64,000 bases of DNA from Candidatus Cacconaster scatequi (GTDB lineage: Bacteria; Bacteroidota; Bacteroidia; Bacteroidales; UBA932). A model generated the notes under the pieces. It was not told the origin of the DNA. It worked only from the letters and a program-made list of their open reading frames with translations, and ran no database searches. The translations under genes were made by a program, and so were the position numbers. Below, in pieces: positions 1 to 64,000 of this stretch. Position 1 is the first letter of the stretch. Each line of letters begins with the position of its first letter. The stretch is from the NCBI GenBank assembly GCA_018065305.1, contig JAGHTO010000015.1, positions 62,001 through 126,000 of the forward strand, in the 5' to 3' direction.

Positions 1-176
1 ATTATCATCGGTTCCTGCCACTCCGGGTGTCTGTTTGTGATTATGCTGTCAACGAATACCTGCGAGAAGAGAGGTATTGCAATATCCACCGCCATGGTCA
101 GGAAAAGGACGACAACAGTCCAAGCCAGAAGACTCCCGGTAGGCTTGAGGATTCTCACTATGGGATTCGTTTTCAA
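1..176 (-). CDS. ABC exporter, N-terminal fragment (bacteriocin-type permease/ATPase), runs off window
   Basis: The minus strand stays open from about position 176 to the left edge. It encodes a first membrane helix followed by the phrase QVFVDSIITNRHPEW, which resembles the loop after TM1 in peptidase-containing bacteriocin/NHLM-type ABC exporters (FVD....W.. pattern). The ATPase part would lie outside the window. The reading frame begins after a TGA. The usable starts are TTG at 176 or GTG at 158; the first in-frame ATG (95) would cut into TM1. A TAnnTTTG box at 197-204 supports transcription starting just upstream. There is no room for an N-terminal C39 peptidase domain, so this would be a peptidase-less member. 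The family call is inference from about 55 residues. Confidence 0.5.
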   Translation of the reverse strand, partial: MKTNPIVRILKPTGSLLAWTVVVLFLTMAVDIAIPLFSQVFVDSIITNRHPEWQEPMI

Positions 177-196
177 AAAGTATCAGTTTACTGTTA

Positions 197-204
197 CAAA
201 TATA
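197..204 (-). promoter_or_regulatory. Putative -7 box for the left-edge ABC gene
   Basis: TATATTTG on the minus strand matches the Bacteroidetes -7 consensus TAnnTTTG. A TTG trinucleotide lies 21 bp upstream (226-228), near the -33 position. It sits inside the last codons and stop region of the DUF4861 gene, so the ABC gene may have its own promoter as well as read-through. Confidence 0.4.
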
Positions 205-205
205 A

Positions 206-1078
206 CTATATTTTGCTTTCCGATTCAACAGTATTGAACCATTGTTCCGATGACATGATTTCTCCTTTGCTCCAACAATTTCCGAAATAATAGGTGAGTG
301 TCCCGCCAGGGCATATTTTCTTTATGCAGGCCCCGTGGCTTCCACCATCTACAAGAGCGGTGGAATCAGCGTCCGGCAAAATGACAGCAACACCGATAAG
401 GCCGTCTTCCGGTTCGTGTTCCTGGTCGGATGCCTGTTCCCACAATGCGTATCTGTCCTTCCCGAAGCATTCCTCCACCACGGTATTCTGGCTGACGTGC
501 CTGTTGATTCCTGCAGCAATCGTGAGAGAATCTGTTCCGACAAAAGACCATTTGTCTTCAACCTTGAAGAAATATGTGTCAGGAACTACGGCGATTTTTT
601 TGTCGAGAGCCATTTTAATCCCGTCCTTTTCCCATTCCGGATAATGTAGGATGAAATCTGTCTCTTCAGGACTGTCTTTCAGGATTTCAAAAGAGCGGTA
701 GTTTGTCGGGGGATACGCCGGAATCCCGTCAATCAAAGGTACGGATGCTCCGCCTCCGAGACTGCAACTTACCTTGTAACAGTCTTTCCCGCCGTGGTCG
801 TGGTGATAGTAATCTTCGGAGCCGGTTTCGGAGATGTGGCTGTACCATTCGTCGGCTACAAGTTTGCCGGGCAGCTTGACCCAGATGTCGATGCCGGGGG
901 AGATGGTCTCGCCCTCAAGCCCCTGTCCGTATATCCTTCCGCATATCAGATTGTTCTCAAACACGAAGTCGTCCGCCCTTTCGGGGACGGGCCTTGCCAT
1001 CACCTTCCGGTCGGATGAGGGGGAACCGCATCCTGCCAGAGAGAGGAGAAGGAGCGACGCAAAAAATATTCTTTTCAT
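206..1078 (-). CDS. DUF4861 family lipoprotein
   Basis: A 290-residue lipoprotein: MKR start, hydrophobic stretch, then the lipobox LAGC with Cys17, so it is exported and probably anchored in an outer or periplasmic leaflet. The open frame continues upstream to 1192 but that part is antisense-like sequence inside kduI; the ATG at 1078 overlaps the kduI stop, which decides the start. The body matches my recollection of the DUF4861 family, which often lies in pectin, alginate or ulvan loci; its biochemical role is not established. Its place directly after kduI suggests a role in handling uronic-acid oligosaccharides, but that is inference. Confidence 0.75.
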   Translation of the reverse strand: MKRIFFASLLLLSLAGCGSPSSDRKVMARPVPERADDFVFENNLICGRIYGQGLEGETISPGIDIWVKLPGKLVADEWYSHISETGSEDYYHHDHGGKDCYKVSCSLGGGASVPLIDGIPAYPPTNYRSFEILKDSPEETDFILHYPEWEKDGIKMALDKKIAVVPDTYFFKVEDKWSFVGTDSLTIAAGINRHVSQNTVVEECFGKDRYALWEQASDQEHEPEDGLIGVAVILPDADSTALVDGGSHGACIKKICPGGTLTYYFGNCWSKGEIMSSEQWFNTVESESKI

Positions 1079-1923
1079 TATCTGAGATCTTTTACCTCGC
1101 ACCAGTCCATATCGTTGTAGTCGTCGTTTTCTCCGCACATACCCCAGATGAAGGTGTAGTTGTGCGTGGCACAGGCGCTGTGGATGCTCCACTGCGGGCT
1201 GATGACTGCCTGTTCGTTGTGCATCCAGATATGGCGTGTCTCGTCAGGCTCGCCCATAAAGTGGCATACAGCCGCATTGTCGGGCACTTCGAAATAGAAG
1301 TACACTTCCATACGCCTGTCGTGGGTGTGGGCGGGCATAGTGTTCCAGGTGCTGCCGGGGGCAAGTTCGGTCATTCCCATCTGAAGCTGGCAGCAGGGGA
1401 CCACTTCCTTCACCAGAAGCCGGTTGATTGTCCTTTCGTTGCTCTCTTCAAGGCTTCCGAGGTGCATCACGACAGCATCTTTCTTCGTTACTTTTTTTAT
1501 GCCGGTGTCGCGGTGGGCCGTGGCTGAATTGAAGTAGAAGTGTGCCGGCTTTGCAGGGTCTGCGCTGCGGAAGGAGACGTGGCGGTTGCCGCGGCCGACG
1601 TACAGAGCCTCCTTGAAGTCTATCTCGAATTCTTCTTCCCCGACTTTAACGTAACCTTTCCCTCCGACGTTGATGATTCCGAGTTCCCTTCTTTGTGTGA
1701 AATATTCTGCACGGAGAATTTCGGGCGCCTCAAGCACCAGTTCCTCGTCGGTGGGAACTGCGCCTCCGGCTATGATTCTGTCAAACATCGAATAGGTCAT
1801 ATTTATCTGACCGGGAACCATCACGTTCTCAACGAGGTATTCCTGGCGAATGCGTGCCGTATCATAATGTTTTGCGTCCACGTTACTGGAAGCCTGACGC
1901 ACTGTGCAATTTATCTTTGTCAT
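1078..1923 (-). CDS. kduI: 5-dehydro-4-deoxy-D-glucuronate isomerase (KduI)
   Basis: KduI interconverts 5-keto-4-deoxyuronate (DKI) and 2,5-diketo-3-deoxygluconate (DKII), the step after unsaturated uronate is released from pectin or glycosaminoglycans. The 281 residues match the usual length. The cupin metal site is complete: His199, His201, Glu206 and His248 in the MPAHTHDRRMEV and SIHSA regions correspond, with an offset of three, to the E. coli zinc ligands. It is cytosolic, with no signal peptide. It overlaps the DUF4861 start and is separated from kduD by a 101-bp inverted-repeat element rather than by a few bases as elsewhere in the operon. Confidence 0.95.
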   Translation of the reverse strand: MTKINCTVRQASSNVDAKHYDTARIRQEYLVENVMVPGQINMTYSMFDRIIAGGAVPTDEELVLEAPEILRAEYFTQRRELGIINVGGKGYVKVGEEEFEIDFKEALYVGRGNRHVSFRSADPAKPAHFYFNSATAHRDTGIKKVTKKDAVVMHLGSLEESNERTINRLLVKEVVPCCQLQMGMTELAPGSTWNTMPAHTHDRRMEVYFYFEVPDNAAVCHFMGEPDETRHIWMHNEQAVISPQWSIHSACATHNYTFIWGMCGENDDYNDMDWCEVKDLR

Positions 1924-1960
1924 ATTTTCTCGGTATTTATTGCCGCTTGAATGGCGGATT

Positions 1961-2061
1961 GTCTGTCAATTAAAAGGACCTAAGCACCCGCGCTTAATAG
2001 CGGGAGGGGCCCAGCGTAGCTGGGAGGGTGAGCGAAGCGAAGTCCGACTTAATTGACAGAC
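1961..2061. repeat. 101-bp structured element with 13-bp perfect terminal inverted repeats
   Basis: GTCTGTCAATTAA at 1961-1973 is repeated exactly as its reverse complement at 2049-2061; GGAC (1976-1979) and GTCC (2042-2045) continue the stem. Inside are two further hairpins: CCCGC/GCGGG (1987-1991 with 2000-2004) and CCCAGC/GCTGGG (2010-2015 with 2019-2024, 3-nt loop). It lies between kduD and kduI in an otherwise tightly spaced operon. It may be a miniature inverted-repeat element, or an intercistronic RNA structure that stabilises or ends part of the transcript. No second copy was noticed in the window. Confidence 0.7.
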
Positions 2062-2089
2062 AGGAGCCAAGAGCGGCTATCATATTGGT

Positions 2090-2893
2090 TTATTTGGGTT
2101 GTTTGCCTATGTATGCGAGGATTCCGCCATCGACGTAGAGGATGTGTCCGTTCACTGCGTCTGAGGCGTGTGACGCCAGGAATACCGCAGGCCCGCCGAG
2201 TTCGCTCGGATCAAGCCATCTTCCGGCAGGAGTCTTCGCGCAGATGAACGAGTCGAACGGATGACGGCTGCCGTCTGGCTGCTTCTCGCGGAGCGGTGCA
2301 GTCTGCGGAGTGGCTATATAACCGGGGCCGATGGCGTTGCACTGGATGTTGTACTCGCCGTACTCGGAGCAGATATTTCTGGTCAGCATCTTCAGGCCGC
2401 CCTTTGCAGCAGCGTACGCTGATACGGTCTCACGTCCCAGCTCGCTCATCATCGAACACATATTGATGATCTTGCCTTCGCGGCGTTCCATCATTTCCGG
2501 AATCACGGCGCTTGAAACAATGTATGGACCGACCAGGTCGATGTCGATTACCTGCTGGAACTCGGCGCGCGTCATTTCGTGCATAGGAATGCGCTTGATG
2601 ATTCCGGCGTTGTTGACAAGGATGTCGATGTTGCCGATTTCCTTGTGGATGCGCTCTACAAGAGCCTTCACTTCATTCTCTTTAGTCACGTCGCAGACAT
2701 ATCCCGTGACGTTGGATATTCCGGCCTCGGCGTAGGAAGCGAGCCCGCGGTCAACAAGTTCCTGATTGATGTCATTGAAGACAATGTGATTGATGCCTGC
2801 GGCGTCGAATGCCTTCGCAATATTGAATCCGATGCCGTAGGATGCACCCGTTATCCAGGCGTTGCGGCCTTTCAGTGAAAATAAATCGGTCAT
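2090..2893 (-). CDS. kduD: 2-dehydro-3-deoxy-D-gluconate 5-dehydrogenase (KduD), SDR family
   Basis: A 267-residue classical short-chain dehydrogenase. The cofactor motif GASYGIG is at residues 16-22, NNAG at 94-97, and the catalytic Ser147, Tyr160 and Lys164 are present (YAAAK). In pectin and glycosaminoglycan breakdown KduD reduces DKII to 2-keto-3-deoxygluconate with NAD(P)H. Many Bacteroidetes relatives are labelled gluconate 5-dehydrogenase, and the sequence alone cannot exclude that activity. Placement between GH88 and KduI strongly favours KduD. It is cytosolic and starts 11 bp after the GH88 stop. Confidence 0.9.
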   Translation of the reverse strand: MTDLFSLKGRNAWITGASYGIGFNIAKAFDAAGINHIVFNDINQELVDRGLASYAEAGISNVTGYVCDVTKENEVKALVERIHKEIGNIDILVNNAGIIKRIPMHEMTRAEFQQVIDIDLVGPYIVSSAVIPEMMERREGKIINMCSMMSELGRETVSAYAAAKGGLKMLTRNICSEYGEYNIQCNAIGPGYIATPQTAPLREKQPDGSRHPFDSFICAKTPAGRWLDPSELGGPAVFLASHASDAVNGHILYVDGGILAYIGKQPK

Positions 2894-2904
2894 ATCGTGT
2901 AATG

Positions 2905-4068
2905 TTATTGTAGGTTTTTGTATCTGATCAGTGCTTCAAGGAAATAGTAATCGGCGTAGGTGAGGGGAATGTCCACTCCGTGTCCGGTGTGAAGGTCGGT
3001 CACGCCGTGCTTGAGGAGGAAGCCTCCGTTTTCACCCTCTGCCGCCAGATATTCCGGTGAAGCGAGAGTGCGGAGAATCTTCTCGGCGGTCGCCTTGTAC
3101 AGGGAACTTTCATCTCCGGTTGTGAATGTGCTGAGTTCCAGCAGGGCGGATGCCGTAATCGAGCCTGCGGAGCAATCCCTCTGCAGGGATTCCCCGGGGG
3201 CATCGTAATCCCATTCGGGAACGCCGTCTTCCGGAAGATGGGCTATCTGATATTCGGCGACCTTGCGTGCCTGCTCGAGATAACCCTTTTCACCGGTTTC
3301 CCTGTACATCATCGTGAACCCGTACAGTGCCCAGCTTTCACCGCGTGACCAGCAGGATTCGTCGGCATACCCTTGAGCGGTCTGCCGTGCCTCAACCTCA
3401 CCGGTTTCCGGGTTGTAGGAAATCACGTGGTATGTGCTGTAGTCCGGTCGGAAATGATTCTTCAAAGTGGTGTTCGAATGGGTGACTGCCACGTTCCTGA
3501 GGGAATCGCCACCGGCGATATGATATGTGGTCGTCAGCAGTTCCAGATTCATCATATTGTCGATTATGACGGGATAGCGCCATTCGGGGCGGTGCTCCCA
3601 GCTTTTGATTGTTCCTGTGACGGGGGAGAATCTGCCTGCAAGTTTTGCAGCCGCCACCTTCATCACGCTGACATATGACTCGTCTCCGGTCAGCCGGTAT
3701 GCATTGCCGAAACTGCTGTTGATTTGGAATCCTATGTCGTGGTCGGTCTCCATTGAAGGAAGGTCCTTCAATTTGAGAGTCTGCTCCACGGCCAGTTTCC
3801 TTATCTCCGGATCTCCGGTGTATTCATAGACATACCAGAGGGAACCGGGAAGAAAACCGCTTGTCCAGGCGGGGAGTCCGGCGTAGTCCATCTCGCCATT
3901 CTCGTAGGTGACTGGCATACAGTCGGAAGGAGTTCCTGCCGCCAGAAGCGTGAGCTGCTTCTTCGCCAGATTGAACACTCTGTCGGAAAGGTCGGACATA
4001 GACTCTTCCTTGCAACATCCCGATAAAACCAGAATCAGTGAAAACAGTAGGGTATAGGTTCTTTTCAT
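2905..4068 (-). CDS. GH88-type unsaturated glucuronyl/galacturonyl hydrolase, lipoprotein
   Basis: GH88 enzymes hydrate the 4,5-double bond of an unsaturated uronic acid left by polysaccharide lyases and release 5-keto-4-deoxyuronate, the substrate of KduI. The protein has a lipoprotein signal (LSGC, Cys18) and an alpha/alpha-barrel body. Asp111 (TDHDIGFQ) and Asp170 (IIDNMMNL) match the two catalytic Asp of characterised unsaturated glucuronyl hydrolases; the CWSRGESWALYGF stretch is also typical. The length of 387 is normal. It begins one base after the stop of the 184-aa gene. The related GH105 family is less likely. The product made in the periplasm must then be imported by a transporter not seen here. 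Confidence 0.9.
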   Translation of the reverse strand: MKRTYTLLFSLILVLSGCCKEESMSDLSDRVFNLAKKQLTLLAAGTPSDCMPVTYENGEMDYAGLPAWTSGFLPGSLWYVYEYTGDPEIRKLAVEQTLKLKDLPSMETDHDIGFQINSSFGNAYRLTGDESYVSVMKVAAAKLAGRFSPVTGTIKSWEHRPEWRYPVIIDNMMNLELLTTTYHIAGGDSLRNVAVTHSNTTLKNHFRPDYSTYHVISYNPETGEVEARQTAQGYADESCWSRGESWALYGFTMMYRETGEKGYLEQARKVAEYQIAHLPEDGVPEWDYDAPGESLQRDCSAGSITASALLELSTFTTGDESSLYKATAEKILRTLASPEYLAAEGENGGFLLKHGVTDLHTGHGVDIPLTYADYYFLEALIRYKNLQ

Positions 4069-4069
4069 A

Positions 4070-4624
4070 TCAGTTTATATTTTGCATTCGGTATCCGAGC
4101 AGATGGAGTTCCACGGAAACGCCGATCCGAAACAGCGATTCCGTGGCGCGCGCAAAGACATAATATGCCCGTGCGCTGGAAGGCTCTATGTTTTCGTGCT
4201 GTATCATATTCAGCGCGGCAGTGGCACAGCAGTTCAGGCAATCCGTGATGATGTCTGCTTCTCTGCTTCCCGGTCCGTATCCGAGAATTTCCCCGAGGAT
4301 TTTCTCGTCCATATCGTCAAACCCCCTCTGACCCTTGAAATCTTCGTATTTCACTGCATTGAAGGCATTGATGTCCGTGTCCCACAGTTTTGCGGCACCC
4401 ATCCCGAGAAAGCCCGCCCAGGCGAGGGAAACCTCAGGATAGGAATTGACTTCCTTGACCGCATCCGTGAAATAGCCTTCTGCGAAGCAGGATGAGAACT
4501 TGTTATCCATATCTTCGCTTTCCAGCATCCTGTCACCCGCAAATCCCTTTTCTTCGCAAATTTTCAGAAGATTGGCTTCGAGCCGCTGCGCAAAGGCGTC
4601 CAAATATACAGATTCATCTTCCAT
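4070..4624 (-). CDS. Conserved-looking protein of unknown function heading the kdu operon
   Basis: 184 residues, acidic, no signal peptide and no membrane segment, predicted mostly helical. I do not recognise the family. It contains a small hydrophobic Gly-rich patch (WAGFLGMGAAKLW, near the middle) and two adjacent cysteines (NCCATAALN). It is the first gene of the minus-strand uronate operon and ends one base before the GH88 start, so it is almost certainly cotranscribed with it. A role in regulation or uronate metabolism is only guilt by association. The -7 box lies 5 bp from the start codon, so the message may be nearly leaderless. Confidence 0.75.
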   Translation of the reverse strand: MEDESVYLDAFAQRLEANLLKICEEKGFAGDRMLESEDMDNKFSSCFAEGYFTDAVKEVNSYPEVSLAWAGFLGMGAAKLWDTDINAFNAVKYEDFKGQRGFDDMDEKILGEILGYGPGSREADIITDCLNCCATAALNMIQHENIEPSSARAYYVFARATESLFRIGVSVELHLLGYRMQNIN

Positions 4625-4629
4625 ATTCG

Positions 4630-4637
4630 CAAAGTTA
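4630..4637 (-). promoter_or_regulatory. Putative -7 box of the uronate (kdu) operon
   Basis: TAACTTTG on the minus strand fits TAnnTTTG. It ends only 5 bp before the ATG at 4624, which would put the transcription start at or within a few bases of the start codon. No clear TTTG is seen at the expected -33 distance. Confidence 0.35.
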
Positions 4638-4692
4638 TAAAGAATTGCCGTTTTTTTTGTAACTTCACAAACGACTTATCAACAAAATAATA

Positions 4693-5337
4693 ATGAAATC
4701 GGATTTGTTTACACAGGAAACCCTGCCGGTACGTGACGGCTCGCAGATTACTTTCACCTTTTATACCCACGCATCGATAGCGGTTGATGCAGGCGGACAC
4801 CGTATCTATTTCGACCCGGTGGGTGAAACGATTGACTGGGCGACACAGCCCAAGGCTGACCTTGTCCTGATTACGCACGACCATTTCGACCACCTTGACA
4901 GAAATACCGTGAAGGTTCTCAACGGCACAGGTGATTACGTGAAATTGAAACCAGGAGAAAAAATCAACCCTTTCGAAGGAGTTGAAGTGGAGGCCGTTCC
5001 TGCATACAACATTACTCCCGGACATCAGGACTTCCATCCGAAGGAGAGGGGAGATGCCGGCTACATACTGACATTCGGGGGTTCCCGCATCTATGTCGCC
5101 GGAGATACGGAGGATAACGAGGATGTATTGTCAATCAGAGATATTGATGTGGCGTTTCTGCCCGTCAACCAGCCATATACGATGACGGTGGATCAGTGTG
5201 TCCGCGTCGTGGAGGCAATCAGACCGAAGGTGTTCTATCCTTACCATTTCGGCGGGACAGACGTCAAGACCGACATCGATGCGCTTGTCGAACGTGTGAA
5301 GGGCATCACCGACGTAAGGGTCAGGCCTCTGGAATGA
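4693..5337 (+). CDS. Metallo-beta-lactamase-fold hydrolase (UlaG/UPF0173-like)
   Basis: 214 residues, cytosolic. The metal-binding signature THDHFDH gives His62, His64, Asp66 and His67. GDTEDNED (around residue 140) and the late YPYHFGG motif supply the remaining ligands. The domain order is that of small MBL-fold hydrolases such as the UPF0173 group and UlaG-like lactonases. Substrate is unknown; hydrolysis of a sugar lactone or phosphodiester would fit the fold. It is divergent from the uronate operon, 68 bp away, and stands alone, with the next gene converging on it. Confidence 0.8.
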   Translation: MKSDLFTQETLPVRDGSQITFTFYTHASIAVDAGGHRIYFDPVGETIDWATQPKADLVLITHDHFDHLDRNTVKVLNGTGDYVKLKPGEKINPFEGVEVEAVPAYNITPGHQDFHPKERGDAGYILTFGGSRIYVAGDTEDNEDVLSIRDIDVAFLPVNQPYTMTVDQCVRVVEAIRPKVFYPYHFGGTDVKTDIDALVERVKGITDVRVRPLE

Positions 5338-5343
5338 GATAAA

Positions 5344-5362
5344 AAGAAGTCAACAGCTTCTT
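5344..5362 (-). terminator. Putative intrinsic terminator overlapping the heparinase-like gene stop
   Basis: AAGAAG and CTTCTT form a 6-bp stem with a 7-nt loop. Read on the minus strand it is followed by TTTTTATC. It overlaps the stop codon of the convergent gene by two bases. It may also end plus-strand transcripts of the MBL-fold gene, though the U-tract is poorer on that side. Confidence 0.45.
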
Positions 5363-8300
5363 ATTTCAGAATTGAGAACTGTTTGTCCTTTGACTTGAAG
5401 GTGAGTGTTTTCAATCGGTTGCCCTCGACAGAGAACGTTATGCAGTCTTTCCCGCCGTCGGCAAAGCGCACCTCAATGGTGTCACCCTTCGTGTGTACCG
5501 ACTTCACCGGGTTCTTCCCGCCCGCTTTCATCGGATAGAGAATATATGCCGACACGCTCTGCCCCGATTCGTTGTAGCTGAAGGTGGGGGTGGCAACAGG
5601 GTTGTAAACATAGCCGTCCTCGGTCCACAGAGGCAACCATCCCTGCAGTTCGGGATCTGTCTGTCCGCTGATGACCCAGACTTTGGCATCCTTGCGTAAA
5701 GGGATGATGGCGATGTTCGCCCCTTCGTCATCCGACATCACGCAGTTGCCGTCCATGAGGTATCTGTCTGTATTGAAGTGGAAATAACTGTCGTACTGAT
5801 GCGATGTGCCGTCTTTCGGAGTGAATATGTCGAACAGTATCCAGTATCTGTCCTTTATGAATGTCAGTGCGCGGTACTGCTCCACATTGCGGTCGGCCCT
5901 GCCGGCCTCATCACCGAAGCCTTCGTCATACCAGCCCTCACCGAAATCGCAGTCGTCGTTGCTCACCCAGCGGTTTGCCATCGGCTCACGGGAGTATTCC
6001 AGGTCCGCCTCCGGTTCGTAGTCGTGGCGGTTCTGGTACTTGCCGTCCACCTTGCTTACATTGTGTGCACGGGCGGAGAGGATATATTTGCGCCAGTCGG
6101 AGGTGTCGTAGGAATATGTGCCGCCCTCGGTGATCAGTCGCTTGCCATAGGCATAGAGGATGAGCGACAACTTGTCTTCGTGCTGATGGCCGGGCGAATA
6201 CGGTCCCACCTCAAAGTGGGCGTACAGATCGTTCTCTCCCCAGCCTGAGCGCATCATATACCAGCCGGCCCAGGGCATCCATGTGGAAGTGAACGACGGC
6301 TTTGTGCCTTCCTTTCCTCCGGTGGCAATGTACTGGAAGTCAGCACGTCCCGGGAACAGACCGAGTCCCTGTGCCAGCTTTGCTCTGGCGTCATTCCACC
6401 CGGAGTCGTTCACTGCAGGCATCTCGCCCGAAGGAGCCATTATCTTCACGTAGTAGCCGTACATATTCTCCAGCTTCTGGCTGAAGTCCTTCGGGAGGCC
6501 CTCATAACCGGTGGCTTTGGCTATCGAGTACAGACCGAGGAAATTGCTGAGCGTGGCCCCGTGATAGCCGGGTGCCAGCTCCACCTGCGCTCCGTCGGGA
6601 TACACCTGAATCTCTGTCTCCTGGTAGATCTTCGTGCCGGCGTACTCTGCCCAGTGGGCGGCCTCCTTGAATTCCGGGAATAAGAGCGCTATGTGCATCA
6701 GGCCGTTCATCTCCATCGAGAGCCAGTTGTTCGTGCGGTGGTGCTTCCTGAGGTGGATGGCGTGCTCGTAGAACGACTTCATCATCAGGAACACACTCTC
6801 ATCATCAAATGAGGGGGACTGGAGGAAGTACAGATAAGCCATCGGCCACGATCCCAATGTGCGAATCCCGGTCTCTATGGTACGCCAGCGGGAATAGTCA
6901 ATCTTGGCATCGTAGTCGGGCAGCGGCGACTGGTCGATCCAGCTTTTCAGCTGGTTTACGAAGGCGCGGGCGTACTGTTCGTCGCCTGTGGCCTTGTATG
7001 CGCGGCCCAGACCGATCCAGTACTGATGACGTCCCAGCTGCCAAGGCCATTCCTCGTATTCCAGAGGCGTATTGTTGCGGGTCCAGATGACTGTGTCGCC
7101 GAACTGCTCGCCCATCAGGAGGTTGTTCACCGTGTTGGTCACCTCAGTGATGTCGTAGCTGCCGGTGTCACTGCTGTTGTCGGCATTGTTCCAGTCGAAG
7201 CGGTACTCCCGCCCGCGCAGGTAGGAAACGAATTCGCTCTTTGCCTTGGCGATATCGCCCGATGCGATATCGGCCTTCACAGTTTCCAGTCCCGGAGTGT
7301 CGAGGTTGATGGTGTCGAAGAAATCCTCGTCGCCCAGCAGCGTGCCATATACGATAGGCGATGTCAGCTGATAAGAAAGGGTGCCTATGTCCTCCCGCCC
7401 CTCCATCATCGAGGCCAGGGTGTTCAGACGCTCTTCGTAAAGTTTCTTGCTTGTGAGCGGACAGGCGGCACTCAGCAGGACATAAGTATAGCCCCGGGCT
7501 ATGCTCCTGGCATCGTTGCGCTTTACCCACGCATTGTCACTGAGCAGAAGATTGCTCAGCCACTCTATGGACCGCCTTATGCTTCCTCCGCTCTTTGTCT
7601 CGTACAGCCACAGGTTGGAGCCGGCCTTCTCTGCCATGAGAGCCATTCTTACAAGAGTGACGAGGTGCTCGGTTTCGGCCAGGACGGTGTTGCCAGTTCC
7701 AATCATCATCTTACCGTCGGCGGCAAGAATCCTGTCAAGGCGGGCCTTTGTAGTGGCGTCCACAAACACCTTCATCTCGTGCAGCCATTCTCTTTCGAAG
7801 AATGTCTTCGATGCGGTAAGGAGCATGTCGTATCCTATGCCCTGATAGTCGTCAAGCTGTTTCATCCCCGCCATCATATCATCGCTCCTGAGCCAGCCCA
7901 GCAACTCGTCGAACCATTGTCTCATGGCGGTGTCATCCGTGCTGTTCCACGCCTTCGAGCCATCGGTAAGCAGATATCCGTCGAGCAAATCGATGATATT
8001 GCTCATCGCCACGAAGTCAGAGTCAGCAGGCAGCCTCGGCGAAAGGCGGGTGGCCGCGTCGGTCATCCAGGGCCGGATGTAGTCATACACTCTGGCGGCA
8101 TATTTCTCCTGACGGGTGAGGTAATATGCCTCGCCGAGAGTCCTGACCTGTCCGCATACGGTTTTCAGCACCTCGGTGTCACCGGCTGTTGGTGACGGTA
8201 TCGGATTCTGCATCAATCGGTCAGCTTCGGAAATCAGCCGTGCGGCGGCATCCCGTACCGTGATGTCATCACGCTGGATGGCTCTGTGGCTCTTGTCAAG

Positions 8301-8414
8301 CACTGAGCGGTTGAGAAGTGTGAGCGGTTCTAGATTGTCGTAGTTCTGTGCTGATGCTTCCGGCATCAAGCATAAACATAGAAGAAGAGATAAAGCTGAC
8401 AGCATTCGTTTCAT
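5361..8414 (-). CDS. Secreted polysaccharide-lyase-like fusion: alginate-lyase-like domain plus heparinase II/III domains
   Basis: About 1,017 residues from the chosen ATG, with a Sec signal ending near ASAQ. Upstream in-frame ATGs at 8423 and 8462 add only polar or Met-rich residues. By family resemblance, numbered from the 8462 start, residues 40-385 form an alpha/alpha-toroid like the alginate_lyase family (GSNLWLYETKSGGS). Residues about 390-700 resemble the heparinase II/III N domain (PGYHGATLSNF), and about 720-1000 the beta-sandwich C domain with PGHQHEDKLS. It is expected to cleave uronic-acid polysaccharides by beta-elimination in the periplasm or outside the cell. Two toroids in one chain is unusual. 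No SusC/D neighbours are present and substrate is unknown. Confidence 0.8.
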   Translation of the reverse strand: MKRMLSALSLLLCLCLMPEASAQNYDNLEPLTLLNRSVLDKSHRAIQRDDITVRDAAARLISEADRLMQNPIPSPTAGDTEVLKTVCGQVRTLGEAYYLTRQEKYAARVYDYIRPWMTDAATRLSPRLPADSDFVAMSNIIDLLDGYLLTDGSKAWNSTDDTAMRQWFDELLGWLRSDDMMAGMKQLDDYQGIGYDMLLTASKTFFEREWLHEMKVFVDATTKARLDRILAADGKMMIGTGNTVLAETEHLVTLVRMALMAEKAGSNLWLYETKSGGSIRRSIEWLSNLLLSDNAWVKRNDARSIARGYTYVLLSAACPLTSKKLYEERLNTLASMMEGREDIGTLSYQLTSPIVYGTLLGDEDFFDTINLDTPGLETVKADIASGDIAKAKSEFVSYLRGREYRFDWNNADNSSDTGSYDITEVTNTVNNLLMGEQFGDTVIWTRNNTPLEYEEWPWQLGRHQYWIGLGRAYKATGDEQYARAFVNQLKSWIDQSPLPDYDAKIDYSRWRTIETGIRTLGSWPMAYLYFLQSPSFDDESVFLMMKSFYEHAIHLRKHHRTNNWLSMEMNGLMHIALLFPEFKEAAHWAEYAGTKIYQETEIQVYPDGAQVELAPGYHGATLSNFLGLYSIAKATGYEGLPKDFSQKLENMYGYYVKIMAPSGEMPAVNDSGWNDARAKLAQGLGLFPGRADFQYIATGGKEGTKPSFTSTWMPWAGWYMMRSGWGENDLYAHFEVGPYSPGHQHEDKLSLILYAYGKRLITEGGTYSYDTSDWRKYILSARAHNVSKVDGKYQNRHDYEPEADLEYSREPMANRWVSNDDCDFGEGWYDEGFGDEAGRADRNVEQYRALTFIKDRYWILFDIFTPKDGTSHQYDSYFHFNTDRYLMDGNCVMSDDEGANIAIIPLRKDAKVWVISGQTDPELQGWLPLWTEDGYVYNPVATPTFSYNESGQSVSAYILYPMKAGGKNPVKSVHTKGDTIEVRFADGGKDCITFSVEGNRLKTLTFKSKDKQFSILK

Positions 8415-8460
8415 ATTGCGCATAAATCTCATAAATATAAACATTGTACCTGGAATTATC

Positions 8461-8495
8461 AAAACGAAAACAAGGCAGCCCGACGGACTGCCTTG
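8461..8495 (-). terminator. Intrinsic terminator downstream of rpmE2
   Basis: CAAGGCAG (8471-8478) pairs with CTGCCTTG (8488-8495), an 8-bp GC-rich stem with a 9-nt loop. On the minus strand it is followed by TTTTCGTTTT. It lies 24 bp past the L31 stop and just upstream of the next minus-strand gene, so it should isolate the two. Confidence 0.75.
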
Positions 8496-8519
8496 CCTAT
8501 TTTTGATAGGGGAAGGGGA

Positions 8520-8771
8520 TTACTTCTTCCTCTGACCGTAGCGGCTGTAGAATTTGTCAACGCGACCGGCGGTGTCGACGAGCTTCATCTTACCAGTGTA
8601 GAACGGGTGTGAAGTGTTGGAGATTTCGACTTTGACAACCGGGTATTCAATGCCGTTCACTTCGATGGTCTCCTTTGTGTTGACGCAGGAACGGGTGATG
8701 AACACGTGCTCATTTGACATATCCTTGAAAGCTACAAGACGGTAGGTTTCGGGATGTATACCTTTTTTCAT
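8520..8771 (-). CDS. rpmE2: 50S ribosomal protein L31 type B
   Basis: 83 residues, MKKGIHPE start and the TSHPFYTGK motif typical of type B L31. The zinc CxxC pairs of type A L31 are absent (only one Cys), which is the cysteine-minus form. It is a structural component of the large ribosomal subunit bridging to the small one. It is a single-gene unit, flanked by a terminator and a good promoter. Confidence 0.97.
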   Translation of the reverse strand: MKKGIHPETYRLVAFKDMSNEHVFITRSCVNTKETIEVNGIEYPVVKVEISNTSHPFYTGKMKLVDTAGRVDKFYSRYGQRKK

Positions 8772-8804
8772 TGCTGTTAATAATTAGGTTTGTTTTTCGG
8801 ACCG

Positions 8805-8835
8805 CAAATGTAATGATATTTTGGTGAAAAGCAAA
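8805..8835 (-). promoter_or_regulatory. Promoter of rpmE2 (TTTG-N19-TAnnTTTG)
   Basis: On the minus strand TTTG (8832-8835), a 19-bp spacer, then TACATTTG (8805-8812). This is the full Bacteroidetes sigma-ABfr type consensus, and the best promoter match I found in the window. The start codon is 33 bp further on. Confidence 0.7.
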
Positions 8836-8855
8836 AATAATATGAAACATATTCC

Positions 8856-8863
8856 TAACTTTG
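8856..8863 (+). promoter_or_regulatory. Putative -7 box of the FAD lipoprotein gene
   Basis: TAACTTTG fits TAnnTTTG and lies 38 bp upstream of the ATG at 8902. This supports the 8902 start rather than the upstream extension of the open frame to 8821. No good -33 box is seen. Confidence 0.4.
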
Positions 8864-8901
8864 GGGAAACATCATATATTCTCACTGAAAACCTTCGAAT
8901 C

Positions 8902-10491
8902 ATGAAACGACTTCTCAAATTTTCCATATCCTTGATTGCGCTTATCTGCACGGCGGGGATTCTTTTCTCCTGTACTGATGCAGAAACAATCAGAACGGAC
9001 GTGTGCATCTACGGCGGTACGTCGGCGGCTGTAACCGCAGCCCGCGCTGCGGCTGAAAAGGGATGCAAGGTGGTAATCATCTGTCCGGACCCGGTCCTTG
9101 GCGGAATGACGACCGGGGGCCTCGGCTCTACCGACATCGGAAACAAGCAGGCCATTATCGGTATGGCAAGGCAGTTCTACCGTGATCTCGGAAAGCATTA
9201 TGGGACTGATGAGCAGTGGACGTTTGAACCGTCGGCGGCTCAGGTTATCATTGACAGTTATGTGGACAATCCGAATATCACTCTCTTCAAGGGGTTTTAT
9301 CTCAACTCTCTCTCGAAAAAAGGGTCGAGAATCGTCTCCATCACCTGCAATGACGAGAAGGGCGAAACCAGCAGGACGGTCAGGGCCGATTCATTCATCG
9401 ACGCCACTTATGAGGGGGACCTGCTGGCAATGGCGGGTGTCAGTTACCACGTCGGACGCGAGGACGCATCTGTTTATGGAGAGGAGTGGAACGGCTCCCA
9501 TATCTCCTATTATCATCAGTTCGTGGATGGAATTGACCCGTATGTGGAGAAAGGCAATCCGCAGAGCGGCCTCCTTTGGGGAATTCAGGACGGGAATCTC
9601 AAGGAGGAGGGGACCGGTGACACTCTGGTCCAGGCCTACAATTTCCGGCTCTGCCTTTCCAATGACAAGGAGAACCAGATTCCTTTCACACAGCCTGAGG
9701 ACTACGATCCTTCCGTATATGAACTTCTTGTACGGGTGTTCGAGGCTGACCCGGATCCGCAGATAAACAACTACTTCATCTGGTCACTGATGCCCGGGGG
9801 AAAGACTGATGTCAACAACCGCGGAGCGTTCTCGACGGATATGATAGGGATGAACCACGATTATCCTGAGGCTTCGTGGGAGCGGCGGAAGGAGATAGTC
9901 GCCGCCCACAAGAGCTATACGCTCGGCTTGATGTGGTTTTATGTGAGCGACCCCAGGGTGCCGGAGGTTCTTCAGAATTTTGTCCGTCAGTGGGGATGGG
10001 CCAAGGATGAATATCCGGCTACTGGAGGATGGACCCATCAGATATATGTGCGGGAGGCCCGGCGTATGATAAGCGATTATGTGGCGACTCAGGCTGACTG
10101 TGACGGGAAAGGTATCGTTGAGGACGGAATAGGCTACGCCGCCTACCAGATGGATTCTCACAACTGCGAAAGAATTCTGGTTGAAAAGGACGGCAAGTTG
10201 ATGGTCAAGAACGAGGGTGACGTGGAGAAGGGTGGGGGAATGCCTTATCCCATCTCATACAGAAGCATTGTCCCCCGCAGGGAGGAGTGCACCAATCTGC
10301 TGGTCCCCGTATGTCTCTCCTCAAGCCATATCGCCTTCGGCTCCATAAGAATGGAACCTGTATTCCTTGAACTGGGGCAGGTATGCGGCATTGCCGCCTC
10401 CCTCGCCGGCCGCAACCCCGTTCAGGACGTCGATGTCAGTCTGATTCAGGAAGAGGTGGGCTACAATGTTGCACAATGCGATAGTGAATAA
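8902..10491 (+). CDS. FAD-dependent oxidoreductase, lipoprotein
   Basis: 529 residues. The lipoprotein signal ends at LFSC (Cys24). An FAD-binding Rossmann start follows (VCIYGGTSAAVTAARAA, residues 34-50) and GGMTTGGLGSTD, both typical of the FAD_oxidored family common near Bacteroidetes polysaccharide loci. It is likely periplasmic or surface anchored, which is odd for an FAD enzyme but seen in this family. The reaction and substrate are unknown; oxidation of a sugar or polyol is a guess from family context. It stands alone between rpmE2 and a convergent namZ-like gene 6 bp away. Confidence 0.8.
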   Translation: MKRLLKFSISLIALICTAGILFSCTDAETIRTDVCIYGGTSAAVTAARAAAEKGCKVVIICPDPVLGGMTTGGLGSTDIGNKQAIIGMARQFYRDLGKHYGTDEQWTFEPSAAQVIIDSYVDNPNITLFKGFYLNSLSKKGSRIVSITCNDEKGETSRTVRADSFIDATYEGDLLAMAGVSYHVGREDASVYGEEWNGSHISYYHQFVDGIDPYVEKGNPQSGLLWGIQDGNLKEEGTGDTLVQAYNFRLCLSNDKENQIPFTQPEDYDPSVYELLVRVFEADPDPQINNYFIWSLMPGGKTDVNNRGAFSTDMIGMNHDYPEASWERRKEIVAAHKSYTLGLMWFYVSDPRVPEVLQNFVRQWGWAKDEYPATGGWTHQIYVREARRMISDYVATQADCDGKGIVEDGIGYAAYQMDSHNCERILVEKDGKLMVKNEGDVEKGGGMPYPISYRSIVPRREECTNLLVPVCLSSSHIAFGSIRMEPVFLELGQVCGIAASLAGRNPVQDVDVSLIQEEVGYNVAQCDSE

Positions 10492-10497
10492 CCCCTC

Positions 10498-11565
10498 TTA
10501 CTTGATTCTGAACGGCTCGTCACCGTAGAGAACATATTTCTTTGACTTGCGCATCCACTTCTGCTCCTCGGACTTGATGTATTCCGCGGCATCCTTCCAC
10601 ACTATGCCTCCCTCTATGTAATTCATCAGTGCGGCATCTTCGAGATACCTGTTGAGTGTCTCGAATTTGAATTCCGGGCATACGCCGTGGATGAAGTTCA
10701 TCGTCTTGAGGGTATGGTTCAGCGCGTGATAGGGGGCGCCGGGGATTGACATCAGATGATAACCGAAACAGATCTGTCCCTCATACAGGCCGTATGAAGG
10801 GATAAATCTCGTCCACCTGACGTGGATTGCGTCATCGGAAATGGGGGAGATGTCCCTGCCGAAAAGACTCTCCATAAAAGGGGCTCCGAACTGCTCGAAG
10901 GGTCTGTTCGTCCCGTGTCCGTAACTTACGTTGGTCCCCATCCAGAGACACTGTCCGCTGTAGAAGGTAGGGGTGAACATACCTGCAAAATCCGAGAATG
11001 GCGGAATCGTCCAGGCAAGCAGCTCGCGGTTCACCTGCTCCGCATTGGCTGAAATGATGTGCAGGGGGAATCTGGCGTTCAGTTCGCAGTAGAACATATT
11101 TGCAAGTTCTCCGATTGTCAGTCCGTGGCGATGGGGGAGTCCCAGTATTCCCAAGGTCCCTTCTATCTGTCTGCCTGAAGGGTTGAGACGGTCGATTATG
11201 AAAACCGATATGTCGGAAGAGGATGCTTTCAGCCTTTTGAAAGTGTTGTATATCAGAGATGTGAAGTTGCTGTATCTGGAACCGGCATCCTGAAGTTCGA
11301 CCACCATCGCATCCACATCCTTCAAATCGTCCTCCTCTATCGCCGTGCTCACTTCCACTGTTGGGATTCCGGCCACGAGTTCTCCGTACAGAGAGTGCTC
11401 CGGAGTGAAGATTTTCACCAGGTTGCCTCTTTTCGCAAGTGTCTCGAAAAGATATTCTCCGGTCTCGGGATGCCACGCGGACTGGTTGCAGAGAATGGCG
11501 ACACGGCCCTTTGAAAGGACGTTGTCGCTCTGTTCGAAGAAAGGAGTTGTGCGGAATGAAAACAT
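10498..11565 (-). CDS. DUF1343 protein, exo-beta-N-acetylmuramidase NamZ-like (GH171)
   Basis: 355 residues with the family marks FTPEHSLYGE and VVELQDAGSRY near residues 50-100. Characterised DUF1343 proteins (NamZ) remove N-acetylmuramic acid from the non-reducing end of peptidoglycan fragments. Most are exported, but this one has no signal peptide from the ATG that overlaps the glmM stop (TGATG), so it would act in the cytosol on imported muropeptides. It is the last gene of the ligA operon and follows a hexosamine phosphate mutase, which fits cell-wall sugar recycling. Whether the N-terminus is complete and the protein truly cytosolic is not settled by sequence. Confidence 0.75.
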   Translation of the reverse strand: MFSFRTTPFFEQSDNVLSKGRVAILCNQSAWHPETGEYLFETLAKRGNLVKIFTPEHSLYGELVAGIPTVEVSTAIEEDDLKDVDAMVVELQDAGSRYSNFTSLIYNTFKRLKASSSDISVFIIDRLNPSGRQIEGTLGILGLPHRHGLTIGELANMFYCELNARFPLHIISANAEQVNRELLAWTIPPFSDFAGMFTPTFYSGQCLWMGTNVSYGHGTNRPFEQFGAPFMESLFGRDISPISDDAIHVRWTRFIPSYGLYEGQICFGYHLMSIPGAPYHALNHTLKTMNFIHGVCPEFKFETLNRYLEDAALMNYIEGGIVWKDAAEYIKSEEQKWMRKSKKYVLYGDEPFRIK

Positions 11566-12950
11566 CAGTTGCCGGCCAGTATTGAAAGAACCACCTGTGC
11601 CAGGGCGTCGGCCTGCTTTTCACTCCGTGCCTCGGCATAGATGCGTATTATGGGCTCGGTGTTGGAACGGCGGAGTATGAACCACATTCCCGTATCTTCG
11701 AAATCCACTCTCAGCCCGTCCATCCTGTTGAGCTTCCTATCCGCGTAGTGTGACGCCACTTTTGCGATGGCTTTCTCCGCTTCTTCCTGCGAGTTGACGC
11801 TGAGTTTGTTCTTGGAGACGTGCCACTCCGGGAAGGTCTTTTTCAGTTCGCTGACTTTCATCTTCCTGTGAGCAAGATGGCTCAGGAAAAGAGCAGTCCC
11901 TATCAGGGCGTCGCGTCCGTAATGAAGGTCCGGAACTATGACGCCTCCGTTGCCTTCGCCACCGATTACAGCCCCTATTTCCCTCATCTTCGTGGTAGCG
12001 TTGACCTCTCCGACCTTGCAGGGTTCATAGTTGCATCCGTGAGCTGCCGCAACGTCCGCAAGTGCCCGTGAAGATGAAATATTTGAAACAGCAGGGCCTG
12101 GTTTCCGTCCGAGAACGTAATCTGCCACGGCTACAAGCGTGTATTCTTCCACGAAAGGCTCTCCATTCTCGCAGATGAAGGCCAGACGGTCAACGTCAGG
12201 GTCGACGGAGATACCGAGGTCGGCTCCGGATTTGACCACCTCCTCTGACAGTTCTGTGAGATTTGCCGGGAGCGGTTCCGGATTGTGGGCGAAACGGCCG
12301 TCACAGGAATCGTTGATCACTATGTATTCAACTCCCAATGCTTCGAACAATGGTGGCATACAGATGCTGCCTACAGAATTTATCGTGTCAATCACGACCT
12401 TGAATCCGGCCTTGCGGACGGCCTGACAGTCAACCAGCGGATGCTTTATTACTGCCTCCACGTGTTTCTGTGTGAAATCCTTATGGGTGATGACTCCAAG
12501 TCCGAAGGCTTCATTGAATTCGAACTCTCCCTTGTCCGCTATCCCTGTCAGGATTCTGCCTTCTTCATCGGTCAGGAACTCCCCGTTGGAATTGAGAAGT
12601 TTCAGCGCATTCCACTGTGCGGGGTTGTGCGAGGCCGTGATGATGATACCCCCGTCAGCCTGCTCGAAAATCACAGCCATCTCCGTTGTCGGAGTCGAGG
12701 CGAGTCCTGCATCGACCACGTCGATTCCACAGGAAACAAGAGTGCCTGTAACGATATTCGCCACCATCTCTCCCGAGACTCGGGCATCCCTGCCTACAAC
12801 AACCTTGTAGCGTCCGTTTCTGGGGGCCTTTCTCTTTATCAGGGAGGAGTATGCTGAAATGAATTTGACTATGTCAACAGGGGATAGGGAATTGTCCGGA
12901 GCGCCGCCGATGGTACCGCGTATTCCGGAGATTGATTTTATAAGTGTCAT
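11565..12950 (-). CDS. glmM: Phosphoglucosamine mutase (GlmM-like alpha-D-phosphohexomutase)
   Basis: 461 residues, cytosolic. The phosphoserine loop TASHNP places the catalytic Ser at 107. The metal loop DPDVDR is at 250-255, and the C-terminal phosphate-binding loop (RRSNTEP) is present. GlmM turns glucosamine-6-phosphate into glucosamine-1-phosphate for UDP-GlcNAc. Bacteroidetes homologues are annotated either GlmM or phosphomannomutase; the early SISGIRGT and the namZ-like neighbour favour GlmM. The start ATG overlaps the ispG stop (ATGA). Confidence 0.82.
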   Translation of the reverse strand: MTLIKSISGIRGTIGGAPDNSLSPVDIVKFISAYSSLIKRKAPRNGRYKVVVGRDARVSGEMVANIVTGTLVSCGIDVVDAGLASTPTTEMAVIFEQADGGIIITASHNPAQWNALKLLNSNGEFLTDEEGRILTGIADKGEFEFNEAFGLGVITHKDFTQKHVEAVIKHPLVDCQAVRKAGFKVVIDTINSVGSICMPPLFEALGVEYIVINDSCDGRFAHNPEPLPANLTELSEEVVKSGADLGISVDPDVDRLAFICENGEPFVEEYTLVAVADYVLGRKPGPAVSNISSSRALADVAAAHGCNYEPCKVGEVNATTKMREIGAVIGGEGNGGVIVPDLHYGRDALIGTALFLSHLAHRKMKVSELKKTFPEWHVSKNKLSVNSQEEAEKAIAKVASHYADRKLNRMDGLRVDFEDTGMWFILRRSNTEPIIRIYAEARSEKQADALAQVVLSILAGN

Positions 12951-14248
12951 TTCGTATCTTTTTCTATTAGTTCCAAAAGTTTGTCAATAGCCTCTTCCTG
13001 AGGAATATATCTCAATACAGGAGTTTTGCCGCGGTATAGCGTGACGTGTCCGCGTCCTTCCCCCACATAGCCGTAGTCCGCATCGGCCATCTCCCCGGGG
13101 CCGTTCACGACACATCCCATAACCGCAATCTTCACACCGGCAAGGTGTGATGTTCTTCTCTTGACTTCGTTGAAAGTCGATTCAAGATTGTAGAGAGTCC
13201 GGCCGCAACCGGGGCACGCGATATATTCCGGGTGTGTGAATCTGCGCCGGCAGGCCTGCATCAGCATATCCTTGAAATCCCCGGATTCTTCCGCTGTCAG
13301 AGGCTTTCCCGCTATGGTCGAACCAGTCAGATCGAAATCATCAATCCTGCGGTCAAGCAGGGAAGGCCCCCACAGGGTGGATGCCTTGAAAATGAAATCT
13401 TCGTAGTCGGTGGCCTGCACGTTCTTTCTGCCACCGCAGGGGGTGTAACCTGCCTGCACGGCGGATATTACAGCCCTGCCCGCCGGAATCTCCTTTATCG
13501 GGTCCTCTGTGAGCGATACCCTGACGGTATCTCCGATACCTTCTCCCAACAGGGTCCCTATCCCCACCGCGGATTTGATGCGGGCCTGAAAGCCGTTTCC
13601 GGCCTCGGTCACTCCGACGTGAAGGGGGAAGGTGAAGCCGAACTCTTCCTGCATCGCCCTGTAAAGAAGCCTGTATGCCTCCACCATCACAAGGACATTG
13701 CTGGATTTCAGCGAGACAGCCACATTGAAGAACGACCTTTCGACACACATTCTCAGCCATTCCATCACGGCCTCTTTCATTCCTGTGGGATTGTCACCGT
13801 AGCGGGAGGTTATCCTTTCTCCGAGTGAGCCGTGGTTGAGGCCGATTCGGATTGCTGTTCCTTCGTTTCTGCAGATTTCAATCAATTCTGAAAATTTGGC
13901 GCAGGCAACTTCGTGGTCCCTGGCGAAATTTCCGGGGTTGATGCGCACTTTGTCCGCAACTTTCGCGGCGGCCAGCGCTGCATCTGCCAGAAAGTGAATG
14001 TCGGCTACGACAGGGATTCCGATTCCTTCGGAACGCAGTATGGAAACAATCCGGGAGAGGGAGTCAACCTGTTTCAGCCCCTGTGTTGTAAGACGGATGA
14101 CGTCAGCTCCGGCTTCCGCCGCTCTTTTGCATTGTTCTACAGACGATTCAATATCATCCGTGGAGGTATTGCACATTGTCTGGACACTGACCGGAGCATC
14201 GCCCCCGATTGTCAGCCTGCCCTTGAGGGATATCGGTCTTGAATTCAT
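12947..14248 (-). CDS. ispG: 4-hydroxy-3-methylbut-2-en-1-yl diphosphate synthase (IspG/GcpE)
   Basis: IspG reduces methylerythritol cyclodiphosphate to HMBPP with a [4Fe-4S] cluster in the MEP isoprenoid pathway. The N-terminal TIM barrel is clear. The cluster ligands are Cys345, Cys348 (ACPGCGR) and Cys379 (MGCVVNGPGE), with Glu386 after them. At 433 residues it is longer than the E. coli type (372) but far shorter than the roughly 600-residue insert-containing form I associate with Bacteroides and plants. About 100 residues lie between GIGDTVRVSL and the first cysteine pair, where E. coli has about 30. It is cotranscribed with the beta-barrel protein upstream (2-bp gap) and glmM downstream. 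Confidence 0.95.
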   Translation of the reverse strand: MNSRPISLKGRLTIGGDAPVSVQTMCNTSTDDIESSVEQCKRAAEAGADVIRLTTQGLKQVDSLSRIVSILRSEGIGIPVVADIHFLADAALAAAKVADKVRINPGNFARDHEVACAKFSELIEICRNEGTAIRIGLNHGSLGERITSRYGDNPTGMKEAVMEWLRMCVERSFFNVAVSLKSSNVLVMVEAYRLLYRAMQEEFGFTFPLHVGVTEAGNGFQARIKSAVGIGTLLGEGIGDTVRVSLTEDPIKEIPAGRAVISAVQAGYTPCGGRKNVQATDYEDFIFKASTLWGPSLLDRRIDDFDLTGSTIAGKPLTAEESGDFKDMLMQACRRRFTHPEYIACPGCGRTLYNLESTFNEVKRRTSHLAGVKIAVMGCVVNGPGEMADADYGYVGEGRGHVTLYRGKTPVLRYIPQEEAIDKLLELIEKDTK

Positions 14249-14250
14249 TT

Positions 14251-14958
14251 TCAGCGTTTCTTGTCAAGATGAAGATTGATACCCAGGGTGAACATTATAT
14301 TGCTCGGGTAACAGTACAGCCAGTATAAGTCGCTGTATTTGTTTGCGTGGTACATACTTGCCAGTGCGAATTTGTAGCAGGCTTCCAGATGCAGTTCAAT
14401 CGGCCGCAGAACGATTGCGAAGCCCGCCCCGGCAATGATGCCGTAATCGTGTCTCTGGTCATACTTGTCAAATCCCCCCTCTCTGTCCGTACTCAACCGG
14501 TATCCGTAATAAGGTCCGACATCGACAAGAAGTCTGAAGGATGAAAAGTTGATATGAAATTGGGACAGCATCGGGAATTCGACAATCTTGCAGGTCTCCC
14601 CAAAATCGGAACGCTCCGATTCATATCCCTCGCATCCGTATTTGGCTCCTATCTGAAGGCCGAAATTGGCCATTCTGTCCCACAGTACGTGGTAGAAGGT
14701 GTAATTGACGGTTATGTTGTTGTAGGTAAGTTTGCTGGATTGATTGATTTTCGGCGTTGAACGTACATTGCTCAGGTTGACGCCATATTTCACTCCTATC
14801 ATATGTTCGTTGAAGAACTTTCTCTTCTGGGGGGTGGTGTCCAGATATTGGAAGTCATCCGGCGGGTTGCTCATGAAAGAGTAGTCCTGTGCGCTCAGAA
14901 GAGAGCCTTGAAGGAGAATGGCTACGAAAAACAGAATATGGGAGAATTTCACTTTCAT
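14251..14958 (-). CDS. Outer-membrane beta-barrel protein (PorT-like)
   Basis: 235 residues with a Sec signal ending at LLSAQ. The rest alternates polar and aromatic/hydrophobic residues with many Gly and Tyr (IGVKYGVNLSN, LLVDVGPYYGYRL, YGIIAGAGFAI) and ends in a short strand, all typical of an 8-10-stranded outer-membrane barrel of the PorT/OMP_b-brl type. Its start overlaps the stop of the Ig-like lipoprotein by ATGA, so the two envelope proteins are translationally coupled and may work together. Specific function unknown. Confidence 0.75.
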   Translation of the reverse strand: MKVKFSHILFFVAILLQGSLLSAQDYSFMSNPPDDFQYLDTTPQKRKFFNEHMIGVKYGVNLSNVRSTPKINQSSKLTYNNITVNYTFYHVLWDRMANFGLQIGAKYGCEGYESERSDFGETCKIVEFPMLSQFHINFSSFRLLVDVGPYYGYRLSTDREGGFDKYDQRHDYGIIAGAGFAIVLRPIELHLEACYKFALASMYHANKYSDLYWLYCYPSNIMFTLGINLHLDKKR

Positions 14959-16802
14959 TCAAATAATTTTTTGACGTCTATGTCCTGTTCTATGTCGAAG
15001 CCCTCTTCCAGTTCCAGAATCTGGCTTTCGGGCCCTTCACCTCTTTCGTAGAATTTAACCGGTTCGGGTTGTTTGTGCGCGAGCAGGTTGCCGGTGTCGG
15101 CCATTCCGTTTCCGTTTCCGTCCTGGGTGAGCCGAACCTTATATCTGCCGGCCTTGACGTAGGGTACGGTCAGGGAGGTGTCCCTGGCAATGCGGAATGT
15201 CCTCAGGACATTCGACGCCTTTTCGTCGACTAATTCGACGATGTAGGAGCCTTTGACTCCTGTAAGGTTGAGTTTGATGCTGCAGAGGTTCTCATCCTGT
15301 GGAATCTTGAAAGAGACTTCCTTTTTCTGGTTCGGAAGTCGGTCGAGATTGATGAATGTCCCCTGAGGGAAGGTCACCTTGTAATCATATCCCTTTATGA
15401 GTTTGTCGGCAGGAAGTACGTGATACCTCCGAATGATGGAGGTGTCCTGATTGAAAGCGAATTTTTTCCTGGAAGTCTGTCCCTTTGGATTGGTCTCTAT
15501 GAAAACTATCGAGTCCGGATATGCGGCAATGATTGGCAACTCGGATTCAATGTAGAAACCTTCGTCCTCCACCGTTTCATTGGCTACTTTGTCCGTGAGA
15601 ACGAACACGGTGTCTTTTTCTTTCTTCTTTGTGGCGGCTTTCCCGCTCTCTTTGTCCTTCTTGTTGTCTTTGGCTGTGACGGAAGTTTGCTCAGCCTGAT
15701 TTTTCATAACGGCAAGAGATAGGTTCTCATCGAACGGTACAAGTTTTCCCGTCGAGTCGGTCTTCATATAATTGAGCCTTATCATAAGGCTGTCATCAAG
15801 TTTGTAATCGACATTGATCCAGAAATCCAGACTGTCCCGGTACGGGCTGTATTGGATTATAACGTCTGACGAATCTATGCCGAGGAATTCAAGCCTGTTT
15901 ATCTGCACGTCACCCGCGCTGAATTTCAGGAAGCCGCACTTGTCGCTTTTCCTGCCGCTGTTCTGAAGATACTGCACACTCTGGAGTTCCTTGAACATCG
16001 CCATCGTAACCATCGAATGGCGGGCCTTGCACTTCACGGTGTCCTTCATATTGAAATTCCTGAACTCGAACACTTCGTTGGAGTCCCTGACGACCGCGTA
16101 TGGGACAAACACGGAATCACAGAAAGCTATCTGGTCGGTGTCCGGGCTGTATTTGTAGTCGGTGTCCTCATCCGTGAATGCGTACACGCGGAACGTGTCC
16201 GGTCTTATATTCCTGATTGTGAAGAATCCCCAGTCATCAGTCCTGGCAAGCGCATCGGGGACAATCTTGAAACAGGCGGAGTCGGACAGGTCTGAATATA
16301 TGGCCACCGTGGCGCCTTTCACCGGCTTCAATGTCTGGCTGTCGGTAACAGTGCCCGTGAAGTAAAGGGAATCTAACGTCTCTCCGGTTGAAAAGGCATA
16401 GACGAATCTGGGGGCAAGATTTCCTTCGTTATTGTCTGCAAGAGCCTGGCCGAAGTCGATGGTATATGTCCGGTTCTCTTTCAGAGTGTCGGGAAGTGTC
16501 ACGACTATGTTCTTTCCCTTGACCTTTGCCGTCGGACGTCTTTTCGTGGGAGGGGACAGCACTATATCGGTCGCGGTCTTGACCACCGTATATTCATCGA
16601 ACAGCAGAAATATCTTTGTTCCGAATGTCGGAATCATCGTGCTGTTCTGTTCCGGAGTAGTTGAAATCAAAACCGGAGGTATCGTATCCTTCGGTCCTCC
16701 CTGGGGCGGGGTTGTCGTATTGGCACATGAACGGCTCAATGTGCAGCAGGCTGCAAACAATATGAGGGATAACGTTACTGTTGCGGTCCTTTTCATTCTC
16801 AT
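14955..16802 (-). CDS. Ig-like (Big_5/SbsA-type) domain lipoprotein
   Basis: 615 residues. The signal sequence ends at a lipobox before SRSCANTT, followed by PPQGGPKDTIPP. An N-terminal Ig-like Big_5 domain (PPVLISTTPEQNSTMIPTFG, then YTIDFGQALADNNEGN) is followed by a carboxypeptidase-regulatory-like beta-sandwich (FTGTVTDSQTLKPVKGATV). A long beta-rich C-terminal part contains a Lys/Glu-rich linker. Proteins of this build are conserved, poorly characterised Bacteroidetes envelope lipoproteins. It overlaps relA/spoT by 4 bp. A second ATG at 16796 is possible, but the ATGA overlap favours 16802. Confidence 0.8.
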   Translation of the reverse strand: MRMKRTATVTLSLILFAACCTLSRSCANTTTPPQGGPKDTIPPVLISTTPEQNSTMIPTFGTKIFLLFDEYTVVKTATDIVLSPPTKRRPTAKVKGKNIVVTLPDTLKENRTYTIDFGQALADNNEGNLAPRFVYAFSTGETLDSLYFTGTVTDSQTLKPVKGATVAIYSDLSDSACFKIVPDALARTDDWGFFTIRNIRPDTFRVYAFTDEDTDYKYSPDTDQIAFCDSVFVPYAVVRDSNEVFEFRNFNMKDTVKCKARHSMVTMAMFKELQSVQYLQNSGRKSDKCGFLKFSAGDVQINRLEFLGIDSSDVIIQYSPYRDSLDFWINVDYKLDDSLMIRLNYMKTDSTGKLVPFDENLSLAVMKNQAEQTSVTAKDNKKDKESGKAATKKKEKDTVFVLTDKVANETVEDEGFYIESELPIIAAYPDSIVFIETNPKGQTSRKKFAFNQDTSIIRRYHVLPADKLIKGYDYKVTFPQGTFINLDRLPNQKKEVSFKIPQDENLCSIKLNLTGVKGSYIVELVDEKASNVLRTFRIARDTSLTVPYVKAGRYKVRLTQDGNGNGMADTGNLLAHKQPEPVKFYERGEGPESQILELEEGFDIEQDIDVKKLFE

Positions 16803-19029
16803 ACGGTTTCTATGCGTTTTACGCTTTCCATTCCCTTTATTTTACCGAGTGATTTGATGAGATTCTTCAGGTCGTCGGTATTGTGGACGTAAAGTTCGAT
16901 GTACCCCTCGAAAATCTCGTCGTGGCTCTCGATATGGATTTTCCTCATATTCACTCCGAGGACAAGTGAAATGACACGCGTGATTTCATTGATGATTCCG
17001 ACGCGGTCTATCCCGTTGAGAGACACCTTGGCCAGATAGGACATCATGAAGTGTTTGCTCCATTTGGCTGGGACTATCCTGTGCCCCTCCTTGGAAGCAA
17101 TGTCGTTTGCTACGGGGCAACTCTTCTTGTGGATTGTCACGGTTCCATCGTCTCCAACGAATGCGACCACGCTGTCTCCGGGGATTGGTGAGCAGCAGTC
17201 GGCAATCTTGAAGGAGATGGTTCCCTTGTCCATATCTTCCTGCAGGAGGTATTCCTTCTGCTTGGACAGTTTCCCGATATTAATGAGAGGACTCAGGAGC
17301 TTGACTCCCCACATCTGGACGTTTCTCTGTTCCACATTGGTCTTGAGAACTTCGTCAAGATTCGAGAGGTCGATCAGCCCCAGGCCTATCCTGTTGTACA
17401 GGTCGTATTTGCCACCCTTTATTCCATAATAGTCTATCAGTTTCTTGACCACCCTGCTCTGTGCCACGATGCCACGTTCTTCCAGTTTGCTGTGGAGAAG
17501 TTTCATACCCTGCTGGTTCGTGACCTCGGCCGATTCGCTTTTGAGAGAGTCCAGCAGAGCGTTCCTTGCCTTTGTGGTTTTCAGAAACTCCAGATATTCA
17601 CGTTTCGGCGATCCCTTTTCGGAGGTGATGATTTCCACCTGGTCTCCGTTGCGGAGCTGATAGGAGAGAGGCTGCAGTTTCTGGTTCACCTTGGAGGCTA
17701 TCGCCTTGTTGCCTATTTGCGAGTGAACGTTGTATGCAAAGTCAAGGGCAGTGGAGCCGTATGGCAGCCTGCGGGCTTCTCCTTTCGGCGTGAAAATGAA
17801 TATGTCGTTGACAAACAGTTCGTTGTGGAATTCGTCTAGAATCTGGAGGGCGTTGGCATCGGGGTTTTCAAGAACCTCCCGTACCTGCTCCAGCCAGCGG
17901 TCTATCTCACTTTCGTCCTCGCTTGCATAGCCCTCTTCCTTATAGAGCCAGTGAGCCGCAATACCCCTTTCGGCGATTGAATTCATCCTCTCGCTGCGAA
18001 TCTGGATTTCCACCCAGTTTCCTCCGGGCCCCATTACGGTCAGGTGAAGAGCTTCGTAACCATTGGATTTCGGGGATTTGAGCCAGTCCCGGATCCGATC
18101 CGGCTTGTAACGGTACAATGCGGTTATCAGAGAGAAAATGTACCAGCACTGCTCCTGTTCGGAATGGTTCTCCAGTGGAGTGAAGATTATTCTCACCGCA
18201 TAGATGTCGAATATCTGTTCGAACGGGACATCCTTGGTGTTCATCTTTCTCCAGATGGAGTAGGGGGTCTTGAGTCTTTTGAGAATCTTGTATTTGAATC
18301 CCGCCTTGTCCAGTTCTTTCCGGATGGGTTCTATGAAGTTTTCGATTGACTCGGCTCTCTCGCTCATTATCGTATCCAGCTTGTTCTCGATTTGCCGGTA
18401 CGCTTCCGGTTCACGATACTTAAGCCAGATGTTCTCCATCTCCGATTTGATGCTGTACAATCCGAGCCTGTGTGCCAGCGGGATGAAGATATACATTGTC
18501 TCGCTGAGTATCTTGTCTCTCTTGTACTCCGGCATGAATTGGATTGTTCTGACATTGTGGAGTCTGTCGGCCAGTTTTATCAGCACTATCCTCACATCTT
18601 CGTTGAGGGTGAGCAGAATCCTCTTTGAATTTTCCGCCTGAAGACTGGGCCTGTCGCTCTTGTTGTCGTTGTCAAGGGCGGTCTTGATCTTGGTTAGCCC
18701 GTCGACGAGGGTTGCGATTTTATCACCGAACAGTCGCTGGATGTCTTCCACGGTATAGTCAGTGTCTTCCACCACGTCGTGCAGAAGGGCGGCGCAGATG
18801 GCCTTGTATCCAAGTCCTATTTCACTGACCACTATCCTTGCCACGGCTATGGGATGAAGAATGTATGGTTCTCCGGAACGTCGCCTTACATCCTTGTGGG
18901 CTTCATTGGCAAAATCGAACGCTTTCAGCACCATCTGGTACTGTGCATCGTCGGCGCATCTCTTTCTCGCAACCTCCTTGAGAGAGTCCGCTTCCCGGTA
19001 AATCAGTTTGTAGTCTTCGTCAGTAAACA

Positions 19030-19030
<1 letters not shown>
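16799..19030 (-). CDS. Bifunctional (p)ppGpp synthetase/hydrolase (RelA/SpoT)
   Basis: 743 residues. The order is HD hydrolase domain with His84-Asp85 (LLHDVVEDT), synthetase domain (TPYSIWRKM, IFDIYAVRI), TGS domain (IFTPKGEARRLP) and C-terminal ACT domain. The intact HD site indicates that it can degrade as well as make (p)ppGpp. It governs the stringent response to amino-acid or carbon starvation. The ATG at 19030 overlaps the ligA stop (TGATG); a GTG one codon earlier is less likely. Sitting in an operon with ligA and envelope/isoprenoid genes is notable. Confidence 0.96.
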
Positions 19031-21060
<2,030 letters not shown>

Positions 21061-21082
21061 ACTATATTTTATCAAAAAATCG

Positions 21083-21090
21083 TAATTTTG
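21083..21090 (+). promoter_or_regulatory. Putative -7 box of the phosphofructokinase operon
   Basis: TAATTTTG fits TAnnTTTG, 32 bp upstream of the ATG at 21123, back to back with the ligA promoter. Confidence 0.45.
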
Positions 21091-21122
21091 CGGGACAAGA
21101 AAAACCTTAATCACTATCAAAT

Positions 21123-22352
21123 ATGAAAGATTCAATCATTATCCTGACAGGTGGCGGTCCCGCTCCCGGAATGAACACAGTCGTCGGTTCTCTTACAAAA
21201 GCTTTTATCGGTGGAGGATACCGGGTTCTCGGTCTTCACGGCGGATATTCAGGCCTTTTCTCAAAGACTCCCAAATATGAGGAACTTGATTTCTTCAAGG
21301 CTGACACGATTTTCAACCGCGGCGGTTCCTATCTGATGATGAGCCGTTTCAAACCCACTGACAAGGATTTTGAGGAGAATTTCAATCTCGAACTTTTCCA
21401 GCAGAACAATATCAAGCTGCTTGTCACAGTCGGTGGCGATGACACCGCCTCTACCGCGAACAGGATTGCAAAATTCCTCGAAAGCAAGAAATATCCCATC
21501 CGCAACATCCACGTCCCCAAGACTATAGACAACGATCTTCCTCTTCCTGCAAATGCCCCGACATTCGGTTTCAATTCTGCAAAGGACGAAGGCGCCCATA
21601 TCGCCAGGACTGCTTATGAGGATGCCCGCACTTCAGGCAACTGGCTCCTCATTTCAGCGATGGGCCGTAGCGCCGGTCATCTCGCTCTCGGAATCGGTGA
21701 GGCAACCCACTGTCCTATGACCATCATTCCCGAGATGTTCAACAATACGAAGATTACCATCGACAAGATCATCAAGCTGACGATTTCCGCGATTGTGAAG
21801 CGTTCCATCCTCGGCATTCCCTACGGAACTGTCGTGGTTGCCGAAGGAGTGTTCCACGACCTTGACCCCGAAGATTTGAAGGGTACCGGAGTAAATATGA
21901 CATACGACGAACACGGTCACCCCGAATTGGGCAAGATATCCAAGGCTGTCCTTTTCAACGACATTCTTGAGAAGGAGTTCAAGAAACTCGGCATGAAGGT
22001 CAAGACCCGTCCTATCGAAATCGGTTATGACGTACGTTGTCAGGATCCCATCGCATTCGACCTCACATATTGCTCCGAACTTGCTATGGGCGCATACGAG
22101 CTGTTCAAGAAAGGCGAGACCGGATGTATGGTATATGTTGATGCCGACGGTAATGCGCATCCTCTCTACCTTCACGACCTCCAGAATGAGGAAGGAAAGA
22201 TTCCTCCCCGCAGAGTCAATATCGATGGCGGAACAGCCCGCAACTATTTCAACAACATCTGCCATTACATCACTCCCGAAGATTATCAGGCAGCGAAGGC
22301 TTTCGTTCCCGATCCGGCCGAGTATGATTTCAACAAGATTTTGAATTGGTAG
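21123..22352 (+). CDS. Pyrophosphate-dependent 6-phosphofructokinase
   Basis: Phosphorylates fructose-6-phosphate in glycolysis, reversibly if PPi is the donor. The 409-residue protein carries GGDD at 104-107, where ATP-using enzymes have GGDG, and Lys133 in PKTIDND, where they have PGTIDND. Both are the known marks of PPi specificity, so I call the PPi form; the donor remains to be shown by assay. It is cytosolic, and first in an operon with a cytosolic GH13 enzyme whose TTG start overlaps its stop, suggesting coupling of glucan breakdown to glycolysis. Confidence 0.88.
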   Translation: MKDSIIILTGGGPAPGMNTVVGSLTKAFIGGGYRVLGLHGGYSGLFSKTPKYEELDFFKADTIFNRGGSYLMMSRFKPTDKDFEENFNLELFQQNNIKLLVTVGGDDTASTANRIAKFLESKKYPIRNIHVPKTIDNDLPLPANAPTFGFNSAKDEGAHIARTAYEDARTSGNWLLISAMGRSAGHLALGIGEATHCPMTIIPEMFNNTKITIDKIIKLTISAIVKRSILGIPYGTVVVAEGVFHDLDPEDLKGTGVNMTYDEHGHPELGKISKAVLFNDILEKEFKKLGMKVKTRPIEIGYDVRCQDPIAFDLTYCSELAMGAYELFKKGETGCMVYVDADGNAHPLYLHDLQNEEGKIPPRRVNIDGGTARNYFNNICHYITPEDYQAAKAFVPDPAEYDFNKILNW

Positions 22353-23833
22353 AAGGCAAGTTCGTAATATACCAGTTGCTTGTAAGAGCCTTCGGGAGCA
22401 GAGAGTGCGTTCCCGGAGGCTCTTTCGACATCAACGGGAGCGGAAAGTTCAACGACGTTGACGAAGCTTATCTAGCCTCCCTGAAAAAAATGTCCGTCGG
22501 TGCGGTATGGTTTACCGGCGTGATTTCTCACGCGACCAGAACCGCTTTTCCCGGGATTGCCCCGAGCCATCCCTCGCTGGTCAAGGGGGAGGCGGGTTCG
22601 CCCTACGCAATCCGCGACTATTTCGATGTGGATCCGGCGCTGGCCGTGGATGTGGAGAGGAGGATGGATGAATTCTGCGCCCTAGTCGAACGCACCCACC
22701 GTGCGGGGATGAAGGTTATCATCGACTTTGTGCCCAACCACGTTGCAAGGCAATATAAGGGCTGTTTCACGGACGAAAATTTCTATCTCCTGAACGGGGA
22801 ACTCCATCTGCCGTGTGATACATCCGGAACTCCTTATGTTGAATCTCCGGCAAAGGCTACGGGCAACAACGTCTTCAGCAATTATCCGTCAGTCACTGAC
22901 TGGTACGACACCGTCAAGTTGAACTATGACAACCGTTCCACCTGGGACAAGATGCTGAACATACTTGAGTTCTGGGCTTCCAAGGGTGTCGACGGATTCC
23001 GCTGCGATATGGTTGAACTCGTGACTCCCGATTTCTTCTCTTATGCTTTCGGAACTTTGAGAGAGAGATACCCCGGACTCCTTTTCATCGCGGAGGTGTA
23101 CGGAAAAGAGAACTACAGGCGCTATTCGGATGCCGGTTTCGATTATCTGTATGACAAGTCAGGCTTCTACGACTGCCTGCGCAGAATCGTAACGGGATTC
23201 GGCTCCGCATCGGACCTGACGCGGGAGTGGCAATTTCTGGGTGACCTGCAGCCCGGGATGCTTAATTTCCTCGAAAATCACGATGAGCAGCGGCTTGCCT
23301 CCGATTTCTTTGCGGGAGATGCTTCACGTTCTTTTGCGGCGCTCTCCGTTTCGCTCCTCTTCAACACTGCTCCCTTCATGCTCTATTTCGGACAGGAATA
23401 CGGGGAGAGGGGAATGGAGGCGGAAGGTTTCAGCGGCATCGACGGAAGAACCTCGATTTTCGATTACTGCACCGTTCCGTCGGTAAGGCGTTTTCTTGAC
23501 GGCAAACTCTCCGTGACAGAGAAACGGATCCACCGTGAATATGTGTCGCTTCTCAAGACGGCTGTCCGCAATGAAGCGTTTTCAATCGGGAAGACCTACG
23601 ACCTGATGTATGTCAACCCCGCTTCGGAGCATTTCGATCCATCGCGGACTTTTGTCTGGATGCGCGGCTACGGAAGGAAAGTATTCATCATCGCCGCCAA
23701 CTTCAGTGGGCGGGAGGTGACTTCTACCGTCAATATTCCCGCGGAAGCGTATTCCTATTTTTCAGTTCCTCAAGGCCATTCGTCCTTCACTTTGACAATT
23801 GCTCCTTATGGATATTCGGTTATAAATCTTTAA
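22346..23833 (+). CDS. Cytosolic GH13 alpha-amylase-family glycosidase
   Basis: 495 residues, no signal peptide. The catalytic triad is complete: Asp221 (DGFRCDM), Glu250 (FIAEVYG) and Asp313 (ENHDEQR); DFVPNH (127-132) is conserved region I. It should act on alpha-glucans or maltodextrins inside the cell; exact specificity is unclear. The only start that keeps the first beta-strand is TTG at 22346, which overlaps the last codons of the phosphofructokinase gene; the next in-frame ATG falls after residue 45. Translational coupling through the overlap is likely. Confidence 0.85.
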   Translation: MVEGKFVIYQLLVRAFGSRECVPGGSFDINGSGKFNDVDEAYLASLKKMSVGAVWFTGVISHATRTAFPGIAPSHPSLVKGEAGSPYAIRDYFDVDPALAVDVERRMDEFCALVERTHRAGMKVIIDFVPNHVARQYKGCFTDENFYLLNGELHLPCDTSGTPYVESPAKATGNNVFSNYPSVTDWYDTVKLNYDNRSTWDKMLNILEFWASKGVDGFRCDMVELVTPDFFSYAFGTLRERYPGLLFIAEVYGKENYRRYSDAGFDYLYDKSGFYDCLRRIVTGFGSASDLTREWQFLGDLQPGMLNFLENHDEQRLASDFFAGDASRSFAALSVSLLFNTAPFMLYFGQEYGERGMEAEGFSGIDGRTSIFDYCTVPSVRRFLDGKLSVTEKRIHREYVSLLKTAVRNEAFSIGKTYDLMYVNPASEHFDPSRTFVWMRGYGRKVFIIAANFSGREVTSTVNIPAEAYSYFSVPQGHSSFTLTIAPYGYSVINL

Positions 23834-23844
23834 CTTTACGGGTT

Positions 23845-24543
23845 ATGTTGTCAAAAGCTGAGATAAAGGATATCAGGGCTCTCTCACAGAAGAAGTTCCG
23901 TGATGAGAGGAGATTGTTTGTCGTTGAAGGTGAGAAACTTGTCGCTGAGGCTCTCGCGTCCGGTCTTGAGGTGGTCAGGGTTCTGAGAATGGATGAGATA
24001 GGGCAGGAGGCGATGTCCCGCATTTCAATGCTGAGCACTCCTTCACCCGTGCTTGCGGTTGTAAGGATGCCTGAACCGGCAGCTGTTGAAGTGGATACCG
24101 CCGGACTTACCATAGCTCTCGATTCACTCCGCGATCCTGGAAATGTCGGTACCATAATCAGACTTGCAGACTGGTTCGGCATCAGAAATATGATTGCCTC
24201 AAACGATACGGTCGACATATACAACCCGAAAGTCGTTCAGGCCACGATGGGTGCAATTTTCCGTGTGAAATTCTCTTACTGTGACCTTCCTGCCGTGCTG
24301 GCAGGCGTCTACTGCCCGGTTTACGGAACCTATCTTGAGGGGGAGAACATTTATGACTCCGAGCTTTCTTCAAACGGAGTGATTATTATGGGCTCCGAGT
24401 CAAACGGCATATCCGAAAGGGTGGGGAAGTGTGTCACCCGTAAGATAACCATCCCGCCGTTTTCCAGCGGAAAAACAGTCTGCGAATCCCTGAACGTGGC
24501 CGTGGCGGCGGCCGTAATATGCAGCGAATTCAGAAGAAGATGA
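23845..24543 (+). CDS. SpoU/TrmH-family RNA 2'-O-methyltransferase
   Basis: 232 residues. An N-terminal substrate-binding region (FVVEGEKLVAEAL) is followed by a SPOUT knot domain with LDSLRDPGNVGTIIR, IIMGSESNGIS and IPPFSSGKTVCESLNVAVA, the three family motifs. It transfers a methyl group from S-adenosylmethionine to ribose in rRNA or tRNA; the target nucleotide (RlmB-like 23S rRNA or tRNA) cannot be told from sequence. It ends in an ATGA overlap with the TamL gene. Confidence 0.92.
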   Translation: MLSKAEIKDIRALSQKKFRDERRLFVVEGEKLVAEALASGLEVVRVLRMDEIGQEAMSRISMLSTPSPVLAVVRMPEPAAVEVDTAGLTIALDSLRDPGNVGTIIRLADWFGIRNMIASNDTVDIYNPKVVQATMGAIFRVKFSYCDLPAVLAGVYCPVYGTYLEGENIYDSELSSNGVIIMGSESNGISERVGKCVTRKITIPPFSSGKTVCESLNVAVAAAVICSEFRRR

Positions 24544-26705
24544 AACGTCTGCTGCCGATACTCCTTCTTGCCCTTGCAGTTGTCTCCTGCTCCACGACAC
24601 GGCGTCTTGAAGAGGGACAGCTTCGCCTTGCCGACAACAGGATAGAAATTCTCAATGACGAGAAATTCAACGGGGTTGAGCTGGAATCGTATGCCAAGCA
24701 GAAACCCGCCACCTGGACACCGGGAATATATGTCTATAACTGGAGCAGCGGAAAAGGTACGAAATGGGACAAGCTGGTCGAGAAACTCGGTCAGGCTCCC
24801 GTGGTATACGATTCCACTATGGTGAAGCCGTCTGTCCGCAGTATGCTGAACCATCTCGACTATATAGGCAGGTACAATTCGTCGATAGAAACGTCAGTAA
24901 ATGTCAAAAACAGGAAAGCCACTGTCTTCTACAGAGTGAATATGGGCAACGGATATATTGTGGACAGCATCCGCTACATTATCCCCGATGCAAGAATGGA
25001 TTCGATTTTTCTGGCTGACACTGATGAACCGATTTTGTCGAAAGGAGACATACTTTCTCAGGAATCCCTTGAGGATGAGACCGAAAGGCTTGAATCCCTT
25101 TATCGTGACAACGGCTATTTCGGCTTTTCCAAGAACAACTTCTTTTTCTACGCCGACACTTCACGGGTTCCCGGACATTGCGATCTGGTCGTCAAAATGG
25201 AGAATTTCACCCGCAATCAGGAGGATACGTCAAATGTCCGGCCCCATCGCCAATACAATATCGGTGAGGTCACGATTACAGCCAAGGAGGGATTCAAGGT
25301 AAAACGGAAGTTTCTCCAGGATCTCAACATTCTTCGGACAGGCGACCTCTACAGCCAGAAGTCAGTCAAGACAACCTACGACCGATTCTGCTCGATACCG
25401 GTATTCAATACCGTCAATATGAATATGGTCGAGGCTGATTCAACGACTGTTGACTGCAATATCTTCATATCTCCGTCAAAACTGCAATCCGTCAAGTTCA
25501 ATTTCGAGGCGTCATACAATTCGAATTCATTTTTCGGTATAGCCCCATCGATAATGTACGGGCACAAAAATATTTTCGGTTCTGGCGAAATTTTCAATAT
25601 TGGTGTCAAGGGAGATTTTCAGTTCAAGCCCAAGGACCCGGCAAAATCCACTGAATTTGCCGTGACCACCAGCCTGCGGTTCCCCCGTTTCCTCCTTCTG
25701 CCCGGCAGGCTTTTCAGGAATGAGATACCGAGTACAGACGTAAGCTTCACATATAATTTCCAAAGCCGCCCCGAATATACCAGAAATATGTTTTCCCTCA
25801 ATTACGGTTATAACTGGAGGGCAAACAGGAATCTCTACTTCCAGATATCCCCTTTGAGAGCCAGTGTGGTCAGGCTGTTCAACATCAGTGAGGAATTCCA
25901 GCGTTCTCTCAAGGATCCGTATATGAAAAATGCTTACAGCAATCACTTCGATTTGGGCGGCAGCGCTTCTCTCTATTATACGACGGATCCCTCGACAAAG
26001 CCTGAGCACAGTTATTTCTACCTGCGGTTCCAGAATAATTTTGCCGGCAATCTGCTCTCTCTGTTCAATCCTGTCATAAAGACAAACAAGGATGGTGAAC
26101 ACGTAATATGGGACATACCGTACTCGCAGTATGTCAGAAGTGAACTCTCTCTTGTTGAAACCCTCCGTTTCGGTGCGGATGACAGACTTTCTCTTGCGGG
26201 AAGAGTCCTGGTGGGGATGGGGTTTGCATACGGAAATTCAAAGACACTGCCATTCGAGCAGCTCTTCTACAGCGGTGGCGCAAACAGCCTTAGAGGTTGG
26301 CAGGCCCGCTCGGTCGGTCCCGGTGGAGCCCCGATTGACACTACATTCAAGATTTTCAGCCAAAGCGGAGATATGCGTCTTGAGGCTAATCTGGAGTTCA
26401 GGTTCCCTCTGTTCTGGAAATTCGAGGGGGCTCTTTTTGCAGACGCCGGAAACGTGTGGCTGATGAAGAAGAAAGATATGGACCCCTTGCCGGCGGATGA
26501 CAGGAGTGTTTTCGGGAAGGATTTCCTGAAATCCACGGCCTTCAGTTGGGGGCCCGGCCTGAGGCTGGATTTTGGTCTTCTTCTTGTTCGTCTGGACCTT
26601 GGCTTGAAGGAATATGATCCGGTGACAATGGATTGGAAATCTCCCGGGGACTGGTTCAGAAAAGACGGCTTCTCACTCCATTTCGGAATCGGCTATCCGT
26701 TCTAG
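24540..26705 (+). CDS. BamA/TamA-family outer-membrane assembly lipoprotein (TamL-like)
   Basis: 721 residues. Lipoprotein signal ending at VVSC, then POTRA-like repeats (roughly residues 30-300; YRDNGYFGF and YNIGEVTITAKEGFKVKRKF are typical), then a C-terminal 16-strand bacterial surface antigen barrel with a GGANSLRGW motif and terminal FGIGYPF. Lipid-anchored TamA homologues (TamL) are a described Bacteroidetes variant; they are thought to help insert outer-membrane proteins or lipids together with TamB. No tamB is adjacent here. The start ATG overlaps the methyltransferase stop; an earlier in-frame start would remove the signal peptide logic. Confidence 0.88.
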   Translation: MKRLLPILLLALAVVSCSTTRRLEEGQLRLADNRIEILNDEKFNGVELESYAKQKPATWTPGIYVYNWSSGKGTKWDKLVEKLGQAPVVYDSTMVKPSVRSMLNHLDYIGRYNSSIETSVNVKNRKATVFYRVNMGNGYIVDSIRYIIPDARMDSIFLADTDEPILSKGDILSQESLEDETERLESLYRDNGYFGFSKNNFFFYADTSRVPGHCDLVVKMENFTRNQEDTSNVRPHRQYNIGEVTITAKEGFKVKRKFLQDLNILRTGDLYSQKSVKTTYDRFCSIPVFNTVNMNMVEADSTTVDCNIFISPSKLQSVKFNFEASYNSNSFFGIAPSIMYGHKNIFGSGEIFNIGVKGDFQFKPKDPAKSTEFAVTTSLRFPRFLLLPGRLFRNEIPSTDVSFTYNFQSRPEYTRNMFSLNYGYNWRANRNLYFQISPLRASVVRLFNISEEFQRSLKDPYMKNAYSNHFDLGGSASLYYTTDPSTKPEHSYFYLRFQNNFAGNLLSLFNPVIKTNKDGEHVIWDIPYSQYVRSELSLVETLRFGADDRLSLAGRVLVGMGFAYGNSKTLPFEQLFYSGGANSLRGWQARSVGPGGAPIDTTFKIFSQSGDMRLEANLEFRFPLFWKFEGALFADAGNVWLMKKKDMDPLPADDRSVFGKDFLKSTAFSWGPGLRLDFGLLLVRLDLGLKEYDPVTMDWKSPGDWFRKDGFSLHFGIGYPF

Positions 26706-26771
26706 TTGAGCAGATGAGCCTGTGCCGTGATCATTACCGGCAAAGCGATCCAAAATTTCATTGTCTTCATA

Positions 26772-27410
26772 TCAGATTCTGTTTCCGAAAATTGCTGTTC
26801 CTATTCTGACAAGATTCGTGCCTTCCTGCACTGCAATCCTGTAGTCGGAGGTCATTCCCATCGAAACAATCCCAAGTCCTGCATTTCCGAATCTGTCTGC
26901 AAGCTGTCTCAACGCCTTGAATTCGGAATGTATCAGATTTTCGTCTCCGCTCAACGATGCCATCCCCATAAATCCTTTTATATTGATGTGCCGGAAGCGG
27001 CGGCATTCCTCCACGACCTGCGCTATTTCCGACGGAGCAAAACCCTGTTTGCTTTCTTCTCCCGAGATGTGGACCTCCAGAAGGCAATCGACGGTTCTGT
27101 CCAAGACGGATGCCTGTCTGTCCAGTTCCTCGAGAAGATGAATCGAATCTACGGACTGGATAAGATTGACGTATGGAAGAATCAACTTTATCTTGTTGGT
27201 CTGGAGATGGCCGATGAAGTGCCATTCAATGTCATTGGGCAGAACCTCTGCCTTTGCTGCCAGTTCCTGCGGACGGCTCTCTGCGAAGGCCCTTTGGCCG
27301 GCTTCGTATGCCTCCAGTATATCTTCGACGGGCTTGAATTTCGAAACTGCCACCAGTTTGACATCCGGTGGCAGTTCCATTCTTATTTCTTTAAGTCTCT
27401 CTGCAATCAT
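26772..27410 (-). CDS. YggS/PLPBP-family pyridoxal-phosphate homeostasis protein
   Basis: 212 residues from ATG 27410 (a GTG lies one codon earlier). The PLP-binding Lys24 is in VAVSKFKP; HFIGHLQTNK and GMTSDYRIAVQEGTNLVRIG are family signatures. The protein binds PLP and helps keep vitamin B6 and amino/keto-acid pools balanced; no enzymatic activity is established. It follows yidC by a few bases and converges on tamL, with 66 bp between them that hold nothing obvious. Confidence 0.95.
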   Translation of the reverse strand: MIAERLKEIRMELPPDVKLVAVSKFKPVEDILEAYEAGQRAFAESRPQELAAKAEVLPNDIEWHFIGHLQTNKIKLILPYVNLIQSVDSIHLLEELDRQASVLDRTVDCLLEVHISGEESKQGFAPSEIAQVVEECRRFRHINIKGFMGMASLSGDENLIHSEFKALRQLADRFGNAGLGIVSMGMTSDYRIAVQEGTNLVRIGTAIFGNRI

Positions 27411-27413
27411 CAC

Positions 27414-29279
27414 TTATTTTCTCCCGCCCCTGTTCTTCTGCTGTGCCTTCATCTGTTCCTGCTGTATTCTGTATGCCTCGTCCAGACGTTGGCGGAACTT
27501 CGACTTTTTGGGAGCGGCATTGGATGCTGATTTCTCTTTGATAGCCGCGTAAATCTTTTTCTCATCCACGAACCATTTTCTGATGGCCCAGTTCTGGCCA
27601 ATGGTTATCAGGTTGCTGAGCATATAATAATAGGACAGACCTGCCGAGAAATTGTTACACAATACAACCATAAAGATGGGCATGAACCAAAGTTGCATGA
27701 ATTTCATTCCGGGCATCTGTGTCGTGTTCACCTGAGTGAGGGTCATCTTTGAATAGACCCACATCGATGCTCCCATCAGAAGTGCGAACAGGGAGACGTG
27801 GTCGCCGTAAAGCGGGATATTGAAGCCGAAATTGAGAATGGAGTCATATCCGCTCAAGTCATCGGCCCACAGGAAACTCTGCTGCCTGAGCTCGAATGAG
27901 GCGGGGAAGAAGCGGAACATCGCCCACAGGATAGGGAACTGGAGCAGTACAGGCATACATCCTCCGAACATACTGACGCCCGCCTTTCTGTAGAGGTCCA
28001 TCGTGGCCTGCTGCTTCTTCATCGCATCCTCCTGCTTCGGATATCTCTCGTTGATTTTCTGAATCTCAGGCTGGAGCACCTTCATCTTGGCGGATGACTT
28101 GTATGAGCGCAGGGTCAAGGGGGAGATGACGGCTTTTATGAGAATCGTCAGAATCAGGATGATGATTCCGTAGCTTGCAATGTATTGTCTCAACCAGTTG
28201 AATACGGGGATGATGACGTAGCGGCTTATTGTGCCGATGACCTTTCCTCCAAGAGGGATAATCTTTTCGAATCCCTCTCCGAAGCTTTTCAGAGTGTAGT
28301 AGTGGTTGGGACCGAAATAGAAGCTGAAAGGTACGGTGAATGAACTGTTCCTGGGATCGATTTCAAAAGTGAGGTCGGCCTCGGACCGCATAAGATTCCT
28401 GTCAGGGTTACCTTCTTCATAGAATTTGTTGGTCAGCGTACCTCCGGTGAAATCCTGCGGTGCAACCATTATCGCGGAGAAGAACTGCTGCTGGAATCCG
28501 AACCATCTGAGGCTTGAACTGAAGGTCTCCTTTACGGCGTCCTTTCTCTGGCCGAGTGTCTTGACATTCGTGTTCGATGCGTATCTGTATGCAACGGCTG
28601 AATAATTCTTCTCATTGGTGTAACCCTTCTCAAGCCTGGGGAGGTCAACGCTCCAGTCCATTTCAATCTGATTGGTCCTCGGGTCGAGAACCTTGTCCAT
28701 CCCGACGAAATTCAAATTGTAGTCGACCAGATAACTGTCTTCCTGAAGTACGTACACAGCCTCGATGTAGGAGGTGTCGCTGAAATGGAGCCTCATTCCA
28801 AGCGTGTTCTCACCCGAATATGCAACTTTGAAATTAAGGTCGCTTGTGTTGAGCCACTGGTCGGCGTTCAATTCAAGGTCAAAACTGCTTTTTCCGGGTC
28901 TGACAAGATAGAGGGCCGTGCTGTCATAGCAGAAATAATCCTTGATAAGGACACTGTGCGGCTGGGCTCCTCTGGTGGAGACTGTAAGTGCGAGTTTGCT
29001 GTTTTCGATTGTGACGAACTCCTCGGCAGAGTTGCTGGCCTCATTTATCAGTGTGTTCTGATAAAGAGGGGCGGAGTCAGCCTGAAGGGTGTCTGTTCCG
29101 TTTGCCTCACCGACAGCATCGAATGCTTCCTTCGCCTCGACCATTGCGAGCGAATCCTGAAACTTTCTGTTGCTCTCGACCTGTTTTTCGTACTGCTTTG
29201 TGTTGTACCAACTGAATAGAAGGAGAATGACTCCTATAAGCACAAATCCTATGACGCTGCTGCTCTTTTCGCTGCTCAT
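27414..29279 (-). CDS. yidC: Membrane protein insertase YidC
   Basis: 621 residues. An N-terminal TM helix (VIGFVLIGVILLLFSWY) is followed by a large periplasmic beta-sandwich (about 60-340) and the conserved five-helix insertase core (about 355-560; SPLTLRSYKSSAKMK, GCMPVLLQFPILWAMF). The tail is basic, ending QQKNRGGRK, typical for ribosome contact. It inserts inner-membrane proteins alone or with SecYEG. Neighbours are the DUF349 gene upstream (6 bp) and yggS downstream. Confidence 0.97.
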   Translation of the reverse strand: MSSEKSSSVIGFVLIGVILLLFSWYNTKQYEKQVESNRKFQDSLAMVEAKEAFDAVGEANGTDTLQADSAPLYQNTLINEASNSAEEFVTIENSKLALTVSTRGAQPHSVLIKDYFCYDSTALYLVRPGKSSFDLELNADQWLNTSDLNFKVAYSGENTLGMRLHFSDTSYIEAVYVLQEDSYLVDYNLNFVGMDKVLDPRTNQIEMDWSVDLPRLEKGYTNEKNYSAVAYRYASNTNVKTLGQRKDAVKETFSSSLRWFGFQQQFFSAIMVAPQDFTGGTLTNKFYEEGNPDRNLMRSEADLTFEIDPRNSSFTVPFSFYFGPNHYYTLKSFGEGFEKIIPLGGKVIGTISRYVIIPVFNWLRQYIASYGIIILILTILIKAVISPLTLRSYKSSAKMKVLQPEIQKINERYPKQEDAMKKQQATMDLYRKAGVSMFGGCMPVLLQFPILWAMFRFFPASFELRQQSFLWADDLSGYDSILNFGFNIPLYGDHVSLFALLMGASMWVYSKMTLTQVNTTQMPGMKFMQLWFMPIFMVVLCNNFSAGLSYYYMLSNLITIGQNWAIRKWFVDEKKIYAAIKEKSASNAAPKKSKFRQRLDEAYRIQQEQMKAQQKNRGGRK

Positions 29280-29285
29280 TGCTCT

Positions 29286-31013
29286 CTATTGCTGTTCTTC
29301 CTGTTTTTTGTCGTATTCCTTAATCTGGGCCTCCAGTTCGGCAAGATCTCTCTTGGCCTGTTCGATCTCCTTGCGGAGATTCTCAAGCAGCGCTTCTGCG
29401 TTCTTGCTCTTCGCAAAGAATCCTATGTTGTTCTCCCAGGTGGCAATGTCCTGCTCTTTTCTGAGATATTTCTGGACAAGACGGTCTCTTTCCGATTTGA
29501 AGCCTTTTTCAGCCCGTGAAGCGTAACGCCCGGCGCTTTCACGGAACTGTGCGAATTTCTCATTCACTGCGTTTCTGAACTCGGCCTGGATGTTCTCTTT
29601 CTCCTTGATGGGGACGAAGCCGATGCTGTTCCATCTTTCCTGGAACTCCTTGAAGGCCTCCCTTGCGGATTCCTTGCCTTCCGCAACGAATTCGTTTATT
29701 TCAGCAATCAGTTCCTTCTTCTTCCTGAGATTCTCCGACTGTTCGGCATTCGAGCCTCCGCGGTGCGCGTCACGTCTGTTGTAGAATTCATCACAGGCGG
29801 CTCTGAAGCGCTTCCATATCTGTTCGGATTTCTTGCGGGTTACGGGCCCTATCTCCTTCCACTGGCGCTGGAGTTCAATCAGGGCATCGCTGGTGGCTTT
29901 CCAGTCCTCGCTGTCCTTGAGTGCCTCAGCCTTTTCGCAGAGTTCTATCTTTTTGGCGACGTTATCCTGCATCTTGTCCTTGAATTCGTTATAGAATTCG
30001 CGCTTGCGGGCGAAGAACTCGTCGCAGGCGGCGCGGAAACGGTCGTATACCTTCTGGTTTTCCTTCTTGGATGCGTAGCCGATGGTCTTCCATTCCTTCT
30101 GGATGTTCTCTATCTCCTTGGAGAGGGTGTTCCATACATTCGAATCCTTTATTTCTGTCTTGACAAACTCTTCGACTTTTTCGCAGAGGTTGCTCTTTGC
30201 CTCAAGATTCTCCTTCTCCTTGCCTTTCTGCTCCTCGAAATATGCCTGATGCTTCTTGTTGATTACGGAAGTGGCAGCTTTAAACCGTTCCCAAATCGAC
30301 TCCCTGTTGGCGGCATCTACCGGACCGATTTCCTTCCACTGCTCGTGAAGCTTCTGCAGTTCCCTGAAGGCTTCCACAACGTTCTCCCGCTGCGACAGCT
30401 CCTCCGCTTTCTTGCAGAGTTCCTCCTTGATTTCCAGATTCTTCTTGAAGTCGAGGTCGCGCATCTCGCGGTTCAGTTTCAGATAGTCGTAGAACATTTC
30501 CACATAGTGCTGGTATGTCTCGTACAGGTCTTTGACCTTGTTCTGGGCAACAGGGCCGACCTCTCTCCATTTGTTCTGGATCTCCCTGAAAAGAGGGAAG
30601 GTCTGGCTGACGTCCTCCTGCCTTTCCAAAAGGGCCTTCAGTTCCTCGATTATGGAGAGCTTGCTGTTGTAGTTCGCCTCCTTCTTGATTTCCTGTTCCT
30701 TCAGGAATGCATTCCTACGTTCCTTATATTGTGAGTAAAGTTCTTTGAACCCGCGCTCGATTTCTGCGAAGGGATCAAGTTCCCCTTCGGGAATTTCAGC
30801 GGCTCCCGAAGCGAGTTTTTCCCTGCGCAGAGTTTTGTAGAATGCGGCCTTGAGGGCTTCGGCATTCTTGTACTGCTGCTGCATGTCTTCGCTGTCGAGA
30901 AGTTCCTGGAAAATGTCTGTCAATTCCTTGAGACCCTTGTTTGAGTAGTCAATGGTCTCTTCCTGTTCTACAGATTGCTCCTGAGGGGCAATGGGGTTTA
31001 AGTCTTCACTCAT
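29286..31013 (-). CDS. DUF349 repeat protein
   Basis: 575 residues from MSEDLNP; the open frame runs to 31049 but the added 12 residues are not needed, and the -7 box at 31039-31046 would fall inside it. Five DUF349 repeats can be seen, each beginning with a W..[IV]G pattern such as KWREVGPV, QWKEIGPV, EWKTIGYA, QWKEIGPV and RWNSIGFV, followed by a charged helix. The C-terminus is a Glu/Lys-rich coiled coil. It is soluble, and the biochemical role of this family is unclear. It is cotranscribed with yidC. Confidence 0.88.
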   Translation of the reverse strand: MSEDLNPIAPQEQSVEQEETIDYSNKGLKELTDIFQELLDSEDMQQQYKNAEALKAAFYKTLRREKLASGAAEIPEGELDPFAEIERGFKELYSQYKERRNAFLKEQEIKKEANYNSKLSIIEELKALLERQEDVSQTFPLFREIQNKWREVGPVAQNKVKDLYETYQHYVEMFYDYLKLNREMRDLDFKKNLEIKEELCKKAEELSQRENVVEAFRELQKLHEQWKEIGPVDAANRESIWERFKAATSVINKKHQAYFEEQKGKEKENLEAKSNLCEKVEEFVKTEIKDSNVWNTLSKEIENIQKEWKTIGYASKKENQKVYDRFRAACDEFFARKREFYNEFKDKMQDNVAKKIELCEKAEALKDSEDWKATSDALIELQRQWKEIGPVTRKKSEQIWKRFRAACDEFYNRRDAHRGGSNAEQSENLRKKKELIAEINEFVAEGKESAREAFKEFQERWNSIGFVPIKEKENIQAEFRNAVNEKFAQFRESAGRYASRAEKGFKSERDRLVQKYLRKEQDIATWENNIGFFAKSKNAEALLENLRKEIEQAKRDLAELEAQIKEYDKKQEEQQ

Positions 31014-31038
31014 GGTTTTAAAAAGTTTATATTGTCCA

Positions 31039-31046
31039 CAAATATA
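31039..31046 (-). promoter_or_regulatory. Putative -7 box of the DUF349-yidC-yggS operon
   Basis: TATATTTG on the minus strand fits TAnnTTTG, 25 bp before the ATG at 31013. Confidence 0.4.
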
Positions 31047-31067
31047 CAATTTTTAAATAAAATTGCG

Positions 31068-31075
31068 TAATTTTG
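31068..31075 (+). promoter_or_regulatory. Putative -7 box of the rhamnose operon
   Basis: TAATTTTG fits TAnnTTTG, 23 bp before the rhaB ATG. The 85-bp divergent region is AT-rich and shows no clear AraC-type operator repeats. Confidence 0.45.
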
Positions 31076-31098
31076 AGAATCATTAACCCCTGTTGAGG

Positions 31099-32487
31099 AT
31101 GAGATACTATATTGCAATTGATTTGGGAGCCACCAGCGGAAGGGTGATTCTCGCTTCCTGCTCCGGCTCCGGAAACCTGAATCTTGAGACGCTTCACAGA
31201 TTCCCGACACCTCTCGTCGAAAAGGAGGGGCTTTATTATTGGGACATTGATTCCATTTTCAGCGGAATCATTGAAGGACTGAAGGCCGCCGGCTCCAGAA
31301 ACATTGAAATAGAGTCGATAGGCATCGATACCTGGGGTGTCGATTTCGGTCTGGTCGGCGGTGACGGAAAGCTTACAGCTCTTCCGCGTTCCTATCGCGA
31401 CCCCTATTCTTTCCGTGCGATGGAGGAGTTTCTGGAAAAGATGCCGAGAAGGGAACTGTACGACCGAACGGGGATTCAGCTAATGAACTTCAATTCCGTT
31501 TTCCAGCTCTATGCCCAGTCTCAGTCCGGTGAGTTGGACAATGTGGACACGATACTCTTTATGCCCGACTTGCTGTCATATATGTTAACCGGGGAGAAGG
31601 TCTGTGAATATACGATTCTGAGCACCTCCGCAGTGATGAATCCCCGTACGAAGGAGTTGGACGGCTCCATTCTCGCCCTGTGCGGATTGGAACCTTCCGT
31701 TTTCGCGCCTCTCGTCTATCCCGGTGCCGTAATCGGGAAACTCAAGCCGGAGATTGCCGGAATAACAGGGCTCGGAGCAGTTCCTGTCAAGGCGGTGGCG
31801 GGGCACGACACGGCTTCTGCCGTGGCCGCCGTTCCGGCGACAGCTGAAAATTTCGCATATCTCAGCAGCGGAACCTGGTCCCTTATGGGGATAGAAACGG
31901 ACCGTCCTATAATCGATGACAGGATGTTCCGGATGAATTATACCAATGAAGGCGGAGTGGGAGGGACAATCACCCTTCTGAAGAATATCACCGGAATGTG
32001 GCTCCTCGAACAGTGTCTGGCAAAATGGAAGGGGGAGGGGCGCACCTATTCCTATGACGAGGTCAGGGAGATGGCCGCTTCATCGTCCCCGGCCGGATTC
32101 GTCATCGACCCCGATGCCCAGGAATTCGCATCCCCCACGGATATGCCGGACGCAATCCGCAGATGGTGCGTATCTCACGGATATGCCACCCCGACCGACG
32201 ATGCTTCTCTGGTCAGGCTGATTTACGATTCCCTCGCGTCGAAATATGCGGAGACGTTCCGGGCTCTGGAGAAGATTGCGGGACATCCGATAGAGGTACT
32301 GCATATAATCGGTGGCGGCTCCCAGAATACTCTTCTCAATCAGATGACTGCCGATGCCTGTGGCGTCAAGGTCATTGCTGGTCCGGCGGAAGGGACAGCT
32401 CTCGGCAATGTGATGGTGCAGGCCGGCCTTTCGAGGGAGCAGATAGCGGGTAACATAGAAATCAAAACATACACACCAAATGAGTAA
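31099..32487 (+). CDS. rhaB: Rhamnulokinase
   Basis: FGGY-family sugar kinase of about 462 residues that phosphorylates L-rhamnulose at O-1 with ATP. The N-terminal phosphate motif IAIDLGATSGR, the GIDTWGVDFGLV stretch typical of rhamnulokinase, the GHDTASAVAAVPA segment and the late HIIGGGSQN motif are present. The ATG at 31099 is chosen; a TTG two codons earlier is possible. It overlaps rhaI by 8 bp. The run rhaB-rhaI-rhaD makes it first in a rhamnose catabolic operon. Confidence 0.95.
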   Translation: MRYYIAIDLGATSGRVILASCSGSGNLNLETLHRFPTPLVEKEGLYYWDIDSIFSGIIEGLKAAGSRNIEIESIGIDTWGVDFGLVGGDGKLTALPRSYRDPYSFRAMEEFLEKMPRRELYDRTGIQLMNFNSVFQLYAQSQSGELDNVDTILFMPDLLSYMLTGEKVCEYTILSTSAVMNPRTKELDGSILALCGLEPSVFAPLVYPGAVIGKLKPEIAGITGLGAVPVKAVAGHDTASAVAAVPATAENFAYLSSGTWSLMGIETDRPIIDDRMFRMNYTNEGGVGGTITLLKNITGMWLLEQCLAKWKGEGRTYSYDEVREMAASSSPAGFVIDPDAQEFASPTDMPDAIRRWCVSHGYATPTDDASLVRLIYDSLASKYAETFRALEKIAGHPIEVLHIIGGGSQNTLLNQMTADACGVKVIAGPAEGTALGNVMVQAGLSREQIAGNIEIKTYTPNE

Positions 32488-33718
32488 GGCATACGACATA
32501 GCGCGTGAACGCTACGCGAAGTTCGGTATAGACACCGAGTCTGTGATAGGACAGATGAATGATTTTCACCTTTCAATGCATTGCTGGCAGGCCGATGATG
32601 TTTCGGGATTCGAAAGCGCAGGAGACCTGACGGGCGGAATACAGGCTACCGGAAATTATCCCGGCAAGGCCCGCAACGTCGACGAGCTCCGTTCCGACAT
32701 TCTGATGGCGAAGAGCCTCATTCCCGGCACGCATCGTCTAAACCTCCACGAGATCTACGGGGAATTCGGAGGCCAGAAGGTCGACAGGAATGAAGTGGGA
32801 GTGGAACATTTCAGAGGTTGGATTGAATGGGGCCGCGAAAACAACACCAAGCTTGATTTCAATTCGACGTCATTCTCCCATCCGAAGAGCGGGAATCTTT
32901 CTCTCGCCAACCCCGACAAGGCAATCCGTGATTTCTGGATTGAGCACACCCGCCGTTGTCGTGACATTGCCGACGCAATCGGACAGGCTCAGGAGGACCC
33001 CTGCATAATGAATGTCTGGGTCCACGACGGCTGCAAGGATATGAGCGTAAACCACTATCTCTACCGCTACCTGCTGAAGGATTCTCTCGACAAGATATTC
33101 ATCGAACACAAGAGCAATATGAAAGACTGCATCGAAGGCAAAGTCTTCGGAATCGGTCTCGAGAGCTTCACTGTCGGCAGCCACGATTTCTACACGGCAT
33201 ACGCTGCTGCCAACGGCAAGATTCCGACGATTGACACGGGGCATTATCATCCTACGGAGAGTCCTGCGGACAAGGTTTCCGCATTGCTGAATTTCGTTCC
33301 TGAAATAATGCTTCACGTCAGCCGTCCCGTCCGTTGGGATTCGGACCATGTCACTCTCAAGGATGATCCCACGCAGGATCTTTTCTTCGAGATTGTCCGT
33401 GCCGGTGCTCTTGACCGCGTCCATTACGGTCTTGATTATTTCGATGGGGCCATCAACAGGGTGGGGGCTTACGTGATTGGAAGTCGTGCGGCACAGAAAT
33501 GTATGATTTGCGCATTGCTGGAGCCGGTGGAACTCATCCGGCAGTACGAACTTGAAGGTGAGACTTACAAGGTACTCACGCTCCTCGAAGAGTTCAAGGC
33601 CATGCCTTGGGGCGACGTCTATGACGAGTTCTGTGAGAGAGCCGGTGTCCCTAGGGGAACCGCATATATGGCAGAGATTGACAGATATACAAAAGAAGTT
33701 GTTTCAAAGAGATGTTAA
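32480..33718 (+). CDS. rhaA: L-rhamnose isomerase
   Basis: 412 residues, close to the usual 415-420. It converts L-rhamnose to L-rhamnulose using a divalent metal. Typical stretches are MNDFHLSMHCWQADDVSGFE near the start, GTHRLNLHEIYGEF, and HVSRPVRWDSDHV with the metal-binding His and Asp. It is cytosolic. It overlaps both rhaB (8 bp) and rhaD (7 bp), so production of the three enzymes is likely coupled. Confidence 0.95.
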   Translation: MSKAYDIARERYAKFGIDTESVIGQMNDFHLSMHCWQADDVSGFESAGDLTGGIQATGNYPGKARNVDELRSDILMAKSLIPGTHRLNLHEIYGEFGGQKVDRNEVGVEHFRGWIEWGRENNTKLDFNSTSFSHPKSGNLSLANPDKAIRDFWIEHTRRCRDIADAIGQAQEDPCIMNVWVHDGCKDMSVNHYLYRYLLKDSLDKIFIEHKSNMKDCIEGKVFGIGLESFTVGSHDFYTAYAAANGKIPTIDTGHYHPTESPADKVSALLNFVPEIMLHVSRPVRWDSDHVTLKDDPTQDLFFEIVRAGALDRVHYGLDYFDGAINRVGAYVIGSRAAQKCMICALLEPVELIRQYELEGETYKVLTLLEEFKAMPWGDVYDEFCERAGVPRGTAYMAEIDRYTKEVVSKRC

Positions 33719-34494
33719 AGGAAATAGAACAGGTGGCGGAGGTGGCGGGCTATCTCTGGCAGAAAGGATGGGCCGAGCGCAACGGCGGAAATATAACAGT
33801 CAACATAACGGGTTCAGTAGGTCCGGACATCAGAAAGGCCGCGGCCATTGCCGGACCTTTTGAAATCGGTCTGACTCTCCCTGAAATCAAGGGATGCTAT
33901 TTTTATTGCAAGGGTACAGGCAAGCGCATGCGCGATCTTGCCCGCGACCCGATGGACAACGGCTCGATAATCAGGATAACGGATGATTGCGCGCATTATG
34001 AGATAGTTGCCGACAGGCCGGTGATGCCGACTTCCGAGCTTCCTTCCCATCTTGCAGTCCACGCGCATCTGATTGCGAAGGGTTCTCCTTACAAGGCCTC
34101 GCTGCATACTCATCCCATCGAACTCGTGGCTCTGACTCATTGCAAGAAGTGGTTGGAGAAGGATGCCGCCACAAGGATGCTCTGGTCGATGATTCCGGAG
34201 ACCAAGGCTTTCTGTCCCCGCGGTGTCGGCGTCGTGCCTTATCAGATGCCCGGAAGTGTGACTCTGAGCAATGCGACCATCAAGGCGCTTGACGATGACT
34301 ATGACGTGGTGATGTGGGAGAAGCACGGTGTTTTCGCCGTCGATGTCGACATTATGAGCGCCTTCGACCAGGTCGACGTGCTGAACAAGTCGGCGCTTAT
34401 CTATATCGCATCCCGCAATATGGGTTTCGAGCCGGAGGGAATGACGGACGCCCAGATGAAGGAGATGTCCGAGGCGTTCCATCTGCCGAAGTAA
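33712..34494 (+). CDS. rhaD: Rhamnulose-1-phosphate aldolase
   Basis: Class II zinc aldolase of 260 residues that splits L-rhamnulose-1-phosphate into dihydroxyacetone phosphate and L-lactaldehyde. RNGGNIT near the start and the zinc site SLHTHPIELVALTH, followed by a late WEKHGVF His, are diagnostic for this family. It is the last gene of the rhamnose operon. There is no lactaldehyde reductase, rhamnose permease or regulator nearby. A 49-bp gap separates it from the convergent ABC transporter gene. Confidence 0.95.
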   Translation: MLKEIEQVAEVAGYLWQKGWAERNGGNITVNITGSVGPDIRKAAAIAGPFEIGLTLPEIKGCYFYCKGTGKRMRDLARDPMDNGSIIRITDDCAHYEIVADRPVMPTSELPSHLAVHAHLIAKGSPYKASLHTHPIELVALTHCKKWLEKDAATRMLWSMIPETKAFCPRGVGVVPYQMPGSVTLSNATIKALDDDYDVVMWEKHGVFAVDVDIMSAFDQVDVLNKSALIYIASRNMGFEPEGMTDAQMKEMSEAFHLPK

Positions 34495-34543
34495 ATGACG
34501 TTTGCCCTTTTGCGACGGGTAGTTGCTGTGGATGGATTCCAAA

Positions 34544-36172
34544 TCAGTCGAGCCGGAGAATTTCATCGGCATAGTTGAGAGCACATTCCCTGTGGGTAAT
34601 CATCAGTATCGTTTTGTGCCCTCTATATTCCGAAGCCAGGCGCTCAAGAAAGATTGCCTCTGTGGCGGAATCCAGAGCTGAGGTGGTCTCGTCGAGAATC
34701 AAGACTGTTCCGGGATGCAGAAGGGCGCGGGCAATGGCAATTCTCTGGGCCTGGCCTTCGCTGAGACAGGAACCTCTCTCACCGCAGAGGGTGTCAAGTC
34801 CGTCAGGGAGGTTATACACAAAATCGGCCGCGGCAATGTGCAGGGCTTGTCTTATCCTATCATCGTCCGCTTTATGATCCGCGAGGATGAGATTTTCACG
34901 CACGGTACCGCTCAGAAGGCTTCCTCCCTGTGGAACGTACATGAAATTGCCTATAGCGGCCTTGAAAGACTGGCCGTCGGCAAGTTCAAAGGAGACATTA
35001 CCTTTACCGGGACGCAGCAATCCCATTGACAATCGGGCGAGAGTGCTTTTCCCTCTACCGGTGCTGCCCATTATCACGGTAATTGTGCCGGCCTTGAATG
35101 TATGGGAGAAGCCGTCGAAAACGGGAATACCTTTCCCGGGGTATGAAAAACTGATATTGTCAAACACAAGCGAAGGCGCCTCGTCAAGAACGGGGCCATC
35201 GGTGAGTGCAAGAGCCGGAAGTGACTCCAGCTCGGAGAGCCTCTCTTCGGAACTCATTGCCTGGATGAAGGCCGGGATGTGCCTCGACAGGTCTGCAAGA
35301 GGTTTCTGCACTTGACCCACCAACTGCAGGAAGGCGGTCATCATACCATAAGTCACTATTCCGTCCCGAATGCCGAAGATACCCCATAGAAAAGCAGTGG
35401 TGTATCCCGCCATAAAGCCGAAACCGATAAATCCTCTGGCTATGGAAGTGTAGTTCAGCCTCTTGATATACGTTGCCTTCAGATTGTCCAGAATTGAAGA
35501 GAACCTTTCCTTAACCCTGTCGAAACCGGACAGAGACAATGCCATCGCCCTGTTCTGAAGGCTTTCCTGAACGTGTTCCAGACTTTCGCTGTCCTGCTTT
35601 CTTATGCTGTCCGTCAGTCGGCGTTGCGTTTTGTAGAACATCTTGGAGCCCAGCAGGCCGAGCAGCATCAGGATAATCAGCAGAGTAAGCAGGCCCGGCG
35701 CCATCATCACAAGGAAGACGGAGGCGGCGATGAGTTGGCAGACAGTCACTATTATGTTGGGGATACGTGTGCACACGAGCTCTACCATCACGCGGATGTC
35801 CTCCTGGATGCGGTTCATTACATCTGCGCTGTGGAATTCCTCCGGCACGTCCCAGCTGCTGCCCATCACGTGGGAGAAGGTGCGGAGCCGCAGGGCGTTG
35901 GTCGCCTTGATTTGTGTGAGATTTTCCCAATAAGAACTCGCCACATTGCAGGCAATGCGCAGAAGCACAATCAGAATCATCAGCCACACATAGTCTTCTA
36001 GAGTTTTGTCAATAACCCCCGTGGCAATGTCAACGAGGCACTTGGATACCCACACGAACACGATGGATGCCGCTACGTTCACAAGACCTGTCAGCACGCA
36101 GAGCGCCACGTGCCACCGGAACGGCCTGTACACCGCCGCCATTCCCCTTATGCTGCTTCTGAAATCTTTCAC
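34544..36172 (-). CDS. ABC transporter, fused permease and ATPase
   Basis: 542 residues. Six predicted TM helices lie in residues 15-300, then the ATPase: Walker A GSTGRGKST (369-377), Q-loop near YVPQGG, signature LSEGQ (470-474), Walker B LILDE (491-495) and H-loop MITHR. This is the homodimeric type I exporter layout. There is no N-terminal C39 peptidase. It follows a PqqD-like gene by 12 bp, with a peptidase and a kinase-like gene upstream, which suggests export of a processed peptide or lipid-linked product. Substrate is not identifiable from the sequence. Confidence 0.9.
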   Translation of the reverse strand: MKDFRSSIRGMAAVYRPFRWHVALCVLTGLVNVAASIVFVWVSKCLVDIATGVIDKTLEDYVWLMILIVLLRIACNVASSYWENLTQIKATNALRLRTFSHVMGSSWDVPEEFHSADVMNRIQEDIRVMVELVCTRIPNIIVTVCQLIAASVFLVMMAPGLLTLLIILMLLGLLGSKMFYKTQRRLTDSIRKQDSESLEHVQESLQNRAMALSLSGFDRVKERFSSILDNLKATYIKRLNYTSIARGFIGFGFMAGYTTAFLWGIFGIRDGIVTYGMMTAFLQLVGQVQKPLADLSRHIPAFIQAMSSEERLSELESLPALALTDGPVLDEAPSLVFDNISFSYPGKGIPVFDGFSHTFKAGTITVIMGSTGRGKSTLARLSMGLLRPGKGNVSFELADGQSFKAAIGNFMYVPQGGSLLSGTVRENLILADHKADDDRIRQALHIAAADFVYNLPDGLDTLCGERGSCLSEGQAQRIAIARALLHPGTVLILDETTSALDSATEAIFLERLASEYRGHKTILMITHRECALNYADEILRLD

Positions 36173-36184
36173 TGCTGTGGGAGA

Positions 36185-36454
36185 TTATTCTTCAATGAGT
36201 CCGGCTTCCGCCCAGGACCGGGCCAGCCTGGCCGCATCCGCACCGGCAACTTCCCCGTCCACTTCATATTTTTCGAGCAGCAGCTGCTTGATATCTTCTA
36301 CTGTAAATTCTTTTCCTGACAGAGCCTCCCAAAGATAAGCTGCGGTGTCGTTGAAAGAGATCATTTTGTTGAAGTTGACGAGGCTGCTGCCTTCCGCAAC
36401 CACGATATGCTCCCTTCCGAGCTTGCGCATTTTGAATCCTTCCCTAATCTTCAT
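36185..36454 (-). CDS. PqqD-like protein (RiPP recognition element)
   Basis: 89 residues. The pattern is two or three short strands, NFNKMISFNDTAAYLWEAL, then helices containing FTVEDIKQLLLEKYEVDGE and a final AEAGLIEE. It matches the winged-helix PqqD/RRE family, whose members bind leader peptides of ribosomally made peptides and present them to modifying enzymes. The start at 36454 overlaps the peptidase stop by about 10 bp; an internal ATG (MRKLG) is also possible. No radical-SAM, cyclase or lanthipeptide enzyme is adjacent, so the partner may be the kinase-like or peptidase protein. Confidence 0.82.
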   Translation of the reverse strand: MKIREGFKMRKLGREHIVVAEGSSLVNFNKMISFNDTAAYLWEALSGKEFTVEDIKQLLLEKYEVDGEVAGADAARLARSWAEAGLIEE

Positions 36455-36896
36455 CTTTCATTATGATTTTATGTATGGTTCTTCTATACAATGCCAGAAT
36501 ACAACGTCTGACAAACGGAGGCAATTGTCTCCAGAGATAAGCACTCCCCGGAACACGTTTCCGGCCCGACGACCCCACGATTGCCATCACTTTCCCAAGG
36601 ATATCCTTCACACCGACTTTTTCTGTTCCGCTGACGTTCCCGTCACCTCTCAACGTCACCTCCTCCTCTTTTACTGCAACTATGCGGTGCAGGACATAAT
36701 TGCCGGGGCTTCTCCGGGCCAGTACAATGTCTCCTGGCTGGAGAGAATTGCAGGCTTTTTTCCTTAGTATCACGCTGTCCCTGCCGCCTACGATGAACGG
36801 CAGCATACTTGTGCCTTTTGTCATCAACTCCACGTCCCTGCCTTCGGCAAGAAGGGCTGCAACTTCCTCAAGAAGGATTTCATTCGGAAAAGTCAT
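36444..36896 (-). CDS. S24/S26-family signal-peptidase-like protein (Ser/His type)
   Basis: 150 residues from the ATG at 36896, chosen because it overlaps the kinase stop as ATGA; the longer open frame to 37172 is antisense noise inside the kinase gene. Nucleophile Ser30 is in KGTSMLPFI. The general-base position is His70 in YVLHRIVAV rather than Lys, as in SipW/ER-type signal peptidases. The RGDGN motif at 83-87 is also typical. There is no N-terminal TM anchor; only a basic amphipathic C-terminus (RRCILALYRRTIHKII) could touch the membrane. This points to a dedicated processing peptidase rather than the general one. Confidence 0.8.
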   Translation of the reverse strand: MTFPNEILLEEVAALLAEGRDVELMTKGTSMLPFIVGGRDSVILRKKACNSLQPGDIVLARRSPGNYVLHRIVAVKEEEVTLRGDGNVSGTEKVGVKDILGKVMAIVGSSGRKRVPGSAYLWRQLPPFVRRCILALYRRTIHKIIMKDED

Positions 36897-37795
36897 CTGC
36901 ATACGGCTTCGTGGCATACTTGAGCCGCTTCTGCATCTGGGCGGCAGTCCAGGACAAAACAGGGTTGGGACAGGGCTATGGCCGATATGGTATCGTGAAG
37001 GCCGTCCGCCATCGAGGTGATGCCACGGAATCCGGAACTGGAAGCCGAAATCAGAGCGTATGCCTCCAAGGCCGAAAGAGGAGTGGCAGCATTGGTGGGC
37101 GAGCGGCGTATCTGCACCATGGCGCCCAGAGGCGCGCTGGCATTGCGGTAACAGGGAGTTTTGCCGCTCCATGGTGAGCCGTACACCGTCACGGAACCAT
37201 CTTTGTCCACTCGGACTATGGGGTTGTCATCGTTGAGGAGTTCGCTCCCGGAAATGTTTTCCAGCCACATTCGGCTGTGTGTGCTCTTGCCGGTACCGCT
37301 TTCCGCGAGGAACATATATGCCCGGCCGGAATTGACAGTTACAGAGGAATGCATCTCCAGCGTCATCATCCCGGCCGTGCTGAAAGCGAACATCAGCATT
37401 GTGGCGTTGTCGATGGCGAAGCGCCCTGCATTCAGGCCGGCAAATTCCAGCGCCCCCGACTTGAAATCATCGCTGATGCGAAGGCTCGCCACCTTGGGAC
37501 TTCTGCCGTTCACAGCGAATTCAAGATAAAATCCGTCCGTATCCTTGTAAAAATCCGTCTGAGTCTCTTCCGGACTGTTGACGCCCACGAAAAGGGCCTC
37601 CATCCCGGAGGTATCAGCGGCGCTCCAAGATGAGGCTTCATGAACGTACAGGGTGAATATCGGCATCCCGTCATTGTCCCCGATAGTTGGAGCCACGAAC
37701 GGGCCATAGTTTGCCTTCATCCTTTCCCATAAGGGGGATGCGTCATCCATTACGATGGAGAAACGGTGGCCGGCAACGATGAAATCCTTACGCAT
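36893..37795 (-). CDS. HPr kinase/phosphorylase-like P-loop protein
   Basis: 300 residues. P-loop ESGTGKST at 165-172 followed by HSRMWLENI, then LLNDDNPI (187-194), the arrangement of HprK C-terminal domains. The N-terminal 150 residues are beta-rich and unlike bacterial HprK regulators. Such HprK-like proteins recur in peptide biosynthesis clusters (for example some lasso peptide loci), where they phosphorylate the precursor or product. Here the gene heads a four-gene overlapping set with an S26 peptidase, a PqqD-like protein and an ABC exporter. HPr itself is unlikely as substrate. Target unknown. Confidence 0.75.
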   Translation of the reverse strand: MRKDFIVAGHRFSIVMDDASPLWERMKANYGPFVAPTIGDNDGMPIFTLYVHEASSWSAADTSGMEALFVGVNSPEETQTDFYKDTDGFYLEFAVNGRSPKVASLRISDDFKSGALEFAGLNAGRFAIDNATMLMFAFSTAGMMTLEMHSSVTVNSGRAYMFLAESGTGKSTHSRMWLENISGSELLNDDNPIVRVDKDGSVTVYGSPWSGKTPCYRNASAPLGAMVQIRRSPTNAATPLSALEAYALISASSSGFRGITSMADGLHDTISAIALSQPCFVLDCRPDAEAAQVCHEAVCR

Positions 37796-37832
37796 GATTC
37801 GACGATACTTCCGTTTCTTTTCAGATTTTTAA

Positions 37833-37840
37833 CAAAAATA
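37833..37840 (-). promoter_or_regulatory. Putative -7 box of the kinase/peptidase/PqqD/ABC cassette
   Basis: TATTTTTG on the minus strand fits TAnnTTTG, 37 bp upstream of the kinase start at 37795. It lies just after the stop of a possible 22-codon ORF. Confidence 0.4.
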
Positions 37841-37851
37841 CACTTTTCCCT

Positions 37852-37920
37852 TCAGTTTTCCAGCAGGCTTATGTAACCAAGCAGGGCTGCAGCCGCTATT
37901 ATTATGAACAGTCTCCTCAT
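37852..37920 (-). CDS. Possible 22-residue hydrophobic micropeptide
   Basis: ATG at 37920 to TGA at 37852-37854 on the minus strand encodes Met-Arg-Arg followed by a 15-residue hydrophobic stretch (LFIIIAAAALLGYISL) and a short acidic tail (LEN). It would span a membrane once, in the positive-inside sense. It sits between meaB and the kinase-like gene, same strand as the cassette, but the better promoter box lies downstream of it, so it may be on another transcript or not translated. Such short ORFs arise by chance; support is its position and composition only. Confidence 0.25.
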   Translation of the reverse strand: MRRLFIIIAAAALLGYISLLEN

Positions 37921-37969
37921 GTTATCTGTTGAATAAAAATCAAGCCATTATCCGATCGGACTGCATCAA

Positions 37970-39097
37970 TTATAACACTCTGCGGTATTTGTCCAGAAGT
38001 TCGGCGGCGGCGGTGAAGGATTCCAGGTCGCCCTTGAGCACTGCGTTCTCGTAGTCGGGCAGGAGAGGGGCGATTGAGCCGTTCTCATAGAACATATTGC
38101 GAAGGTTTTCGTTTATGCTCTCATACATCCAGTATCTTGCTTGCTCGCGGCGCTTCTTCAAATAGAATCCGTTCTCCTGAACGAGTGTGAAATAATCCTC
38201 GATTTTCTTGAGAATCACGTCGAGCCCCTCCTTCGTGACCGCTGATGAAGTGACTGCGGTGGGCATCCATCCCGATTCAGTCGGCGGGAAAAGATGCAGT
38301 GCGTTGGCATAGAGCGCGCGAGCCATCGATGCCTTCTCCACATTATTGCCGTCAGCCTTTGTAATCGCGATAAGGTCGGACATCTCCATTATGCCGCGCT
38401 TGATTCCCTGCAGGTCGTCTCCGGCGCCGGAGAGCATCAGAAGCAGGAAGAAGTCGCTCATTGAATGAACGGCCGTTTCGCTTTGGCCGACTCCCACCGT
38501 CTCTATGAAAATCACATCGTAACCAGCAGCTTCACACAGCAGAATGGTCTCTCGGGTTTTCCTTGCCACTCCACCGAGGGAACCTGCGCTTGGGCTGGGG
38601 CGTATGAATGCGTTGGGGTCGTTGCAGAGGGTCTCCATACGGGTTTTGTCGCCGAGGATGGAACCTTTGCTCTTCTCGGAGCTAGGGTCGATGGCCAGTA
38701 CAGCAAGTTTGTGCCCTTCGTTCGTGATATATGAACCGAAAGCCTCTATGAACGTGCTTTTGCCGGCTCCGGGGACGCCGGTGATGCCGATTCTCATCGT
38801 CTTCCTGCCGTTGGAGATGGCCTGGCAGCGCTGGATTATCTGCGATGCAATCGCGCGGTGTTCCGGCAGATAACTCTCGACAAGCGTGATGGCCTTGCTG
38901 AGAATGGTGGTGTCACCCCTTGTGATACCCTCCATATATTCGTCGACGGAGAGTAGGGAAGGCTTCTTTTTGAATACCCGCGTCAGATACGGATTTACAA
39001 TCGGGGGCTGTTCCACCCCCTCGTTGACCTTCAGTTTTGTCTCCTTGTTATCGTAATCGGGGAAGAAATCCCCCTGGTGGTTCTTGTCTATCGCCAT
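37970..39097 (-). CDS. meaB: Methylmalonyl-CoA mutase-associated GTPase MeaB
   Basis: 375 residues. G1/P-loop GVPGAGKST at 107-115, ETVGVGQSE (switch region) and ITKAD (G4) are typical of the MeaB/ArgK family. It chaperones adenosylcobalamin-dependent methylmalonyl-CoA mutase, gating cofactor loading and protecting the enzyme from inactivation. The mutase genes are not in this window. It starts directly after the DUF1573 gene on the same strand, which has no obvious functional link. Confidence 0.95.
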   Translation of the reverse strand: MAIDKNHQGDFFPDYDNKETKLKVNEGVEQPPIVNPYLTRVFKKKPSLLSVDEYMEGITRGDTTILSKAITLVESYLPEHRAIASQIIQRCQAISNGRKTMRIGITGVPGAGKSTFIEAFGSYITNEGHKLAVLAIDPSSEKSKGSILGDKTRMETLCNDPNAFIRPSPSAGSLGGVARKTRETILLCEAAGYDVIFIETVGVGQSETAVHSMSDFFLLLMLSGAGDDLQGIKRGIMEMSDLIAITKADGNNVEKASMARALYANALHLFPPTESGWMPTAVTSSAVTKEGLDVILKKIEDYFTLVQENGFYLKKRREQARYWMYESINENLRNMFYENGSIAPLLPDYENAVLKGDLESFTAAAELLDKYRRVL

Positions 39098-39099
39098 AT

Positions 39100-40191
39100 T
39101 TATTCTATTATTCCGGAAATGAAAAGATTGAGAATCGGTTTGTCCGGGTCGTTGGTCACAATCGATATCACATCGACAATTTCACCGGTCCCCTTGATTT
39201 TTGAACTGTCGAAAACTATCTTCAAGTTGTAACTTTCCCCTGGCTGAATCGAGACAGGACAGTCGTCACTTGTCACACTGCCGGGGGTCTGTGAGTCAAT
39301 GGAGTAGAGTTTCAGGGCCTTCCTGCCTTTGTTGCGTATGGTGAATGATTCCTGAAGAACCTGTCCCTTCGTAATCTGACCGAATTCGAAATAACTTTTG
39401 TCAACCGTCAGTCTCGGCGAACTTGCAAGGTCCGTTTTTGTCAGGCCTCCGAAATTGTCCTTGACCATCGCGTCAATCCTGATTTCGACAGGCTGGGTCT
39501 TTCCGTCCACGCACAGTTTGAATTTGAAGGAGTTCCTGCCCCAAATCTGCGGAGTGATTTTGGAAAGGTCGACGGAATAGATCATCTTCGACAACTGACG
39601 GCCTTCGATTCTTTCGGGCTCAAAAGAGACGGTCAGCCCTTCGGAAACCTCGACCGCTGATATTTCTACGGCGGATTTCCCCGTATTGGCTATCTGGACA
39701 TAATCCTCCTTGGCGTTTCCCTGATCAAGATATCCCAGGGAGTATACGGTCTTGCGGAGACCGATCGGACCTGCCAGCACGTCATACATCCGGGCCAGGT
39801 CCTTCTCCTTTTTGTGTGAATAACCTCTCAGTCGAAGTATCACCGGCCTGTCAACGTTAGAGATGTAGACGGTCAGAGACTTGTCGAAGGCCCCTTCACC
39901 CTGGTCGTTGCTGAACCTGGCATTGATGGTTCCCTTTTGTCCGGGCAATACCGGCTTCCTGGTCCAGTCAGGGGTGGTGCAGCCGCAGGATGAAACGACA
40001 TTGTGGATGACAATCGGCGAGTTGCTGACATTCGTAAAGGTGAACAGGCATTTAACGGCTCCGTCACTGATCAATATGTCTCCGAAATCGTGGATTTTCT
40101 TGTCGAAAGAAACTACCTTTTCAGCAGTTTCCGCATAAGAGTCGGCAAACAGTGTAAAGATGAGAACTGCTATGGCTGCGATTTTTTTCAT
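39100..40191 (-). CDS. DUF1573 repeat protein, exported
   Basis: 363 residues with a Sec signal (ADSYAETA). Two clear DUF1573 (ASPM/SPD-2/Hydin-like Ig) domains are seen, one near the N-terminus (HDFGDI, then VSSCGCTTPDW) and one at the C-terminus (FEFGQITKGQVL to ILNLFISGI), with a related middle region (VQIANTGKSAVEIS). These are beta-sandwich proteins of the periplasm or surface, function unknown, very common in Bacteroidetes. It is upstream of meaB in a two-gene unit and divergent from the M16 protease. Confidence 0.88.
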   Translation of the reverse strand: MKKIAAIAVLIFTLFADSYAETAEKVVSFDKKIHDFGDILISDGAVKCLFTFTNVSNSPIVIHNVVSSCGCTTPDWTRKPVLPGQKGTINARFSNDQGEGAFDKSLTVYISNVDRPVILRLRGYSHKKEKDLARMYDVLAGPIGLRKTVYSLGYLDQGNAKEDYVQIANTGKSAVEISAVEVSEGLTVSFEPERIEGRQLSKMIYSVDLSKITPQIWGRNSFKFKLCVDGKTQPVEIRIDAMVKDNFGGLTKTDLASSPRLTVDKSYFEFGQITKGQVLQESFTIRNKGRKALKLYSIDSQTPGSVTSDDCPVSIQPGESYNLKIVFDSSKIKGTGEIVDVISIVTNDPDKPILNLFISGIIE

Positions 40192-40210
40192 ATTACGATT
40201 CTTTCAGGTG

Positions 40211-40218
40211 CAAAGATA
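40211..40218 (-). promoter_or_regulatory. Putative -7 box of the DUF1573-meaB unit
   Basis: TATCTTTG on the minus strand fits TAnnTTTG, 19 bp before the ATG at 40191. Confidence 0.4.
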
Positions 40219-40240
40219 ACTTTTTATATGGCAATTTTCA

Positions 40241-40248
40241 TACCTTTG
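40241..40248 (+). promoter_or_regulatory. Putative -7 box of the M16 protease operon
   Basis: TACCTTTG fits TAnnTTTG, 35 bp before the ATG at 40284; back to back with the DUF1573 promoter. Confidence 0.4.
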
Positions 40249-40283
40249 TTATTTGTTGTGATTTCCAATTGTTTCAAAATATT

Positions 40284-43196
40284 ATGAAAAGAATCATTTC
40301 TTTTGCGCTTATGGCCGTTCTGGCCGCAGCACTTGTTTCCTGCGGGAAACACTATGAGTATGAATCCGTTAAAGGCGACCCCACGGGCGCCAGAATTTAT
40401 ACTCTTGACAATGGCTTGAAAATCTACACTATTGTCAACAAGGACAAACCGCGTATCGATGCCCAGATTGCAGTGAAGGTGGGCAGCAAGAACGACCCCC
40501 GCGAGACCACCGGTCTGGCACACTATTTCGAGCATCTGATGTTCAAAGGCACGCAGCAGTTCGGTACACAGAACTACGAGGCCGAAAAACCCCTGCTCGA
40601 TGAAATTGAAACCCTCTTCGAGAAATACCGCGTCACTGAGGACCCGGCACTGCGCAAGGCTATCTACCATCAGATTGACTCCATTTCATACGAGGCTTCA
40701 AAACTCTCGATTCCCAACGAATATGACAAACTGATGTCAGCGCTTGGAGCCAGCGGTACCAACGCATATACAAGCTATGACGTCACCTGCTATGTGGAGA
40801 ACATCCCGTCAAACCAGATAGAACTTTGGGCGAAGGTCCAGGCGGACCGCTTCGAGAATTGTGTTCTCCGCGGATTCCACACCGAACTGGAGACAATCTA
40901 TGAGGAGTATAATATGTATGCCGCGATGGACCAGCAGAAGGCAATCAACGCTGTTACCGCATCTCTGTTCGAACACCATCCCTACAACACGGACGTAATC
41001 GGTCTGCCATCACATCTGAAAAATCCTTCAATCACCAACGTCAAGAATTATCACGACCAGTGGTACGTTCCCAACAATATGGCAGTTGTCCTTTCCGGTG
41101 ATTTCGACCCCGATGAGGCGGTTGCCATTGTAGACCGCTATTTCGGAGGTATGAAGCCCAATGAAAACCTTCCGAAACTTGAATTCGAGCCTGAGAAGCC
41201 TATCGCAGTCCCAATAGTGAGGGATGTCAAGGGTAACGAATCTCCCGTCATCTTCCTCGCCTGGCGTTTCCCCGGCGCAAACCATCCGGACGCTCTCAAA
41301 CTTGACCTCCTCCAGAAAGTTCTCAGCAACGGTGCGGCAGGTCTCATCGACCTTGACGTGAACCAGCAGCAGAAGACTCTCGGAATGGGTGTCTTCAATG
41401 AGGCGATGGCCGACTACAGTATGTTTATGGTCTTCGCAGAGCCCAAGACAGGGCAGACTTTCGACGAGGTACGCGACATCTTCCTTGCCGAACTGGACAA
41501 GGTGAAAGCCGGTGATTTCGATGAAAATCTTCTGAAGTCAATCGTGAACAATGAGAAACTCTCATTCATGAAGAGGCTGGAGTCAGCGGGTGCAATGGCC
41601 AGCACTGCGGTCAACTGCTTCATCAACGACCAGTCATGGGCCGACGAAGTTGTCAATTACGTGGACAGACTCAACTCCATAACCAAAGATGAACTGGTGG
41701 CTTTCGTCAACGAGAATTTCGGTGACAATTATGTACAGGTCAACAAACGTCAGGAGAAAGACCCTTCAAACGTCAGTATAGACAAGCCTCAGATTACTCC
41801 CATCTTCACCAACCGCGACACTTCCAGTCAGTTCCTCAAGGATGTCCAGGCAGCTGCCGCTCAGGTCAAGCCGATTGAGCCCGTGTTTGTCGATTACGGG
41901 ACAGATATGAGTATCCTTTCAGCCAAGAACGGAATAGAGGTGCTCTACAAGAAGAATGTCACCAACGGAACATTCCACCTTCAGTACCGTTTCGAGACAG
42001 GTTCCTACGCTGACAAGATGCTTCCTTTCGCCTGCGACTATCTCGAATATGTGGGAACTTCCAAGATGACACCCGAAGAGATAAAGACCGCTTTCTACCA
42101 GATTGCCTGCCAATACTTTGTATCCTGCTCAGGAGAATACACATATGTCGGTTTGAACGGACTTGCCGAAAATATGGACAAGGCGGTCGAACTGCTTGAA
42201 CAGATTATTGCGGATGCCCGGCCCAACCCTCAGGCTCTTGCGATGCTCAAGGCCAATACCCTTCAAGAAAGAGCCAACGCCAAGACCGACCAGGCTACCA
42301 ATTACAGCCGGCTTCGCCAGTATGGTATGTACGGGCCCAAGAATCCTGCAACCAACGTTCTTTCCGACAGTCAGATAATGGCTCTGACAGATGAGGAACT
42401 TCTGGAAAAGATTCACACTCTGTTCAGTTTCCAGCACGAGACACTCTATTATGGACCTCTTTCAGAGAAGGAAATCGTCGAGATAATCAACTCCGCTCAC
42501 AAATGTGCCGAGACTCTTGCTCCGGTTGTCAAGGGTGATCCGTTCAAATATGTCGAGACAACTGAAAATGAAGTAATAATAGCTCCTTACGATGCCAATC
42601 AGCTCCGTCTCTATTCCGTTTCCAACAGGGGAGAGATGTTCGATGCATCCAAGGCTCCCATTATCCGCCTCTACAACAGTTATTTCGGCGGTGGAATGAA
42701 CGGTATCGTATTCCAGGAGATGAGAGAGGCTCGCGGCCTCTGCTACTCTGCTTTCGCAGGATACCAGACTCCCGGTGACCTGAAACATCCCGCCATCTTC
42801 TACAATGGAATCTACACTCAGAATGACAAGCTCATCGATGCCCTCACGGCATTCGATTCAATCATAAACGATATGCCCGCATCCGAGACGGCGTTCAAGA
42901 TTGCCAAAGAGTCTCTTCTCTCCAACATACGTACCCAGAGAACTGTCAAGTCCAGTGTTCTGGACAGCTATCTGAATGCCCGAAGGCTCGGTCTGGACCA
43001 CGATTTGAACAAAGACGTGTTCGAGAAGGTTCAGAACTGTACGCTCGATGACGTCGTGAAGTTCCAGCAGGAGATGATAAAGGACCGCAAGTACAGGATC
43101 ATGATTCTCGGCCGCAGCAACGAGATGGACCACAAGGCTCTCTCTTCTTTCGGCAAAGTGAAGGAAATTACGACAGAAGACATATTCGGATACTGA
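40284..43196 (+). CDS. M16 family zinc metalloprotease, lipoprotein
   Basis: 970 residues. Lipoprotein signal ending at LVSC (Cys20). The inverted zinc motif HYFEH (His80, Glu83, His84) is followed by the distal acidic motif ELETIYEEY. A second, inactive M16 half with GGMNGIVFQEMREARGLCYS completes the clam-shell chamber in one chain. It degrades peptides in the periplasm, possibly signal peptides or misfolded fragments; substrate unknown. ATG 40284 is preferred over an in-frame TTG at 40269. It heads an operon with a cation antiporter and LD-carboxypeptidase. Confidence 0.93.
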   Translation: MKRIISFALMAVLAAALVSCGKHYEYESVKGDPTGARIYTLDNGLKIYTIVNKDKPRIDAQIAVKVGSKNDPRETTGLAHYFEHLMFKGTQQFGTQNYEAEKPLLDEIETLFEKYRVTEDPALRKAIYHQIDSISYEASKLSIPNEYDKLMSALGASGTNAYTSYDVTCYVENIPSNQIELWAKVQADRFENCVLRGFHTELETIYEEYNMYAAMDQQKAINAVTASLFEHHPYNTDVIGLPSHLKNPSITNVKNYHDQWYVPNNMAVVLSGDFDPDEAVAIVDRYFGGMKPNENLPKLEFEPEKPIAVPIVRDVKGNESPVIFLAWRFPGANHPDALKLDLLQKVLSNGAAGLIDLDVNQQQKTLGMGVFNEAMADYSMFMVFAEPKTGQTFDEVRDIFLAELDKVKAGDFDENLLKSIVNNEKLSFMKRLESAGAMASTAVNCFINDQSWADEVVNYVDRLNSITKDELVAFVNENFGDNYVQVNKRQEKDPSNVSIDKPQITPIFTNRDTSSQFLKDVQAAAAQVKPIEPVFVDYGTDMSILSAKNGIEVLYKKNVTNGTFHLQYRFETGSYADKMLPFACDYLEYVGTSKMTPEEIKTAFYQIACQYFVSCSGEYTYVGLNGLAENMDKAVELLEQIIADARPNPQALAMLKANTLQERANAKTDQATNYSRLRQYGMYGPKNPATNVLSDSQIMALTDEELLEKIHTLFSFQHETLYYGPLSEKEIVEIINSAHKCAETLAPVVKGDPFKYVETTENEVIIAPYDANQLRLYSVSNRGEMFDASKAPIIRLYNSYFGGGMNGIVFQEMREARGLCYSAFAGYQTPGDLKHPAIFYNGIYTQNDKLIDALTAFDSIINDMPASETAFKIAKESLLSNIRTQRTVKSSVLDSYLNARRLGLDHDLNKDVFEKVQNCTLDDVVKFQQEMIKDRKYRIMILGRSNEMDHKALSSFGKVKEITTEDIFGY

Positions 43197-43209
43197 GAAC
43201 TGTTTTGAA

Positions 43210-44817
43210 ATGATAAGTTGGCTCATATTTTACGCATTATTGATTGTGGTCTGTGTCTGGCTGAACAATGCATCCAGCAAGATAGGTATGCCTGTCCTGC
43301 TTGCATTCATCCTGCTTGGCATCATATTCGGCAACTGTTTCGGACAGGATTACGTGTTCAATAATTACAAAGTTGCCGAAAAGACCTGTACCATAGCGCT
43401 GATTTTCATTATGTTCTATGGTGGATTCGGAACGAGTTGGAAGTCAGCAAAGAAGATAGCGGGAGAGGCATCCGTTCTTGCAACGGTCGGAGTTATCGTG
43501 ACGGCCGGTCTGACGGCGGTTCTCTGCCACTTCCTTCTGAAATGGGATTGGCTCGAGAGCATCCTGCTCGGTTCTGTAATCAGTTCCACGGATGCGGCAT
43601 CCGTATTCTCCATCCTGCGTTCGCGTAAACTGGGCCTTAAAAACAATTCCGCCCCTCTGCTTGAAATGGAAAGCGGTTCCAATGACCCGATGTCATATAT
43701 GCTCACCATCATAGCCCTCTCATTGTTCCAGGGCGAAGCATCCGGGTGGGGGATGGCTTTCCTGCTCTTCAAGCAACTCGTCTTCGGCGCAGCCATAGGT
43801 TTCGGCATAGCGTACCTTGCAATCACGGCGATGCACAAGGTTTCATTCGCCACCTCCGGTTTCGATTCTCTCTTCATCCTTGCAATAGCAATGTTGTCCT
43901 ATGCAATTCCCAACCTTGTGGACGGGAACGGATATCTGAGTGCATATATCGTCGGAATGATGCTTGGAAACACCCAGTTCAACGGCAAGAAACAACTTGT
44001 CCATTTCTTTGACGGAGTGACGGGACTGATGCAGGTCGTCATATTCTTCCTGTTGGGACTTCTCGCACGTCCGAAACTGCTTCTGGACTCATTTCTTCCG
44101 GCATTGGCGGTCTTTGCGATACTCCTTTTTGTGGCAAGACCGACTGCTGTGTTCAGTGTCCTTGCACCATTGAAGAAATATTCCTTCAAGCAGATGCTCC
44201 TCATCTCCTTCGTCGGGTTGAGGGGCGCTGCCTCCATCGTGTTTGCGATTATGGCTCTTACCCAAACGGGGGAGTCGACTTTGGCGCATGACAGTTTCAG
44301 TGTCGTTTTCACCGTCGTGCTGATATCGATAGCACTGCAGGGATCTCTGATACCATTTGTTGCAAAGAAGTTGGGACAGATAGATACGAACGATGATGTG
44401 ATGAAGACGTTCAACGATTTCGCCGATGAGACCGACGTTCAGTTCAGCCAGGTGCTGGTGACCCCCGACAGTTCCTGGAACGGTAAGATGGTCAAGGAAC
44501 TCAATATTCCGAAGAATCTTCTTATGTGTCTGAATGTCAAGAGGAACGGGGAACATGTCGTGCCCTACGGAGAGATGTTCATCGAATCGGGGGATACCAT
44601 AATCCTTTGCGCTCTTGCCGCTGCGAAGGATGCCTACGTACATATCGTGGTGCACCCTCTCTCCAAGGGCAGCAAATGGGTAGGCCACAAGGTGATGGAA
44701 TACCCCCGCAACATCAAGGAACAGCTTGTGATGATCAAGCGGGGTGATGAAAGTATCGTGCCCAATGGAGGTACCGTCCTGCAGGAAGGTGATATTCTTT
44801 ACATTAATCAAGGATAG
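43210..44817 (+). CDS. CPA1-type cation/proton antiporter with RCK-C domains (NhaP2/CvrA-like)
   Basis: 535 residues. About 12 TM helices fill residues 1-395; the SSTDAASVF motif in the fifth or sixth helix carries the transport Asp typical of CPA1. After residue 430, two TrkA-C (RCK_C) type beta-alpha modules (NLLMCLNVKRNGEHVVPYGE and QLVMIKRGDESIVPNGG) can bind regulatory ligands. Likely exchanges K+ or Na+ for H+ at the inner membrane. It sits 13 bp downstream of the M16 gene and 2 bp before ldcA. Confidence 0.9.
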   Translation: MISWLIFYALLIVVCVWLNNASSKIGMPVLLAFILLGIIFGNCFGQDYVFNNYKVAEKTCTIALIFIMFYGGFGTSWKSAKKIAGEASVLATVGVIVTAGLTAVLCHFLLKWDWLESILLGSVISSTDAASVFSILRSRKLGLKNNSAPLLEMESGSNDPMSYMLTIIALSLFQGEASGWGMAFLLFKQLVFGAAIGFGIAYLAITAMHKVSFATSGFDSLFILAIAMLSYAIPNLVDGNGYLSAYIVGMMLGNTQFNGKKQLVHFFDGVTGLMQVVIFFLLGLLARPKLLLDSFLPALAVFAILLFVARPTAVFSVLAPLKKYSFKQMLLISFVGLRGAASIVFAIMALTQTGESTLAHDSFSVVFTVVLISIALQGSLIPFVAKKLGQIDTNDDVMKTFNDFADETDVQFSQVLVTPDSSWNGKMVKELNIPKNLLMCLNVKRNGEHVVPYGEMFIESGDTIILCALAAAKDAYVHIVVHPLSKGSKWVGHKVMEYPRNIKEQLVMIKRGDESIVPNGGTVLQEGDILYINQG

Positions 44818-44819
44818 AT

Positions 44820-45728
44820 ATGCAAAGACTTATTCGCCCGGAATTTCTTGAAAAAGGAGACGGAATAGCCATAATCTCCCCATCCTACAGAATGGAGCCT
44901 TCTTCACTTGAATCGGCTTTGGACGCTGTACGGGATTGGGGATACGAACCTGTTGCCGCTCCGTGCCTGAATGCCGGAGAAGGTCAATATGCCGGTGATG
45001 CCGATGTGCGTGCTTCCGACCTGATATGGGCGCTGAAGAATGAAAGGGTTAAGGCAATCTTCTGCTCCCGAGGAGGCTATGGGGCGATTCATCTGTTGGG
45101 CAGGGTGCCTTCTGACCTGTTTCAAGCAAACCCCAAGTGGCTTGTGGGATACAGTGACATTACAACCCTGCATGCAATGTCCGTAGCATCCGGTGTCGAG
45201 TCGGTTCACGGAACGATGCTCTCATCTTTTGAAAAAGATAGTGGAAACGTCTCCACGGATGCACTGCTCTCCCTGCTCACCGGGTCGGTGCCTTCATACA
45301 GCCTGCCTGCAGATAAATTCAATTTTCACGGTTCTGCCCGAGGCAGGATGGTTGGGGGCAACTTCATAACGATGAATGCCCTGCTCGATACGGATTATGA
45401 CTTCCTCGGGAGTGGGGAAGATGTGATTCTTTTCGTCGAGGAGGTCGAGGAAAGTATGCATGCCATCGACAGGCTGTTCAACGTGCTTTTGCTCCGAAAG
45501 AACTTCAACCGTGTGAAAGGTATTGTCTTCGGCCAGTTCACCGACTGCCCTGCAGACCTTTCGTATGACAGCGTGGAACAGATGCTTTCAGAATATCTGC
45601 CTGCTTCAGGCATACCGGTGGCATTCGGCTTTCAGGCGGGACACGGCAATCCCAATCTGCCCTTCATTGAAGGAGCGGCTGTGGAACTGACCGTCGACGC
45701 CTCCGGTTCCCGTATAGAATTTCTTTAG
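44820..45728 (+). CDS. LD-carboxypeptidase (S66 family, LdcA-like)
   Basis: 302 residues, cytosolic. The nucleophile Ser112 is in LVGYSDITTLH; SRGGYGA (83-89) and the late QAGHGNPNLPF motif with the catalytic His are conserved. It removes the terminal D-Ala from tetrapeptide muropeptides in cell-wall recycling. The 3' end overlaps the convergent nucleoside kinase gene by four bases, so the two genes share stop codon bases. Confidence 0.9.
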   Translation: MQRLIRPEFLEKGDGIAIISPSYRMEPSSLESALDAVRDWGYEPVAAPCLNAGEGQYAGDADVRASDLIWALKNERVKAIFCSRGGYGAIHLLGRVPSDLFQANPKWLVGYSDITTLHAMSVASGVESVHGTMLSSFEKDSGNVSTDALLSLLTGSVPSYSLPADKFNFHGSARGRMVGGNFITMNALLDTDYDFLGSGEDVILFVEEVEESMHAIDRLFNVLLLRKNFNRVKGIVFGQFTDCPADLSYDSVEQMLSEYLPASGIPVAFGFQAGHGNPNLPFIEGAAVELTVDASGSRIEFL

Positions 45729-47389
45729 AAACTGCCGCCGCCGATGAAGGCGCGAAGCAGTGAGGTAGGGGGAATCTCCTTGTCCGGCACGGGTGTGAAG
45801 TAGTGGATGAACTTCAGAAGTCTGTGAGCTTCCGCATATCCGGGGTCGTTCTTGGGCACGCTGGCCAGGATGGGTTCCGCGTGGTTTCGGAGGACTGCGA
45901 ACTCTATCAGATAGGCGGAGTTGAACATCACGTCAGCATTCTCCTGATAGGGATATATCCATTTCTCTTCGGAGGCTCTCACGTTGGGCCACTGTTTGAT
46001 AGTCTGCTGTGCCGTGAACGCGCCGGCGTTGTAATCCCTGATAATCCTCCTGAGAAGCCTGTTGTCGCTTGTCGGGATTACGTTGTGGTCATCCAGGGAG
46101 TTGCCGGTGAGAGTGGAGATGAAGATTCTGAATTTCTTCTCTTCGGCAATCATGTTGCTCAACTTGGGATTGAGCGCGTGGATACCCTCGACCAGAAGGA
46201 CTTTGCCTGTGTCAAGTTTGAGAGTCCTGCCGTTGTATTCCCTGATACCGGTCACGAAATTGAAATGGGGAATCTCAACCTCTTCGCCGTTCATCAGCCG
46301 CAGGATGTCACGCTGCAGCGCATCATGGTCGATAGTGTCGAAATTGTCGAAATCGTAACTGCCGTCGGGAAGTTTGGGCGTCTCCACCCTGTTCACGAAA
46401 TAGTCGTCGGTGGAGAAGGATACCGGCCTTAGACCGCACGCCATAAGCTGTGTCGAGAGTCTTCTGCAGAAAGTGCTTTTCCCACTGCTGCTGGGACCTG
46501 TAATCAGCACGAGACGTACCTTGTTGCGGCTTCTGTACCTCTTTTCTATCTCTTCGGCTATCTGTACGATTTTCTTCTCCTGAAGGGCTTCGGAAACACG
46601 GATGAGTTCGCTTGCTCGTCCGTTTCTGCAGGCCAGATTGACATCTCCCACGTTGCTCAGATGCATCGCCGTGTTCCATTTCAGATTCTCGGTGAACATT
46701 GCGAATGTCTTTGGCTGGTCGACGTATGGTGCAAGTTCCCTCGGATTGGACCTGTCCGGTACTCTGAGGAGCACCCCTTCGTGGAAGGGCTCGAGACCCC
46801 ATATTGAGAGGTATCCGGAGCTGGGAACCAGACGTCCGTAATAGTAGTCGGCAGTATCTCCCAGTTTGTAGTAGTCGGAATAGACCTCTCCGCTTGTCTC
46901 AAGCAGTTTCGCCTTGTCGTTGTGCCCCAGTTTGCGGAACATCGCGCAGGCTTCACCCACCGGGACTTCGATGCGGTGGAAGGGGATGTCCTCCTCTACA
47001 ATACGGAGCATCCTCTCTCTGATTCTGTCTATATCCTCCACGGTCAGTTTCTTTCTGTCACGTTTCCTTATATTGCAGAAATATCCGTTGGAGATGGGGT
47101 GCTCGATATAGACCTTACAGTTCGGAAATACATCCTGTGCAGCCTTGCACAGCAGGAAATCGAGACTTCTCCTGTAAACCCGCATCGCACTGCTGTCGCG
47201 AAGGTCGAGGAATTCGACGGACAGATTGTTGAATGCCCTGAATTTCAGCCCCTGTGACACATTGTTCACTTTTGCCGAGATAATCCGGTAAGGGGTTTTG
47301 AGATTGAATTTTTCAAGCATCTTCAAAAGTGAGATGCCTTCTTCGAACTTTTCTTTGGTTCCGGTGTTCTTGCAATATATTTCCAACAT
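45725..47389 (-). CDS. Nucleoside (uridine) kinase with threonyl-tRNA-synthetase-like N-terminus
   Basis: 554 residues. The N-terminal 250 residues resemble the TGS plus second additional domain of threonyl-tRNA synthetase (VYIEHPISNGYFCNI, IPFHRIEVPVGEACAMF). The C-terminal P-loop kinase of the PRK/uridine kinase family has GPSSSGKST at 298-306 and the SFSTDDYFVNR motif. Such fusions are common in Bacteroidetes and Firmicutes and are labelled nucleoside or uridine kinase. The role of the tRNA-synthetase-like half is unknown. It follows a CPA2 antiporter gene by 6 bp. Confidence 0.85.
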   Translation of the reverse strand: MLEIYCKNTGTKEKFEEGISLLKMLEKFNLKTPYRIISAKVNNVSQGLKFRAFNNLSVEFLDLRDSSAMRVYRRSLDFLLCKAAQDVFPNCKVYIEHPISNGYFCNIRKRDRKKLTVEDIDRIRERMLRIVEEDIPFHRIEVPVGEACAMFRKLGHNDKAKLLETSGEVYSDYYKLGDTADYYYGRLVPSSGYLSIWGLEPFHEGVLLRVPDRSNPRELAPYVDQPKTFAMFTENLKWNTAMHLSNVGDVNLACRNGRASELIRVSEALQEKKIVQIAEEIEKRYRSRNKVRLVLITGPSSSGKSTFCRRLSTQLMACGLRPVSFSTDDYFVNRVETPKLPDGSYDFDNFDTIDHDALQRDILRLMNGEEVEIPHFNFVTGIREYNGRTLKLDTGKVLLVEGIHALNPKLSNMIAEEKKFRIFISTLTGNSLDDHNVIPTSDNRLLRRIIRDYNAGAFTAQQTIKQWPNVRASEEKWIYPYQENADVMFNSAYLIEFAVLRNHAEPILASVPKNDPGYAEAHRLLKFIHYFTPVPDKEIPPTSLLRAFIGGGSF

Positions 47390-47395
47390 AATCTG

Positions 47396-49645
47396 TTATT
47401 TGGAATACCAGTCCAGTGATTCTTTAAGTCCGGCCATCCACAGGATGTCTCCGTCCTGGAAAGTGAAATTCTTGTCGGGATTTGTCTCTATGAGGCCGTT
47501 TCTCAATACGCTGATCACCATGCATCCCGAACGGCGCATATTGGTGTCTCCCAATCTCATTCCCGTAAGTTCGGATTTTTCGTAAAGCGTGATTGTGCGT
47601 ACGTCGAAATTTGATTCTTTCTCAACTCCGGGCTGTGAATATTCTTTCATCTGTGCCGTGAAATTGTCAAGCTGCTGACGTGTTCCTACAGCCAGAAGAA
47701 GGTCTCCCGGCAAGATTGTCTCTTCTCCCTTGGGGATCAATATCGACTTCGTTCCCCGTTGGATTTTTATGATGTTGACGCCGGAAGTGTGCCTGAACGG
47801 CATTTCGCGGAGGGTCTTGCCGGCATAGGAGAAATCGGAGGAGACGTGGCAGTTTTCGATGAATACGTTGTAATTCTCCATATGTGCCTTTATGGCGGTG
47901 GTTACCGGAGCTTTAGACTTGTCATATTCCTCCTTGGCGTGCAGGTTTGCGATGAACATATCTTCAAGTCCGGTAAAATGGTGTGACATTCTTCTGGCAA
48001 TGAAAAAGACCAGGAACAGACCGGCGAACATCAGCACCAGCTGCCAGCCGCTGAGTTTCAGATAGGGCATTATCGCGAAAACAGCGAACTCGACGGCCAT
48101 GAATACCCGGAGAATTATCGAAGCGAGGACGGGAATTTTGGATCTGGAGTCCTTCCTGACAAGGATTTGGGCGAGCGATTTCAAATCAGCTCCGTTGACA
48201 GCCAGACCGTACAGAAGAGGGGAGATGACTGCAAGAGTGATGACAACGTCCACGATTCTGCATGTCAGGGACTCCGGGTCGCTGAATATCCTGGCATTCA
48301 ACAGAGGCATAGCCTTGTTCAATCCTATTATGAGGACGATAATCAGCATGCTGTAGAGTGCCACCCTCCTGAGATATTTCTTGATGAAGACGGCCCAGTC
48401 GTTCTTCTCCGCCATATTGGTCAGGTCCGAAAGTTCGGACTTCAGACTCTGGCGGTCAATGAATCTCTGAGGCATCTTTTTATGGAACCATCTGGAAACG
48501 GGATTCGCCGCCTTTATCATGTAGGGCGTGGTGAAAGTCGTTATTACAGACACCGCTATTATCGACGGATAGATGAAATCGCGCAGTACGCCGAGAGAAC
48601 ATCCCATCCCCGCTATGATGAATGAAAATTCACCAAGTTGTGGAAGGCTGAAGCCTACGTGGATTGCAGTGTCGAGCCCCCTTCCTGCGAACAGGACGCC
48701 AGCGGTGGAGAAAATCAGGATTCCGGCCATCGCAACTATCGTGATGGCAAGTATGACCTGCCAGTTATGGTAGATGACCACCGGGTCGACCATCATTCCC
48801 ACGGATACGAAGAATATGGCGCCGAACAGATTTTTGAGACTGACCGTTATGTGCTCGATATGTTCTCCTGTTGTCGTTGAGGAGAGGATTGACCCTATCA
48901 GAAATGCTCCCAGCGCGGAGGAGAATCCGACGGAATTCGCGAGCACCACCATTATGAAGCACAATCCCACACTGATGAGCAGCAGAATCTCATCTGAAAG
49001 ATATTTGTCGGCTTTTTTAAGGAGTGTGGGCAAAGCGAATATTCCTATCAGAAAACTGACAACCAGGAAAAGGACAAGTTTGCCGAGAGACAGGAGCATA
49101 TCCATTCCGGAGAATTTGTTCGAAACGGCGATCGTGGAGAACAGGACCATCATCAGGACTGCCAGCAGGTCCTCCACGACGAGAAGCCCGAACACCAGGG
49201 TAGCGTATCTTTCGTTCTTGAGACCGAGATCATCGTAGGCCTTTATTATTATGGTGGTGGAACTCATCGAGAGCATTCCTCCGAGGAAGATACACTCCAT
49301 CTTTGTCCATTCCATAACTGTTCCCAGCGTGTAGCCGGTGATGAACATACCGATACATATCGTTATCGCCGCGATTATCGCCGCGCTTCCCACGTTGAGC
49401 AGTTTCTTGAAATTGAACTCCAGCCCGAGACCGAAAAGCAGGAAGATTATGCCGAGCTCGGACCATTCGTGAACTGACTCCGGTGAGAACTGCTGCACCA
49501 GCCCGAGATGGGGGCCGACGATGAATCCGGCTACGATATAACCGAGAATCAGAGGCTGTTTGAGCGCTTTGAAAATAACGGTGAATATTCCCGCAGAAAT
49601 CAGGATTATGGCCAGTTGGGTGACTAGTGTAAGTTCGGATGACAT
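47396..49645 (-). CDS. CPA2-type cation/proton antiporter with C-terminal RCK-C domains
   Basis: 749 residues. About 12 TM helices form a KefB/GerN-like antiporter (residues 1-385; GHIVAGF-like GYIVAGFIVGPHLG, GLGLEFNFKKL). A second membrane block (about 425-560) is not typical of the basic family. Two TrkA-C domains follow near 600-680 and 690-749; there is no TrkA-N nucleotide-binding domain. It probably moves K+ or Na+ against H+ and is regulated through the RCK-C part. It is divergent from argR over 148 bp. Confidence 0.9.
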   Translation of the reverse strand: MSSELTLVTQLAIILISAGIFTVIFKALKQPLILGYIVAGFIVGPHLGLVQQFSPESVHEWSELGIIFLLFGLGLEFNFKKLLNVGSAAIIAAITICIGMFITGYTLGTVMEWTKMECIFLGGMLSMSSTTIIIKAYDDLGLKNERYATLVFGLLVVEDLLAVLMMVLFSTIAVSNKFSGMDMLLSLGKLVLFLVVSFLIGIFALPTLLKKADKYLSDEILLLISVGLCFIMVVLANSVGFSSALGAFLIGSILSSTTTGEHIEHITVSLKNLFGAIFFVSVGMMVDPVVIYHNWQVILAITIVAMAGILIFSTAGVLFAGRGLDTAIHVGFSLPQLGEFSFIIAGMGCSLGVLRDFIYPSIIAVSVITTFTTPYMIKAANPVSRWFHKKMPQRFIDRQSLKSELSDLTNMAEKNDWAVFIKKYLRRVALYSMLIIVLIIGLNKAMPLLNARIFSDPESLTCRIVDVVITLAVISPLLYGLAVNGADLKSLAQILVRKDSRSKIPVLASIILRVFMAVEFAVFAIMPYLKLSGWQLVLMFAGLFLVFFIARRMSHHFTGLEDMFIANLHAKEEYDKSKAPVTTAIKAHMENYNVFIENCHVSSDFSYAGKTLREMPFRHTSGVNIIKIQRGTKSILIPKGEETILPGDLLLAVGTRQQLDNFTAQMKEYSQPGVEKESNFDVRTITLYEKSELTGMRLGDTNMRRSGCMVISVLRNGLIETNPDKNFTFQDGDILWMAGLKESLDWYSK

Positions 49646-49697
49646 GCTGTGTGAATCAATAAACTTCCAAAAATAGTCATTGTTTCCGAAAAAAACG

Positions 49698-49740
49698 AAT
49701 AGTTGTACAGACGCGAATCATTTGCGCCTGTACAACTATT
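49698..49740. repeat. Perfect 13-bp inverted repeat forming a 43-nt hairpin upstream of the CPA2 gene
   Basis: AATAGTTGTACAG (49698-49710) and CTGTACAACTATT (49728-49740) are exact reverse complements. After one mismatch six more pairs continue inward (one G-U), leaving a 3-nt loop. On the minus strand the hairpin is followed by a run of seven T. It therefore looks like an intrinsic terminator, but it lies in the leader of the antiporter gene rather than after any gene. It could be an attenuator or a dyad operator. Confidence 0.65.
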
Positions 49741-49748
49741 ATTGGTTT

Positions 49749-49784
49749 ATTCAAAATTTATTCATAATTTTGCATACATATTCA
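49749..49784 (+). promoter_or_regulatory. argR promoter with three ArgR-type half-sites
   Basis: The -7 box TAATTTTG is at 49765-49772, with TTG at 49742-49744 some 20 bp upstream as a partial -33. ATTCA, the half-site of the classical ARG box palindrome, occurs at 49749-49753, 49760-49764 and 49780-49784, i.e. 11 and 20 bp apart, close to one and two helical turns. They flank the -7 box, so ArgR binding would block the promoter of its own operon in the presence of arginine. Confidence 0.55.
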
Positions 49785-49792
49785 TAATCACA

Positions 49793-50272
49793 ATGGACGA
49801 AAAGAGAGACCGCAAAAGTGAAATCAAGGCGATTATCGCCACTGGCAACATCCACAATCAGGAGGAATTGATGTCATATTTGGAGGCAAGGGGGTTCTCA
49901 ATCACCCAGGCCACACTTTCCAGACATCTCAAGGATCTGGGAGTTGCAAAGGTATATGACAAGCTGTACGGCTACTGCTACCGGCTTCCTTCATACGAGA
50001 ACAATTATGACAGGGCCTATCGGGAAGTGAGGCCGGCGGACGGTATTCTTTCCGTCGAATTCTGCGGGAACATCATCGTCATCAGGACAATCCCCGGATT
50101 CGCCAATGTGGTGGCGGCTGTCATTGACAGGAATATGGAGACTGAGATTGCCGGAACCATTGCGGGCGACGACACCATCTTCGCCACCTTCAGGACGCGC
50201 TTCACCGTTCAGCAGGTCGTTTCGTCCCTCGAACATTATCTTCCTTCAATAGAATTGAAAATCAAACGTTAA
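49793..50272 (+). CDS. argR: Arginine repressor ArgR
   Basis: 159 residues from ATG 49793; the open frame to 49703 runs through the hairpin and promoter and is not coding. An N-terminal winged helix (NIHNQEELMSYLEARGFSITQATLSRHLKDL; SR..L recognition helix) is followed by the C-terminal hexamer and arginine-binding domain with GTIAGDDTIF. It senses L-arginine and controls arginine genes. It is first in the arginine operon, 8 bp before the GNAT-argG fusion, and half-sites lie in its own promoter. Confidence 0.95.
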   Translation: MDEKRDRKSEIKAIIATGNIHNQEELMSYLEARGFSITQATLSRHLKDLGVAKVYDKLYGYCYRLPSYENNYDRAYREVRPADGILSVEFCGNIIVIRTIPGFANVVAAVIDRNMETEIAGTIAGDDTIFATFRTRFTVQQVVSSLEHYLPSIELKIKR

Positions 50273-50280
50273 TATCAATT

Positions 50281-52035
50281 ATGAGCGAAATCAAAGTAGA
50301 AGTAGCTTCTCTGAAACATCTTCCATTCGTTCCGGAAATCCTCAAGACCATAGAGGATGCGGCAAAGGTAAGGGGCACCGGCATTGCCAAGCGCCAACCG
50401 GAATATGTTGAAAACAAAATCCGCGAGGGCAAGGCAATCATTGCGATGGACGGCGACAACTTCGTCGGATTCTGTTATATCGAAAGCTGGAGTCACGAAA
50501 AATTCGTGGCAAATTCCGGCCTGATTGTCAAATCCGAGTACAGGGGCAGGGGGGTGGCCACCGCAATCAAGCGGAAGGCCTTCGAGCTTTCACGGGAAAG
50601 ATTTCCGGAGGCCAAGATATTCGGTCTTACGACCGGTCAGGCCGTGATGAACATCAACACCCAGCTCGGTTATGTACCTGTCACTTTCGGAGAACTGACT
50701 GATGACCCCACTTTCTGGAAGGGATGCGAGAGTTGTGTTAATTACGACGTTCTTTGCCGCAACGACAGGACACGCTGCCTCTGCACCGGTATGCTCTACG
50801 ATCCCGCAAAGCATCCCGAGGCTCAGAAAAAGAAAGTTGTCGTCGCTTTCAGCGGCGGCCTTGACACCTCCTTTACCGTAATGTATCTGGCAAAGGAGAT
50901 GGGCTACGAAGTATATGCGGCCTGCGCCGATACCGGAGGATTCTCTGCGGAGCAGCTCAAAACCAACGAGGAGAACGCCTACAAGCTTGGGGCGAAGAAA
51001 TACGTGACCCTTGACGTCACGAAAGAGTATTATGACAAGAGCATCCGCTATATGGTCTATGGAAACGTCCTGCGCAACGGCACTTATCCCATAAGCGTCT
51101 CAAGCGAAAGAATCTTCCAGGCTCTTGCCATCGCAAGATACGCCAGGCAGATAGGGGCACAGGCCATCGCCCACGGTTCTACCGGAGCGGGCAACGACCA
51201 GGTCCGTTTCGATATGACCTTCCTTGTGGCAGCCCCCGGAGTCGAGATAATAACACTCACCAGGGATATGGCGCTGACCAGACAGCAGGAGGTCGATTAT
51301 CTCAACAAACACGGGTTCAAGGCGGACTTTGCAAAACTGAAATATTCATACAACGTCGGGCTTTGGGGCACTTCCATCTGCGGTGGTGAAATACTCGATT
51401 CGAAACAGGGCCTTCCCGAAAGCGCATATCTCAAGCAGGTTACGAAACAGGGGAGCGAGACGGTAAGCCTTGAATTCCGTAAGGGAGAACTTGTCGGAGT
51501 CAACGGCGAGAAGTTCGATGACCACGTTGCGGCAATACGCAAGGTTGAATCCATCGCCGCTCCATATGGAATAGGACGTGACATGCACGTCGGCGATACG
51601 ATAATAGGCATCAAGGGGCGCGTAGGTTTTGAGGCCGCGGCCGCAATGCTTATAATTTCCGCCCACAAGTTCCTTGAGAAATTCACTCTCAGCAAGTGGC
51701 AGCAGTACTGGAAGGACCAGGTGGGGAACTGGTACGGGATGTTCCTCCACGAGAGCCAGTATATGGAGCCTGTGATGAGAGATATCGAAAAGATGCTTGA
51801 GAGCAGTCAGAGGAACGTGAACGGTACCGTCACTATGGAACTCCGTCCTTACACCTTCTCGACCGTCGGCGTCGATACGGAGGATGACCTTGTGAAGAAC
51901 AAGTTCGGAGAATATGGTGAAATGCAGAAAGGATGGACAAGCGAGGATGCAAAAGGCTTCATAAAAGTCTCATCCACAGCCCTGAGGGCCTTCTATGCTT
52001 CACATCCCGACGAATTGCCCGAGGAGGAGAAATGA
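50281..52035 (+). CDS. argG: GNAT N-acyltransferase fused to argininosuccinate synthase
   Basis: 584 residues. Residues 1-178 are a GNAT domain like N-acetylglutamate synthase-type acetyltransferases, with acyl-CoA motif YRGRGVA (87-93) and LTTGQAVMN (116-124), then a Cys cluster (149, 152, 159, 166, 168). Residues 185-584 are argininosuccinate synthase with PP-loop SGGLDTS (191-197), which joins citrulline and aspartate using ATP. No stop or frameshift lies between the parts. In Bacteroides I recall the acetyltransferase and ArgG as separate adjacent genes, so this is a fusion. The GNAT half may catalyse the missing glutamate N-acylation step. Confidence 0.9.
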   Translation: MSEIKVEVASLKHLPFVPEILKTIEDAAKVRGTGIAKRQPEYVENKIREGKAIIAMDGDNFVGFCYIESWSHEKFVANSGLIVKSEYRGRGVATAIKRKAFELSRERFPEAKIFGLTTGQAVMNINTQLGYVPVTFGELTDDPTFWKGCESCVNYDVLCRNDRTRCLCTGMLYDPAKHPEAQKKKVVVAFSGGLDTSFTVMYLAKEMGYEVYAACADTGGFSAEQLKTNEENAYKLGAKKYVTLDVTKEYYDKSIRYMVYGNVLRNGTYPISVSSERIFQALAIARYARQIGAQAIAHGSTGAGNDQVRFDMTFLVAAPGVEIITLTRDMALTRQQEVDYLNKHGFKADFAKLKYSYNVGLWGTSICGGEILDSKQGLPESAYLKQVTKQGSETVSLEFRKGELVGVNGEKFDDHVAAIRKVESIAAPYGIGRDMHVGDTIIGIKGRVGFEAAAAMLIISAHKFLEKFTLSKWQQYWKDQVGNWYGMFLHESQYMEPVMRDIEKMLESSQRNVNGTVTMELRPYTFSTVGVDTEDDLVKNKFGEYGEMQKGWTSEDAKGFIKVSSTALRAFYASHPDELPEEEK

Positions 52036-52994
52036 TAAAGGCTGGAATCATAGGGGGTGCCGGATATACGGCCGGTGAGCTTGTCAGGATTCTGCTCAAC
52101 CATCCTGATGTGGAGTTGGCTTACGTGCAGTCCTCCAGTAATGCCGGAAACAGGCTCTGTGACGTGCACGGGGGAATCTATGGAGAGACGGATATGACTT
52201 TCTGCGGGGATTTCCCTCTTGAGGACGTGGATGTGCTGTTCCTCTGTTCCGGACACGGAAAGAGCACTGAGTTCTGGTCTTCACGGAAATGCCCATCATC
52301 CCTCAAGGTCATCGATCTTGCACAGGATTTCCGGGATGAAAGTTGCGGATATGTCTATGGCCTTCCGGAGATTAACCGGGAAAGGCTACGAGCGGCGCAG
52401 CTTGTGGCCAACCCCGGCTGTTTCGCCACCGCAATCCAGCTGGCGATTCTGCCTCTTGCCGCAGCCGGTCTCCTGAAAGGGGACGTGGCGGTAACTGCGG
52501 TGACAGGCTCGACGGGCGCAGGCGTGAAACCGGGCGCGACAACCCATTTCAGTTGGAGAAACAACAATCTCTCGACATACAAGGCTTTCGAGCACCAGCA
52601 TCTGAAGGAGATAAATATGAACGTTCTACGAATGCAACCCGCATTTTCCGGGAGCATTGACTTTGTCCCGATGAGAGGCGATTTTGCACGCGGAATCTTT
52701 GCGTCGGTACAGACCGGTTTCGACGGCAGCCTGCAGGATGCTCAGGAGTTATACCGCGAGTTCTACAAGGATGCGGCATTCACCTTCCTTTATGACGGCA
52801 ACCTCGACCTCAAGCAGGTCGTCAACACCAACAAGGGGTTGGTTTCCGTGGAGAAACACGGTGACAGACTGCTTGTCAACTCCGTTATCGACAATCTGCT
52901 CAAAGGCGCGAGCGGGCAGGCGGTGCAGAATATGAATCTTATCTTCGGTCTTGACGAGAAGGCCGGTCTCAATCTGAAGGCATCCGCCTTCTAA
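52032..52994 (+). CDS. argC: N-acetyl/N-succinyl-gamma-glutamyl-phosphate reductase
   Basis: 320 residues from ATG 52032, which overlaps the argG stop as ATGA. The dinucleotide motif GGAGYTAGE (8-16) and catalytic Cys130 in ANPGCFATA are present. It reduces the acylglutamyl phosphate to the semialdehyde with NADPH. Whether its substrate is acetylated or succinylated depends on the rest of the pathway. Confidence 0.95.
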   Translation: MIKAGIIGGAGYTAGELVRILLNHPDVELAYVQSSSNAGNRLCDVHGGIYGETDMTFCGDFPLEDVDVLFLCSGHGKSTEFWSSRKCPSSLKVIDLAQDFRDESCGYVYGLPEINRERLRAAQLVANPGCFATAIQLAILPLAAAGLLKGDVAVTAVTGSTGAGVKPGATTHFSWRNNNLSTYKAFEHQHLKEINMNVLRMQPAFSGSIDFVPMRGDFARGIFASVQTGFDGSLQDAQELYREFYKDAAFTFLYDGNLDLKQVVNTNKGLVSVEKHGDRLLVNSVIDNLLKGASGQAVQNMNLIFGLDEKAGLNLKASAF

Positions 52995-53006
52995 TAATTA
53001 CAGATT

Positions 53007-54131
53007 ATGCAACTATTTGATGTATATTCACTTTTCGATGTCACTCCGGTTCGTGCCCAAGGGTGCAGAATCTGGGATGACAAGGGCGTAGAGTATCTTG
53101 ACCTCTACGGCGGCCACGCCGTCATCAGCATAGGACACAGCCATCCTCACTATCTCGAAGCCCTGAAGTCCCAGGTCGACAAGATTGGATTCTATTCAAA
53201 CAGCGTTCAGAATCCTCTCCAGAAAGAGCTTGCCGCCCGTCTGGGCAGAATCAGCGGATATGAGGATTATTCACTTTTCCTTGACAATTCCGGCGCGGAA
53301 TCGAATGAGAATGCCTTGAAGCTGGCTTCATTCGCAACCGGCAGGGGCAAGGTGATAGCCTTCCGCAAAAGTTTTCACGGACGTACCTCAGGGGCAGTTG
53401 CCGTGACCGACAACCCGAAAATAGTCTCTCCGTTCAATGCTAACCACAAGGTCTCTTTCTGCGACCTGAACGATGTTGAGGCTGTCGAGAAACAGCTGAT
53501 GAAAGGTGATGTTGCTGCAGTCATCATTGAGGGCATTCAGGGTTGCGGCGGCATCAACATACCTGACGATGAATTTATGGCACAGCTTCGGTCTCTGACG
53601 CAGAAATACGGCACAATGCTGATTCTTGACGAGGTTCAGAGCGGATACGGACGTACCGGAAAATTCTTCGCTCACCAGTGGGCCGGAATCAGGCCGGACA
53701 TAATCTCGATGGGCAAAGGAATCGCCAACGGCTTCCCCTGCGGAGGCGTCCTCATCTCTCCGGAATTCAAAGCCGTGAAGGGAATGCTCGGGACCACTTT
53801 CGGAGGAAACTATCTTGCAATGGCCGCGGCTCTTGCCGTAATCGACATAATGGAGGAGGAGAGGCTTGTAGAGAATGCGCTTGAAGTCGGGACCTTCCTA
53901 AAGGAGAACATGCCATCTTCGCCGCTTGTCAAGGATGTCCGGGGCAGGGGTCTGATGCTCGGAATAGAGTTCAACTGCCCTGTGGCGGAAATCCGTCAGA
54001 AACTTCTCTTTGAGAAGCATATCTTCACCGGTGTCGCGGGTACGGATATGATCCGTCTTCTCGCCCCGCTCTGTCTTTCCGAAGCGCAGGCCACCCATTT
54101 CATCAATGAATTCAAGAATGTCATACAATGA
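53007..54131 (+). CDS. argD: Acylornithine aminotransferase
   Basis: Class III PLP aminotransferase of 374 residues. Lys237 (SMGKGIANG) is the Schiff-base lysine, Asp208 (LILDEVQ) pairs with the cofactor ring, and SGAESNENALKLA binds phosphate. It converts N-acyl-glutamate semialdehyde to N-acyl-ornithine with glutamate as amino donor. The stop overlaps the argF' start (ATGA). Confidence 0.94.
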   Translation: MQLFDVYSLFDVTPVRAQGCRIWDDKGVEYLDLYGGHAVISIGHSHPHYLEALKSQVDKIGFYSNSVQNPLQKELAARLGRISGYEDYSLFLDNSGAESNENALKLASFATGRGKVIAFRKSFHGRTSGAVAVTDNPKIVSPFNANHKVSFCDLNDVEAVEKQLMKGDVAAVIIEGIQGCGGINIPDDEFMAQLRSLTQKYGTMLILDEVQSGYGRTGKFFAHQWAGIRPDIISMGKGIANGFPCGGVLISPEFKAVKGMLGTTFGGNYLAMAAALAVIDIMEEERLVENALEVGTFLKENMPSSPLVKDVRGRGLMLGIEFNCPVAEIRQKLLFEKHIFTGVAGTDMIRLLAPLCLSEAQATHFINEFKNVIQ

Positions 54132-55093
54132 AAAGTTTTCTCAACGTCAGCGACATAGGTGATTTGAACAAGGCGCTGGGTGAAGCGCTGGAAGTCAAGG
54201 CCAATCCGTTCAGGTGGCAGCATCTTGGCAGAAACAAGACCATCATACTCGTATTCTTCAACAACTCGCTCAGGACACGCCTCAGCAGCCAGAAAGCCGC
54301 GCTGAATCTTGGTATGAACCCAATTGTACTCAATATTAACGGTGAGAGCTGGAATCTCGAGACTCAGATGGGAGTTGTTATGGACGGCGGAAAATCCGAA
54401 CATCTCAGGGAGGCGATACCGGTAATCGGAAGTTACTGCGACATCATCGGTGTACGTTCCTTCGCCGGCCTGACCGACAGGGAAGCGGATTACGGCGAAA
54501 ATATCCTGCGTCAGTTCATCGACTACAGCGGCGTACCCGTAATAAGCCTCGAGTCCGCTACAGTCCATCCCTGCCAGGCATTTGCAGACCTGATTACGAT
54601 AGAAGAGCATAAGACCAAGGCCAGACCGAAGGTGGTGATGACCTGGGCTCCGCATCCCAAGGCGCTGCCGCAGGCCGTTCCCAATTCCTTCGCACAGTGG
54701 ATGAATGCCGCTGACGTGGACTTTGTCATCACCCAGCCCGAAGGCTACGAACTCGACCCCGCCTTTGTGGGGAACGCACGCATCGAATATGACCAGATGA
54801 AGGCCCTTGAAGGCGCGGATTTCGTATATGCCAAGAATTGGAGCTGCCCAGGTGTGACCTGCCCTGAAAAATATGGTCAGATACTGAACCGCGATATGTC
54901 CTGGACAGTCGATGCCGCCCATATGGCCGTGACAGACAACGCATTCTTTATGCACTGCCTGCCTGTCCGCAGGAATATGATTGTATCGGACGAAGTGATA
55001 GACTCTCCGACAAGCCTTGTGATACCGGAAGCCGCTAACCGCGTGGTTTCGGCACAGATTGTGATGAAAAGGATGCTTGAGGAACTTGCCTGA
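54128..55093 (+). CDS. argF': N-succinylornithine carbamoyltransferase (ArgF' type)
   Basis: 321 residues. The carbamoyl-phosphate motif is SLRTR (47-51), with HPCQ and the late HCLPVRR. The sequence is of the Bacteroides/Xanthomonas acylornithine transcarbamylase branch, not classical ornithine transcarbamylase. The residue that separates the two branches (Pro90 in the B. fragilis succinyl enzyme, Glu92 in the Xanthomonas acetyl enzyme) is Ser90 here (MDGGKSEH). Published Glu-to-Ser change in the acetyl enzyme gives succinylornithine activity, so I predict the succinyl form. Numbering relies on remembered alignment. Confidence 0.85.
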   Translation: MKSFLNVSDIGDLNKALGEALEVKANPFRWQHLGRNKTIILVFFNNSLRTRLSSQKAALNLGMNPIVLNINGESWNLETQMGVVMDGGKSEHLREAIPVIGSYCDIIGVRSFAGLTDREADYGENILRQFIDYSGVPVISLESATVHPCQAFADLITIEEHKTKARPKVVMTWAPHPKALPQAVPNSFAQWMNAADVDFVITQPEGYELDPAFVGNARIEYDQMKALEGADFVYAKNWSCPGVTCPEKYGQILNRDMSWTVDAAHMAVTDNAFFMHCLPVRRNMIVSDEVIDSPTSLVIPEAANRVVSAQIVMKRMLEELA

Positions 55094-55863
55094 TGGAAAA
55101 ATTGACGATAATAAAGGTCGGAGGGGCGGTGGTCGAGGACCACGAAGCCCTTTCGTCGTTCCTTGACAGATTCTCCGCTATCGGCGGCAATTTGATTCTT
55201 GTCCATGGAGGAGGTCGTGAGGCCACCCGTACCGCATCCGCTCTCGGAATAGAATCGAGGATGATAGAAGGCAGACGCGTGACTGATGGTGCGATGCTTG
55301 AAATCGTGACGATGGTCTATGCCGGCAAGGTCAACAAGGGCATAGTGTCGGGACTCCGTAAAAGAGGTCGCAAGGCAATCGGCCTTTCCGGGGCGGACCT
55401 GAACTGCATCACCAGCGTGAAGAAGCCTGTCGTGGACGTCGATTACGGCTATGTGGGTGTCGTGAAGTCTGTTGATGCCGCGACATTCGGAGCGTTGCTT
55501 GGAATGGAGGCAATACCTGTCGTATCTCCCATAACCTGCGACGATGGCGGCCAACTCCTCAACACCAACGCCGATTCTCTGGCCTCCGCCATTGCCGTGG
55601 GAATGAGCGCTCTTTATGAGGTGGAACTCATATTCTGTTTTGAAAAGAAAGGCGTGCTTTCCGACCCTGACGACGATGACAGCGTAATCGGACACATCAA
55701 TCCTGCACTTTACCGTTCCTTCAAGGAGGACGGGACTGTGAGCGGCGGGATGATACCAAAACTCGACGGCGCATTCGACGCTCTGGCCGAGGGTGTCTCC
55801 TTCGTGAGAATTACAAATGCGGAAACGCTGGACCAAGCCTCCGGCACACACATATCGCTATGA
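55093..55863 (+). CDS. argB: Acylglutamate kinase
   Basis: 256 residues. IIKVGGAVVED near the start and VHGGG plus the GLSGADLNCIT segment are typical of the amino-acid kinase fold and of N-acetylglutamate kinase. It phosphorylates the gamma-carboxyl of the N-acylated glutamate and is a usual target of arginine feedback; short bacterial forms without the N-terminal helix, like this one, are often arginine-insensitive. It overlaps argF' (TGATG) and argE (ATGA). Confidence 0.93.
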   Translation: MEKLTIIKVGGAVVEDHEALSSFLDRFSAIGGNLILVHGGGREATRTASALGIESRMIEGRRVTDGAMLEIVTMVYAGKVNKGIVSGLRKRGRKAIGLSGADLNCITSVKKPVVDVDYGYVGVVKSVDAATFGALLGMEAIPVVSPITCDDGGQLLNTNADSLASAIAVGMSALYEVELIFCFEKKGVLSDPDDDDSVIGHINPALYRSFKEDGTVSGGMIPKLDGAFDALAEGVSFVRITNAETLDQASGTHISL

Positions 55864-56909
55864 CCACCGAGAGATATATAGATTTGCTGCGGCACCTGAT
55901 TGAAATTCCCTCCGTGAGCGGGCAGGAGAAGGATGCTGCGGATTATCTTGAGAAATGGCTGTCGGATGAGGGCCTTGCCCCGCGCAGACTGCATGACAAC
56001 CTATGGCTCGAATCCGAGCCGGCAGGTACGAAGCCCACGCTTCTGCTCAACGCCCATATCGATACCGTGAAACCGGCGGCGTCATATACCCGCAATCCGT
56101 ATGAAACCTCGCTGGAGGGGGATATTCTGTATGGCCTCGGTTCAAACGATGACGGGGGAAGTCTCGCCGCCCTTCTTTCGGCATATATCGACCTGACTTC
56201 GCGTCCGCAGCCTTACCGACTTGTCTGGAGCGCCACCGCGATGGAGGAAAACAGCGGCAGTTTCGGTCTTGAGACGATTCTTCCCCAAATCGGGAAAATC
56301 TCTCTTGCCATAGTGGGGGAACCTACCGGGATGCGGATGGCTGTGGCGGAAAGGGGGTTGATGGTGCTTGACTGCACTGCCTCCGGCAAAAGCGGACACG
56401 CAGCCAGAGAGGAGGGGGACAATGCCATATATCGTGCAGTCAGGGATATGGAGTGGTTCAGAAACTATCAGTTTGAAAAGGTCTCTCCCTATCTCGGAAA
56501 GACCAAGATGACCGTCACGATGGTCAATGCCGGCACTCAGCACAATGTCGTCCCCGACAGGTGCGGCTTTGTCGTTGACATACGTCCCAACGGCCTCTAC
56601 TCCAATCACGAGATTCTGGACACTGTCCGAAGCAACATTTCATCGTCAGCAGTTCCCCGCTCGATGAGACATTCGGGGTCGCATATCAATGAGAATTCAT
56701 CCGTCGTGGCCCGCGGCAGGGCTTTGGGATTGGAATCCTTCGGCTCGCCTACGCTGAGCAACTGGACTTTGCTGAAATGCCCCGCTCTCAAAATCGGGCC
56801 GGGGGAGAGTTCAAGGTCCCACTCGGCCGACGAATTCATATTGATTTCCGAAATAGTTTCAGGAATAGAAATTTATATCAAACTGCTTGATGGACTGCAA
56901 CTTGTATGA
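55860..56909 (+). CDS. argE: Acylornithine/acylcitrulline deacylase (M20 family, ArgE-like)
   Basis: 349 residues. Metal-site motifs NAHIDTVKP, GSNDDGGSL and the catalytic Glu pair MEENSGSF are intact. It removes the acyl group late in the pathway; with an ArgF' transcarbamylase the substrate would be N-acyl-citrulline rather than N-acyl-ornithine. The stop overlaps the dacB start by 4 bp. argH is not in the window. Confidence 0.9.
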   Translation: MTTERYIDLLRHLIEIPSVSGQEKDAADYLEKWLSDEGLAPRRLHDNLWLESEPAGTKPTLLLNAHIDTVKPAASYTRNPYETSLEGDILYGLGSNDDGGSLAALLSAYIDLTSRPQPYRLVWSATAMEENSGSFGLETILPQIGKISLAIVGEPTGMRMAVAERGLMVLDCTASGKSGHAAREEGDNAIYRAVRDMEWFRNYQFEKVSPYLGKTKMTVTMVNAGTQHNVVPDRCGFVVDIRPNGLYSNHEILDTVRSNISSSAVPRSMRHSGSHINENSSVVARGRALGLESFGSPTLSNWTLLKCPALKIGPGESSRSHSADEFILISEIVSGIEIYIKLLDGLQLV

Positions 56910-58339
56910 AAAAGACGGTTTTTATCACCCTCATTGCGGCATCTCTTGCCTTTCCCTGCCGGGCCGGGGTTGACATTTCAGATTATCTGAACAACAATCC
57001 GGCGCTTCGCGGGGCATACGTGGGCGTATGTGCCGTGACTCTTGACGGAGATACTCTGGCATTCCATAACGGAAACGGACTCTTCGTGCCGGCCTCGAAC
57101 ATGAAGCTTGTCACCACGGCATCCGCAATCTCTTCCCTCGGCGCGGATTACAGATACAGGACCTGCATAGCCGTTTCCGGTGAGGTGAGGGAAAGTGTGC
57201 TTTATGGCAATGTCTATATAGTTGGTGGGGGAGACCCTACCATCGCTTATCCCGGCTCTCCCGAAAAGGTTTTCACTTCGTGGATGAATATGCTGTCTGC
57301 GGCGGGGATAAGGAAGATAGAGGGTAAGGTCGTCGGTGACGGCGGCTTCTTCCCCGGGATGAAGGAGCATCCCACTTGGGAACTTGCGGATACGGGCACC
57401 TATTACGGCACCGGGACGTCCGGGCTTCAGTTTGCGGGAAACACCTTGAATTTCAAGGTCGCTCCCGGCCAGTGCCCCGGCGATTCCATTGCGGTCGAGC
57501 AGAGCTTCCCCGCGACTCCCTGGATGAATTTCTCATATGACTGTACTACAGGTGAGAAGGGGACAGGCGACCAGCTCTATCTCTATACAGCCGATTATTC
57601 CGAGAATGCCGTACTGAGAGGTACATACGCCTGCGGCAAAAAGCCGAAGGTGGTGGGGTGCAGCAACAAATTTCCCGAACTGACCTGCGCCAGGGAGTTC
57701 GCGCTGTTTCTGGAAAGTCGCGGAATTTCCGCAGATGGCTATGCCGCCGGTGCCACGCCTGAAGATGCCGTGAAACTTGGGGAGACTCTTTCCGCTCCGC
57801 TTCGTGAAATCATCGTCCCTCTCAACAAGGAGAGCGACAATTTTCTGGCGGAGACGGTATTCCGCACTATGGGCCGTGAACTCGCCGTGGATGCCGGTTA
57901 CGATTCCTGCACCAAGGTGGAAAAGTCGGTTCTCGATTCCATCGGTGTCAGCGGCGACGGAAATTTCGTGATTGTCGATGGAAGCGGCCTGTCATCCAAG
58001 GATTTTATCTCTCCTGCACTTATATGCAGAATTCTCCGTCATATGCTGGAGAAGGACTCTTCAGGGGCCTTCCTGAACAGCCTTCCACGGGCCGGAATCG
58101 ACGGTACGGTATCTTCATTCCTTCCCGGTCTGCCCGATGAAGTGAGACATTCCTTCCATCTGAAGAGCGGCTCGATGGGTGGGGTAAGAGCCTACAGCGG
58201 ATATTATCTGCCGAAGAACGGGACTCCGGTCATCTTCTCTGTCATCATCAACAACTCTTCTGCTTCCGCAAGCCGCCTTGTCACCGCAGCCGGTGAAATT
58301 ATCTCCTCAATCATTCTCAGTGAGTCATCTTGTAAATGA
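56906..58339 (+). CDS. dacB: D-alanyl-D-alanine carboxypeptidase/endopeptidase (PBP4, S13 family)
   Basis: 477 residues with a Sec signal (FPCRAGVD). The three penicillin-binding motifs are present: SNMK (Ser64, Lys67), SDN in NKESDNFLAE, and KSG in HLKSGSMGG in place of KTG. It trims or cleaves peptidoglycan peptide cross-links in the periplasm. It is the last gene of the arginine operon by overlap with argE, an unusual partnership. The 3' end overlaps the convergent GH13 gene by 23 bp. Confidence 0.93.
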   Translation: MKKTVFITLIAASLAFPCRAGVDISDYLNNNPALRGAYVGVCAVTLDGDTLAFHNGNGLFVPASNMKLVTTASAISSLGADYRYRTCIAVSGEVRESVLYGNVYIVGGGDPTIAYPGSPEKVFTSWMNMLSAAGIRKIEGKVVGDGGFFPGMKEHPTWELADTGTYYGTGTSGLQFAGNTLNFKVAPGQCPGDSIAVEQSFPATPWMNFSYDCTTGEKGTGDQLYLYTADYSENAVLRGTYACGKKPKVVGCSNKFPELTCAREFALFLESRGISADGYAAGATPEDAVKLGETLSAPLREIIVPLNKESDNFLAETVFRTMGRELAVDAGYDSCTKVEKSVLDSIGVSGDGNFVIVDGSGLSSKDFISPALICRILRHMLEKDSSGAFLNSLPRAGIDGTVSSFLPGLPDEVRHSFHLKSGSMGGVRAYSGYYLPKNGTPVIFSVIINNSSASASRLVTAAGEIISSIILSESSCK

Positions 58340-60065
58340 CTGCGCTGACGGGGCCGATTTCGATTGTGTCGCAACCTTTGCGGTTGAATCTGTATGAAGC
58401 CTTTCCTACTGTGGAGAATGCTTCCGCTCCGCTTCGGCCAAGTGTAGGGAACTTGGCTGAAACCTTTCTGCCGCTTGGATTGAGGGCAATCACGTACAGT
58501 TCGTCTCCGGATATGCGTTTGTAAACCATCGGGTAGGGTTGGTCGGGGTCCGAGACGTATTCCCAGTCTCCCAGATTGCTCATTGCGGCTGACTCCTGAC
58601 GCAGTGCGAGAATCTTCCGCACATAATTCAGAAGGGATTCAGGGTCCTTTTCCTGAGTCTCCACAGTGATGGTTCCGCCGTCGGTATCTACAGGAAGAAA
58701 GATATCTTCAGGGGCGCAAGTGGAAAATCCGGCGTTGACTCCGTCGGTCCATTGCATAGGCGTGCGTGACCCTGCGCGTTCGTTGACGAATCCGGATGAG
58801 AACACTTCGCGTGACCCTTCCTTTTCCGGAGCGTTTTCATTGTATTTCATTCCGATTTCGTCACCATAGTAGATGAAGGGTATGCTTCGCAGAGTCAGGA
58901 AAAAGGTGATTGCCACCTTGAGCTGGTCCATAGTGTTTCTGGTATAGGCGTTAGGCCTCTGGATATCGTGGTTGGATGTCTGGGGGGCCATATAACCAAT
59001 GTCTCCTATGGTCTTGAGAGTTCTGGCGTAGTATTCCACGAATTCCTTGACTTCGCCTTTGCCCGCTTTGTTGAAGTAGCAGGTGGCGTGTCTTCCGTAC
59101 GGCTCGGGGAGGATGAGTTTCGTGTACCCTGTTGCGCTTCTCCACGGAAGGAAGAAGTCCACGTTGAATCCGGCGGGAAGGGAGACCTCGGGGTCGGACC
59201 ACTCTGCAAGCAGCACATTGTCGGGATAATGCTCGTGAATCCAGGCTGTGAAACCTTTCCACATTTCACTTGTCACCGTGTGGTCCGGGTCGTTTTTAAT
59301 CAGGCTCTGCGCCATATCCACACGGAATCCGTCGGCTCCCTTTTCAAACCAGAACACCATTATGTTGCGAAGTTCCTGCCACACCGCTTTAGGCCCGGGT
59401 GCGTCCACCGGCTGTTCCCAAGGATGATTCGGGTCCGGGTTGGCAAAGCCGAAGTTCAGCGCAGGCTGGGCCTCGTAGTAATTTTTGTAATAATATTTTG
59501 CCCTGGGAGCGTTCGCCTCGACGAATGTGCCTATTGTGCTTGATTTCGGATTCGGCTGGCTGTGCCGGAGTTTGATGTCCGCCTTGTCCTTTTCGCTGAT
59601 TTCGTCCGTCCAGATGTAATAGTCGCTATAGCGCAGGTTGCTGTCCTTTTCCATCGACTGCAGGAACCACGGATTCTCGTTGCTGGTATGTCCCGCCACC
59701 AGATCCATAATGACTTTTATACCTCTTTTATGCGCTTCTTCGAAGAGTTTCACAATATCTGAGTTGGTTCCGAATCGCGGGTCCACCCTGTAGTAGTCCT
59801 TGACATCGTATCCTCCGTCCATCCATCCGGATTCATAGACCGGATTGAGCCAGATGGCGGTGACTCCTATGCTCTTGATATAGTCGAGTTTTGATGTGAT
59901 GCCCGGAATGTCGCCGATGCCATTTCCGTCGGAATCCATATAGGAGGAGGGATAAATCTGGTAGAACACCGCATTATCCAGCCATTTGGGACCATTCCCG
60001 GCCATAAGAGTCGTACAACACAACGCCATAACTGCGCAGATGAGGGTTTTGGACAAGTTTTTCAT
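58317..60065 (-). CDS. Secreted GH13 alpha-glucosidase-like enzyme
   Basis: 582 residues with a Sec signal (TTLMAG). Catalytic residues Asp250 (DGFRVDM), Glu288 (LLAEWSD) and Asp367 (TSNHDIQR) are present, and the C-terminal beta-sandwich is complete. The QIYPSSYMDSDGNGIGDIPGI start resembles oligo-1,6-glucosidases, alpha-glucosidases and trehalose-type enzymes. It acts on alpha-glucan oligosaccharides in the periplasm. It overlaps dacB at the 3' end by 23 bp on the opposite strand. Confidence 0.9.
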   Translation of the reverse strand: MKNLSKTLICAVMALCCTTLMAGNGPKWLDNAVFYQIYPSSYMDSDGNGIGDIPGITSKLDYIKSIGVTAIWLNPVYESGWMDGGYDVKDYYRVDPRFGTNSDIVKLFEEAHKRGIKVIMDLVAGHTSNENPWFLQSMEKDSNLRYSDYYIWTDEISEKDKADIKLRHSQPNPKSSTIGTFVEANAPRAKYYYKNYYEAQPALNFGFANPDPNHPWEQPVDAPGPKAVWQELRNIMVFWFEKGADGFRVDMAQSLIKNDPDHTVTSEMWKGFTAWIHEHYPDNVLLAEWSDPEVSLPAGFNVDFFLPWRSATGYTKLILPEPYGRHATCYFNKAGKGEVKEFVEYYARTLKTIGDIGYMAPQTSNHDIQRPNAYTRNTMDQLKVAITFFLTLRSIPFIYYGDEIGMKYNENAPEKEGSREVFSSGFVNERAGSRTPMQWTDGVNAGFSTCAPEDIFLPVDTDGGTITVETQEKDPESLLNYVRKILALRQESAAMSNLGDWEYVSDPDQPYPMVYKRISGDELYVIALNPSGRKVSAKFPTLGRSGAEAFSTVGKASYRFNRKGCDTIEIGPVSAVIYKMTH

Positions 60066-60087
60066 TTGAATGTCAATAGTTTTTGAA

Positions 60088-60095
60088 CAAACTTA
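60088..60095 (-). promoter_or_regulatory. Putative -7 box of the secreted GH13 gene
   Basis: TAAGTTTG on the minus strand fits TAnnTTTG, 22 bp before the ATG at 60065. Confidence 0.4.
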
Positions 60096-60384
60096 TAAAT
60101 ATAAGAAAAAATATGATATGGTTTCGCGGAATCATTTTCGCACACGGTGACACTTGTCGGCTTGTGGCATGGTTGACTTGCGTCCAGACAGCGTCCATTC
60201 TCGCCATCTGCGTCATTTGCTTCGCAAATAACTTGTTGTCTGCGGCTGAGTCTGTTCTTGACGCAATGTCAACCACACCTGCAAATGTCGTCCGTCTGCG
60301 CAACGTTGAGCCACGACGGGGAAGGAATGGCCTCAGATTCCCCGGCAATAGTCCGGTGTAACAACAAACGTTCCCCAGCGACCT
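60096..60384. other. Intergenic stretch without a convincing gene
   Basis: Between the GH13 promoter and a decayed ORF. Both strands hold 90-codon open frames (60083-60361 plus, 60073-60348 minus) but they overlap each other fully and neither shows a known domain or normal coding composition. The GC-rich middle (CGTCCGTCTGCGCAACG and neighbours) is unlike an ordinary promoter region; a decayed gene or a non-coding element is possible. Confidence 0.4.
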
Positions 60385-60534
60385 TCACAGGCGGCAGGGG
60401 AATCTCTTCCACCACTTACCATCAATATCCCTCCAGAACTCCCGGCCCTCCGGAGTCAGGTCCCACCTGAAGACTCTGCCGATGACGTGATTGATGTCGG
60501 TCGGTGTATCTGATTGGTGAGGGATATATGTATA
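60385..60534 (-). pseudogene. Start-less small ORF with FRW..TPEGREFW motif
   Basis: Fifty codons on the minus strand between TGA at 60535-60537 and TGA at 60385-60387, directly after mtnN. The frame has no ATG, GTG or TTG. Its C-terminal half contains VFRWDLTPEGREFWRDI followed by GKWWKRF. A F.W..TPEG..FW..I pattern recurs, in my memory, in small Bacteroidetes hypothetical proteins of phage or host type. The meaningful motif without a start suggests a truncated gene remnant. Confidence 0.4.
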
Positions 60535-60545
60535 TCAGAAACTTT

Positions 60546-61193
60546 TTAACCAACCTTTTCATCTTCCAATATACTGTTGAGTATTGCTTTTACGGTAGTG
60601 AAGGAGCGGTCGGCCATATTGGACCAGAATCCGTCGTAGTGCTCCATCTGTTCTCCCTGAGTATGATTGTCGCTGATTATCTTGACCGCGAGGAACGGAA
60701 TGTTGTGCAGGAATGCGACCTGGGCCACTGCGGTTCCTTCCATATCTATTGCAAGGGCATCAGGAAACCAGCGTTTCTGCCTTTCGTCTTCCTCGCGGCT
60801 CACATAAAATTGGTCTCCTGTGCAGAGAAGGCCGGTGCGTGCCTGAGGCAGAGCCTTGCGTGCTGCTTTTACCAGCGCAGGGGCGCTTTCGAAGTAGAGG
60901 GGGAGGCCCGCCATCTGTCCGCCGGCATACTCCTTCCCGCAGAAAACGTCATGGTAGGCGCATCTGTTCACGATTACTGTTTCGCATTCTTCCAAGTCCT
61001 CCACAAATGTTCCCGCGCATCCTATGGATAGGATGCAGTCGGGTTTGTGTTCGCATACAAGCCTTTCTGCGGCTGCAGCGGCATTGACTTTGCCTATGCC
61101 CGAAAGAATGCAATGGATATCACCTTCCGGGAATTCCCTGAGCAGAAGGTCGAACTCCTTCTTCATCGCGCATACTATTCCTATCTTCTTCAT
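60546..61193 (-). CDS. mtnN: 5'-methylthioadenosine/S-adenosylhomocysteine nucleosidase
   Basis: 215 residues, slightly short for the family. MKKIGIVCAMKKEFDLLL and the glycine-rich SIGCAGTF are conserved; the nucleoside-binding DMEGTAVAQV and catalytic IISDN motifs are present. It cleaves adenine from methylthioadenosine and S-adenosylhomocysteine in methyl-cycle recycling. It stands alone; there are 299 bp to the next gene upstream and a decayed ORF follows. Confidence 0.92.
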   Translation of the reverse strand: MKKIGIVCAMKKEFDLLLREFPEGDIHCILSGIGKVNAAAAAERLVCEHKPDCILSIGCAGTFVEDLEECETVIVNRCAYHDVFCGKEYAGGQMAGLPLYFESAPALVKAARKALPQARTGLLCTGDQFYVSREEDERQKRWFPDALAIDMEGTAVAQVAFLHNIPFLAVKIISDNHTQGEQMEHYDGFWSNMADRSFTTVKAILNSILEDEKVG

Positions 61194-61381
61194 TTTCTCA
61201 AACTGATATGGGTATGAAATGAAAATATGCCATCAATCTGTGATGATGAACGGTACAAGTCCGGTGATGATTATTGCCCGAAGATATGAAATCTTGCCGA
61301 CATAATGTACATCCACTGTGCGACGGCGTTCAACTTTTTTCTGATTTGTAATGGATTCCTAAATCATTGCAAAACGAAAGG

Positions 61382-61398
61382 TGTAAAGAATCTTTACA
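61382..61398. promoter_or_regulatory. 8-bp palindrome upstream of the acyltransferase gene
   Basis: TGTAAAGA and TCTTTACA flank a single A: an operator-like dyad 48 bp upstream of the putative -7 box of the acyltransferase gene. The rest of the 61194-61492 gap holds no gene or tRNA that I can see. Confidence 0.35.
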
Positions 61399-61446
61399 GC
61401 CCTGTAATTTAATTTTCAAATGACACCCGGATAATTCGGAAAACCG

Positions 61447-61454
61447 TATATTTG
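61447..61454 (+). promoter_or_regulatory. Putative -7 box of the acyltransferase gene
   Basis: TATATTTG fits TAnnTTTG, 38 bp before the ATG at 61493. Confidence 0.45.
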
Positions 61455-61492
61455 TGTAGGTTAATCAGTTCATGTAAATTCTTTAGGGAAGT

Positions 61493-62659
61493 ATGGAAAG
61501 AAATCGTGAAGTTTGGGTCGACTGGATGAGGGTCGTTGCCTGTTTTCTGGTTATGGTCGTGCACAGCACCGAGCCGTTTTACCTCGGTGGTGACGGAACG
61601 TTGGTGTTGACAAAGTTGGATGCGATCTGGGTGGCGCTGTTCGACAGCTTCGCCCGTGCCTGCGTGCCGGTGTTCGTTGTGGCGTCGAGCTATCTGCAGT
61701 TCCCCGTGCACTACAGTACAAAGGAGTTTTTCAGGAAGAGAGCCGTGAGAATATTGGTCCCGTTCGTGATATGGACCATGGTTTATGCTATTGTATACGG
61801 GGAGCCTGTGCAGAACTTCAAGGATCTGGCGCTGAATTTCAATTATGCGGCAGGCCATCTCTGGTTCGTGTATATGATAGTGGGGCTTTATCTGCTTATG
61901 CCGCTGCTGTCGCCGTGGGCTGAGAAGGTGGGTAGGAGGGAGCTGCTGTTCTTTCTGGGGCTGTGCTTCCTGTCGTCATTCGTTCCTTTCGTCCGTGAGG
62001 CCGCCATCGGCGCGGATGCAGTGTGCATATACGGCCCGGGCGGAATTCCGATGCCGGCGAAGTATCCTCTCTGGGGTGAGGCCAGCTGGAACGAGTTCGG
62101 CATTTTCTATTATTTCAGCGGTTTCATCGGATACCTGCTGCTGGGGCTCTATTTGAGGAGGTTCGGGTCGGAGATGAGTTGGGGAAGGACTATGGCGGTG
62201 GCGCTGCCGTGTTTCCTGGCCGGATTCGCAGTGTGCGTCGGCTGGTTTGTAAGAAGGGTGATGGAGTACTCGGGCGGAGTATTTCCGACTGGAGGAAAAT
62301 GTGAAGTTGCAGCCGTGTGGGAGACTCCATGGTTCTACAATACTTTCAGCGTGGCTTTGATGACGATAGGGTGGGTGCTGCTGTTCAGGAGGTTCCGTTT
62401 TGGCGGACGGTTCTACCGGTGTGTCGTGCTGCCTGTGTCAAAGGCGAGTTATGGAATGTACCTGTGCCATATGCTGGCGCTGGGGTTGTTCTCTGCGCTG
62501 TACAGAGGGACTCTGGGGATTGGCGCCGAAGGGAGCCTTGGGGTAATGACGACACCCGTGGAGATAATCCTTACCGCCGTCAGTGCCTATGTCACCGCAT
62601 CGGTGGTCTGCGTGCTGATTCAGAAGATTCCCGTGGTAGGGAAATGGATAGTCGGCTGA
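61493..62659 (+). CDS. Integral membrane acyltransferase (acyltransferase 3 family)
   Basis: 388 residues with about ten TM helices. The first helix carries WMRVVACFLVMVVHS, with the conserved His24 used for acyl transfer, and RKRAVRILVPFVIW and the YAAGHLWFVYMIVGLYL stretch follow the family order. Members add acetyl or succinyl groups to sugars of exopolysaccharide, O-antigen or peptidoglycan at the inner membrane. No polysaccharide genes adjoin it, so the acceptor is unknown. Its codon and base composition appear richer in G than in neighbours. Confidence 0.88.
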   Translation: MERNREVWVDWMRVVACFLVMVVHSTEPFYLGGDGTLVLTKLDAIWVALFDSFARACVPVFVVASSYLQFPVHYSTKEFFRKRAVRILVPFVIWTMVYAIVYGEPVQNFKDLALNFNYAAGHLWFVYMIVGLYLLMPLLSPWAEKVGRRELLFFLGLCFLSSFVPFVREAAIGADAVCIYGPGGIPMPAKYPLWGEASWNEFGIFYYFSGFIGYLLLGLYLRRFGSEMSWGRTMAVALPCFLAGFAVCVGWFVRRVMEYSGGVFPTGGKCEVAAVWETPWFYNTFSVALMTIGWVLLFRRFRFGGRFYRCVVLPVSKASYGMYLCHMLALGLFSALYRGTLGIGAEGSLGVMTTPVEIILTAVSAYVTASVVCVLIQKIPVVGKWIVG

Positions 62660-62715
62660 TTCGTATTGAACATTGCTCAACATTGAGGCAGCGGCGGGGG
62701 AAAAAGGATTCTGAA

Positions 62716-63990
62716 TCACTTGCTGTGGTAGCCGCTGTAGGATTTCAGGAAATTGCTTGAGTAGGTATCGAGGGCCTGCTTTACGGTATATTTGTTCCGT
62801 ATCATCTCTGCCAGCTGAGCTTCGTTGTCCTGATTGGCGAAAAGCTTTTCTTCGCTGGAACCATAGCGCAGGGTCTTGTTGGAACTGCGGAAGCTGCGCA
62901 ACCCGTTCTCATCCCTTCCCTGAAGAAGATAAAAAGTGTCTCCGGCCTCTTTCGCCTTGTCATAATCGTACCCGAGCGTTTCTTTCTCGTACATAGCCAC
63001 TTCGGCTATCAGACCGCCACCGTCTGTAATCTTGCGGTTTGCCCGATTGAAGCAGACGACAGCGCGCAGGGAGGAAAACTCTGTGCAGAAATTGAAATCT
63101 CCCGTGGAATCCATAAAACCTGCCAGTGGGGTAGCCCCGCCATATAGGGGTGATATTGCATTCAATATGGCGGTAACTTTACCGGGGCCTGCGGTCTGGG
63201 CGCCGGTAGCTTTGCTGCCCTTCGTCCATCCGTCAGATGTGGGGACGGCGGCATATCCCGACTTGTAGTTATAAGAGTTCGTGTACAGGCCCGAGTCGTC
63301 CTGAGATATTGTCATCGCAAGTACTCCCGAACAGTACTCCTTGAGCCCGAACGCATCGACGGCAGCCCTGATCTGGTCAATGCCGGAAGCTGAACAGACC
63401 CATACGTCAATGCCGTTTTCATCGAGACATTTCCACAGCTCGCGGATGTTCCCGCTCACCTGCACACCCTTTGTCCAAGAAACGCTTACCTGTCCTACGG
63501 ATGAATTCAGTTCCGAAGGACTGGTCCAGGTCTCGACGGAAGTGTTCACCGCGCTGTATTTCTTGTGGGAGGCATAGGCGATGTCATAGACCTCCTTCTC
63601 CGTCATCCCGCAGAACCAGTACAGAATCCAGTTGTACGAATCGTCAACGCTGGCCCATTCACCCACTTTGTCGTACAGGGCGCGCATCTTCGTTGCAAAC
63701 TCAAGCCAGTGCGGGTCACTGTGGAGAGTGCCGAGCAATGTTTCATCAAGACCCTTCGGCGTAAAAGGCCCATAATCCGAGTAGAGTTCGGAATAAGCCG
63801 AGGATATATCTTTTATCCAATCATCGCACTCGGCAGGGGCGTTTCCCAGGCCGGTGGCGAGCACCTTCGGAAGCTGTTCCGGATCAAGAGCGAAACTCAT
63901 TGTCTCCAACTGATGGATAGCCAGCTGCTCCTCCACGTCAAAAATTGAGGTGGTGTTGTCAAAATCGAACACGACATAGGCTTTCTCCAT
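62716..63990 (-). CDS. HAD-superfamily phosphatase-like protein, 5' end possibly beyond the window
   Basis: 424 residues from ATG 63990. VVFDFDNTTS (7-15, nucleophile Asp9 and Asp11) and the late GFMDSTGDFNF motif are HAD motifs I and IV; VWVCSASGID is motif II. Similar Bacteroidetes proteins are secreted phosphatases. The frame remains open to the right edge: the three codons before ATG read Cys-Ala-Gly, which is what would follow a lipobox. The true start may therefore lie outside with a lipoprotein signal. The natural substrate is unknown; phosphoserine-phosphatase-like activity is one possibility. Confidence 0.82.
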   Translation of the reverse strand: MEKAYVVFDFDNTTSIFDVEEQLAIHQLETMSFALDPEQLPKVLATGLGNAPAECDDWIKDISSAYSELYSDYGPFTPKGLDETLLGTLHSDPHWLEFATKMRALYDKVGEWASVDDSYNWILYWFCGMTEKEVYDIAYASHKKYSAVNTSVETWTSPSELNSSVGQVSVSWTKGVQVSGNIRELWKCLDENGIDVWVCSASGIDQIRAAVDAFGLKEYCSGVLAMTISQDDSGLYTNSYNYKSGYAAVPTSDGWTKGSKATGAQTAGPGKVTAILNAISPLYGGATPLAGFMDSTGDFNFCTEFSSLRAVVCFNRANRKITDGGGLIAEVAMYEKETLGYDYDKAKEAGDTFYLLQGRDENGLRSFRSSNKTLRYGSSEEKLFANQDNEAQLAEMIRNKYTVKQALDTYSSNFLKSYSGYHSK

Positions 63991-64000
63991 CCCTGCACAG

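Follow-up and report, generated by a model that had tools for sequence, protein, structure and literature searches.

The cassette described here lies within a 64,000-nucleotide stretch of the Candidatus Cacconaster scatequi genome (hereafter the window), the assembly of which comprises 1.9 Mb. Four tightly packed minus-strand genes encode an HprK-like (PEPCK/HprK fold) kinase (36893..37795, 300 aa), a soluble S26 signal-peptidase-I-like peptidase of the archaeal/SipW type (36444..36896, 150 aa counted from the ATG at 36896), a discrete PqqD-like RiPP recognition element (RRE; 36185..36454, 89 aa) and an MsbA-type ABC exporter (34544..36172, 542 aa), which has a GTG start and no C39 peptidase domain. 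They are the counterparts of LppK, LppS, LppB and LppD, respectively, from the Linear Polyphosphorylated Peptides (LPP), which are RiPPs of Bacillota encoded by lppA-K-B-S-D-N clusters (Popov et al., 2026, PMC13381572). All four open reading frames, together with the order, overlaps and 12-base gap given in a preliminary description of the locus, were confirmed at their coordinates. The kinase TGA (36893–36895) forms a 4-base ATGA overlap with the peptidase start, the peptidase and RRE genes overlap by 11 bases, and 12 bases separate the RRE gene from the exporter GTG. For the peptidase, which stops at 36444, an alternative ATG two codons earlier (36902) is possible. The flanking genes are functionally ordinary and unrelated, with MeaB and DUF1573 proteins on one side and L-rhamnose catabolism genes (isomerase and aldolase, judged by reading their sequences) on the other. 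As had been stated before, the immediate neighbours of the cassette include no precursor, radical SAM, cyclase or Asn-synthase gene.

The RRE belongs to the Pfam PqqD family (61.5 bits) and the exporter matches ABC_membrane/ABC_tran, its best NCBIfam match being MsbA at 207 bits, which is below the family cut-off of 602. The peptidase matches the NCBIfam archaeal-type signal peptidase I, also below cut-off (34.9 bits). No full-length match of the kinase to HprK models was found in Pfam or NCBIfam, only a weak match to HprK_rel_A (NCBIfam). The kinase family keeps the P-loop SGTGKSTH and the sequence LLNDDNP, and the predicted structure (pLDDT 94) has a PEPCK/HprK fold that matches both PEPCK and HprK/P. 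In the peptidase, Ser31, His71 and the Asp86 of GDGN (A4 numbering) do not vary among 21 aligned members. Judged by its sequence, the peptidase has no N-terminal membrane anchor, and the earlier suggestion that it cleaves at membranes is therefore unsupported. The predicted structure of the RRE (pLDDT 89) is a winged fold of three strands and three helices, and it has the beta-winged peptide-binding edge that the preliminary description expected of it. The best PDB matches of this model are the lasso B1 proteins TbiB1 and TfuB1, both solved with bound leaders, and TfuB1 is also the only PDB sequence match of the RRE. Asn35 and Asp73 are conserved in more than 90% of the RREs and align with an Asn and an Asp of TfuB1.

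Conservation was assessed by profile searches of 80 Bacteroidales loci, which came from a kinase scan of GTDB genomes. Kinase and peptidase are adjacent in 79 of these loci, the RRE comes next in about 69 and the ABC exporter thereafter in about 53, with several of the remaining loci stopping at a contig edge. This gene order is far from chance, and the four genes thus stay together in relatives, where the preliminary description had allowed that they might not. The genes around the cassette differ from locus to locus, which leaves the cassette alone as the conserved unit. In many relatives (L034–L075, e.g., L040:6897-9293) it lies beside an ftsK/SpoIIIE-like gene, a ∼220-aa gene and a LolA-like gene (clusters c9, c10/c26, and c12), a fixed chromosomal position from which the window differs. 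A Phocaeicola locus (L101:7582-11221) has the exporter, peptidase and kinase genes in reversed order, with two different PqqD-like genes around them. Very long open frames at some kinase matches (746–928 aa) were taken as probable stop-poor high-GC sequence rather than as fusions. A phylum-wide peptidase search gave only weak matches outside Bacteroidales, except for strong ones in two genomes of a single family (G361 and G714). In these two genomes, which belong to another order of the class, the loci (L223 and L224) have peptidase, RRE and NTase genes side by side, and no kinase was seen in the 3-kb stretch.

Ten loci carry a variant cassette, in which a PF14907 nucleotidyltransferase (NTP_transf_5; 141 bits in the member tested) takes the place of the exporter and is followed by a YxxP ORF of 40–46 aa. 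Elsewhere in Bacteroidales all five enzyme genes are co-located in varying order, e.g., kinase-peptidase-RRE-NTase-exporter in G114. The short ORFs beside the variant cassettes have the YxxP leader in common and differ in their tails. A precursor profile was built from them and then enlarged with its first-pass matches (A6), and counts from the enlarged profile are thus not independent of the first pass. The candidate precursor is an ORF of 40–60 aa with a YxxP leader, a conserved Ser at the leader–core junction and a hypervariable core. It lies beside the cassette in these ten relatives, in the order kinase-peptidase-RRE-NTP_transf_5-precursor; other orders seen are precursor-kinase-peptidase-RRE-NTase (G054) and RRE-precursor-kinase-peptidase (G274).

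In the genome of the window, the enlarged profile identified three precursors, MEIKDYKAPQAEVIEVNVQNVLCQSDGNGSMREVDYGNGGFVEG (C22:9083-9217), MNKNNSIDEGCAKTSYISPEVKMFELTTRNAILSASNPGSTGEDVTPQYPSSW (C59:27047-27208), and MQNLTTPEKEIYQQPMLKVITIQTSRCILENSNTEFEFGGDHIQ (C28:1112-1246), all on other contigs than the cassette. It is accordingly correct that no precursor lies by the cassette in the window, but the family exists and is encoded in trans. A strict M-K-K...YxxP DNA pattern gave no match in this genome because it was too strict to recover these three. Searches of the precursors against the curated Pfam and NCBIfam families gave no match.

The leaders follow the motif K-x-Y-x-x-P-x-[IVA]-E-V-[IV]-E-[VIL]. 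Among 90 distinct peptides anchored on [YFWH]xxP, the first motif position is Tyr in 92%. A Ser is found at Tyr+18 to +20 in 76 of the 90, while Ser does not exceed 10% at any position farther along the core; the junction Ser is lacking in most NTase-variant precursors. The cores are rich in G, D, E, N, S, T, and P and nearly devoid of Cys. Close-homologue pairs, which are partly non-independent paralogues, gave a pooled pN/pS of 0.25, as expected of translated genes. A second precursor subfamily has a junction resembling DTEISLVMxS (L160, L162, L165, L166, and L168). The genomes of this subfamily have divergent kinases (45–81 bits), or none detected in the case of L168 (G327), and one precursor of this type adjoins a kinase (G274).

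The similarity of the RRE to lasso B1 proteins could mean that the cassette represents a lasso-peptide pathway, degenerate or split, with B2 leader peptidase and cyclase encoded elsewhere, since lasso clusters also have YxxP leaders, HprK-like kinases and NTP transferases. The B2 transglutaminase-like leader peptidase (PF13471) was, however, not found in the genome of the window, where an S26 peptidase stands in its stead, and neither a conserved Gly1 nor a ring-forming acid position was found in the cores of the 90 peptides. Membership in the lasso peptides was rejected on the missing PF13471, and we regard a split lasso pathway as highly improbable.

Lipoproteins were called by a regular-expression lipobox rule, and a downstream gene was defined as one on the same strand starting within 120 bases. 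By these definitions a lipoprotein gene lies directly downstream of 56 of 70 distinct precursors, compared to 79 of 706 control pairs (11%, p 1e-34), and several of the other 14 downstream products also look lipoprotein-like or secreted on inspection. Each of the three precursors in the genome of the window is followed by a lipoprotein gene (after 53, 39, and 30 bases), and their partners include a GH20 hexosaminidase-type lipoprotein. Partners in relatives include BspA-type LRR, InlB-type and Fib_succ_major domain proteins, and no Pfam domain common to all partner lipoproteins was found. A T[RK]..W..GD motif raised the suspicion that the partners are fimbrillin-like, but none of the Pfam fimbrillin models gave a match, and this character is therefore not claimed. 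Precursors of the G147/G329 type mostly stand alone. Tandem arrays were also seen: L205 (G012:C54:9000-24500) consists of five units of precursor plus ∼500-aa lipoprotein with a spacing of ∼2.5 kb, the peptides having the core LP[DG]VGDGGDAW in common, and L206 (G021:C37:4500-14000) has three precursor-lipoprotein units with a core (GTNGSNEDFGKG..F) that is better conserved than the start of the leader.

So strong a positional link might indicate that the YxxP ORFs are regulatory uORFs or small partners of the lipoproteins that the cassette does not process, that the cassette has another substrate, and that the two co-occur through a common lifestyle. Peptides without a detected kinase in several genomes (G202, G275, and G329) fit this explanation, although G275 is merely 65% complete. 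The distribution of kinase and peptides was examined in a fixed sample of 324 Bacteroidales genomes searched for kinase, peptidase and peptide, leaving out profile matches within frames of 895 and 314 aa (G151 and G219). With p values uncorrected for tree structure, a concern lessened by the within-genus test below and a spread over 17 families, peptides were found in 16 of 20 genomes with a kinase of at least 100 bits and in 10 of the 304 others (p about 5e-17). The corresponding counts were 21/43 versus 5/281 for a kinase of at least 45 bits (p 9e-17), 18/33 versus 8/291 for kinase plus peptidase (p 7e-15), and, once the seed genomes had been taken out, 8/18 versus 2/304 for the first-pass profile (p 7e-10). 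The highest number of precursors was 26 in one genome (G021). In this short-profile search no precursor match was obtained in 4 of the 20 strong-kinase genomes and 15 of the 33 genomes with kinase and peptidase, where divergent peptides may have been missed. The co-occurrence persists within a single genus, where 28 of 30 kinase-positive and 2 of 7 kinase-negative genomes have peptides (p 9e-4). Furthermore, YxxP is a known RRE-binding motif of LPP and lasso RREs, and more than ten loci have the precursor inside or beside the cassette. These observations argue against ORFs that escape processing, which we find improbable.

We therefore favor a cassette for LPP-like peptide maturation that serves many peptides in trans, most of them paired with surface lipoproteins, and hold this to be likely. 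The small candidate precursors (∼40–60 aa) are encoded by scattered genes, mostly located just upstream of a surface-lipoprotein gene. By homology to LPP, the PqqD-like RRE would take up the YxxP leader as an added β-strand and present the leader–core junction. LppB binds the Tyr and Pro of its leader via D70 and N33 (PMC13381572), to which Asp73 and Asn35 of the Bacteroidales RRE might be equivalent judging from their spacing. The HprK-like kinase may then phosphorylate the single conserved junction Ser at Tyr+19/20, close to the position of the LPP phosphosite Ser3 (Tyr+18), which LppK phosphorylates several times (PMC13381572). The S26 Ser/His peptidase would cut off the leader at the junction, in the cytoplasm; LppS (S29, H68, D93) cleaves in vitro only with LppB (PMC13381572), and Asp86 of the Bacteroidales peptidase may correspond to its D93. 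Finally, the ABC exporter would carry the core, a linear phosphorylated peptide rich in Gly, Asp and Glu, from the cytoplasm, as expected for a counterpart of the LPP exporter LppD (PMC13381572). The idea of the preliminary description that the cassette makes, trims and exports a phosphorylated peptide thus fits the evidence and matches LPP, apart from its membrane cleavage and missing precursor.

The cut could lie on either side of A/C-x-S: ahead of it, which is the arrangement in LPP, or behind it, which is that of signal peptides. In the latter case Ser would occupy P1 of a signal-peptidase-type site, while the kinase would act on another residue or the phosphate would be no more than a transient mark. 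An A/C at −3 together with an S at −1 corresponds to the pattern classically seen at type-I signal-peptidase sites, and a kinase still accompanies variant precursors that lack this Ser. On the other hand, cleavage in LPP precedes A1-Q2-S3 with S3 as the only phosphosite (PMC13381572), AQS or CQS recurs in the Bacteroidales precursors at nearly the same distance from Tyr as in LPP, and no other conserved Ser or Thr is present in the cores. A Ser at P1 is for these reasons possible but rather doubtful, and the junction Ser is our preferred phosphosite.

For the role of the mature peptide we hypothesize that the exported core probably works together with, or on, the lipoprotein encoded next to it. 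The further proposal that one cassette matures a genome-wide phosphopeptide repertoire, each member of which binds, decorates, displays or signals via its own lipoprotein, is in our view about evenly balanced between right and wrong. The Bacteroidales with the cassette are gut and rumen bacteria, in which this kit very probably serves to phosphorylate, trim and export small peptides. No report of such a system in Bacteroidota was found in the literature. LPP-type peptides, reported in 2026 as restricted to Bacillota, would hereby extend to a dominant order of gut bacteria, and an orphan cassette and a large family of short ORFs without a curated Pfam or NCBIfam match gain a testable role. RiPP-type peptide modification would moreover be tied to surface lipoproteins, which is not reported in the LPP paper (PMC13381572). 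Cluster-based RiPP mining would miss these precursors because they are scattered.

Three known systems share features with the cassette. HprK/P of the phosphotransferase system has the kinase fold of the PEPCK/HprK superfamily in common with it, but the surrounding genes are different, no HPr substrate is encoded nearby, and the kinase matches no HprK model over its full length. Paeninodin-type lasso systems share the B1-type RRE, a [YW]xxP leader, an HprK-like kinase, an NTP transferase and an ABC exporter, while B2 is replaced here by the S26 peptidase and no Asn-synthetase-like macrolactam cyclase is found among the immediate neighbours of the cassette. The closest characterised system is LPP, for which the biochemistry of the steps has been demonstrated in Bacillota (PMC13381572). 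Both have an HprK-like kinase, a discrete RRE, an archaeal-type SpI-like Ser/His peptidase and an MsbA-like exporter, as well as a YxxP leader, a conserved junction Ser and a hypervariable linear core without a cyclase. Many Bacteroidales members also have an NTP transferase, corresponding to LppN (PMC13381572). The PF14907 enzyme sits beside the cassette in other Bacteroidales and was not found in the genome of the window, so the earlier term "reduced" system is partly right: of the LPP set, this genome lacks the NTP transferase alone. The LPP precursor consensus is YxxPxVLxHQxIxFETxxS (PMC13381572), of which YxxP and the junction Ser are present in the Bacteroidales precursors and the HQ and FET parts absent. 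LPP clusters contain 1–3 precursors with capsule genes nearby and were stated to be restricted to Bacillota, Bacteroidota not being named (PMC13381572), whereas the precursors found here occur in Bacteroidales, are dispersed in up to 26 copies per genome and are arranged operon-like with surface lipoproteins rather than beside capsule genes. Given these differences in phylum, precursor dispersal, lipoprotein partners and leader consensus, we refer to the system as LPP-like and not as LPP.
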